A stretch of 37,734 nt of DNA, from NCBI GenBank assembly GCA_016926795.1, contig JAFGNW010000231.1, positions 1 to 37,734 on the forward strand, given 5' to 3'. The notes beneath the pieces are model-generated. The model searched no databases. It was given only the letters and a program-made list of their open reading frames with translations, and was not told the DNA's origin. Both the position numbers and the translations under genes were made by a program. This document shows, piece by piece, positions 1 through 37,734 of the stretch. The stretch's first letter is position 1; each line of letters begins with the position of its first letter. Origin of the DNA: Candidatus Zixiibacteriota bacterium. Lineage in GTDB: Bacteria > Zixibacteria > MSB-5A5 > GN15 > FEB-12.

Positions 1-1542
1 CGAGCTGCGGCTCACCGACGAGGACGAGCTGGCTGACGACCGGCTGCTGCTTTTATCTATACTGCTCGACGACTGGTTCGATTTCTTGTCGGTAGCCTTG
101 GTTGAACGGTCCGCTTTCTTCTGCGTCGTTTTCGAAGTCGATTCCTTCGGAGCACTCTGTTTTACCCGGCTGGTGCTGGTGGACCGTTCGCTCTTCTGCT
201 GAGTGCTTCCCGATTTCTTGCGGTAGTAACTGTCGCTGCTGCCGCTTTTCGAAGTCCGGGACTCATAGTCGTTACTGTTAGTGCTGCCGGTACGCGTTTT
301 TTGGTCGCTGCTTATCGTTGACCGGCTGCTTTCGGAAGTGCGGCTTTTTACCGATTCCGCACTGTTGTAAGAGCTCCGCGAGGTCTTATCACTCGCGATG
401 TTACCGCTGCTCTTCGAAACCCGGGACTGGCTCGCACCGGTTTTCACAGCGGTGTTGTCGGTTTCAAAACCGCGCTCGGTTTTGACCAGACGTGAAGAAC
501 CTCGGATATAATTCTTTTTGAGCGTTACCGCATTATCCACACCGACGGAGGTTTTGTCGACAGTGGTCTTGCTGACCGTGACATTACTTTTAACTGCCGT
601 TTTGCTCGAGGCAATCACGTTTTTCTTGAAACCGGGATAACCGTTGTCCCCCGGGTTCTTATAACCCAGGGTCACGTTTTTATATTTCGAAATCACGTGC
701 GCCTTGGTCTGGACAACGGTGTGGTCGAATACGATGGTATTATAGCGGCTGACGTGAAAATCGGATTCCCAGCAATAGCCATAAGGGTCGTAAATGGTGA
801 TGGTGTGCCAGCCGACCAAAAGACGCGGAACGTACAGCGGGGCGCAACCCCAGTATATACCGTTGATATAAACCGTACCGCCCCAGGGGTAATCGATATA
901 GACGTTGCCGCAAACCGACCAGGTCGGGTAGGACGGCCAGTAAATCGGCCGGTAATAATCCGGTTCCCATTCGTCGACGAAGATTGTCACGCGGTCATAA
1001 GCGAACCGCTGACCATCGTAACGGACGAAAAATCGCTCGTTTAGATAATCCATATAATCATAGCGGTCGTCCCAGTCGCAAACCAGGCCGCTGTGATTGT
1101 ACCAGTCCGGAATCGGGAAACGGTCGCGCGAGGCAATTATCTGAATGCTTTCTATCCCTTCCGGACCGTTCACGACCAGGTCGAAATTGTCCTGGCTGCC
1201 GGGCAGGCTGTAAGTCGCCCCGCCCCGGACAAAATTATCCTCGGCCGGACTGGTGGGGAAAAGCAGGTTGACCCGGCCCCGGGTGTCGATTGAGTAAACG
1301 GTCACGAAGGCGTCGCGATTGGTCCGATAATTGATGACAATCTCGTCGCCCTCGTAAAACTCGTCATCGGAATGATTGGTCCACAGCTCGACATCGAGAT
1401 ACCGGTCAATCCGCGAACGGTCGCCGTAAGAGTCATCGTTGTCATACTCGCGGGTAATATTGTCCTGGGCCGACGCCGAGAACGTCCCCATGATAACCAT
1501 TATCGTGATCAGTAAAGTTCTTTTCAAAATTGTGTAATACAT
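1..1542 (-). CDS. DUF4384 + PEGA-domain exported protein with Ser/Lys-rich tail (3' end beyond window)
   Basis: I translated this by hand; the frame is open from the ATG at 1542 to the window edge, giving 514 visible residues with no stop, so the protein is partial at its C-terminus. An AAAGGTGG ribosome site precedes the ATG. Residues 1-25 form a signal peptide ending FSASA. Residues about 50-150 resemble DUF4384 (motifs VTVYSIDTRGRVNLLFP and IQIIASRDRFPIP). Residues about 211-265 resemble a PEGA domain (GTVYINGIYWGCAPLYV, then HTITIYDPYGY). From about residue 300 onward the sequence is low complexity, dominated by Ser, Lys, Thr and Arg. PEGA domains are common in surface proteins, so a cell-surface role is inferred; no enzyme motif is visible. 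It starts 20 bases after the stop of the lipoprotein gene and is probably co-transcribed with it. Confidence 0.85.
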   Translation of the reverse strand, partial: MYYTILKRTLLITIMVIMGTFSASAQDNITREYDNDDSYGDRSRIDRYLDVELWTNHSDDEFYEGDEIVINYRTNRDAFVTVYSIDTRGRVNLLFPTSPAEDNFVRGGATYSLPGSQDNFDLVVNGPEGIESIQIIASRDRFPIPDWYNHSGLVCDWDDRYDYMDYLNERFFVRYDGQRFAYDRVTIFVDEWEPDYYRPIYWPSYPTWSVCGNVYIDYPWGGTVYINGIYWGCAPLYVPRLLVGWHTITIYDPYGYCWESDFHVSRYNTIVFDHTVVQTKAHVISKYKNVTLGYKNPGDNGYPGFKKNVIASSKTAVKSNVTVSKTTVDKTSVGVDNAVTLKKNYIRGSSRLVKTERGFETDNTAVKTGASQSRVSKSSGNIASDKTSRSSYNSAESVKSRTSESSRSTISSDQKTRTGSTNSNDYESRTSKSGSSDSYYRKKSGSTQQKSERSTSTSRVKQSAPKESTSKTTQKKADRSTKATDKKSNQSSSSIDKSSSRSSASSSSSVSRSS

Positions 1543-1561
1543 TTTAAACCACCTTTCTTTT

Positions 1562-2428
1562 TTATCGTAAAGATACAGCTTTTTTCTCGGGTCGGACTGT
1601 TCGGCGGTCATGACCGTCGGGCGACGGCGCCAGTTCCCGGTTGTCCGGGGCGGTCTGGTAGGCCCAGTCAAAAGTCACCGAACCGTCGCCGTTGAAACTC
1701 TTAACCGTTAAAAGAGCATAATGATAATCAAAAGTATAAATAACATAAGAATGGTCCTCAAGCACCTCGACATAACCGAGATCCGACCAGCCATCGGTCG
1801 GGGCATAACCTATCAATTCGTTGAAATAAAAAGAATTGCCGACATCCTGAATCTGCCCGTAAATATAATCGTAATTGCCGGCATACAGATAAAACACCCC
1901 ACCGACACTGTCCATAAAGACATCGGCCATCATGCTGGTGTCAGGTACGCGAATATGGTAATTGAAATTAAAACCGGCGCTGTCAGGATGGACGAAATTG
2001 GAAAAGAGCTTCACCTCACCGTCGGGACGAGGCGTATCCATGACTTCCTCCCAGGACAGTTCCGAAGCCTGCCCGGCCGAGTCAACGGCCAGCACGGCAT
2101 AATAATAGGTATCGCCGTTGTGTGCCGTGTTATCGACAAATTCATAGACATTACTGGAAGGTCTGGGATAGGGGTCAACAAAACCGATTGCATCATAATT
2201 ATAAATAGGTTCGTCGGAGCGATACACCACATATTCATATATATCAGGGTCATAAAGGCCGTTCCAGTAAACATAAACAGCGTTATTACCGGTGATGGAA
2301 TAAACTCCCTGGGGAGCGGTCGGCTCCGTATCATAATCGTAAACTATGGTATCACAATCGTCATCGTCACAGCCGGAAAAAATGAAAGCCGCCAGAGCAA
2401 TCATCGTAAAGGTCAAAATTTTCTTCAT
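1562..2428 (-). CDS. Fibronectin type III-like lipoprotein
   Basis: A 288-residue predicted lipoprotein. The N-terminus MKKILTFTMIALAAF is followed by lipobox FSGC, with Cys20 as the lipidated residue, and then a run of four Asp. Residues about 37-125 look like a fibronectin type III domain (VYWNGLYDPDIYEYVVYRS, then TYYYAVLAVDSAGQ). The remainder is Tyr- and Asp-rich and probably beta-stranded, with no recognised motif. The ATG is supported by CAGGAG about nine bases upstream. The gene is followed closely by the PEGA-domain gene, so the two probably form an operon for envelope-anchored proteins. A sigma-54-like promoter lies about 47 bases upstream. Exact function is unknown. Confidence 0.85.
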   Translation of the reverse strand: MKKILTFTMIALAAFIFSGCDDDDCDTIVYDYDTEPTAPQGVYSITGNNAVYVYWNGLYDPDIYEYVVYRSDEPIYNYDAIGFVDPYPRPSSNVYEFVDNTAHNGDTYYYAVLAVDSAGQASELSWEEVMDTPRPDGEVKLFSNFVHPDSAGFNFNYHIRVPDTSMMADVFMDSVGGVFYLYAGNYDYIYGQIQDVGNSFYFNELIGYAPTDGWSDLGYVEVLEDHSYVIYTFDYHYALLTVKSFNGDGSVTFDWAYQTAPDNRELAPSPDGHDRRTVRPEKKAVSLR

Positions 2429-2474
2429 TTTCCAAAACTCCTGTTTTTCAAATTATTCATTCAAGCAAATATAC

Positions 2475-2491
2475 ATCAAGTTCTGTGCCAA
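2475..2491 (-). promoter_or_regulatory. Putative sigma-54 (-24/-12) promoter for the lipoprotein-PEGA operon
   Basis: The minus strand reads TTGGCACAGAACTTGAT, close to the sigma-54 consensus YTGGCACGNNNNTTGCW. The -24 half is perfect; the -12 half has GA where GC is expected. It would place the transcript start about 37 bases before the lipoprotein ATG. The neighbouring gene encodes a sigma-54 activator, which makes the match more believable, but no activator-binding repeats were identified. Confidence 0.4.
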
Positions 2492-2599
2492 AATGGGTAA
2501 CTTATTACCGTTCATTATATTATGATTTGCGGGAGGTTTTTTTAAGAGTGATTTCGCACAATTATTGTGCATAGAACAAAAAGGGCGCACAAATTATGT

Positions 2600-3958
2600 C
2601 TACGAAATTCCATCCTGTGAGAGATTGTATTCTTTTATTTTTGCTCGCAACGTATTTCTGTGTATTCCAAGGGATTCAGCTGTACGACCAATATTCCATT
2701 CCAGCCGGTCGAGACAGAATTTTATATGGGCCTTTTCGATTTCACTGAGAGCTTTAACTTCTCCCCCGGTAGGGGTATTTTCGCTGGCTGCCAGACCGGA
2801 CAGGTCCCGGCTGGTAATGAATTCCGAGGTCGTGAGCACAATTGCCCGTTCAATAATATTTTCCAGTTCCCGGACATTACCCGGCCAGGCATAAGCGGTT
2901 AGAACGGAGGCGGCCTCACTGTCCACGCCCTTTACCGGTTTGCCGATTTTTTTGGCGTATTTCTCGATGAATTTCTGAGTCAGCAGCAGAATATCCCCGG
3001 TTCTCTGGGCCAGGGGCGGCAGATTTACTTTGATGACGTTCAGGCGATAATAGAGGTCCTCACGAAATTTCTCCTCCCGGATCAATTTTTCCAGGTCCCG
3101 GTTGGTGGCGGCAATGATGCGGATATCCAACTCGATTTCGCTGACCGACCCCAGTCTTTCGATTTTTCTTTCTTCCAGAACCCGCAACAGCTTGACCTGC
3201 ATAGTCAGGGGCATTTCCCCTATTTCGTCCAGAAAGAGCGTCCCCCCGTCAGCCAGCTCGAACCGCCCCTGCTTGGCTTTCTCGGCGCCGGTGAAAGCTC
3301 CTTTTTCGAAGCCGAAAAGTTCCGATTCAAGAAGGTTTTCGGGGAATGCAGCACAGTTGATGGCCACCAGTCTTTTTTCCGCCCGGGAGGAATTGGCATG
3401 AATTGCCCGGGCTACCAGTTCCTTGCCGGTTCCCGAAGGTCCGGTAATAAGCACCGTGGCGTCCCTTGGTGCCACCAGGCCGATAAGTTTTTTCACCTCG
3501 TGGATGGCTTCCGATTCCCCTATAATTTCGGAAGTGGGAAAGATTTCCGCCAGACGCTCACTCATCACCCGGTTATCGACCGCCAGGCGGTTGGCGGCCG
3601 CAGCATTCTCGAGTTTCAACAGCAACTCATCCAGATCCTCGACCGGTTTGGTCAGATAATCATGAGCGCCGGCTTTCATTGCCGACACAGCCGATTCCAC
3701 CGAGCCGAATGCGGTCAGGACAATTACCCGGATAAACGGATTTATTTCTTTTAATCGGACGAGTAACTCCAGGCCGTTCATGCCGGGCATTTTCATATCC
3801 ACCAGGGCCAGCGGCGAAAAAAACTGGCGATAAATTTCCAGCGCCTCTTCGGCGCTCCCGGCAGTGTTGACCTGAAAGTTTTTATGGGTCAAATATCCGG
3901 CCAGAAGTTCCCGCTGTTCCGGTTCATCGTCGACAATCAGCAGTTTTATACTTCTCAT
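2600..3958 (-). CDS. NtrC-family sigma-54-dependent response regulator
   Basis: A 452-residue regulator with the full NtrC architecture. The receiver domain spans residues 1-120, with acidic pocket D10/D11, phospho-acceptor D54 and conserved K104. The AAA+ domain spans about 145-380: Walker A GPSGTGKE (173-180), sigma-54 contact loop GAFTGA (220-225) and Walker B LFLDEIGE (241-248). A Fis-type helix-turn-helix occupies about 408-445 (WNIGRTAESLGIHRNTLRAK). A start six codons upstream (3976) is possible, but the receiver begins naturally at MRSIKLLIVDDE; neither start has an ideal ribosome site. It should activate sigma-54 RNA polymerase after phosphorylation. No histidine kinase gene lies nearby, so it is an orphan here. 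The next operon downstream has a sigma-54-like promoter and is a plausible target. Confidence 0.95.
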   Translation of the reverse strand: MRSIKLLIVDDEPEQRELLAGYLTHKNFQVNTAGSAEEALEIYRQFFSPLALVDMKMPGMNGLELLVRLKEINPFIRVIVLTAFGSVESAVSAMKAGAHDYLTKPVEDLDELLLKLENAAAANRLAVDNRVMSERLAEIFPTSEIIGESEAIHEVKKLIGLVAPRDATVLITGPSGTGKELVARAIHANSSRAEKRLVAINCAAFPENLLESELFGFEKGAFTGAEKAKQGRFELADGGTLFLDEIGEMPLTMQVKLLRVLEERKIERLGSVSEIELDIRIIAATNRDLEKLIREEKFREDLYYRLNVIKVNLPPLAQRTGDILLLTQKFIEKYAKKIGKPVKGVDSEAASVLTAYAWPGNVRELENIIERAIVLTTSEFITSRDLSGLAASENTPTGGEVKALSEIEKAHIKFCLDRLEWNIGRTAESLGIHRNTLRAKIKEYNLSQDGIS

Positions 3959-3999
3959 AAATCTAACAAACAACATCTCCGTTCAAAAAACAAACATAA

Positions 4000-4026
4000 A
4001 AAAACCCGCCTTGGAGGCGGGTTTTT
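4000..4026 (-). terminator. Intrinsic terminator after the beta-barrel gene
   Basis: A nine-base-pair stem AAACCCGCC/GGCGGGTTT with a five-base loop, flanked by A and T runs on both sides. On the minus strand it lies just after the stop at 4042 and is followed by a T run, separating the barrel gene from the response regulator gene. Confidence 0.85.
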
Positions 4027-4041
4027 CAAACTTAGCACTGT

Positions 4042-4764
4042 TTACTCACCAGTACCGAAAAAAACATTTATACCGGCATGGATATCAAAATACATGATGT
4101 CTTCATTCATCTTATAAATGACATCATAATACTCCTTCTCGGTGTTCTTGCTGGCCGAATAATGGAAACTACCCTCGATAAACAGACCGCTGTAATCGGA
4201 GGTATAGTAGAAGAGCCCGGCCCCGAAACCGAAACCCAGGTTGGGGTCATATGAGAGCGAGCGATACCGGGGATTGGTCGTTTCCTGAATCTTGGTAGTG
4301 AACTTGGCGTTATCGATTCCGATATGCCCCTTGATGTAAGGCACCAGGTTGGATTCACCAAAGAAATAATATTTCAAATAAAGGCTGGGATTGTAAAGGC
4401 GATGGCTCAGGTCGTTGGGGTTGTTCATGAGGGAGATAAAAGCCAGTCCGGGACCGCCGAAATTCTCATCGTCGGGATTAACTACCGGTTTGGTATCGTT
4501 GGAAATGGACAGCTCATAATAGGTAAAATTGAAACCAACGACCAGGTCCGGTGTCAGGAAATAACCGATTTCCGCCCCGACATTCCACCCCAGGGAAGCA
4601 CCCAGTCCCAGGCTGTCTTGCCAATCGGTAACGCCGCCGATCGGCAGGCCCAGGCCGCTGAAAACGCTGACCTCGAGAACATCCCGTTCCTCATCTTCCT
4701 GCGCAAAAGAAAAACTAAATGAAAAGAGTAAAAATACCGTAAGAAGTATTGCTATTTTTTTCAT
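4042..4764 (-). CDS. Outer-membrane beta-barrel protein
   Basis: A 240-residue exported protein. I chose the ATG at 4764 because it has GAGG eight bases upstream and begins a clear signal peptide (MKKIAILLTVFLLFSFSFSFAQ); an upstream in-frame start at 4821 would put 19 unrelated residues in front. The mature part has alternating short hydrophobic and aromatic strands and Gly-rich turns (LGLPIGG, GWNVGAEIGYFLTP, FGFGAGLFYYTSDYSGLFIEG), typical of 8- to 10-stranded OmpX/OmpW-like barrels. The last residues (GINVFFGTGE) do not end in the classical Phe. Its role is unknown. It is a single-gene unit with its own promoter and terminator. Confidence 0.8.
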   Translation of the reverse strand: MKKIAILLTVFLLFSFSFSFAQEDEERDVLEVSVFSGLGLPIGGVTDWQDSLGLGASLGWNVGAEIGYFLTPDLVVGFNFTYYELSISNDTKPVVNPDDENFGGPGLAFISLMNNPNDLSHRLYNPSLYLKYYFFGESNLVPYIKGHIGIDNAKFTTKIQETTNPRYRSLSYDPNLGFGFGAGLFYYTSDYSGLFIEGSFHYSASKNTEKEYYDVIYKMNEDIMYFDIHAGINVFFGTGE

Positions 4765-4831
4765 TCCCGCATCCTCAAAAATTATATCACTTATTTTCTT
4801 CAATTTAATGTCTCCAGTCAAATAAGGGAAA

Positions 4832-4861
4832 AAGATAACGAAAAAACCGATAGTTTGTCAA
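4832..4861 (-). promoter_or_regulatory. Promoter of the beta-barrel gene
   Basis: On the minus strand a perfect -35 TTGACA (4856-4861) is followed, after 18 bases, by TATCTT (4832-4837). The transcript would start about 60 bases before the ATG at 4764. Prediction from sequence only. Confidence 0.5.
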
Positions 4862-4962
4862 TAGATTAAATTCGATGTAGGGCAACAAAATAACAAAATT
4901 ACGGCTAAAAAAAGCATAAATTCCGAAAATTCCCGGTTTATAAACAACTTTTTAAAAACTAG

Positions 4963-4991
4963 TTGAACTTTTACAAATTTATAATTATATA
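4963..4991 (+). promoter_or_regulatory. Promoter of purDE
   Basis: TTGAAC (4963-4968) and TATATA (4986-4991) are separated by 17 bases in very AT-rich DNA, predicting a transcript start near 4998 and a leader of about 24 bases. I saw no purine riboswitch fold or PurR-like palindrome in this gap. Confidence 0.45.
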
Positions 4992-5021
4992 GGTTAATTA
5001 TAATATTTATTGGGAGATAAT

Positions 5022-6323
5022 ATGAAATTACTTGTTATAGGGTCCGGCGGACGCGAACACGCCCTCGTTTGGAAATTAAAACAATCGAAAAAAGTTGAGA
5101 AAATATTTTGTACTCCCGGTAACGGCGGCATATCACAGTTAGCCAAATGTATCAATATCAAGGCCGATAATATCAAGACGCTGGCCGATTTCGCCGTCCG
5201 TAACAAAATAAATCTAACGGTGGTGGGACCGGAACAACCGCTGGCTCTGGGGATCGTAGACGAATTTCAAAAACGTAAACTGAAAATATTCGGACCGGAG
5301 AAAAAAGCGGCACAACTCGAAAGCAGCAAAGTATTTGCCAAACAATTCATGCAGAAATACCACATCCCCACCGCTCCCTTTAAGGTCTTCACCACCTATG
5401 CGGAGGCGATCGGATTCTGTAAATCCGTGGAATACCCCATCGTTATCAAGGTCGATGGCCTCGCGGCCGGCAAAGGCGTGATTGTGGTCGAAAACCAGGA
5501 TGAGGCTAACGCTATCATCGAGGCCATCATGATGAAGCAGAGCTTCGGTAAAGCCGGCGAACAGGTAGTAATCGAGTCCTTTCTCAAGGGTCAGGAGATA
5601 TCCATAATGACCATCACCGACGGAAAAACCATCCTCCCCCTGTTACCCAGCCAGGACCACAAACAGGCTTTTGAAGGAGACCGGGGTCCCAATACCGGCG
5701 GGATGGGAGCCTACTGCCCGACAACTTTCGTGACCGACGAAACCATGGAACATATAAACGACTTTATTCTCAAGCCGACCATTAACGGTCTCAGAAACGA
5801 AAATATCACCTACCGGGGGATTCTTTATTGCGGTCTGATGCTGACCGACAACGGTCCGAAAGTGCTGGAATACAACTGCCGTTTCGGTGACCCGGAAACC
5901 CAGGCCGTTTTGCCCCTTTTGAAATCCGACCTGATCGAGATAATGCTGGCGGTGACCGATAAGAAGCTGAGTAGTATTGCGAAACTCGACTGGCGCAAAG
6001 GTTTTGCGGCCTGTGTGGTGATGACTTCGCGCGGTTACCCGAACAAATACAGCACCGGTCACCCGATTTCCGGTTTGAAAAAAAACTGGTCGAACGGCAA
6101 TTTTGTCTTTCACGCCGGTACCCGCAAAGAAAACAATAACTTTTTCACATCCGGCGGCCGCGTTCTGGGCGTTACCGGTATCAACAACAATCTCAAGGGG
6201 GCGTTGAATTCCGCTTACAGCATGGTCAAGAAAATCAAATACGAGGGTGTCACTTATCGACGCGATATAGGTTTCCGAGCCTTTCAACCCCCCCATCCGG
6301 AGGGAGTTATAAAAAATGAGTAA
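5022..6323 (+). CDS. purD: Phosphoribosylamine-glycine ligase (GAR synthetase)
   Basis: PurD joins phosphoribosylamine and glycine with ATP to give glycinamide ribonucleotide, the second step of purine synthesis. The 433-residue product has the normal length. Visible family motifs are GSGGREHA (7-14) at the N-terminus, the ATP-grasp nucleotide loop KVDGLAAGKGV (143-153), GDRGPNTGGMGAY (219-231) and the metal/ATP motif EYNCRFGDPETQ (283-294). The ATG at 5022 is chosen because GGGAG lies five bases upstream; an in-frame TTG at 5010 overlaps that site and is unlikely. The stop overlaps the start of purE by eight bases, so the two are translationally coupled. Confidence 0.97.
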   Translation: MKLLVIGSGGREHALVWKLKQSKKVEKIFCTPGNGGISQLAKCINIKADNIKTLADFAVRNKINLTVVGPEQPLALGIVDEFQKRKLKIFGPEKKAAQLESSKVFAKQFMQKYHIPTAPFKVFTTYAEAIGFCKSVEYPIVIKVDGLAAGKGVIVVENQDEANAIIEAIMMKQSFGKAGEQVVIESFLKGQEISIMTITDGKTILPLLPSQDHKQAFEGDRGPNTGGMGAYCPTTFVTDETMEHINDFILKPTINGLRNENITYRGILYCGLMLTDNGPKVLEYNCRFGDPETQAVLPLLKSDLIEIMLAVTDKKLSSIAKLDWRKGFAACVVMTSRGYPNKYSTGHPISGLKKNWSNGNFVFHAGTRKENNNFFTSGGRVLGVTGINNNLKGALNSAYSMVKKIKYEGVTYRRDIGFRAFQPPHPEGVIKNE

Positions 6324-6762
6324 AGTACTGATAATAATCGGCTCCCGGTCGGATATGGAATACGCTGAAAAATGCCGGGACCAACTCAAGGAGCTGCAAA
6401 TAGAAAGCGTTATCGAGGTTTCATCAGCACACCGCCATCCCGAGCGTACTGCGGCTTTGACAGCCGGGGCCGAGGAGCAGGGTTTTGAAGTAATAATAGC
6501 GATGGCCGGTCTGGCCGCCGCTCTGCCGGGAGTAGCCGCCTCGCACTCCCGTTTACCCGTAATCGGAGTGCCGATCCCGGCCGCCCTGGGCGGTATCGAC
6601 GCCCTGCTATCAATAACCCAGATGCCTCCCGGGATACCGGTAGCGGGCGTTGGAATTGGCTCCCCGGGAGCCAAAAATGCTGCCGTTCTGGCCGCCCGGA
6701 TTCTGGCTTTAAAATATCCCAACATCAAAAAAGCTCTTGACAATTTTCGTCAGGCGCTGTGA
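6316..6762 (+). CDS. purE: PurE, N5-CAIR mutase / AIR carboxylase family
   Basis: PurE makes 4-carboxy-5-aminoimidazole ribonucleotide. The 148-residue protein carries the substrate motif GSRSD (9-13), the catalytic-His motif SAHR (37-40, His39) and LPVIGVPI...GIDALLSITQMPPGIPV (80-109), all like class I mutases. In the loop that in class I reads GGAAHLPG, this protein has GLAAALPG (65-72): the second conserved His is Ala69, as in the corresponding loop of class II AIR carboxylases. Whether it uses N5-CAIR or bicarbonate/CO2 therefore cannot be settled here, and no purK lies in the window. It overlaps purD by eight bases. Confidence 0.95.
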   Translation: MSKVLIIIGSRSDMEYAEKCRDQLKELQIESVIEVSSAHRHPERTAALTAGAEEQGFEVIIAMAGLAAALPGVAASHSRLPVIGVPIPAALGGIDALLSITQMPPGIPVAGVGIGSPGAKNAAVLAARILALKYPNIKKALDNFRQAL

Positions 6763-6833
6763 TTTTTTCTGAACTATGCCGGACAAATTTTGTAATAATA
6801 GGTAGATGCTAAAACTGATTGAAAGGAGATCAG

Positions 6834-7742
6834 ATGGTTAAATCAAGATTTCAAAAAACACTCTGCGTATTAACCCTTATGCTTTTTCTGTTGGGCGCCC
6901 TGCCCCTTGCAACTCAGGCCGAAAACGATCCGGAGAAGGCCAAAGAGATGTACAACGAGGGCCTCAAGGCTGCCAACGACGGTAACAATGACCAGGCTAT
7001 TTTGTCTTACAAAGCAGCGATAGGTTTAAATCCTGATTTCCTTGACCCCTATTTGAATCTCGGAGCTATCTATTTTCAACAGAAAAAATATGATGATGCT
7101 ATGGATATGTTCAAGAAAGTCTCCGAGAAGGACCCGGCCAATATCGACGCCCAGGCTAATATCGGCCGTGTCGCTTATAAGCTTTCTAAATATCCCGAGG
7201 CTATCGCGGCATTCAAAGCCGCCATCGCTGTCGATGGACAAAATACCGACTTGCACATCGAACTGGCCAAGGTCTATTATCGTCAGAAGAATTACCCGGA
7301 ACTGATTACAACTCTGGAAGCGTGTCACAATCTTGGTGGTGGGGATTATTTGTCTTATTATATGCTCGGCAAAGGCTATCAGCAACAGGACAAACTCGAC
7401 CTGGCTATCGGCGCTTTCAAAAAGTCGCTCGAGTTCAAAGGCGACAACTCCAACGCCCATTTCGCCATGGGTCAAATTTACCTGGGCCAGGAAAAATTTA
7501 AAAGCGCCGCCTCGTCTTTCAAAGCGTCGTTTGATGCCGACAGCAAGAAACACATCGCCATGTACAATTACGCTATCGCCATGGAATCACAGGACCCGGA
7601 CGCCATCGACCAGAATATCAAAATCTGGGAAGATTATATCCGCATCGCCAAAAAACATCCCAAAGCTCAAAGCGACCTGGCTATCGCCCAGCAGCACGTC
7701 AAGGAACTGAAAGACAGAAAAGAAAAACTGGAACTGCAGTAA
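6834..7742 (+). CDS. Exported tetratricopeptide-repeat protein
   Basis: A 302-residue protein with a signal peptide ending ALPLATQA, followed by about six to seven TPR units (for example AILSYKAAIGLNPDFLDPYL, then AIAAFKAAIAVD). The ATG at 6834 has AAAGGAG seven to nine bases upstream; a TTG at 6819 upstream of that site is unlikely. No catalytic domain is present, so it is probably a periplasmic scaffold, though its partner is unknown. It lies 71 bases after purE and may be read from the same transcript or its own promoter. A strong bidirectional terminator follows. Confidence 0.88.
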   Translation: MVKSRFQKTLCVLTLMLFLLGALPLATQAENDPEKAKEMYNEGLKAANDGNNDQAILSYKAAIGLNPDFLDPYLNLGAIYFQQKKYDDAMDMFKKVSEKDPANIDAQANIGRVAYKLSKYPEAIAAFKAAIAVDGQNTDLHIELAKVYYRQKNYPELITTLEACHNLGGGDYLSYYMLGKGYQQQDKLDLAIGAFKKSLEFKGDNSNAHFAMGQIYLGQEKFKSAASSFKASFDADSKKHIAMYNYAIAMESQDPDAIDQNIKIWEDYIRIAKKHPKAQSDLAIAQQHVKELKDRKEKLELQ

Positions 7743-7765
7743 ATTGTTAACGGACGCTAAGGCAT

Positions 7766-7797
7766 AAAAAAACCCTGACAGAGGTCAGGGTTTTTTT
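7766..7797. terminator. Bidirectional intrinsic terminator between convergent genes
   Basis: ACCCTGAC (7772-7779), loop AGAG, GTCAGGGT (7784-7791), flanked by seven A on the left and seven T on the right. It can end both the plus-strand TPR gene (stop 7742) and the minus-strand repeat protein gene (stop 7813). Confidence 0.92.
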
Positions 7798-7812
7798 ATT
7801 GATTTTATAACC

Positions 7813-9069
7813 TTATTTGGAAAATTCCACCCGGTCCAGCTCTTCCCATTCGACCACGACATCGTCATCGTTGTCAAGCGTGACAATTACACCTTTGTTG
7901 TCCTCGTCGACATCGTTGGAACCCCTCAAATAAAACATCCGGCCGTCCCAGAGGGTCACCTCGGCTCCGCGGTATGATTTTCTCTTGATTTCCTTAATCT
8001 TGCCGAACTCGATATTGAACTCGATATCACGCTCATTGCCGTCCAGTATTTCCCACGTGTATTCCTCGTCGTTGTCCCAGCGGATGGTGCCCTTATAAGC
8101 ATCACCGTCCTCGGTATAAACGGTGCCTTTCAAGAGGCGACCGCCGTCGAACTCATCGTACTTGACCGGTTTGGGCGCCTTTTTGAATTCTAATTTCTCG
8201 AAATCATCCCATTCGACTTCCACATCCCCGAGGTTCGGGTCGGATACGACAATCCCGCGGTTGTCGTTGTCGACGTCATTGGTACCCCGCAGGACCATAT
8301 CTTCGCCATCATCCATGATAACCGTGGCTCCGCTGGAACTGTACCGCTCGATGCTTTGAATCTTACCGAATTTGATTTTACGTTTTCGTTTGTTGTCATT
8401 ACCGTCGAGGATGTCGTTCTCGAACAACTCGTCGATATCCCAGCAAATGAAACCGGTAAATTCATCACCGCGGCGGGTGGTCAGGGTGCCGTAGAGACGC
8501 TCGCCGTACACCGACATATCGCTGGAGCCGGCCGGCATGAAATCGATTTTCTCAATATCGTCCCAGACCAGTTCCAGTTCCCCTTCTTTGACATCCTCGA
8601 TAACTATCTCTCTGATGCTGGTACCGATATCGGTCGAGTAATTTTCCAGTTCAACTTCTTCGCCCGATTTCAAAATCAACAATACCGCGTCGTCATCGAT
8701 AAATTCCATCGACTTGATGTGTCCGAAGCGGACACCGGACTGAGCCTTGTTAGTCCAGGAGGAATAAAAGGAACCGTCGTCGTCATCGATTATTTTTATC
8801 CCGAAGAGCTTGACCGAACGTCGTTTGCTGTATTTTCTGGGGCTTCTTTTTTCCACATCGCGAAGGTTCTTGCGCGATAGTTCCTTTTCGCCGTTCAGAA
8901 TATCGACCCATGACCCTTCATTCTTGTCCCAGCGTATCAAACCTTCCAAAACATCACCATCGACAGTAGTAATCTTTCCGTAAATTCTACCACTGTTGTC
9001 AGCCCAAGTCGCCATGCTAAGGACTATAACCAGACCTGCCGTCATTAGTAAAATTTTGGATATACTCAT
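7813..9069 (-). CDS. Exported protein with three copies of a ~110-residue domain
   Basis: A 418-residue protein; the ATG at 9069 follows GGAGGAG closely and begins a signal peptide (cleavage near TWA-DN, residue 23). The rest is three copies of one domain, at about 27-178, 190-295 and 309-418. Each copy starts with G-x-(I/V/L)-x-T-x-x-G-x-x-x-x-G-x-I-x-W-D, and each ends with an acidic (V/L)xW(D/E)(D/E)(I/F/L)(E/D)(K/R)(I/L/V)(D/E)F motif. Copies 2 and 3 also share LDGN, FGKI, and LRG(T/S)NDVD. The first copy is more divergent and carries a basic insert. The product is very acidic. I do not recognise the function; an SH3-like or other small beta fold is a guess. Confidence 0.82.
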   Translation of the reverse strand: MSISKILLMTAGLVIVLSMATWADNSGRIYGKITTVDGDVLEGLIRWDKNEGSWVDILNGEKELSRKNLRDVEKRSPRKYSKRRSVKLFGIKIIDDDDGSFYSSWTNKAQSGVRFGHIKSMEFIDDDAVLLILKSGEEVELENYSTDIGTSIREIVIEDVKEGELELVWDDIEKIDFMPAGSSDMSVYGERLYGTLTTRRGDEFTGFICWDIDELFENDILDGNDNKRKRKIKFGKIQSIERYSSSGATVIMDDGEDMVLRGTNDVDNDNRGIVVSDPNLGDVEVEWDDFEKLEFKKAPKPVKYDEFDGGRLLKGTVYTEDGDAYKGTIRWDNDEEYTWEILDGNERDIEFNIEFGKIKEIKRKSYRGAEVTLWDGRMFYLRGSNDVDEDNKGVIVTLDNDDDVVVEWEELDRVEFSK

Positions 9070-9178
9070 AACTCCTCCAAACAAATCGGATTTTCAATTT
9101 TCCTAATTCTACTTACGTGACAGGGTCGGAAAGGTTACATATTTTATAAGCTATTTATTGGTAACGGATTAAACGAGA

Positions 9179-12034
9179 CTATTTCACGAGGACCATCTTG
9201 CGGACCAGCGAGTTCGAGACGGTCATAAGGCGATAGAAATATATGCCCGAGGCGGCAACCCGACCGCTGTCGAAATTTCCGTCCCAGATCACCGAATATG
9301 TCCCGGCCGATAACTCCTGCTCTATCAGGGTGTTCACCTTCTGGCCGAGAATATTATAAACCTCGAGTTGGACAAAAGTTTTTAACGGTAGTTCAAAATT
9401 TATATTAGTCGTTATATTGAACGGATTGGGGTAATTCTGCATCAGAGCTATTTTACCGGGAAGGCCGTCGGGCAACCCGTCATCAACCGCGGTGGGAATA
9501 TCGATGTTAATCGTCCCGGGTATGACCGCTGGCGTTACCTGCTGGTTCCGGTCGTTCAGGACATAAACCACCGACGAATCGCTGATGAGGGTATCGATGG
9601 CACTGCTGCCGGTATGGCCGTCAGCCGTAAAATGGATTTCCACTAACAAATAATGCCCGGGCCCCAGGACACTGTCGGCCCCGTTTCGAATAAGGTCAAT
9701 AAAAATATTTCCCGCGACATTGTCAATCCGGGCGGTTTTATCAAAATAAGCCGGCAGAGTCGGGTTGAATATTACCGAGTCGACCATCACGGCCGTCGGA
9801 TCGAATCCGACCGGCAGGGAAAGAGCGGCCATACTGTTGACCAGAGTCAACTCGACGGGGACAATCGAGGTTGTTCCGCTGTCAACGTTGACCGAGTTAA
9901 ACAGCACCGTATCACTGTCGGCGAAGTTGAGTATGAAAGGTACACTTACCGCTATATTGAAAGCGGCGCTGTCGGTAATCTCTACGGTCGCAGTGTAAAG
10001 CGCCCGCTCCAGACCGACGGTATCGACGGTCAATTTTATGGTATCCCCGGCCCCTCCGGACAGCCGGTCGGCGCGAAGCCAGCTGTCGGTCACGGTTGCC
10101 GACCAGTTCAAAAGACCGACGCCTTCGTTTTGGACGATAATGAACGTATCGATTGTCTCCGGGGACCCGGTCTGAACATAGAACGAGTCCGGCTCAGGTT
10201 TGAGATAGGGCAGGTTATCAACTACCTCGAGAACCACCTCTACGGTATCCGGTGAACCTACCGCCCCGGCCGCTTCGAAAATAATCGCTTCGACATAATT
10301 CCCGGTCGTCAGGGATGCGGCGTTGACCGCTACTGCAACCGTGTCCGGCGCAGTGCCCGAGTTCTCCGAGAGCGTCAGCCATGACGCTGTCTCGGTAGCC
10401 TGCCAGGAAAACTCCCCGCTGCCGTCGTTTTCGATTATTAATAATTGTTGATAGGTTTCATCGATAAGGGCGAACGCCTGGAAAGACAGGGTGTCATCCG
10501 ACAGAGCCAGAATCGGGGCGGTCACATCGAGGCGTATCGAGACCACCACGGTGGAATCATCGAAATCGGTATCGATAAGGGTCAGCGCTCCGAAATGAGT
10601 GCCGTAAGGCAGGGTGTCGGTATTTATCGTAACCGTCAGAGTGTCCGGTGTGCTTCCCGATGACGGGTCGACGCTCAGCCAGTCATGGGAAACGCTCACG
10701 CCGTAGTTAAGCGGATTGTACCCGGCATGGCTGATGACAATCGTCTGTGCCGCAGGAAGAGGTCCGCCGGCTTCCATTTCGAATCTCAGAGCCGACGGTT
10801 CGGGAATCAGGTTGGGATCGTTGTACTGAGTGATTGAGGCATAGATATCGTAATTGCCGTTACGCTTGTCCACCCAGGTTACAAAACGGTATCGGCCGTC
10901 GAGGGTGATATCGGGGTGCAGCTGGGCGCTGTCGCCGTAGGTGTTCACCCTGAAATTGGAGCCCTGCAGCATACCGGTATTGTCCAGCACCTGCCCGGTC
11001 ACATCCCAGGAAGAGCTGGCGGAATCCGACCAGACCACGGTTAAATTGCCCCTTCGGTCGGTGGCTATGGAGGGTTCCCGCTGAGCCCGCAGGGAACCGT
11101 CGGAATTTAATTTTCTATCGACATTGAGGGGTGTCATCGAGGTATCAAACCGGCGAAAATAGATATCGGGGTTGGCCGGATAGACGCCATTGCGCCAGTC
11201 CACCCAGACGATGCTGAAATGCCCGGCCCCGTCAGCGGCGATATCCGGAAAAGCCTGGCGTTTATCCCCCGTATCCGAATTGACTATAACATTCTGGTCG
11301 ATTTTTTGACCCAGGGAGTCGAAACGCTGTACGAAGATATCGTCATCGCCCGAGCGGTTATCGTACCAGGCCACCGCAAACCAGCCTTCGGGCGAATAGG
11401 AAACTCTGGGAGCATGTTGCTGCGCTGTCCCGACATCGTCGTTAATTTTAAAATTGCCGCCGATTAAAATTCCGTTAGCGGAAAAGAGCTGACCGTAAAT
11501 ATCCCAGTTGCCGTTGCGGTAATCGGCCCAGGTCACCACCCCATCGCCCCATATGGAAAGCGATATATCCGGTGACTCAATCAGGGAATCGGGCCAGGTG
11601 GTGGTCAGGTTACGGTTTTCACCGACAGCTGACACGGAGGTATCATATCTCTGGAAATAGATATCGGGACCGAAAGGATAAACACCGTTGCGGTAATCTT
11701 TCCACACTACCGAGTAGAGTCCCGACAAATCCACCGCCAGGACCGGCTCGGACTGGTAAGCGTTTGACAAGTCGTCGTTTACTTTCACATTCCGTCCGAT
11801 GGGGTTGCCCTGCGGATTATACTTTTGCAGGTATATATCGCTGTTGCCGCTGCGCTTGTCCATCCAGACAATGACAAAATTCCCGTCCCCGGCGACAGCG
11901 ATACGGGGATAATTCTGCTCGACGGACGAGCCGTCATCGTTAACCAGAAAATCGGTTCTGTCGGCCCGCACGGGTAGAGCGAGAGCTATACCGCACAGAA
12001 TCGCGACCAGTAATATTTTTATTCTGCAGTTCAC
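9179..12034 (-). CDS. Large modular secreted protein: propeller-like repeats, three BACON-like domains, cohesin-like domain, C-terminal sorting domain
   Basis: I place the start at a GTG (12034; 12037 is also GTG), giving 951 residues, because the longer frame from 12115 would run through a terminator hairpin and lacks a ribosome site. Residues 1-24 form a signal peptide ending PVRA. Residues about 40-405 contain seven repeats with the core (V/T)xW-x-D-x-R-x-G-(x)n-D-I-(Y/F), suggesting a seven-bladed beta-propeller; blade six is degenerate. Next come three BACON-like/Ig domains (about 408-505, 506-605, 606-705; SGSTPDTLTVTIN, SGTAPDTVAVAVN, SGGAGDTIKLTVD), a cohesin-like domain (about 710-845), and a C-terminal YPNPFN ... 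IWDGNFDSGRVAASGIYFYRL sorting-type domain (865-951). It is secreted or cell-surface; no catalytic residues were recognised. Confidence 0.85.
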   Translation of the reverse strand: MNCRIKILLVAILCGIALALPVRADRTDFLVNDDGSSVEQNYPRIAVAGDGNFVIVWMDKRSGNSDIYLQKYNPQGNPIGRNVKVNDDLSNAYQSEPVLAVDLSGLYSVVWKDYRNGVYPFGPDIYFQRYDTSVSAVGENRNLTTTWPDSLIESPDISLSIWGDGVVTWADYRNGNWDIYGQLFSANGILIGGNFKINDDVGTAQQHAPRVSYSPEGWFAVAWYDNRSGDDDIFVQRFDSLGQKIDQNVIVNSDTGDKRQAFPDIAADGAGHFSIVWVDWRNGVYPANPDIYFRRFDTSMTPLNVDRKLNSDGSLRAQREPSIATDRRGNLTVVWSDSASSSWDVTGQVLDNTGMLQGSNFRVNTYGDSAQLHPDITLDGRYRFVTWVDKRNGNYDIYASITQYNDPNLIPEPSALRFEMEAGGPLPAAQTIVISHAGYNPLNYGVSVSHDWLSVDPSSGSTPDTLTVTINTDTLPYGTHFGALTLIDTDFDDSTVVVSIRLDVTAPILALSDDTLSFQAFALIDETYQQLLIIENDGSGEFSWQATETASWLTLSENSGTAPDTVAVAVNAASLTTGNYVEAIIFEAAGAVGSPDTVEVVLEVVDNLPYLKPEPDSFYVQTGSPETIDTFIIVQNEGVGLLNWSATVTDSWLRADRLSGGAGDTIKLTVDTVGLERALYTATVEITDSAAFNIAVSVPFILNFADSDTVLFNSVNVDSGTTSIVPVELTLVNSMAALSLPVGFDPTAVMVDSVIFNPTLPAYFDKTARIDNVAGNIFIDLIRNGADSVLGPGHYLLVEIHFTADGHTGSSAIDTLISDSSVVYVLNDRNQQVTPAVIPGTINIDIPTAVDDGLPDGLPGKIALMQNYPNPFNITTNINFELPLKTFVQLEVYNILGQKVNTLIEQELSAGTYSVIWDGNFDSGRVAASGIYFYRLMTVSNSLVRKMVLVK

Positions 12035-12052
12035 CACCTTGTCTATGGCAAT

Positions 12053-12079
12053 AAAAATGCCTGCCGATAAAGGCAGGCA
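12053..12079 (-). terminator. Intrinsic terminator or attenuator hairpin just before the modular protein gene
   Basis: Minus strand: TGCCTGCC, six-base loop, GGCAGGCA, then TTTTTATT. A strong eight-base-pair stem with a U tract. It lies downstream of the 31-residue ribosomal protein gene and only about 20 bases before the GTG start at 12034. It may end the HU operon or act in the leader of the modular protein gene. Confidence 0.85.
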
Positions 12080-12127
12080 ATTTTTAATTTCATAAACAGA
12101 GTAAGCTATTGACAATGTATAAGTTTC

Positions 12128-12156
12128 ACTATACCCGAAAATCCCCCTGAAGTGAA
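12128..12156 (-). promoter_or_regulatory. Possible promoter upstream of the hairpin and modular protein gene
   Basis: Minus strand TTCACT (12151-12156), 17-base spacer, TATAGT (12128-12133). The match is reasonable, with four of six and five of six bases. Its transcript would start near 12121 and run through the terminator-like hairpin before reaching the GTG at 12034. Confidence 0.35.
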
Positions 12157-12229
12157 TTCTGTCAATATATATTTAGGTGGAGGGGAAATATATTCCGAAA
12201 GGTCGGGATATTATTTCCTCAGTTACAGT

Positions 12230-12325
12230 CTACCTATTTTTCTTCTTATGACGATTGGCCCGTCTGCGTTTTTTACGTTTATGAGTTTTAATTTTATGAC
12301 GTTTACGTTTTTTTCCGCTTGGCAT
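12230..12325 (-). CDS. AURKAIP1/COX24-domain small ribosomal protein, 31 residues
   Basis: A hand-found small gene: ATG at 12325, stop at 12230-12232, product MPSGKKRKRHKIKTHKRKKR followed by RRANRHKKKNR. About two-thirds of residues are Lys, Arg or His. It closely resembles the short proteins annotated as AURKAIP1/COX24-domain proteins in Bacteroidetes and relatives, which are thought to be small-subunit ribosomal components. GGAGG four bases before the ATG supports the start. It sits 26 bases after the HU gene in the same direction, so the two are probably one transcript. The identification rests on remembered sequence resemblance, not a search. Confidence 0.85.
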   Translation of the reverse strand: MPSGKKRKRHKIKTHKRKKRRRANRHKKKNR

Positions 12326-12351
12326 TAATCCTCCACTTAAATACCATTTTG

Positions 12352-12636
12352 CTAGATAGCAAGTTTTGTTATCATGTTTTTAAACTCATTAGAGGGTTTA
12401 AAAACGGGGACTTTTCGATCCGGCACCGGAACAACTTCACCGGTCCGGGGATTACGAGCTTTCCGGGCTTTACGCAGTTTAATCTTAAACGTTCCAAAGC
12501 CGCGGATCTCGATATTGTGTCCGCTCTCAACCGATTTCTTGACGGTATCCAGGAACGAATCGACTACAACAGCAACGTCTGTTCTCGTAAGGCCTGTTTT
12601 TTCAGCTACTTTTTCGACTAAATCGGCTTTAGTCAC
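12352..12636 (-). CDS. HU/IHF-family DNA-binding protein
   Basis: A 94-residue nucleoid protein. The GTG at 12636 is the likely start: GGGAGG lies five bases upstream and the product then begins MTKADLVEKVAEKTGL, the usual HU N-terminus; the ATG at 12651 overlaps the ribosome site. The beta-arm contains IRGFGTFKIKLRKARKARNP with RNPRTGE, the minor-groove-contacting segment of the HU/IHF family, and the C-terminus has the family F-K-P-S motif (VFKPSNEFKNMI). It bends and compacts DNA. Whether it is HU or IHF subunit-like cannot be told from one sequence. It is followed 26 bases later by the small ribosomal protein gene. Confidence 0.95.
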   Translation of the reverse strand: MTKADLVEKVAEKTGLTRTDVAVVVDSFLDTVKKSVESGHNIEIRGFGTFKIKLRKARKARNPRTGEVVPVPDRKVPVFKPSNEFKNMITKLAI

Positions 12637-12827
12637 AGCATCCTCCCTCAATGGTTATGTCGTTAAAAATTCCAAATTATTTTTCCTAACAATCTATCAA
12701 AATAATATCGTCATTAACGATAAGCCCTTGGGGCGACTTAAGATAATAAATCCAACGAGGAATTAAAAGGAAAATTGTTAAATTGTCCAGATTTTTTTAT
12801 ATTTTTTTCTCCTTTAATTCCCATAAT

Positions 12828-13730
12828 TTACTGATATAAATAGAGTAACCGGGGCCCCTCGACGCTTTTTTCCACTTTTTCGTTCAAATTTTCCAATAAA
12901 TTGCCCATCAGGTCAAAAATTGACACTTTTTCCCGCCGATAAGGCCTGACCACCCGGGGTTCGCCTTTCAGTTCCGCCAGTTCCGCCGCCAGGTCCACCG
13001 CTTCTTTCAAACCGCCCAGAGTGTCCACCAACCCCAAATTCAGGGCCTGAAGGCCGGTAAATATCGAACCGTCGGCCAGGGGATAAACACTTTCCTTCTC
13101 CATTTGCCGCCCCTCGGCTACCACCTCGACAAACTGTTCATAGGAATCCATCACTACCGAACGCAGCATCATTTCATCCTGTTCCGTCATGGGTCGGGTG
13201 GGGTCACCGACATCTTTGAGCTCGCCCGATTTGATGGTCGCCGTACCGAGACCGACCTTATCGAACAGGTCGTAATAGGTATAGTACTGCATTATGACCC
13301 CGATAGAACCGGTCAGAGTGCCGGGGTTGGCGATTATTCTATCCGCTCCGCAGGCAATCAGAAAGCCGCCGGAAGCGGCCACCGATGCCATCGCCGCCAC
13401 TACCGGTTTTTCGTTGCGCAGACGAAGAGTGGCGTCGTATACCTCCTGCGAGATAGCTACTCCGCCACCGGGCGAATTGATATGAAGAACCACGGCTTTG
13501 ATCGAGGAGTTTTCAGCCCAGTCATCGAGCTGCGCGATAACTTCCCGGCCACTCTTTTCATCGATAACACCGAACATCTCCACCACGCCTATGTTACCGC
13601 CCACACCGGTGATGCCCATATCGCCGGCGCCGGTAAGCATGCCAATAAATATCAGAGCGAAAAAGCCGAAGGCAAAAATAAAGCAGACGGCGATAATAAC
13701 GCCTATAATCACGTCACGTTTTTTGGCCAT
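12828..13730 (-). CDS. sppA: Signal peptide peptidase SppA, short form
   Basis: SppA is a membrane serine protease that degrades cleaved signal peptides. The 300-residue protein is the short (Bacillus/archaeal-length) type. Residues 8-31 form an N-terminal membrane anchor. The family motif NSPGGG is at 85-90, the nucleophile is Ser120 in VAASGG, and the general base is Lys172 in KSGELKDVGDP; their spacing of 52 equals that of Ser147/Lys199 in B. subtilis SppA. The oligomer-forming GSIGV motif is at 141-145. The gene begins 11 bases after the lytic transglycosylase stop, so both probably share a transcript. The ribosome site (ATGGGAT) is weak. Confidence 0.95.
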   Translation of the reverse strand: MAKKRDVIIGVIIAVCFIFAFGFFALIFIGMLTGAGDMGITGVGGNIGVVEMFGVIDEKSGREVIAQLDDWAENSSIKAVVLHINSPGGGVAISQEVYDATLRLRNEKPVVAAMASVAASGGFLIACGADRIIANPGTLTGSIGVIMQYYTYYDLFDKVGLGTATIKSGELKDVGDPTRPMTEQDEMMLRSVVMDSYEQFVEVVAEGRQMEKESVYPLADGSIFTGLQALNLGLVDTLGGLKEAVDLAAELAELKGEPRVVRPYRREKVSIFDLMGNLLENLNEKVEKSVEGPRLLYLYQ

Positions 13731-13741
13731 AGATTATCCCA

Positions 13742-16060
13742 TCAATCAACATAAATTTTCAGTTGCTCCCCCACGCTCAGATTATCGGGGTCGGTTTTAC
13801 CGTTGGTGGCCAGTATCCGGGAGATACTGGTGCGGTATTTCTGGGCGATGCGACTCAGGGTGTCGCCGCGACGGACCCTGTAGATTACATATTCCTTATC
13901 ATCGCCGGAAGCAACCGTGAGGACCTGACCGGGATATATCCGGCTGGAACGACCCATCCCGTTAAGGCGCCGGATATTGCTGGTGGTAGTACCGAATCTG
14001 CGCGCCAGCTCCCACAGGGTATCGCCGGAACGGACGGTGTATTTACTGCTGGACCCGCTTGCATTGGCATCCGAAGAGCCGGTTTTCGGGGAATCACCGT
14101 CATCTTTTGAAGCATAGGTAAGCGGGGAAGTCTTGTTTTTATCTTTGAGTCTGGTGGCGTTGGACGGAATTTTCAGTTGCTGGCCGACATAAATTCGGGA
14201 GCCGCGTTCGATATAATTGATGCGCCGCAGGGCATCGACGGTAGTCCCGAAAGCCCGGGCAATATCCCACATGGTATCCCCCGCCCGTACCGTGTACACC
14301 GATTTATTGGCGGCATATTCACGGTTCTTTTCACTGCCGGAATTATCTTCCCGGTCAAGCGGCACCGGCACGATCAATTCTTTGCCGGCATAAATTTTCG
14401 AGCGTTGACTGAGGTTATTGGCGGCTAAAATTGCGTACTGGGATACGCCGTAACGGGCGGCGATAGTGCTGACCGTTTCCCCTCTTTTTATCTTATGCCG
14501 CACCCAGCTGGTCTCTTTGGGTGAGGGCATTGATTCATACTCGGCGTAAAATTTCTCTTTTTTCCCGACCGGCACCCGCAGAGTGTATTTCTTTTTGTTG
14601 GGGGGCGTATAGTTTCTCAAAATTTCGGGATTGAGGTCTTTCAAATCCTGGAACGAGCAGTCGATTTCCCGGGCTACGATTTTCAAATCGAGACAGCGAT
14701 CGATGGTTACCTCGTCCCATTGAATCGGGTCCTCGTATTCGATATTGCTAAAACCGTACTTCTCCGGTTCATGAGCAATAATGGTGGCGGCGTAGATGAG
14801 CGGGACATAATCCATCGTCTGCCGCTTCAGTTTCAATTTCCAGAAGTCGATTGTTCTCTGTTTTTTTATGGTGCTTCTGACCCGGCCCGGACCGCCGTTA
14901 TAGGCCGCCATAGCCAGTTCCCAGGAACCGAACTGGTCGTACAGGTCTTTTAAAAAGCGGGCGGCAGCATGGGTGGCTTTAATCGGGTCCTTACGTTCGT
15001 CAATCCACCAGTCGCGGTTCAAACCGTACAGGCGGCCGGTGGAAGAAATAAACTGCCACAGGCCCATCGCCCGCGCCCAGGAATAGGCATTGGGGTTATA
15101 GCCCGACTCCACCAGCGACAAATAAATCAAATCCTCGGGCAGACCGTGCTCGTTCAAGATATCCCGGAACAGGGGCGCGAATCTGGTGGAGCGGCCCAGC
15201 CATTTGGTGAAAGCTTCGTTGGCCACTGTCTGAAAATAGATTATCGATTTTTTAACGCGGTCGTTCATCACGATCGGCAGGTCATACTTGACCGGGCGGG
15301 TCTCCCCGCTGAATACCCGAACCGAGTCGGCGCCCAGGCGGCGCTCGAGGTCACCAAAGCGTTCAACCAGGACCGAGGGCGTGACATCGGTTTCAAGCTC
15401 CCCCAGCGAACGCAGCGTGACCCGATAATCGGACACGACATTATCCATTATCTCAGAATATTTGACCGCCTCGGGCGACAGCAGCGTGTCGGTTTCCACA
15501 TCGAGGTTGGCCATTATTTTCAGGCATTTTTCAAAATAATACTGGGCTTCTTCCCAGCTGGCCTCGCGGTTGGCGAGCACCCCCATGGCGTAATATTCCT
15601 CGGCCAGGTCGAAAAGCCGCCAGATATCGTCATCGACCGCCGAGGCCGAATCCTCGTCGTCGACATGAATATAATATTGCGTCTGAAGTTCCGCTTCTTT
15701 TTTGAGAGTTGCATACTGCTGTTCCTCGAGCGTTTTTATGGAATTAACGGTCTCCTTTTTCTCCTTGGCGGCCAGTAATTCGTCACGGGTGGCGATTTTA
15801 TTCTTCGTCTTGACAACCGCCGGGGCTTTCTCCTTATCCCCGACCTGCGAACTGTCCTCAATATCATCCGTCGTATTGTCAGCCACCGTGAAAGTATCGA
15901 CATAGCGCTCGGTCTCTTCCCGGTCGGACGGCTGACCGTAAACTCGCGGCGACGACATGGATTTATTACCGCCGCAACCGGCCAGCACAATAACCATCAG
16001 TAATAGAATAAAAATAAATGCAAAACAGTGAAGGCGATTAGAAGCACACAAAATATTCAT
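13742..16060 (-). CDS. Membrane-bound lytic transglycosylase with four LysM repeats (MltD-like)
   Basis: A 772-residue lipoprotein that should cleave peptidoglycan between MurNAc and GlcNAc. Lipobox LAGC places lipid on Cys29. Residues 40-300 are a mostly helical, acidic linker region. The SLT domain spans about 303-400: catalytic Glu318 in SLVESGYNP, then AMGLWQFI and AMAAYNGG. Four LysM peptidoglycan-binding repeats follow at about 520-567, 588-632, 673-716 and 725-770, each with the G(D/E)T motif. E. coli MltD has fewer LysM repeats and is shorter. The chosen ATG has a poorly placed ribosome site (AAGG immediately adjacent), but the next Met would break the signal peptide. It is first in an operon with sppA. 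Confidence 0.95.
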   Translation of the reverse strand: MNILCASNRLHCFAFIFILLLMVIVLAGCGGNKSMSSPRVYGQPSDREETERYVDTFTVADNTTDDIEDSSQVGDKEKAPAVVKTKNKIATRDELLAAKEKKETVNSIKTLEEQQYATLKKEAELQTQYYIHVDDEDSASAVDDDIWRLFDLAEEYYAMGVLANREASWEEAQYYFEKCLKIMANLDVETDTLLSPEAVKYSEIMDNVVSDYRVTLRSLGELETDVTPSVLVERFGDLERRLGADSVRVFSGETRPVKYDLPIVMNDRVKKSIIYFQTVANEAFTKWLGRSTRFAPLFRDILNEHGLPEDLIYLSLVESGYNPNAYSWARAMGLWQFISSTGRLYGLNRDWWIDERKDPIKATHAAARFLKDLYDQFGSWELAMAAYNGGPGRVRSTIKKQRTIDFWKLKLKRQTMDYVPLIYAATIIAHEPEKYGFSNIEYEDPIQWDEVTIDRCLDLKIVAREIDCSFQDLKDLNPEILRNYTPPNKKKYTLRVPVGKKEKFYAEYESMPSPKETSWVRHKIKRGETVSTIAARYGVSQYAILAANNLSQRSKIYAGKELIVPVPLDREDNSGSEKNREYAANKSVYTVRAGDTMWDIARAFGTTVDALRRINYIERGSRIYVGQQLKIPSNATRLKDKNKTSPLTYASKDDGDSPKTGSSDANASGSSSKYTVRSGDTLWELARRFGTTTSNIRRLNGMGRSSRIYPGQVLTVASGDDKEYVIYRVRRGDTLSRIAQKYRTSISRILATNGKTDPDNLSVGEQLKIYVD

Positions 16061-16159
16061 CCTTGATAGCCCGTACTTAAAAAGTCCTAAAAATATTATC
16101 TATCAATATATCGGAACAAGTCATTTGTACCTTGAATAAAAAATGACCTAACCCCTTGT

Positions 16160-16189
16160 TATATAATAAATAGCCCAGCCGGGTGTCAA
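16160..16189 (-). promoter_or_regulatory. Promoter of the lytic transglycosylase-sppA operon
   Basis: Minus strand: perfect TTGACA (16184-16189), 18-base spacer, TATATA (16160-16165). The predicted transcript starts near 16153, with a leader of about 90 bases before the ATG at 16060. Confidence 0.5.
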
Positions 16190-16208
16190 GTTTTTAAAAT
16201 GGGTCAAT

Positions 16209-17123
16209 TTATAATCCCGGATACAGAATCTGCGCCAGGGCTTTTTTCAGGTTTTCAATATCGGGAAAAAACCGACAAGCCTTCTGTTTTCGAAACCAGG
16301 TCAGCTGTCTTTTGGCATAACGCCGGGTGTTCTGTTTGATTAATAATACGGCTTCCTCGGTCGAAAGGTTCCCCTCAAGACAGTCCAGTAATTCATTATA
16401 CCCGATTACGTTGGCTTTTCTTATTTTTTCCGCTCCGATTTTCCGTACCAGCCTTTCAACTTCATCCCGCCAGCCGGCAGCCAGCATCGCATCCACCCGC
16501 GCGTTGATAATATCGTAAAGTAAATCTCTCTGCGGAGCGAGACATAAATAGTCAAAGGCGTACTCACTTTTTTTATAGGCGCCGGTCACGATTAACTCCG
16601 ATTTGGTCTTACCGGTCAGGTAATAAATTTCCAGTGCGCGGATAACCCTTTTTTTGTTATGAGGATGAATCCTGGCGGCCTCGAGCGGGTCAATATTTTC
16701 CAGTTTCTCGTACATCTTTTCCGACCCGAGCGCGTCCATTTCTTTTTCCAGACGCTCCCGGAGGGCCAGGTCGTCATCCTCTATTTCCACCACCCCCTCG
16801 CTCAAAGCCCGCATATACAAACCCGTCCCGCCGACCACCACGGGTAACTTGTCCCGTTCGAAAATATCCTTTATAACTCGGACGGCGTCGGTGATATACT
16901 GAAAAGCCGAATAGCGCTCTCCCGGCTCGATAAGATTTATCAAATGGGTCGGGACCCGGCTCAGTTCTTCGGCGGAAGGTTTGGCGGTGCCGATATCCAG
17001 ATATTTGATAATCTGCCGGGAATCGGCCGAGACGATCTCAAGGGGGTAAGTATCGGCAAGCGCCAGGGCCGCGGCCGTTTTTCCGGATGCGGTCGGTCCA
17101 CAGATAATCGGAATCGGTTTCAT
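16209..17123 (-). CDS. miaA: tRNA dimethylallyltransferase
   Basis: MiaA transfers a dimethylallyl group to A37 of tRNAs that read UNN codons. The 304-residue product has family length. Motifs include the P-loop GPTASGKT (9-16), the catalytic Asp region SADSRQIIKYLDIGTAKP (33-50), VVVGGTGLYMRAL (96-108) and the C-terminal tRNA-contacting TRRYAKRQLTWFRKQ. Its ATG lies one base beyond the mutL stop (TGAAATG), and GGGGAT precedes it, so translation is coupled to mutL. The mutL-miaA pairing also occurs in E. coli. It is the last gene of the mut cluster. Confidence 0.97.
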   Translation of the reverse strand: MKPIPIICGPTASGKTAAALALADTYPLEIVSADSRQIIKYLDIGTAKPSAEELSRVPTHLINLIEPGERYSAFQYITDAVRVIKDIFERDKLPVVVGGTGLYMRALSEGVVEIEDDDLALRERLEKEMDALGSEKMYEKLENIDPLEAARIHPHNKKRVIRALEIYYLTGKTKSELIVTGAYKKSEYAFDYLCLAPQRDLLYDIINARVDAMLAAGWRDEVERLVRKIGAEKIRKANVIGYNELLDCLEGNLSTEEAVLLIKQNTRRYAKRQLTWFRKQKACRFFPDIENLKKALAQILYPGL

Positions 17124-17124
17124 T

Positions 17125-19035
17125 TCATCCCCGTCCGAATTGCCGGTCCAGGTCTTCTCGGCTCATTTTTATGAAAGTCGGGCGGCCGTGGGGGCAGGTG
17201 TACCGGTTTTCACACAGCATTAACCGTTTGACCAGGCCGGTCGCCTCTTCGTCGGTGAGGCGGTCGCCGGCCATAACCGCTGCCCGGCAGGCGATAGACT
17301 GGGCCATTGCCTTTTTGATATCCTGGCCGGCCTTTTTCAGTGAAGTCAGGTCGTCCAGAATGTACCGGATGATTTTTTCCGGCGATTTTTTGGCCAGTAC
17401 GCTCGGCACGGCTTCGATATTTATCATCTTCCCCCCGAAGGGCGCCGCCGCAAAACCGGATGCGTTAAGCAGACCTTCATACTCCTCGAACAGGGCCAGC
17501 TGTTCCGGGCTCAACTCCACCTGCGCCGGGAACAAAAGCTGCTGGGCTACCACCGTCTGGTTCTCCACCTGGCGGCAGGTCTCTTCGTAAAGCACCCGCT
17601 CGTGAGCAGCGTGCTGGTCCACGATAAAAAGACTGCGGCCCGTTCTGCACACCAGGTACAAATCGGAAAAACGGCCGACCAGCTGAATCCCGTCCGATTC
17701 GGCAGCGATAACTTCCTCTGCTTTCGAGGGAACATGACCGGAAGGTGCTGTTGAAAGACGGTCGGTTGGTGATGTATCACCGGGGACGAATTCCTCGATA
17801 ATCTCCCCAGTGGATGTATCCACCCGCACGATATTGCTTTCCAGCGAGCTGTTTTTTAAGCCCGAGGGATTGTAAAGTTCTTTAAGAAAATCTTTGTTGA
17901 CGCCGGTATATGCCGTCGGGCCGGGGATAACGCCGGGGTGTCCCGGGCGGGGATAGCGCCCCCGCCGTTCATAAGAAATATCTTCCCCGTTTTTTTCAGC
18001 CGGGGCGCCTTTGGACTGATATGACGGAATGATATTATCTTTCCGGATGGAATCCTTGATCAGGCGGTGCACGGCATTGTATATTTCCCGCTCGCGGGCA
18101 AGTTTGATTTCGGTTTTGGAGGGGTGGACGTTGACATCGATTTCATCCGGCCTTACGGTCAGAAGCAGGGCTCCAACCGGGTAATTGCCACGGGGTAAAA
18201 GTTCACCGTAACCGGCCTGAAAAGCGTGCGACAACGACGGAGAGTAAATGAAACGACCGTTGATAAAAATATACTGGCCCAGGCGGTTGCTTTGAGCGGT
18301 TTCCGGCAGGCCGATAACACCGTCGATTTTAACTTCCTCGGACTCCCCTGAAATCGCTATAAACTCCCGGTCGGGACTCAGGAGGGCGCTCACCCGTTCT
18401 TTGAGACTGCCGCCTCCGGGCAGGGAAAAAATCCTGCGATTGTTAAGGGTATAGGAAAAGGTGATTTCAAAGCGGCCGATGGCCAGAGCCGTCACCAGCC
18501 GTGAAATGTGTCGGCTTTCGGTCATTTCTGATTTGAGGAATTTACGCCGCGCCGGAGTGTTGAAAAAAAGATTTTCCACTTCTATCATTGTACCCGGCGG
18601 CGCCGCGGTCGGCTGTTTCGATTGCAAAACGCCCCCTTCGTAGATAATCTCGGTGCCGAAATCGGCATCGCACGGGCGGGAGACCATCCGCACCCGGGCC
18701 ACCGAAGCAATCGAGGGCAGCGCCTCCCCCCGGAAACCGTAAGAAGCCAAACTCTCCAGGTCGTTGAAATTGTATATCTTCGACGTAGCATGGCGGGAGA
18801 AGGCTATCTCTATCTGCTCTTCGCTGATGCCGCAACCGTTATCGACAATCTTGATCAGTTTCGAGCCGGACTTTTCGATAAAAATATCGACGCGGTCGGC
18901 TCCGGCGTCGAGGGCGTTTTCCACCAGTTCCTTGACCACCGCGGCCGGGCGCTCGATTACCTCACCGGCGGCAATCTTGTTTATCAGGCGCTCCGGAAGC
19001 GGTCTTATCCGGGGCTGTCCGGTATCGGCGGTCAT
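17125..19035 (-). CDS. mutL: DNA mismatch repair protein MutL, endonuclease type
   Basis: MutL couples MutS mismatch recognition to strand removal. The 636-residue protein has a GHKL ATPase domain: KELVENALDAG (35-45), DNGCGI (66-71), FRGEAL (101-106). A variable linker covers about 340-440. The C-terminal domain holds the metal-dependent nicking motif DQHAAHERVLYE (473-484, fitting DQHA(X)2E(X)4E), plus ACR (582-584) and CPHGRP (614-619). This means it nicks DNA itself, as in organisms lacking MutH. It starts two bases after the mutS stop and is followed after one base by miaA. Confidence 0.97.
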   Translation of the reverse strand: MTADTGQPRIRPLPERLINKIAAGEVIERPAAVVKELVENALDAGADRVDIFIEKSGSKLIKIVDNGCGISEEQIEIAFSRHATSKIYNFNDLESLASYGFRGEALPSIASVARVRMVSRPCDADFGTEIIYEGGVLQSKQPTAAPPGTMIEVENLFFNTPARRKFLKSEMTESRHISRLVTALAIGRFEITFSYTLNNRRIFSLPGGGSLKERVSALLSPDREFIAISGESEEVKIDGVIGLPETAQSNRLGQYIFINGRFIYSPSLSHAFQAGYGELLPRGNYPVGALLLTVRPDEIDVNVHPSKTEIKLAREREIYNAVHRLIKDSIRKDNIIPSYQSKGAPAEKNGEDISYERRGRYPRPGHPGVIPGPTAYTGVNKDFLKELYNPSGLKNSSLESNIVRVDTSTGEIIEEFVPGDTSPTDRLSTAPSGHVPSKAEEVIAAESDGIQLVGRFSDLYLVCRTGRSLFIVDQHAAHERVLYEETCRQVENQTVVAQQLLFPAQVELSPEQLALFEEYEGLLNASGFAAAPFGGKMINIEAVPSVLAKKSPEKIIRYILDDLTSLKKAGQDIKKAMAQSIACRAAVMAGDRLTDEEATGLVKRLMLCENRYTCPHGRPTFIKMSREDLDRQFGRG

Positions 19036-19037
19036 CG

Positions 19038-21647
19038 TTAGTCAATATCCTTTTTAAACCGGCGCAGCAGCTCGAAAGCCTGTACCGGGGTTAAATTGTC
19101 GAGGTCCAGTTCCTTTATAGCATCTTCCACTTTCGACGACTGCGGGTCGAACAGGGTGGGTTGGACTTTCTCTTTATATATTCCCTTACCCAGTTCGCCC
19201 TGAGTAAATTTGCCCGATTCGAGCAGTTTCAAAATCTGTTTGGCCCTCCCCAGGGTGCTGCGCGGCAAGCCGGCCAGGCGGGCAACTTCGATGCCGTAAG
19301 AATCATCGCATCCCCCGGCGATTATTTTATGTAAAAAGATTACCCGGTCTTCCCATTTTTTAACCGCCACCTGGAAATTGTGCACCCGTTCATATATCGA
19401 AGCCATCGAAGTCAACTCGTGATAATGGGTTGCGAACACCGTCCGTGCTTTCAGGTTCTCATTTATATATTCCACTACCGACCAGGCCACCGAGAGGCCG
19501 TCGAAAGTCGAGGTGCCGCGGCCGACCTCATCAAGTAATACGAGGGAACGCTCGGTGGCATTGTTTAAGATATTGGCCGTCTCGACCATTTCAACCAGGA
19601 AAGTGGACTGACCGCGGGCGATATTGTCCAGCGCCCCGACGCGCGTAAAAACCCGGTCCACCAGGCCGATTTCCGCCCGGTCGGCGGGGACGAAAGAGCC
19701 TGCCTGGGCCAGGATAACTATCAAACCGATTTGTCGCAGATAAGTCGATTTGCCGGACATGTTGGGTCCGGTCAGAATAATTATGCGCTGGTCCTCGACC
19801 GAAAGGACAACATCGTTGGCCACAAAAGAACCGGCCGGGAGAACATCCTCGATAACCGGGTGCCGGCCGCCGACGATATTAAGACGGGTATCCTCGAAAA
19901 ATTCCGGCCGAGAATAACCGTGCTGCACGGCCAGCTCCGCCAGGCCGGAAATCAAATCTATTTCAGCCAGCAGATCAGCGGTCTGGATAAGCTGCCCGAT
20001 ATGCCCATTAAGATACTCAACCAGTTCTTCGTACAGCTCCTGTTCGAGTCTGAAAATCTTTTCCTCGGCGGCCAGAATCAACTCTTCCTTTTCTTTCAAT
20101 TCCGGGGTAATGTAGCGCTCGGCGTTGACCAGCGTCTGCTTGCGGATATATTCCTCCGGCACCAGTTTGGCGTTGGCGCGGGTTATTTCGATATAGTAAC
20201 CGAAGACTTTATTGAACCCGACCTTGAGGGTATTGATGCCGGTACGCTCGCGCTCCGATTTCTGCAGCGAGCCGATATACAGCCGGGCATCTTTGATGGA
20301 ATCGTTAAGGCCGTCGAGATTCGACGCATATCCCCGTTTGAAAATATCCCCCTTGTTGCTGGTCAGGGGCGGTTCATCGGTCAGGGCGCTGTCGATTTTT
20401 TCTATCAGTTCTTTATTGTCGGGCAGCGACCGGGCTATTTGCAAAAGCAGCGGGCTGTACACCGGTTTTAAAAGTTCTTTAATCCGGTTGCCGATTATTA
20501 AAGCATCTTTGATACCGGCCATCTGGCGCGGGTTTAGTTTGCCGATACCGAGCCGTCCGGCGAAACGCTCCAAATCGGGCAGGTTTTTGGTTTCTTCCCG
20601 AAACTGATAGCACAGTTCGCGGTTCTTGACCAGTTCGGCCACCCCGGAGAGGCGCAATTCGATTTTGTCCCTGGTCTTGAAAGGCCGCAGCAGGCTGTTT
20701 TTCAGGCGCCGCGAGCCCGCGGGTGTCCGGCAGAAATTTATTACCGAAAAAAGGCTGTTCTCTTCGGTGGCATTGGCAATACTCTTAACCAGCTCCAGAT
20801 TGCGGACGGTGTTATAGTCGAGGGTCATAAAGCCGGCGTCGTCGAATTTGTTCAGACGGTTTATATGAGAGAGGTGTTCGCGATGGTTCTCATTGAGATA
20901 TCTGAATACGGCCCCGGCGGCGGTGATCGCCAGGCGGGCGTCGGCCAAACCGAAACCGTCCAGGGTAACCGTGCCGAAATGCCGGTTCAACTCTCGTTGA
21001 GCGGTTTTTAAGTCGAAATGCCATTCCTCAAAACCGGTCAGGCGGCACTCCCTATCCGAGAGCCCGAGCAGGTCGGGGATATTATTTTCAGAGTCCCCGG
21101 CAGGATAGATAACCTCCGAGGGTTCCGCCAGACGCAGGCGCTCGATGATATCCTCGATATCACCTTCGTCGACCATAAACGCCCCGGTGCTCAAATCCAG
21201 GACAGCCAGGCCCATAGTCTTGTTATTTTTCACCACTACCGCCGCCAGGATACTGGCCCGCCGCTCTTCATCGGGGATATCGATCGTCGCCGTGCCGGGA
21301 GTAAGGATCTCCACGATTTCTCTTTTCACCAGCCCTTTGGCCAGTTTGGGGTCCTCCACCTGCTCGACGATAACGACCTTTTCGCCTTTGGCCACCAGTT
21401 TGGCCAGGTAGCGGTCGGCGGCATGATACGGTACCCCGGCCAGGGGAACTTTCTCGCTGTTGCCGTGCGAACGGGAAGTCAGGGCGATGCCCAGCATCGG
21501 CGCGGCTCTAACGGCGTCGTCGCCGAACATTTCGTAAAAATCCCCCATGCGAAAAAAAAGTATTTTATCCGGATGTTGCTCTTTGATGGCGTGATATTGA
21601 CGCATCAGGGGAGTAATGTTGGACGTCTGGTCGGACTTCTTACTCAT
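19038..21647 (-). CDS. mutS: DNA mismatch repair protein MutS
   Basis: MutS binds mispaired or unpaired bases and starts repair. The 869-residue protein is full length for MutS1. The mismatch-reading F-x-E motif is at 37-39 (GDFYEMF). The ATPase domain has Walker A GPNMSGKST (627-635), Walker B LVLLDEVGRGTSTFDG (702-717) and the ATHYHEL motif (739-745). The C-terminus ends soon after a short acidic/hydrophobic tail (LDNLTPVQAFELLRRFKKD), like the HTH/tetramer region. Its start overlaps the stop of the SPOR-protein gene by four bases (ATGA), and mutL follows after two bases. Confidence 0.98.
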   Translation of the reverse strand: MSKKSDQTSNITPLMRQYHAIKEQHPDKILFFRMGDFYEMFGDDAVRAAPMLGIALTSRSHGNSEKVPLAGVPYHAADRYLAKLVAKGEKVVIVEQVEDPKLAKGLVKREIVEILTPGTATIDIPDEERRASILAAVVVKNNKTMGLAVLDLSTGAFMVDEGDIEDIIERLRLAEPSEVIYPAGDSENNIPDLLGLSDRECRLTGFEEWHFDLKTAQRELNRHFGTVTLDGFGLADARLAITAAGAVFRYLNENHREHLSHINRLNKFDDAGFMTLDYNTVRNLELVKSIANATEENSLFSVINFCRTPAGSRRLKNSLLRPFKTRDKIELRLSGVAELVKNRELCYQFREETKNLPDLERFAGRLGIGKLNPRQMAGIKDALIIGNRIKELLKPVYSPLLLQIARSLPDNKELIEKIDSALTDEPPLTSNKGDIFKRGYASNLDGLNDSIKDARLYIGSLQKSERERTGINTLKVGFNKVFGYYIEITRANAKLVPEEYIRKQTLVNAERYITPELKEKEELILAAEEKIFRLEQELYEELVEYLNGHIGQLIQTADLLAEIDLISGLAELAVQHGYSRPEFFEDTRLNIVGGRHPVIEDVLPAGSFVANDVVLSVEDQRIIILTGPNMSGKSTYLRQIGLIVILAQAGSFVPADRAEIGLVDRVFTRVGALDNIARGQSTFLVEMVETANILNNATERSLVLLDEVGRGTSTFDGLSVAWSVVEYINENLKARTVFATHYHELTSMASIYERVHNFQVAVKKWEDRVIFLHKIIAGGCDDSYGIEVARLAGLPRSTLGRAKQILKLLESGKFTQGELGKGIYKEKVQPTLFDPQSSKVEDAIKELDLDNLTPVQAFELLRRFKKDID

Positions 21648-22642
21648 CGGGCGACTACCTGGAATACTTCTGAGTGCGCGGCTTCCAGCTGGGTTTTAAA
21701 TTGAAAAGCTTCTTCGTAGTTATCGAAACGGCCGACATAGACGACCTGGTACTTTTTCCCGGATATGGTTTTGGTTTCGATATCTATTTTACGGTTATAT
21801 TTTTCGAACATCTCGGCCATAGTCCGGGCGTTCCCCTTGCTGGAAAAAACCCCCACCTTCACGGTATAATAGGTACCGGTCAGTTTTTCGGCGGCATTCC
21901 CGGCGTAACTGTTGTTTTCAATGCCGCCTATTTTTTCGATGAGATTGTCGAGACCGACCGAAGCCGGATACGCTTCCCTCAGCAAGTTGTAATAAAAGAC
22001 GGCGTCATCGGTGCGTTTCTTTTCGATGGCGTCCCGGGTGAGAAGGTACAGCGCCTGGGCTATACCCGGACCATCCTTTTCACGGGACAGGTCCCGGAGG
22101 AGCTTGACCGCTCCGACGGTTTTGTTATGAGCCAGCAGTATCCTCGCCTTGTCCAGCACGCCCAGCTGGGCTTCGTCGTCTTTCGACCATTTCAAAAGAT
22201 ACCGGTCGGTCTGTCTCAGGGCAGCGTCATAATCCTTGTTCATCTGGTCGATAAGCACCGAGAAACGCATAAATTCCCGGCTGTACCGGCCCTCTTCCCA
22301 ACGGGTATGGTATTCGTTCACGATGCGCGACAGATTCTCATAATCGTTGTTGATAAAATAAAAACCGGCCAGCCTGAAATAAATCTCCTCGAGATACTCC
22401 GGCGATACGGACGCCTTCAACGCGGCCTGCATTAACTGGGCGGACTTGAGGCCGTCCTGCTCGACCAGGCTCTGAAAAAACAAAATATCGCCGTTCCGGC
22501 TGGAGGCGGTGGTCTGGCGGGATAAGGAATCCACCGCTTCTTTTAACTTACCCTCATTAATGAGCGAATAAACGCTTTCGGAGCGAGCGTAGACGGCCAG
22601 CATGAAAATCAGAATCGAAATTATAAGGAGTCGTTTTTGCAT
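21644..22642 (-). CDS. Exported SPOR-domain protein with TPR-like helical region
   Basis: A 332-residue protein from the ATG at 22642 (a GTG two codons earlier, 22648, is also possible; neither has a clear ribosome site). The N-terminus is a signal peptide (KRLLIISILIFMLAVYARSES). Residues about 25-235 are helical and TPR/HAT-like. The C-terminal 75 residues form a SPOR domain (YYTVKVGVFSSKGNA, then KKYQVVYVGRFDNYEEA), which binds denuded septal peptidoglycan. A role in cell division or envelope remodelling is inferred. Its stop overlaps mutS (ATGA), so the mismatch repair genes are coupled to an envelope gene. Confidence 0.9.
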   Translation of the reverse strand: MQKRLLIISILIFMLAVYARSESVYSLINEGKLKEAVDSLSRQTTASSRNGDILFFQSLVEQDGLKSAQLMQAALKASVSPEYLEEIYFRLAGFYFINNDYENLSRIVNEYHTRWEEGRYSREFMRFSVLIDQMNKDYDAALRQTDRYLLKWSKDDEAQLGVLDKARILLAHNKTVGAVKLLRDLSREKDGPGIAQALYLLTRDAIEKKRTDDAVFYYNLLREAYPASVGLDNLIEKIGGIENNSYAGNAAEKLTGTYYTVKVGVFSSKGNARTMAEMFEKYNRKIDIETKTISGKKYQVVYVGRFDNYEEAFQFKTQLEAAHSEVFQVVAR

Positions 22643-22680
22643 AAGCACTGCGCCGGGTTCTCGAGGAACCTTTTTTTGTT

Positions 22681-23769
22681 TTAAACGGAAGTAGTCTTAA
22701 CCGTTTTATCCGGAGGATTCTCTTTCATTTTTTCCCGCCGCCGTTCGAGGGTGCGAAAGAGGTCTTCAATTTTTTTGCGGTCGCCTTTCTCCAGATAAAG
22801 ACGGGTCAGTTCCAGAATCGAGGTATATTCATCGGGAAAATCTTCGATAATTTGCTCGAGATATTCCCGGGCCTGGTCGATATCCCCTTTTTTCTCATAA
22901 AATTCAGCCAGCATCCGCCGGGCTTCGATATCTTTCGGAGAATGGTCCAGGATATTCTGACAAATCACCATAATGTCCCCGAAACGCCCCAGCTCGAAAA
23001 GCGTCTTCTTCAACCGTTCGATAACCCGGTGAGCCTGGTCGGGAACGGTGGAAATCAGCTTGTTCCAGAAATTGACGGCGTCCTCCAACCGTTTTTCTTC
23101 ATAATAGGAATCACCGATAGCCAGATAAGCGGGGACAAAGGTCGGGTCGAGCCCGACGGCTTCCTTGAATAAGATGCGGGCTTTGTGATAGTCGCGTTTC
23201 TTATAAAGCTCTTCCCCTTTGAAAAACTTATAGCGAGCCAGCGGCTTTTTGGACTTATTGGATTCCAGTTTCAGGAGTTCCAGGGCTGTCTCGTAGGCCC
23301 GGTCCCATTTCCTGGCTTTTTCCTGTATTTTTAAAAGCTGAGAAAAGCCCCAATGGTTCTGCGGGTCAATCGCAATAAGTTCCTCGAGGGCATCCTCGGC
23401 TGTCTTTAACTCGTTCAGCATGATATAATCGGAAGCCAGCTGGTAGAGAATCTCCATTTTATCCTGACGGGTCAGGTCGGAACGGAGCGTCAGGTCCTTG
23501 TGCACCTGCAAAGCCCGGTCGGGTTTGTTGTACTCGCGGAGTATCTGTCCCAGGCGAATATAGGCATCGATATTGTTGGGGTTTTCCGTGACCACCTGAC
23601 GCAGCTTGGAGAAAGCCGCTTCCTGCTTGCCGTCCAGTAAATCCCTCAGAGCCGCCACGTACAGGTTCGAATCGCTTTTCTGGGTTTTCATAAAAAAACG
23701 TTCATAGACATAATAGAAAGAGATGGAGCCGAAAATCAGAACCAGGAAAATCAGGATATATTCAAACAT
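22681..23769 (-). CDS. lapB: LapB/YciM-like TPR protein lacking the C-terminal metal-binding domain
   Basis: A 362-residue protein. The ATG at 23769 has GAGG three to six bases upstream and begins a membrane helix (MFEYILIFLVLIFGSISFYYV); an upstream start at 23850 would add 27 charged residues and overlap the neighbour. TPR repeats follow in the LapB pattern, including RALQVHKDLTLRSDLTRQDK, which resembles the DRAIRIHQNL segment of E. coli LapB. LapB guides lipopolysaccharide synthesis and LpxC turnover. E. coli LapB ends in a rubredoxin-like CxxC/CxxC domain; here the C-terminus is charged and has no such cysteines. The gene for a LapA-like protein lies four bases upstream, as in the E. coli lapAB operon. 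Confidence 0.85.
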   Translation of the reverse strand: MFEYILIFLVLIFGSISFYYVYERFFMKTQKSDSNLYVAALRDLLDGKQEAAFSKLRQVVTENPNNIDAYIRLGQILREYNKPDRALQVHKDLTLRSDLTRQDKMEILYQLASDYIMLNELKTAEDALEELIAIDPQNHWGFSQLLKIQEKARKWDRAYETALELLKLESNKSKKPLARYKFFKGEELYKKRDYHKARILFKEAVGLDPTFVPAYLAIGDSYYEEKRLEDAVNFWNKLISTVPDQAHRVIERLKKTLFELGRFGDIMVICQNILDHSPKDIEARRMLAEFYEKKGDIDQAREYLEQIIEDFPDEYTSILELTRLYLEKGDRKKIEDLFRTLERRREKMKENPPDKTVKTTSV

Positions 23770-23773
23770 AGCC

Positions 23774-24136
23774 TCATTCCTTTTCAAAAACCGATTTTTG
23801 CGACGGTTTTCTGTTGTCCGTTCCCTTGAGCAGTTCGGCGGATTCCTCAATGGGTCGGTTGCGCAATATAACGAGTTCGCTCTCGAGAGCCTTGATTTTC
23901 CGATAGGCCGCCCGAACGTTTACCGACTGTTTGATGAAGTTGGTGACGAACAGAAAGATCGATAAAAGAGCGCCGCTGACGAACGACCAGAACACCACCG
24001 TCAGCAATAAAACATCCTCGCGGTCCTCGAACAGCGGCTGCAGGTTGATATCCACGACCTGCGTAAGATTGTTAAAGGCGAAGAAGACCATCGCGAGTAT
24101 CAGCAACAAAATCAAAACCGCCCAAATAGCCCACAT
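23774..24136 (-). CDS. lapA: LapA-like inner-membrane protein (DUF1049)
   Basis: A 120-residue protein with two membrane helices (about 3-22 and 44-67), separated by the short NNLTQVVDINLQPLF segment typical of LapA/DUF1049 proteins, then a coiled-coil tail (VRAAYRKIKALESELVILRN). In E. coli LapA works with LapB at the inner membrane in lipopolysaccharide assembly control. The pairing with the TPR protein directly downstream supports the call. The C-terminal coiled coil and tail are longer than in E. coli LapA. It is the first gene of the six-gene cluster that ends with miaA. Confidence 0.85.
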   Translation of the reverse strand: MWAIWAVLILLLILAMVFFAFNNLTQVVDINLQPLFEDREDVLLLTVVFWSFVSGALLSIFLFVTNFIKQSVNVRAAYRKIKALESELVILRNRPIEESAELLKGTDNRKPSQKSVFEKE

Positions 24137-24209
24137 AGGCCCTCCAAAAAAAAGTTATAACGACAGCAAATAAAAATAACTTACCTGTAAAATCAGGTCA
24201 ACACAAAAA

Positions 24210-24232
24210 AAAGGCCGGTCAAACCGGCCTTT
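24210..24232 (-). terminator. Intrinsic terminator after the exported protein gene
   Basis: AAAGGCCGGT (24210-24219), loop CAA, ACCGGCCTTT (24223-24232), with an eight-base A run to its left that becomes a T run on the minus strand. It follows the stop at 24245 by a few bases. Confidence 0.92.
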
Positions 24233-24244
24233 AACCGTTCAGCC

Positions 24245-24910
24245 CTATTGCTCCACCCATTCAAGGGTGTTGACGATTTGCAGCATTTCGTTAAATATGG
24301 ATTCGAAAAACTGGTATTCACACATCATATGAAAGAGCAGAATATTATTGCCGTTTTTCACCGCTATGATGGCGCCGCCGTAGGATCCGTAAACTCTCTG
24401 TCCGCCCAGCGAGGAAATGCTGGTGGCCACTTCCTTGGTGTATTTCGCCTGGGCCAGCCACTGGAAACCCTTCGCTTCCGATTTCCCGATAGACAGGGGT
24501 TTGTGACCCTTGGGGATTATTTCCTGCTCGTTGAGAATCTCATATTCCTTGAGTATTTCCTTTTTCTGATCGGATTTATAGGTATCGCTTACCAGGGAGT
24601 CTATAAAAGCCAGGGTCGGTACGGTACTGGTATCGGCGTATACGACAATTCTTGGGACCTGGGTATAATCCGGAGCGTCTTTATAATCCATGGGGATATC
24701 ATAATTTTTCTTAACAAGCACAAGGCGGAAATTTTCTTTTTCCTTTTTAACGGTACTTTTCCATTCATCGTTGAGCGTAAGCTTGAAACCATACTCGGCA
24801 TCGGTATATACATTGTCCTTGATTTCCCCGGATTTCTTGACTTTACGCCGGGCATCGGCAAAGGAAACCATAAGCAGAATCAACGAAAAGATAATGATCA
24901 GTTTCTTCAT
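24245..24910 (-). CDS. Exported protein of unknown function, possible PsbP/DcrB-like fold
   Basis: A 221-residue protein. The ATG at 24910 has a strong AGGAGGAG site and begins a signal peptide (MKKLIIIFSLILLMVSFADA); the longer frame from 25126 runs through noncoding DNA. The mature part has the pattern YTDAEYGFKLTLNDEWKS, resembling the start of Mog1/PsbP-like and DcrB/DUF1795-like domains, then alternating strands and helices and a final amphipathic helix (FESIFNEMLQIVNTLEWVEQ), which also fits those folds. No catalytic residues stand out. It has its own leader and terminator. Function unknown; the fold is a guess. Confidence 0.8.
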   Translation of the reverse strand: MKKLIIIFSLILLMVSFADARRKVKKSGEIKDNVYTDAEYGFKLTLNDEWKSTVKKEKENFRLVLVKKNYDIPMDYKDAPDYTQVPRIVVYADTSTVPTLAFIDSLVSDTYKSDQKKEILKEYEILNEQEIIPKGHKPLSIGKSEAKGFQWLAQAKYTKEVATSISSLGGQRVYGSYGGAIIAVKNGNNILLFHMMCEYQFFESIFNEMLQIVNTLEWVEQ

Positions 24911-24931
24911 AACTCCTCCTAATCGGCCTGG

Positions 24932-24960
24932 TTGACAATTACTACTATTATTATTATACC
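24932..24960 (+). promoter_or_regulatory. Possible plus-strand promoter in the gap (antisense/small RNA)
   Basis: Plus strand TTGACA (24932-24937), 17-base spacer, TATACC (24955-24960). No plus-strand gene follows, but a hairpin with a T run lies at 25011-25029. A chance match in repetitive ATT-rich DNA is possible. Confidence 0.2.
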
Positions 24961-25010
24961 CGCAATAGTCAAGTACAAATTCAAAAACCTGACCCCGGCT
25001 TAAAAATATG

Positions 25011-25029
25011 CGGCACGGTGCCGTTTTTT
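25011..25029. terminator. Hairpin with T run between the deacetylase and exported protein genes
   Basis: CGGC-ACGGT-GCCG followed on the plus strand by six T, and on the minus strand by CATATTTTTAA. On the minus strand it could end the exopolysaccharide operon (stop 25110); on the plus strand it would end a short antisense RNA. The stem is short. Confidence 0.4.
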
Positions 25030-25109
25030 CATGCGGCAAATCTAATAATAATAAGTAATTAAAATAACAGAGCAAATATATGTGAAGCAACAAAAAAGTA
25101 AAAAGGCTA

Positions 25110-25985
25110 TCATTCCGACCTTTCAAAACCGATTTTTCTGCGGGTTTTGACGGTTATGTAATCAGCCGCGTTGATGAAGTCGAAATCGTTTAACAGGCGT
25201 TCGAGTTTGTACTTGAACAGGGCGGTTGAACCGTAGGTGCGAAATTTCTGTACTGCCGTCAGGTTCTCGATTCGGGGCAGGTCGGGATCTATTTCCCACG
25301 GGTGGAGATATATCATCACCGGCATGTCGTTCTTGTTTAACCGCTTAATCATCATCCTGGTGTACCAGTAAGGGGAATGGCGCAGATAACCGCCCCCGGA
25401 GACGGGAATATTGCGCCCCAGAATACGCAGCGTCGAGGATGGAATTTCATACAGGCTGCGGCCATTGCGAAAAGTCATCTTGAACATTTTCCGCGGGCCG
25501 GTCGGCATGCCGTAAAGGTCGTGTTTTATAGGAAAGATAGAACTGTCATAGGTGAAACCAAGTTCGGCCAGGATTTCGAATGCCCAGGGAGTGGCCGAAC
25601 TGATCGACCAGCTGGGAGCCCGGTAACCGGACGGACGGACGTTGATTGCCCGCTCGATGGCTTCCATCGCCCGGCGGGTATCTTCCCGAAATATATCGGG
25701 ACCCAATTTATCCACCCGCACGTGATGATAACTGTGACAGCCTATTTCATGGCCGTAGGCGGAAATTTCCCGAATCAATTCGGGATAATGGTCGGCAATC
25801 CAGCCGAGTACGAACCAGGTCGCCCGGACCTCTTTCTGGTGAAACAGCTCCAGCAGACGATGGCAGTTTTTTACAACGGTTGAGGGAAGTTCCGTCCAGT
25901 CATCGACCGGAAAACGACCGGAAATAGCCTCCACCACAAACCATTCTTCGAGGTCAACCGTCAGAATGTTAAGATTGGTACTCAT
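25110..25985 (-). CDS. XrtA-type polysaccharide deacetylase (NodB domain + DUF3473)
   Basis: A 291-residue carbohydrate esterase family 4 enzyme that should remove acetyl groups from a polysaccharide. Metal and catalytic residues include Asp11 in TVDLEEWF and His84/His88 in CHSYHH. Further motifs are YRAPSWS (121-127), YDSSIFPIKHDLYGMP (146-161), IPVSGGGYLR (193-202) and LHPWEID (227-233), the pattern of deacetylases found in exosortase A (XrtA) exopolysaccharide loci, including the C-terminal DUF3473 part. No signal peptide is present. It is last in a four-gene exopolysaccharide operon, 20 bases after the tyrosine kinase gene. No exosortase is in the window. Confidence 0.93.
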   Translation of the reverse strand: MSTNLNILTVDLEEWFVVEAISGRFPVDDWTELPSTVVKNCHRLLELFHQKEVRATWFVLGWIADHYPELIREISAYGHEIGCHSYHHVRVDKLGPDIFREDTRRAMEAIERAINVRPSGYRAPSWSISSATPWAFEILAELGFTYDSSIFPIKHDLYGMPTGPRKMFKMTFRNGRSLYEIPSSTLRILGRNIPVSGGGYLRHSPYWYTRMMIKRLNKNDMPVMIYLHPWEIDPDLPRIENLTAVQKFRTYGSTALFKYKLERLLNDFDFINAADYITVKTRRKIGFERSE

Positions 25986-26005
25986 CGAATAGAAAAAAAT
26001 CCGAA

Positions 26006-26812
26006 TTACTTTTCTTCGGAAGGGATCTTGTCCCGGTCAATATCTTTATCTTTGTTCCCGGGAGGTTTGCCGCTTTTGTCCGCGGCCTTTTTCTCTTTCT
26101 TATCCCTTTTCAAACCCGGCGGTTTCTGGTCGTAATGATAGCCGTAATAAGAATAATCATAATAATACGGCAGACTGCCGGTCATGTTGTTGAGAATAAC
26201 TCCCAGCATGCCAAATCCGTTGGATTTGAGAATATCCACCGCCCGCTGCACAACCTCGCGCTGGGTTTCCCCGGCTTTGATAACAAGCACCACCCCGTCG
26301 ACCTCGTTCGCCACGTAGAGAGGGTCCGAGACCGGAATAATCGGGGCGGAATCGATAAAGATCATGTCATAGTAAAATTTCATTTCTTCAACCAGGCGGC
26401 CGATAGCCGGGCCGTTGAAAACCTCGGCCGGGTGGGCGCTGATTTTCCCCGCCGTAATGACATCCAGATTAGCCAGACTGGTTTTTTTTATCACGCTTTT
26501 GGCCGGCACTTCCTCGGACAGAATCTCGTGCAAACCGTGCTGTCTCTCCATCTTGAACAATTTATGAATAACCGGTCGTCGCAGGTCACTGTCGATAATG
26601 ATAGTTTTAAGACCCTTCCTCGCGGCGGTAACCGCTAAAAGCGAGGTGATAGTAGACTTTCCCTCGGATAACATCGACGAGGTAATCAGCACCGCCTTGA
26701 GTTCCTTTTCTTTGGCAGCGTGCTGAAGATTATATAAAAGACGCCGGAACTCGGCGGCAAAAGCGGTCTCCAGGCTGAAATAGTCTATTATCGAAACGGC
26801 GTTTCTGGTCAT
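26006..26812 (-). CDS. BY-type tyrosine kinase (CpsD/CapB-like) with tyrosine cluster
   Basis: A 268-residue cytosolic bacterial tyrosine kinase. The P-loop is SSMLSEGKST (45-54), Walker A' is IDSDLRRP (73-80) and Walker B is IFIDSAP (151-157). A C-terminal tyrosine cluster YYYDYSYYGYHYD (216-228) has eight tyrosines and is the expected autophosphorylation site; a Lys/Asp-rich tail follows. Such kinases control polymerisation and export of capsule or exopolysaccharide, usually with a Wzz-like membrane activator. No Wzz gene occurs in this operon. It lies between the TPR gene (nine bases) and the deacetylase gene (20 bases). Confidence 0.93.
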   Translation of the reverse strand: MTRNAVSIIDYFSLETAFAAEFRRLLYNLQHAAKEKELKAVLITSSMLSEGKSTITSLLAVTAARKGLKTIIIDSDLRRPVIHKLFKMERQHGLHEILSEEVPAKSVIKKTSLANLDVITAGKISAHPAEVFNGPAIGRLVEEMKFYYDMIFIDSAPIIPVSDPLYVANEVDGVVLVIKAGETQREVVQRAVDILKSNGFGMLGVILNNMTGSLPYYYDYSYYGYHYDQKPPGLKRDKKEKKAADKSGKPPGNKDKDIDRDKIPSEEK

Positions 26813-26821
26813 CGTTTATTC

Positions 26822-27943
26822 TTAACCTTTCTCGGCGATTTTTATCAACGCCAGGTTGATATCTTCATAGAGGTTTTCCGCTTCCTCCAGCGCCAGCTTG
26901 ATTTTCGACAGGGCCGGATTGATTTCGTTGGTTTTCCGGTATTCTTCAACCCCTTTCTGCCAGGCCAGGCGCGATTGTTCCAGATAACAGCGCGCTAAAT
27001 CGGCATGCAAATCGACATAACCCGGATTTTTTTCCAATTCCCCTTTTAAATAGGCGATACGCTCGTTCAGGACCTCCTCCGATACCCAGTCGGTCAGGAG
27101 GGCGAATTTCATATAGAAACCGGAAAATTCACGGCGGTAATTTTCTTTCTTGGTTTCCCTGATGCGTTTGAATATGTTCAATGCCCGCGACAGTTCGTAC
27201 TGGTTCAGGGCCTTGATGCCTTCATCGAAGGCCTGACCCTTGAAATTGGCGTATATCAGCGAAGCTTTGTAAAGATAATCGGTTATGCGGGCCAGGTGGC
27301 CGGGCCAGCTCTCACGGTCGGGATTTTTTACGGCTTTTAATATCCAGGCCAACCCGAGATTGAGATAGGCGTCACAATAGTAAAGGTTTATTTCAATAGC
27401 TTTTTTAAATTCGTTGATAGCCTCGTCAACCTCATCATCAGCCAGCAAAGCTTCACCCAGATTGTTGCGATAATCCGCGAAACCGGGTTTTTGTTCGACC
27501 GCCTTACGACCAGCCACGATTGCCCGGTCGATATTGCCCCGGGCCAGCTCGGCCATTCCCAGATAATTGTAACCCTGGTGATGGCTGGGGTCGAGAGTCG
27601 TAGCACTGGTAAACAATGCTTTCGCTTCCCGGTAAAAACCCTTATAGAAAAAAGCGGTTCCCAGGTAATAAGCCATTTTCGAATCACCGGAGGCGATTAC
27701 CTTGCGAAACGACTGGAGCAGGTTCTCGATTTCGTTTTTCTTTTCTTCGTGGGTCATTTTCACCAGCGACAACACCTCGTTGGCACCGATATCCGAAGGA
27801 TGCAGATTATTGATAGTCTCGGTCAGGACCCCGTTGATATAAATCGAGGTGGTAACCGTACCCAGATTGGTATCGTTTACGGTTTGAATCAGATATTCGT
27901 TGTCTTTATCGGCAAGTTTGCTGCTTAAACGATATGTCTCCAT
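26822..27943 (-). CDS. Cytosolic TPR protein of the exopolysaccharide operon
   Basis: A 373-residue protein from the ATG at 27943, which has GGGG seven bases upstream; a TTG at 27958 overlaps that site. There is no signal peptide or membrane segment. Residues 1-70 form a small, beta-rich N-terminal part (TVTTSIYINGVLTETINNL). About five TPR units follow (for example YYLGTAFFYKGFYREAKALF, and AINEFKKAIEINLYYCDAYL), then a helical C-terminal region. It is likely a scaffold for the kinase or export machinery, judged only by its place between the Wza-like gene and the kinase gene. Confidence 0.85.
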   Translation of the reverse strand: METYRLSSKLADKDNEYLIQTVNDTNLGTVTTSIYINGVLTETINNLHPSDIGANEVLSLVKMTHEEKKNEIENLLQSFRKVIASGDSKMAYYLGTAFFYKGFYREAKALFTSATTLDPSHHQGYNYLGMAELARGNIDRAIVAGRKAVEQKPGFADYRNNLGEALLADDEVDEAINEFKKAIEINLYYCDAYLNLGLAWILKAVKNPDRESWPGHLARITDYLYKASLIYANFKGQAFDEGIKALNQYELSRALNIFKRIRETKKENYRREFSGFYMKFALLTDWVSEEVLNERIAYLKGELEKNPGYVDLHADLARCYLEQSRLAWQKGVEEYRKTNEINPALSKIKLALEEAENLYEDINLALIKIAEKG

Positions 27944-27973
27944 TTTAATCCCCGACAAACTGAATATTCTTTT

Positions 27974-28975
27974 TTAAGTTCCCGGTACCGGCTCGGTTGT
28001 TTGCTCTTCCGGTTTAATCAGCTCATATAAGATCACCGCCGAGGTTATCCCGCCAACGAGGGCAACCCAGGTGGAAATACCGCCACTGAAAAAGCCGCTT
28101 CTTTTCTGCGGAATCACGAAGGTGTCCTCGTTTTTCAAAATATATCTGGCCGGGCGACCGGTTTCGACATAATCCTCCAGGTTGACCTGGTAAGACTGAG
28201 CATACTGACCATCCTTGGTGAGGATCCGGGCTTTTTTCAAATTAGCTTCCGGGGTCGGACCGCCTGCCAGGGCGAGGATTTCCAGAAAATCTACATTTTC
28301 CTCAAATTCCACCGGCCCGGGAGTATTAACCGCCCCCACGACGTAAATAACGTTTTTCTTTTCGACCGGCTGAGTGATTTCCGATGAGGTCAGACCGTAC
28401 AATCGCCGGGGGATCTCAATCGTGTCCTGCCGTCCGATTTTGGGCAGGTTCTTCAAATTGCCGGTGGCGATGGCTTCCCTGACGTTGACTATTTCCACCT
28501 GCCCGGCCCGGTCGCCGCCGCGAATTATGGCTACCCGGGAAAGGTCGGCGAACTCCGTTATCCCCCCCGATTCGTTGATTATCGTCCACAGATCGGGAAT
28601 TTCCTCGAACGTTTTTTTGCCCGGCGTCTCCACCTCGCCCGATATGAATACATGATTGTAATTGAATGCTATCACTCTCACTACCGCCTGGGAAATATTC
28701 TTATTCAGGCGGGAGATATTTCGGACGATATCGTTCTGAAGCTCCTCGGTGGTCTTGCCGGCGGCCTCTATCTGACCGATAATATCCAGCGTTATTTTGC
28801 CCTCCAGGCTGACCCGGACGGTAGCGTTTAACTGCTGGTCCTGCCAGAAGCTGACTTCCAGCACGTCTTCGGGACCGATTTTATAATCCGCCGCGATTAA
28901 GTAATTAAAAGCCAACAGAGAAATAAAAAAGGCCACCCAAAGTGTCTTCCTTGACAAAAGCTCTGTTAATCTCAT
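27974..28975 (-). CDS. Wza-like polysaccharide export protein (Poly_export + two SLBB domains)
   Basis: A 333-residue exported protein. The signal peptide (residues 11-28) has no lipobox Cys, unlike E. coli Wza. The Poly_export domain (about 30-105) starts DYKIGPEDVLEVSFWQD. Two SLBB domains follow, marked VFISGEVETPGKKTF (about 109-123) and IYVVGAVNTPGPVEF (about 210-224). Near the C-terminus is a hydrophobic segment (about 302-322, WVALVGGITSAVILYEL), then a short polar tail. It likely forms the outer-membrane or periplasmic export channel. It is first in the four-gene operon; the start has no strong ribosome site. Confidence 0.92.
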   Translation of the reverse strand: MRLTELLSRKTLWVAFFISLLAFNYLIAADYKIGPEDVLEVSFWQDQQLNATVRVSLEGKITLDIIGQIEAAGKTTEELQNDIVRNISRLNKNISQAVVRVIAFNYNHVFISGEVETPGKKTFEEIPDLWTIINESGGITEFADLSRVAIIRGGDRAGQVEIVNVREAIATGNLKNLPKIGRQDTIEIPRRLYGLTSSEITQPVEKKNVIYVVGAVNTPGPVEFEENVDFLEILALAGGPTPEANLKKARILTKDGQYAQSYQVNLEDYVETGRPARYILKNEDTFVIPQKRSGFFSGGISTWVALVGGITSAVILYELIKPEEQTTEPVPGT

Positions 28976-29095
28976 AGCTAAGTATTTCCATCAAAAAAAG
29001 TTATACTTAAAAAATCGGACGTTATTTGATTTTATTAAGAGAATTAATATAGAGATTTGAAATATTACTGTAAAGAATAAAAAAAGAATAACTTG

Positions 29096-30751
29096 TTATT
29101 GAAACAGAACCAGATGTTCCGGGTCATTATAGAGCAGGTACTTGTTCCGACCGGATTCCTTGGCTTTCAAAAGGGCCATATCGGCCGCAAATATAAGCTT
29201 TTCAGTGTCATCGGCATGGTCCGGGTAAATTGCCCCGCCCAGTGAAATAGTGCAGCTGAGGTCTTCATCCAGTTCGTTGATACGGAATTTGGAACTGGAT
29301 ATTTTCAACTGCAAACGGTTCATAAACCGCTTGCAGGTCGCCTGGCCGGCTTCGGGCATAATCACGCAAAATTCATCCCCGCCGTACCGGGCGATGATAT
29401 CGATGGCACGAATCGAACTTCGCAAAATCTGCCCCAGCCGCTTTAATATGGTATCCCCGGCCAGATGGCCGTAGGAATCGTTGATCCTTTTCAAATCGTC
29501 CATGTCGAAAATAATCAGGGCCAGCGAACGCTGGTAACGCTTGGCGCGGTCTATTTCCTCGTGCAGTCGTTTATGGAAATAACGCTGGTTGTAAAGGTCG
29601 GTCAAGCTGTCGGTGTAAGACATCTCCTCGACCCGTTCGTAGGATTCGGCATTTTCCACCAGGTCGAGGGTATGCGGCCGCAGAAGTTCCAGTTGCCGGG
29701 CGATTAGGTGAGGCGACTTTCCCCCGCTCCAGGCCAGCAACCCCGACTGCCGGGAGGAAAGGGGAAACAAAGTAACGTATCTCAAACCGGCTTTTTTCAA
29801 TTCAACAATCAAACCTGTATCAGTTTTTTCTCTTTTGATGAAATTATCGATATCATGAAAGCCGTTCCGGCCGAGTTGCTTGCGCAGCTGTTCGTAAGCC
29901 TCCCTGTCGGGTGCCTCGAGGGTAGCCGAAAGACCCTCCTTAAAAACATTGACCTTGTCGTTTCTTTGCTTGGGCTCGTAAAGATACGCCACCTGTTCGA
30001 TATCCAGTTCCTTCGCAACGGTGTTGATGATTTTCGATACGATCGTTTCCGAATTGCGGTGCCGCACCAGTTTCAGGATATTAAGCGAGGGTTTGACTTC
30101 TTCCCGGACACGCTCCGGGCTCCGGGATGACTGGCTGGTAACCTTCTGCTCCAGCTTGGTGTATCGGGATTCGTGCCACTTGATATGATAAGCGGCCGAG
30201 AGCGATTGAGCCAGGCTGGCCAAAAGGAGATTGAAAGACGGGGTTTTGGTCTCAAAACTGCTCTTAATGAAATAGACGCCGTAAAGATTGTCGCGCCAGA
30301 AGATAGGGAAAAAAACATCAAAGCCGAGTTGGGTCAGTTTCTTGAAAACCGGCTGCGAAATTTGCCCCTCGAGGTGGAGCAATTTCTGCGGCAGGAAAGT
30401 GACCCGAAGCAATTCGGCCAGCGGTTGGCTGAATTTTATCCTGAAATCGCTGCGGTTAAATTTGTTGATGCCGTGATAATAATTCAACTCGAGGAAATTG
30501 CGCTGTTTTCTCAAAAAGACAATTCGTTGGCAGGCAAGGACATCCTTCAGCAAATCGGAGACTTTCCCGGCTACCTGCTGGATTGTGCCTTCGACACTGT
30601 TGGTTCTAAGGAACTCAGAGAATTCCTCCAGTTTCATACGTTTGATTAGGGTTAATTGCTTTTTTTCGTGCCGGATTCTGAAAATGAGCAAAAAGATAAG
30701 AACGACGACCAGTACAATCAGCGCCGCCGTTATGTAGGCCTGGCTAAGCAT
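29096..30751 (-). CDS. Membrane-anchored GAF-GGDEF diguanylate cyclase
   Basis: A 551-residue enzyme that should make the second messenger c-di-GMP. A single N-terminal membrane helix (5-25) is followed by two GAF-like regions (about 40-195 and 225-365) and a GGDEF domain (378-545). The active-site motif GGDEF is at 457-461; the inhibitory-site motif RAID (448-451) sits five residues before it, so product feedback inhibition is predicted. The start is preceded by AAGGGTG. It is a single gene between the STAS gene and the exopolysaccharide operon, making control of that operon's output a reasonable inference. The ligand of the GAF-like regions is unknown. Confidence 0.95.
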   Translation of the reverse strand: MLSQAYITAALIVLVVVLIFLLIFRIRHEKKQLTLIKRMKLEEFSEFLRTNSVEGTIQQVAGKVSDLLKDVLACQRIVFLRKQRNFLELNYYHGINKFNRSDFRIKFSQPLAELLRVTFLPQKLLHLEGQISQPVFKKLTQLGFDVFFPIFWRDNLYGVYFIKSSFETKTPSFNLLLASLAQSLSAAYHIKWHESRYTKLEQKVTSQSSRSPERVREEVKPSLNILKLVRHRNSETIVSKIINTVAKELDIEQVAYLYEPKQRNDKVNVFKEGLSATLEAPDREAYEQLRKQLGRNGFHDIDNFIKREKTDTGLIVELKKAGLRYVTLFPLSSRQSGLLAWSGGKSPHLIARQLELLRPHTLDLVENAESYERVEEMSYTDSLTDLYNQRYFHKRLHEEIDRAKRYQRSLALIIFDMDDLKRINDSYGHLAGDTILKRLGQILRSSIRAIDIIARYGGDEFCVIMPEAGQATCKRFMNRLQLKISSSKFRINELDEDLSCTISLGGAIYPDHADDTEKLIFAADMALLKAKESGRNKYLLYNDPEHLVLFQ

Positions 30752-30785
30752 GGTTCACCCTTAAAAAAATGAACTTATATATTAT

Positions 30786-30813
30786 AATTTAATTGATTAT
30801 TAAATTGTGTCAA
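30786..30813 (-). promoter_or_regulatory. Likely promoter of the diguanylate cyclase gene
   Basis: Minus strand: perfect -35 TTGACA (30808-30813) with TAAATT 16 bases later (30786-30791). A perfect TATAAT overlaps at 30781-30786 but with a 21-base spacer. The transcript would start roughly 25-30 bases before the ATG at 30751. Confidence 0.4.
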
Positions 30814-30830
30814 CTAAAACTATGCCGCAT

Positions 30831-31508
30831 TTAACGACCCCGGGCATAGCGAAAACGGGACCGCTTCTTTAAAAGCCCCTTTTTCTTCAGAATGGCAAAA
30901 ATTTTCCACCAGCCGACAGAATCGGTCAGAGCGTGCCTTTTCAGTTCGTTTTTAATTTCGGATATGGTCAGAAAAGGATCGTCCTGAATGCAACGCAACA
31001 CCAGGATTTCAATATCGACCGTGGAGGAAATATCGGAAAGCCGGCCTTCCCCTTTGCCCGCAACGACGCCCTCGGATTGATTCAAGCCCTCAACGACCGT
31101 TACGCGGGTTACTTCCCGGTCTTTTTTTTTTACGCGGCCTCCGTCAGAACGGGCCGCCTCGAATTTACTCCGGGCCTCGTCCACCGAGTTAAACGCCTGC
31201 AGAACGTTATCGAATTCCAAAAGCTCGTAAATCTCAAAGACGTTGGGTATCATGTTGGCCAGTTTGATATCACCGCCGCGAATACGCAGGTCCTTGATGT
31301 GTGAGATAAAAATGCCCCAGCCGGCGGAAGAAATGTAATCCACACCCGCCAGGTCAATCACGATATTATAGCGCTCCCGTTTTATCAGGGAGTCGATGAC
31401 TCCTTCGAGTTCACTGGCTGTAAGAGTGTCAATAACCCCGTCAATTCGAACTTCGGAGATGTGATTATTGGCGCCGCTTTCGGAAAGTGATATGCTGATA
31501 TTATCCAT
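30831..31508 (-). CDS. STAS-domain protein with C-terminal winged-helix-like extension
   Basis: A 225-residue protein. Residues 1-110 form a STAS (anti-sigma antagonist-like) domain with DLAGVDYISSAGWGIF (52-67); Ser60 or Ser61 is the expected phosphorylation site. Residues about 112-160 are a charged linker, and about 165-225 look like a winged helix (FLTISEIKNELKRHAL, then WWKIFAILKKKGLLKK), ending in a basic RSRFRYARGR. Plain anti-sigma antagonists are only about 110 residues, so the extension is unusual and may bind DNA or protein. It lies directly after the RsbW/RsbU-type fusion gene, its probable partner. Confidence 0.88.
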   Translation of the reverse strand: MDNISISLSESGANNHISEVRIDGVIDTLTASELEGVIDSLIKRERYNIVIDLAGVDYISSAGWGIFISHIKDLRIRGGDIKLANMIPNVFEIYELLEFDNVLQAFNSVDEARSKFEAARSDGGRVKKKDREVTRVTVVEGLNQSEGVVAGKGEGRLSDISSTVDIEILVLRCIQDDPFLTISEIKNELKRHALTDSVGWWKIFAILKKKGLLKKRSRFRYARGR

Positions 31509-31578
31509 TTATCAAACCGATACCTTAAAAAAATTCAATAACTATTAAGCAAAAGTGCCGGATATGGCAAGTAAAATA

Positions 31579-33630
31579 TTAGTCTTCACGGCGGGAGGAG
31601 GAGGTATCCTCGATATTTTCCGTCTCCGGTAAAGCCGTCATTTCTTCCTTGGCCGGGTCGGTCACAAGGTTATCTGGTACCGACCGGGCCAGAATAAAAG
31701 TAATGTCGTCGGTTTGTTTGACAAAGCCGGCGAAATTGTCTATCTCCTCGACCACCGCCTTGGAGAGATCGGAGATTTTGGCTATCTCACGATGGCTTAA
31801 TTGCCCCTGAATGAATTTTTCCAGCTTCTCCAGACCGTACTGCTGACCTTCCCGGTCCACCGCCTCGGTAATGCCGTCGGTATAAATGAAAAAGATATCT
31901 CCCCGGTTAAGTTCCAGACTGACCTCTTCCAGGCTTTCTTCAAAACCCTGTTCGAACGTGACCGGAAAACCGAGCGGCATGCCGGAGGGATTTACCCGAG
32001 TCAGCCGGTCGGTACGCGACCGGTAATACAGCATGGGATTGTGACCGGCCGAGACCAAATTCAATTTTTTGACCGCCGCGTCGTAAATGGCCAGAAAAAC
32101 GGTAATAAACATACCGGGGGGAATATTCTTAGCCATATAATCGTTGACCAGGCTGAGGGTGGCTTTGGCTGAAAAGGCGTTTTCCGACTGGATGCGAATA
32201 ACCGTTCTAATCATCGACATCACCAGTGAGGCGGGTACACCCTTTCCGGAAACATCAGCCACCACCAGGCAATAGCGGCTGGACCCGATTTCAAAAATAT
32301 CGTACAGGTCACCGCCGACCATCGAGGCCGCCCGGTAAAAAGTATCCACTTCCAGGCCGGGCAGTTCGGGCAGCTGGCGCGGCAGGAGGGTTTTCTGGAT
32401 TTGAGAGGCGACTTCGATTTCTTTAGCCATCTTTTCTCGGGCGATGACGTTTTTCCGGTCGCGGCTGAGCCGGGTCATCATATCGTTCAGGGCGCGGGAG
32501 ATTTCAAAAAATTCATCGGCCCCCTCGAGCGGCAGCTCCGTTTCCAAATCGCCCGAGGTAAACTGGCGTACGCGTCGGGTAATTTTGACGATGGGTTTGA
32601 CGAAGTAATTGGACAACATGTAGATGCCGAGCACACCGATCAGAAGCAGCACCCCCGTCAGAATAATGAATTTCTGTCGCGCCTCGGTCAGTTTTTTATA
32701 AATCGGCGCCGATGAATAGGTGACAAAAACACGGCCCAGATTGCGGTCGCCGACCTTTATCGGTTCCACCAGGTAATTTTCCTGCTGACCGTTGACGGTA
32801 TAGCGCTGGGTCACGTTCAAAAGCTGGATATCGACATACTCCGGGGGGATATACGGCTTGCGCAGGTTGAGAATATCCTCGCTGTGGGCCAGGATTATGC
32901 CGCTGGTATCGGTCAGGACAATCAGTATGAGAATCGGATTGGAGCGGACATAACTGCGAATGAGCTCGTCGAACTCGACATCGCTGCGGCTGTTGATGAT
33001 GTAACCGGCCACCTGTTCGGACATGGAACTGGTCAGGGCTTTGACGGTATCGTCGAGATGCGTGTAAATTTCATCTTTGGTGCGGTCGTTTATATAATAA
33101 AAAGCTCCCCCGATAATCAGGCTGACGATTAAAAAGGTCCAGATTGAGAATTTGACCCGCAGGGTGAACATCCGTCGGAGTATCGACGGTGCGTCGGCGG
33201 CTGTTCCATGAATGCGTTTGATCATGCGGAGTTCGTTGAAACCGGCGGCCGAGATATATTCGACCGAATCCATGATCCGCTGAATCATGTAAAAACCGAG
33301 CCCCCCTTTGCGGCCCGATTCCACCAGCCGCTGCAGGTCGATCTTGCCGGCTCCCTCGGGCTGGAACGAACGCCCGGAATCAATCAGGGAAAAGGCCATC
33401 ATTTTTTTATAGATAACGATGCGAAGGCGAATAGTGCCCTTCTCATAAAGATAGGCATGGCGGATAATATTAGTCGCCCCCTCCTCGATAGCCAGGAGAA
33501 CCGCCGTGATATCCTTGCGGCTCATGCTGGCGGTAGCGCAGCTTTCTTTGACAATCTGCCGGATATTGTCAAGATATTTATCCTCGGCCAAAAACTCGGC
33601 ATCGATCTCTTTTATGGGGCGACGGAACAT
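31579..33630 (-). CDS. RsbW-like ATPase domain fused to a membrane-bound RsbU-like phosphatase
   Basis: A 683-residue signalling protein. Residues 1-140 are a GHKL ATPase domain of the RsbW/SpoIIAB type: EEGATNIIRH (49-58), DSGRSF (84-89) and RKGGLGFYMIQ (107-117). Membrane helix 163-180, an extracytoplasmic sensor region (181-320) and helix 322-343 follow, then a HAMP domain (341-395), a helix and a SpoIIE/PP2C phosphatase (425-650) with metal-binding Asp in GGDLYD (439-444), VADVSGKG (457-464), YTDGITEA (583-590) and QTDDITF (639-645). Both ends face the cytoplasm. The neighbouring STAS protein is a likely substrate of kinase and phosphatase. No sigma factor gene is nearby. Confidence 0.93.
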   Translation of the reverse strand: MFRRPIKEIDAEFLAEDKYLDNIRQIVKESCATASMSRKDITAVLLAIEEGATNIIRHAYLYEKGTIRLRIVIYKKMMAFSLIDSGRSFQPEGAGKIDLQRLVESGRKGGLGFYMIQRIMDSVEYISAAGFNELRMIKRIHGTAADAPSILRRMFTLRVKFSIWTFLIVSLIIGGAFYYINDRTKDEIYTHLDDTVKALTSSMSEQVAGYIINSRSDVEFDELIRSYVRSNPILILIVLTDTSGIILAHSEDILNLRKPYIPPEYVDIQLLNVTQRYTVNGQQENYLVEPIKVGDRNLGRVFVTYSSAPIYKKLTEARQKFIILTGVLLLIGVLGIYMLSNYFVKPIVKITRRVRQFTSGDLETELPLEGADEFFEISRALNDMMTRLSRDRKNVIAREKMAKEIEVASQIQKTLLPRQLPELPGLEVDTFYRAASMVGGDLYDIFEIGSSRYCLVVADVSGKGVPASLVMSMIRTVIRIQSENAFSAKATLSLVNDYMAKNIPPGMFITVFLAIYDAAVKKLNLVSAGHNPMLYYRSRTDRLTRVNPSGMPLGFPVTFEQGFEESLEEVSLELNRGDIFFIYTDGITEAVDREGQQYGLEKLEKFIQGQLSHREIAKISDLSKAVVEEIDNFAGFVKQTDDITFILARSVPDNLVTDPAKEEMTALPETENIEDTSSSRRED

Positions 33631-33679
33631 AATCTAAGTTTAGGTAAGTACCGCGGTTGAAACTATAAAAAAATTAAAA

Positions 33680-35515
33680 CTATTCGGTTTTTTCCGACTC
33701 CAGACGCAGCCGGGCTTGTTCAATATTGTGGAGCGTGTTAACGTTGCCGGGGTAAACCTCCAGAACCTTTTCCCAGGCGTCGATTGCTTTCCGGTAATCT
33801 TTGTTGCGCATATGCCGGATACCTTCCAGATACAGGTTCCAGATGTTTTTGTCTTTCTGGAGGTCCTCGAGAGTGGAAGGTTTGGTATGGGCTTCTTTAA
33901 TTTTCTCCATGTATTCCAGGGCCACCGGTTCATGGCTGTCAATTTTCAGTACCGTTTCGAAGCGCGACCGCGCTGCGTCGTACTTACCTTGTTTGAAAAG
34001 GGAGATGCCAAGATTTAGCTGCTCGGACAGGTTAAGACTCGTCAGCGCCCTTTCCCGGGCCTGCCGGGCTTCAACGTTGTCCGGTTCGAGGTCAAGGATA
34101 CGGTTATAGGCTTCGATGGCTTGGACAAGCCTACCCTCCGCTTGAGCCTGGCGGGCCGTAGTCCAGTTTATCTCTATCTCGGAACTGATGGCGTTGTCGA
34201 TATCTTTCCTCAGTTTTTCGGCACGGGTATTGTCCGGTTCAATCTCAAAAATCAACTCCAGAATATCCCGGGCGGCCGCATAATATTTTTTCTCGTAGAA
34301 CTGTACCGCCTGGCTGTAATACCGGTCGATGAACTGCTCCCGTTCCCGATTGGCCGTACGCAGTAGGTTCTGCTGCTCCATTTCCAGACGCCGGGCCTGC
34401 TCGATAGAGGCAATCGTTTCCAGGACTTCCTGGTTATCGGAATCATACTCCAGCGATTGATGATAATAGGTCAGGGCGGAATCCAACTGGAACTGGCGGA
34501 AGAAATAATCGGCTTTGGTTTTGAGTCGCATGAATTCCCGCTGCCGTTCGTCCACCACCACTTCCTTCACCGGTTCCGGGGCATATAACCGCCGCTTCTT
34601 CTCCATCCGCTCCGCCGTCGAGGAACCGATAAGCACCGCCAGGGAAAAATTATGGCTGTCTTCGATATAATCCATCACCTTGTAGGCGTAATCGAATTTA
34701 AATCGATGTAATTTCAAGCCGGCTCCGAAAGACAGGTTGTCCCGGTCATAACCGGCTCTCAGGATATAACTGTCATAAAAAGCGAGCCGGGCGCCGACGT
34801 GAATTTTTACATCGCGCTGTTCGTGTTTTTCCAGGTCCAGGGACGCTGTCAGGCGGGTCTGCCCGATAAAGTCAATATCCCTGACCGCCAGGCCGCCCGT
34901 GAAGGAATTCGGCGTGGTTTCGGTATAACCCTTCAGTTCCAGTTGAGCGGGGATAATATCGCGGGCGATAAAGCCCAGCGAAAGATGTTTATACAACCGC
35001 CAATCCAGAGCGATGTCGGCGCCCACCCCGTAGACGGAGTTGTCGTCCAGTGACTGGTTCACCACTTTCAGGCTGGCTCCTATCGAAAGACCTTTAAACA
35101 GGCGGTGACCGTAGGCAAGGATGAACTGCGAGTGCGAATAACCGAAAGTATACTGTTCTTCGAAATCGATGGTCCTGACAATATCATCGGTGCCGACGCG
35201 CATATAACCCAGACCCACCCCGCTTTTATCGGAGATGGGATAGACCCAGGAACCGAAATTATACAGGGTTCCCTCGAACATAACGGTGTGCATCAGGGAG
35301 AGTTCCTGGTAATCCAGGCGGGTCAAGCCGGCCGGGTTGTAATAAACGGCGGCGGCATCATTGGCCAGGGCGGTATAACCGCCACCCATGCCCAGTGAGG
35401 AAGCTCCGGCGCCGAGAATGAAAGGGGTTTCCTGACCGGCGTCGCCGGCCTGCACCGGCACGATAGCGGCCGCGACTACAAACAATCCCAGAAATGTAAG
35501 CAGCGTTCTTCTCAT
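33680..35515 (-). CDS. PorV/PorQ-family-like outer-membrane protein with C-terminal TPR region
   Basis: A 611-residue exported protein. The signal peptide ends VPVQA (residue 23). Residues about 30-300 resemble the PorV/PorQ/FadL-like barrel family (ASSLGMGGGYTALANDAAAV, then YYNPAGLTRLDYQEL). Residues about 310-611 are soluble and contain six or so TPR-like repeats (ALTYYHQSLEYDSDNQEVLE, then AIEAYNRILDLEPDNVEA), which should lie in the periplasm. PorV in Bacteroidetes works in type IX secretion, carrying substrates with C-terminal signals. The start overlaps the stop of the preceding gene by four bases (ATGA), linking it to a secreted protein with a FlgD-like C-terminus. Confidence 0.87.
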   Translation of the reverse strand: MRRTLLTFLGLFVVAAAIVPVQAGDAGQETPFILGAGASSLGMGGGYTALANDAAAVYYNPAGLTRLDYQELSLMHTVMFEGTLYNFGSWVYPISDKSGVGLGYMRVGTDDIVRTIDFEEQYTFGYSHSQFILAYGHRLFKGLSIGASLKVVNQSLDDNSVYGVGADIALDWRLYKHLSLGFIARDIIPAQLELKGYTETTPNSFTGGLAVRDIDFIGQTRLTASLDLEKHEQRDVKIHVGARLAFYDSYILRAGYDRDNLSFGAGLKLHRFKFDYAYKVMDYIEDSHNFSLAVLIGSSTAERMEKKRRLYAPEPVKEVVVDERQREFMRLKTKADYFFRQFQLDSALTYYHQSLEYDSDNQEVLETIASIEQARRLEMEQQNLLRTANREREQFIDRYYSQAVQFYEKKYYAAARDILELIFEIEPDNTRAEKLRKDIDNAISSEIEINWTTARQAQAEGRLVQAIEAYNRILDLEPDNVEARQARERALTSLNLSEQLNLGISLFKQGKYDAARSRFETVLKIDSHEPVALEYMEKIKEAHTKPSTLEDLQKDKNIWNLYLEGIRHMRNKDYRKAIDAWEKVLEVYPGNVNTLHNIEQARLRLESEKTE

Positions 35516-37734
35516 TTCATCACCGCCACTTTCATGCGGGCTTCTTCCCCGGTGGCCAGGATTTTCAGAATCGCAACATATACACCGTTATAGACCATAT
35601 CGCCGTTGTTGTTACGGCCGTCCCAGATGATTTCGTTTAGCTGGCCGACCGTACCGCTCCCTTCCGGGATTTCCCGGGCATAAACCTCTTCCCCGATCAG
35701 GGAGAATATCCGAAACTCGATTTTACTGGCTTCCGACAGGAAATAACGAAAATCAGCCGGGCCATCGTACGGGTTGAAGGGGTTATTTTCAATTTTGAAC
35801 GATGTTCCCAGTGTACGACCGGCGGTTACATAAGTCTCCGATAACAGGGTCGAATCCTCACTGTCGGAGGTAATGCAGATGGTGTCATCGGCCAGGTAAT
35901 CGTCGATGAAACTGGCATTTATAACACACTTGTCCAGGCGAACGGAAAAAGCTTCTTCTACCGGCTCCTTCAATTTGGTTTTGAAAACGATCGTTCTTTG
36001 AACCGAAGCGGGAAGTATAAAATCGGAAAAATATAAAACAAGTTTTTCCTGACCCGCGACGGCGGTCGTAAGTTTTTGTTCTCCCTCAAAGAAACCGGTA
36101 TTACCGACCTCGATTACCGAACGCACACTTATGGGTTGACCCTTGCTGTCAGCCAGGAAAACGGTTATGTCCTCGAGTAGCATATCGGTTATCGATGAGG
36201 TACCGGTGTTGGTCAGTTCCAGTTCAAAGAGGTCGCTGTAACCGCCCGAGGTGACGACATCGGCGGTGGCCCGGGGTTTTATATAAAGCTCAGCGTCCAG
36301 CGAAGCTATTTTTACCGATAATTGAAAAGCGGTATCGCCTATCTGCGCCGGCAGCCCGGTATTGATGTCCCGCGGCCGTTCGGTCAGAACCAGGCTGAGC
36401 ACCGCCGTGGTGTCCAGGTCGGGCGCTACCATGCCGATTTTAAGCGTTACGGTACTGGATATATTGCCCGTCAACGGATCGGCTATCCCCAGGTCTACAC
36501 CGCCCGAGGAAAAACGGTACCGCCCGGCCGATGTACCCGCCTGGCCCAGATTGGAAAGGTTCACGTTCAGGACGAAAATATCCCCCGGCTGCACCAGGCC
36601 GTCGACAATGCCCTCGGTATTGTACGACAGCAGCAACCGCGCCGGTTCCTCGATTACGATGATTTCGATATCATCCAGGGGCGGCAGCTCCTCGACGTTT
36701 TTGGATATAATCTCCACCTGGAAGACTTCGTTGATATTCACGTTTTCATCGGCGGTGATATCGAAATAAAATTCGGCCGTATCGAATGCCGGGATATGGG
36801 GCACGACGTGTCCGGGAGTGAAGTCGGAGTTGCCATCGGTGAAAAGATTCAGCTCCAGGTTGTTGACCTCGATATCGGATTGGTTGACCACCCGGCAGCG
36901 CAGTTGAAACTGTTGTTCGATATTCACCCGTGGCCGGTTGGGCAGGATGGCCGTCAGGGAAACAATCTGAACGGTGGGCAGTTCGGTCACCGCCACCGTC
37001 TGACCGCCGAAATTGGTCGTGAATTTTAGATAGTTGGCCGACCCGGCCTGGCGGTATCCGAACCAGGCGGTGACCGTCAGGTTTTCACCCATCTGGTTGA
37101 TGGGGATGAAAAGCTGTTCGGAGGTGATTTCATTGACACCTTCGTTGAGTATATTCAACGGTACTTTCAGATTGACGGTAGCGGAGAAATCGACGCCGGT
37201 AACGGTAAAGAGGGTACTCTCCGGTTGAATTTCCAGGAAGGAGACTGCGGAAAGGTCGATATCGAAAGTGAAGGAAATGTCGGCTCCCCCGGAAACCTCC
37301 GTAGGTGTCAGCGACCCTTCGATATAAGCCAGTGAAGCCGGCGCCAGCAACGCGATTGAATCGGGATAGAGATTTTCCAGGTTGAAAATATTGCCTCCGG
37401 ATATAAGCTTGTAATCCATCCGGACGAAATAATTTCCAGGGTCCAGACCGGCGGCGGTGTCAATCACGGCTCGTAAGCCGGAATAAGAAATCACTCCCCC
37501 GACAAAGTCATCGTAAACGGGAGCGCCCCTGTAAATGGTTGTCAGCACCTCACCTCCGGGAGCGGTGGCCAGTTGAATCGTTAAGTCGGTACTGTCAATC
37601 TGGCCGGGGAAATCGACAGCAGCGACATCAAACGCCACTTCGAAAGATACCCCGGGATAGACCGTATCCGGGACCAGGGAATTATCGACCACATCAAAAG
37701 TCGCCAGTTCGTAAACGATAACCGGAATATGCAG
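35512..37734 (-). CDS. Large secreted CARDB-like repeat protein with FlgD-like C-terminal domain (5' end beyond window)
   Basis: The frame stays open to the right edge, giving 740 visible residues without a start; the GTG at 37692 lies inside the frame and is probably not the start. The product consists of Ig-like/CARDB-like beta domains (for example VQIVSLTAILPNRPRVNIEQ, and LNVNLSNLGQAGTSAGRYRF), acidic and poor in Cys. The last 90 or so residues (NNPFNPYDGP ... IIWDGRNNNGDMVYNGVYVA ... MKVAVMK) match FlgD-like C-terminal domains used as sorting or anchoring signals. It is therefore secreted or surface displayed. Its stop overlaps the start of the PorV-like gene, suggesting a shared function. 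Confidence 0.87.
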   Translation of the reverse strand: MHIPVIVYELATFDVVDNSLVPDTVYPGVSFEVAFDVAAVDFPGQIDSTDLTIQLATAPGGEVLTTIYRGAPVYDDFVGGVISYSGLRAVIDTAAGLDPGNYFVRMDYKLISGGNIFNLENLYPDSIALLAPASLAYIEGSLTPTEVSGGADISFTFDIDLSAVSFLEIQPESTLFTVTGVDFSATVNLKVPLNILNEGVNEITSEQLFIPINQMGENLTVTAWFGYRQAGSANYLKFTTNFGGQTVAVTELPTVQIVSLTAILPNRPRVNIEQQFQLRCRVVNQSDIEVNNLELNLFTDGNSDFTPGHVVPHIPAFDTAEFYFDITADENVNINEVFQVEIISKNVEELPPLDDIEIIVIEEPARLLLSYNTEGIVDGLVQPGDIFVLNVNLSNLGQAGTSAGRYRFSSGGVDLGIADPLTGNISSTVTLKIGMVAPDLDTTAVLSLVLTERPRDINTGLPAQIGDTAFQLSVKIASLDAELYIKPRATADVVTSGGYSDLFELELTNTGTSSITDMLLEDITVFLADSKGQPISVRSVIEVGNTGFFEGEQKLTTAVAGQEKLVLYFSDFILPASVQRTIVFKTKLKEPVEEAFSVRLDKCVINASFIDDYLADDTICITSDSEDSTLLSETYVTAGRTLGTSFKIENNPFNPYDGPADFRYFLSEASKIEFRIFSLIGEEVYAREIPEGSGTVGQLNEIIWDGRNNNGDMVYNGVYVAILKILATGEEARMKVAVMK

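Follow-up and report, generated by a model that had tools for sequence, protein, structure and literature searches.

Can the opposing kinase and phosphatase of a partner switch be carried by one membrane receptor, and if so, what would such a receptor control? This question is raised by a locus in the window, which is the whole stretch of DNA analysed here (37,734 nucleotides) from a Candidatus Zixiibacteriota assembly of 3.29 Mb in 285 contigs. A preliminary description proposed that an RsbW-type kinase-like domain and a PP2C phosphatase domain lie at the two ends of one receptor and act in opposite directions on the STAS protein encoded next door. Sequence and gene context support that interpretation. 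The same description made no use of the adjacent genes for a diguanylate cyclase and for polysaccharide, or of a helix-turn-helix-like domain in the STAS protein; both are considered below. The features of the locus are collected in Table 1.

Table 1. Features of the receptor locus, in the order of the minus strand (positions in the window).
Feature	Position	Strand	Evidence
Large secreted-type protein	35512-37692	-	
UPF0164-like (PorV-like) beta-barrel and TPR protein, conserved upstream neighbour	33680-35515	-	Pfam, synteny
Receptor ORF, 683 aa	31579-33630	-	ORF, Pfam, residue conservation, AlphaFold model, fold matches
Predicted RsbW-type kinase domain, N-terminal; E50/N54/D84/G86/G109-G112 intact	33217-33591	-	Pfam, conservation, RsbW alignment
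Predicted PP2C/SpoIIE phosphatase domain, C-terminal; metal Asp intact	31684-32280	-	Pfam, conservation, fold
STAS protein, 225 aa, predicted substrate (Ser61, with Ser60); HTH-like C-terminal domain at aa ~163-225	30831-31508	-	Pfam, conservation, model
C-terminal four-helix domain of the STAS protein	30834-31031	-	
Promoter-like sequence	30813-30786	-	
GGDEF protein, 551 aa, predicted diguanylate cyclase, R448xxD451 inhibitory-site motif; candidate STAS target	29096-30751	-	Pfam, motif, synteny
Polysaccharide export protein (Poly_export/SLBB, Wza-like), conserved downstream neighbour	27974-28975	-	Pfam, synteny
TPR protein, conserved neighbour	26822-27958	-	Pfam, synteny
BY-kinase-like P-loop ATPase (Wzc/CpsD-like; ParA/AAA_31 matches), conserved neighbour	26006-26812	-	Pfam, synteny

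Architecture and conserved residues of the receptor

From the N- to the C-terminus, a Pfam scan together with an AlphaFold model gave the order HATPase_c_2 (RsbW type), transmembrane helix, Cache-like sensor, transmembrane helix, HAMP, signalling helix and SpoIIE/PP2C. HATPase_c_2 (residues 14-138, E = 1e-21), HAMP (residues 339-389, E = 1.9e-11) and SpoIIE (residues 451-649, E = 6.5e-42) all scored over their curated cut-offs, whereas sCache_3_2 at residues 192-318 was sub-threshold (17.3 bits against a cut-off of 28.4) and reached 27.9 bits against the same cut-off in one relative. The two transmembrane helices were assigned to residues ~155-175 and ~321-339, and hydropathy of a close relative (L119) placed hydrophobic helices flanking the sensor at 155-173 and 321-339. 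In the model (pLDDT 77, from a 13-sequence alignment), a GHKL-like fold is followed by one long helix at 157-212, then by an alpha/beta domain and by another long helix (308-358) that runs into HAMP; beyond this lie the signalling helix (372-415) and the PP2C fold. The two long helices match the hydrophobic ones. The alpha/beta domain between the two long helices corresponds to the sensor region. No Response_reg match was found in the Pfam scan of the receptor. The preliminary description of this receptor was borne out in each detail that was checked.

Among solved structures, B. subtilis RsbW (6m36) is nearest in sequence to the N-terminal domain, and the N-box (E50/N54), the G1 box (D84-x-G86) and the G2 box (G109-G112) align with it. 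Residues E50, N54, D84, G86, R107 and G109-G112 were found without variation in all 66 orthologues, so that loss of the ATP-binding residues was observed in none of them. The fold, the catalytic Glu, the Mg-binding Asn and the G1 and G2 boxes place this domain among the predicted kinases of the RsbW/SpoIIAB-type GHKL family. In the phosphatase, G440, D441, D459, G462, D585 and G586 were also invariant in the 66 orthologues and D641/D642 were kept in 65, and a Foldseek search with the receptor model matched SpoIIE, SiaA-PP2C (target TM-score 0.84) and Rv1364c (3ke6). This fold with its metal-binding Asp residues is that expected of a SpoIIE/RsbU-type PP2C phosphatase. Because the catalytic residues are kept across the 66 orthologues, neither enzyme half is decaying; the boxes named in the preliminary description are invariant and its metal Asp residues nearly so.

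The STAS protein as predicted substrate

The STAS domain of the neighbouring protein scored over its Pfam cut-off. In its motif YISSAGWGIF, residues S60, S61, A62, G63, W64 and G65 were invariant in 57/57 orthologues, including both serines that had been singled out earlier. In an alignment with RsbV, S61 falls on Ser56, which is phosphorylated in RsbV, and S60 falls on the preceding Asp. The model is nearest to TM1442, RsbV and SpoIIAA-type folds (1vc1, 6m36, 1th8), and a STAS fold with a phosphorylatable serine marks the protein as one of the RsbV/SpoIIAA anti-sigma-antagonist type and as a putative substrate.

The STAS gene lies directly downstream of the receptor gene in Calditrichota and Krumholzibacteriia as well. 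In Latescibacterota (L121 5974-10377), a single chain of 1467 residues has three STAS domains and an HTH region in addition to kinase, sensor, HAMP and phosphatase. No other indirect evidence points more strongly to STAS as the substrate of both enzymes. From these data we infer that the two enzymes of the receptor, with the activities predicted from their residues, share the STAS protein as substrate, and it is highly probable that the receptor acts on the adjacent STAS protein.

Gene context and co-occurrence

The receptor gene is separated by 70 bp from the STAS gene and the latter by 79 bp from the GGDEF gene, and the neighbours all lie on the same strand, with a polysaccharide deacetylase gene next after the Wzc/CpsD-like ATPase. 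The order OMP/TPR-receptor-STAS-GGDEF-Wza-TPR-Wzc was held in most of the 40 loci examined, which belong to many families of the class. In most relatives, the second gene upstream of the receptor encodes a large secreted-type protein with a weak CHU_C match at its C-terminus. A promoter-like TTGACA-16-TAAATT lies between the STAS gene and the GGDEF gene, and the cyclase gene may have a promoter of its own.

Orthologues were counted at E<=1e-100 in 132 genomes of the class, which belongs to the candidate phylum Zixiibacteriota. Full-length receptor orthologues were found in 95 of these genomes (60 of the 78 of good quality), and since the same architecture recurs so widely it is not a product of chance. 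In a scan of named genomes, the nearest named relative among the matches listed was that of L119, also a Candidatus Zixiibacteriota (54% identity). Receptor and STAS gene co-occur (91/4/15/22, 91 genomes carrying both; Fisher p = 1e-11, a statistic that ignores relatedness); of the 15 genomes with a STAS orthologue but no receptor at this threshold, some are incomplete or divergent. The preliminary description has a STAS gene next to the receptor, and this was borne out in 79 of the 91 genomes that carry both, so that neither of the two checks it set, on ATP-binding residues and on this neighbourhood, refutes it. By our reading, contig breaks may account for four of the 12 exceptions, in which the assemblies are fragmented and the two genes fall on separate contigs; the other eight are better supported as real separations.

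As an example of such rearrangements, five genomes of family f2 (L197-L201) have a full-length receptor while the STAS orthologue is encoded elsewhere, downstream of a response-regulator gene whose product is an NtrC-like sigma-54 activator in L197, the one scanned with Pfam. With STAS outside the operon in the f2 genomes examined, the three genes need not be co-expressed, although receptor and GGDEF genes are still together in all three f2 loci that were read completely. In two other genomes it is the receptor that has moved away, with the STAS gene staying beside the GGDEF and export genes. These rearrangements tie the receptor, STAS and GGDEF proteins together. The receptor has other neighbours in three distant genomes (f17, f18).

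Output of the switch and alternative readings

In the GGDEF protein, the GG(D/E)E and RxxD motifs were kept in 33/33 sampled sequences. No member of the sigma-B/F/G family scored over its curated cut-off in 16 genomes, where matches were found below the cut-off only, and a classical sigma output is not favoured. Because the known analogues regulate cyclases or biofilm and no sigma-B/F/G member passed the cut-off, we prefer an output through c-di-GMP and polysaccharide. That the diguanylate cyclase itself is this output has, in our estimate, an even chance.

The C-terminal domain of the STAS protein is a conserved four-helix domain of ~60 residues with a basic tail. In a profile search of the PDB, which gave weak matches only, it resembled the DNA-binding domain of Sleeping Beauty (E = 0.01), and the HTH_21/HTH_Tnp families matched it below their Pfam cut-offs. 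It forms a separate small ORF in several members of f1, the family to which the window belongs (L042 10145-10390, L044 9649-9957 and L045 6870-7136). A homologous domain was found at the C-terminus of the receptor in distant Zixiibacteriota, KSB1, Latescibacterota, Calditrichota and Krumholzibacteriia (L067, L072, L120-L125), where it is preceded in at least two relatives by a region recognisable to Pfam as HTH_23/28/29. A single profile comparison of the STAS-borne with the receptor-borne domain gave a probability of 96.6% (E = 6e-10). The domain may serve in DNA binding or in docking between enzyme and substrate, as both roles fit. It is rather doubtful that, throughout the class, a STAS protein with its own transposase-type HTH is switched by the receptor's opposing enzymes to bind DNA or to dock, and so brings control of c-di-GMP together with that of polysaccharide, with the related domain on the enzyme in many relatives; we know of no described partner switch with such an output.

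These observations bear on the possibility that the output is transcriptional and lies in the STAS protein: its HTH-like domain would bind DNA, switched by phosphorylation of the STAS half through the receptor. The conserved helical domain with its basic tail, the likeness to Sleeping Beauty and the HTH families, and the presence of the domain on the f2 STAS orthologues beside the NtrC-like regulator would all fit a DNA-binding protein. However, the matches are weak, the domain stands as a separate ORF in parts of f1, and docking would explain equally well why a related domain is borne by a membrane-bound enzyme in other families. Such a role would also leave the diguanylate cyclase next door unexplained, and we regard it as unlikely.

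A classical arrangement, with the kinase domain as an anti-sigma factor that keeps a sigma factor at the membrane until the STAS protein is dephosphorylated, would agree with the match of this domain to the anti-sigma factors RsbW and SpoIIAB, but it is improbable given the sigma-B/F/G result in the 16 genomes and a window in which no sigma gene adjoins the receptor. More improbable still is a receptor that works as a phosphatase alone, with a GHKL domain that merely docks STAS or nucleotide while a stand-alone RsbW-like protein is the real kinase. The host genome does contain three stand-alone HATPase_c_2 proteins outside this locus; each, however, lies in its own cluster of separate PP2C, kinase and STAS genes, of which there are three, and the catalytic Glu and Mg-binding Asn, invariant in 66/66 orthologues, would not be expected of a pure docking domain. 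Gene context and fusions support partner switching, in which a kinase and a phosphatase would act on one STAS protein with changing binding partners.

Comparison with known partner switches

The contrast drawn earlier with the classical system, where RsbW and RsbU are separate proteins, stands for this fusion, but the novelty that it implied is too large, as fusions are known in SypE and Rv1364c. SypE of Vibrio fischeri has an N-terminal serine kinase and a C-terminal PP2C around a regulatory domain and acts on the STAS protein SypA (PMC3610818; PMC8256260) to govern biofilm formation, beside a polysaccharide locus (PMC3610818). The positions of kinase and phosphatase, the (here predicted) STAS target and the polysaccharide locus are common to both. 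As a response regulator, SypE has a REC domain in its middle, whereas the centre of the present receptor is a two-helix Cache-like/HAMP membrane sensor. A dual response regulator of the SypE type was therefore rejected for lack of a central REC, and the receptor follows the SypE layout with a membrane sensor in place of the receiver.

In Pseudomonas aeruginosa, SiaABCD unites the phosphatase SiaA, the kinase SiaB, the antagonist-like SiaC and the diguanylate cyclase SiaD in one operon (PMC7647112; PMC7278518), and SiaC acts on SiaD (PMC7647112). The same four functions are predicted from one operon here, and the PP2C model matches SiaA-PP2C. In SiaABCD the two enzymes are separate proteins and Thr68 is the phosphorylated residue of SiaC, whereas here the enzymes are fused and the predicted substrate is a canonical STAS protein; identity with the SiaABCD module was rejected on these grounds and on a SiaA model score of 66 of the 700 bits required. 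HsbR of the same species is both kinase and phosphatase for the STAS protein HsbA, which binds the diguanylate cyclase HsbD (PMC5085249). One protein with both activities on a STAS protein and a cyclase partner would thus be common to the two systems, but HsbR is controlled by phosphorelay via a receiver domain while the present receptor has its own extracytoplasmic sensor.

Rv1364c of Mycobacterium tuberculosis has RsbU, RsbW and STAS-type domains in one chain (PMC12143880). Both enzymes are fused there too and its PP2C half matches; unlike the window receptor, it has a PAS sensor, a kinase C-terminal to the phosphatase and a fused substrate. The kinase-sensor-phosphatase layout is therefore already known from SypE around a receiver, fusion of both enzymes from Rv1364c, and a link between switch and cyclase from SiaABCD. 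What is new is the membrane Cache/HAMP version, the class-wide operon and the HTH-like domain common to the substrate and, in relatives, the enzyme. Among the papers available to the search, none was found on a transmembrane kinase-HAMP-phosphatase fusion or on partner switching in Zixibacteria.

Distribution and origin of the fusions

Among the matches listed, the order with the kinase at the N-terminus was found in at least Zixiibacteriota, KSB1, Latescibacterota, Calditrichota and Krumholzibacteriia, the TM-PP2C-kinase order in at least Bacillota, Spirochaetota and others, and separate genes in Ignavibacteriota. The TM-HAMP-PP2C-HATPase fusions of Bacillota, Spirochaetota and others likewise combine a membrane sensor with both enzymes, but their kinase is C-terminal, on the side of the phosphatase, and belongs to the other part of the kinase tree. 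In that tree, which was built on few columns and is unsure in its deep forks, a well-supported split divides N-terminal from C-terminal fusions, and separate genes occur in both parts. Since the two fusion orders fall across this split, they are best read as having arisen independently.

Some variants were also seen in these phyla. Ignavibacteria/Melioribacter clusters (L155, L165, L167, L174, L193) have PP2C, STAS, a stand-alone RsbW-like kinase and two further PP2C genes in a row. The KSB1 receptor (L120 5998-9537) has a TPR array after its HTH region, and two further STAS genes follow the L121 fusion.

Proposed mechanism and implications

We propose a membrane-bound two-way switch. The N-terminal GHKL domain would phosphorylate the product of the next gene downstream, the STAS protein, at Ser61, and the C-terminal PP2C domain would take the phosphate off again, while the two-helix Cache-like sensor and HAMP would hold both enzymes in one dimeric receptor. 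A signal bound outside the membrane would shift the kinase/phosphatase balance, and most likely the phosphatase, coupled to HAMP, is the enzyme that is gated. Depending on its phosphorylation, the STAS protein would control the diguanylate cyclase encoded beside it and, by way of this cyclase, the polysaccharide-export genes of the locus; the precedents differ in which form of the STAS protein is active. Taken as a whole, we consider this chain probable on the sequence data.

The two fusion orders look independent, which suggests that coupling of kinase and phosphatase activities has been selected for. If the proposal is true, the receptor would be a clean natural case in which one outside signal governs the addition as well as the removal of a phospho-mark, the opposing enzymes being fixed 1:1 at either end of a single transmembrane protein. 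The proposal also predicts how c-di-GMP and surface polysaccharide may be controlled in an uncultured bacterial phylum.
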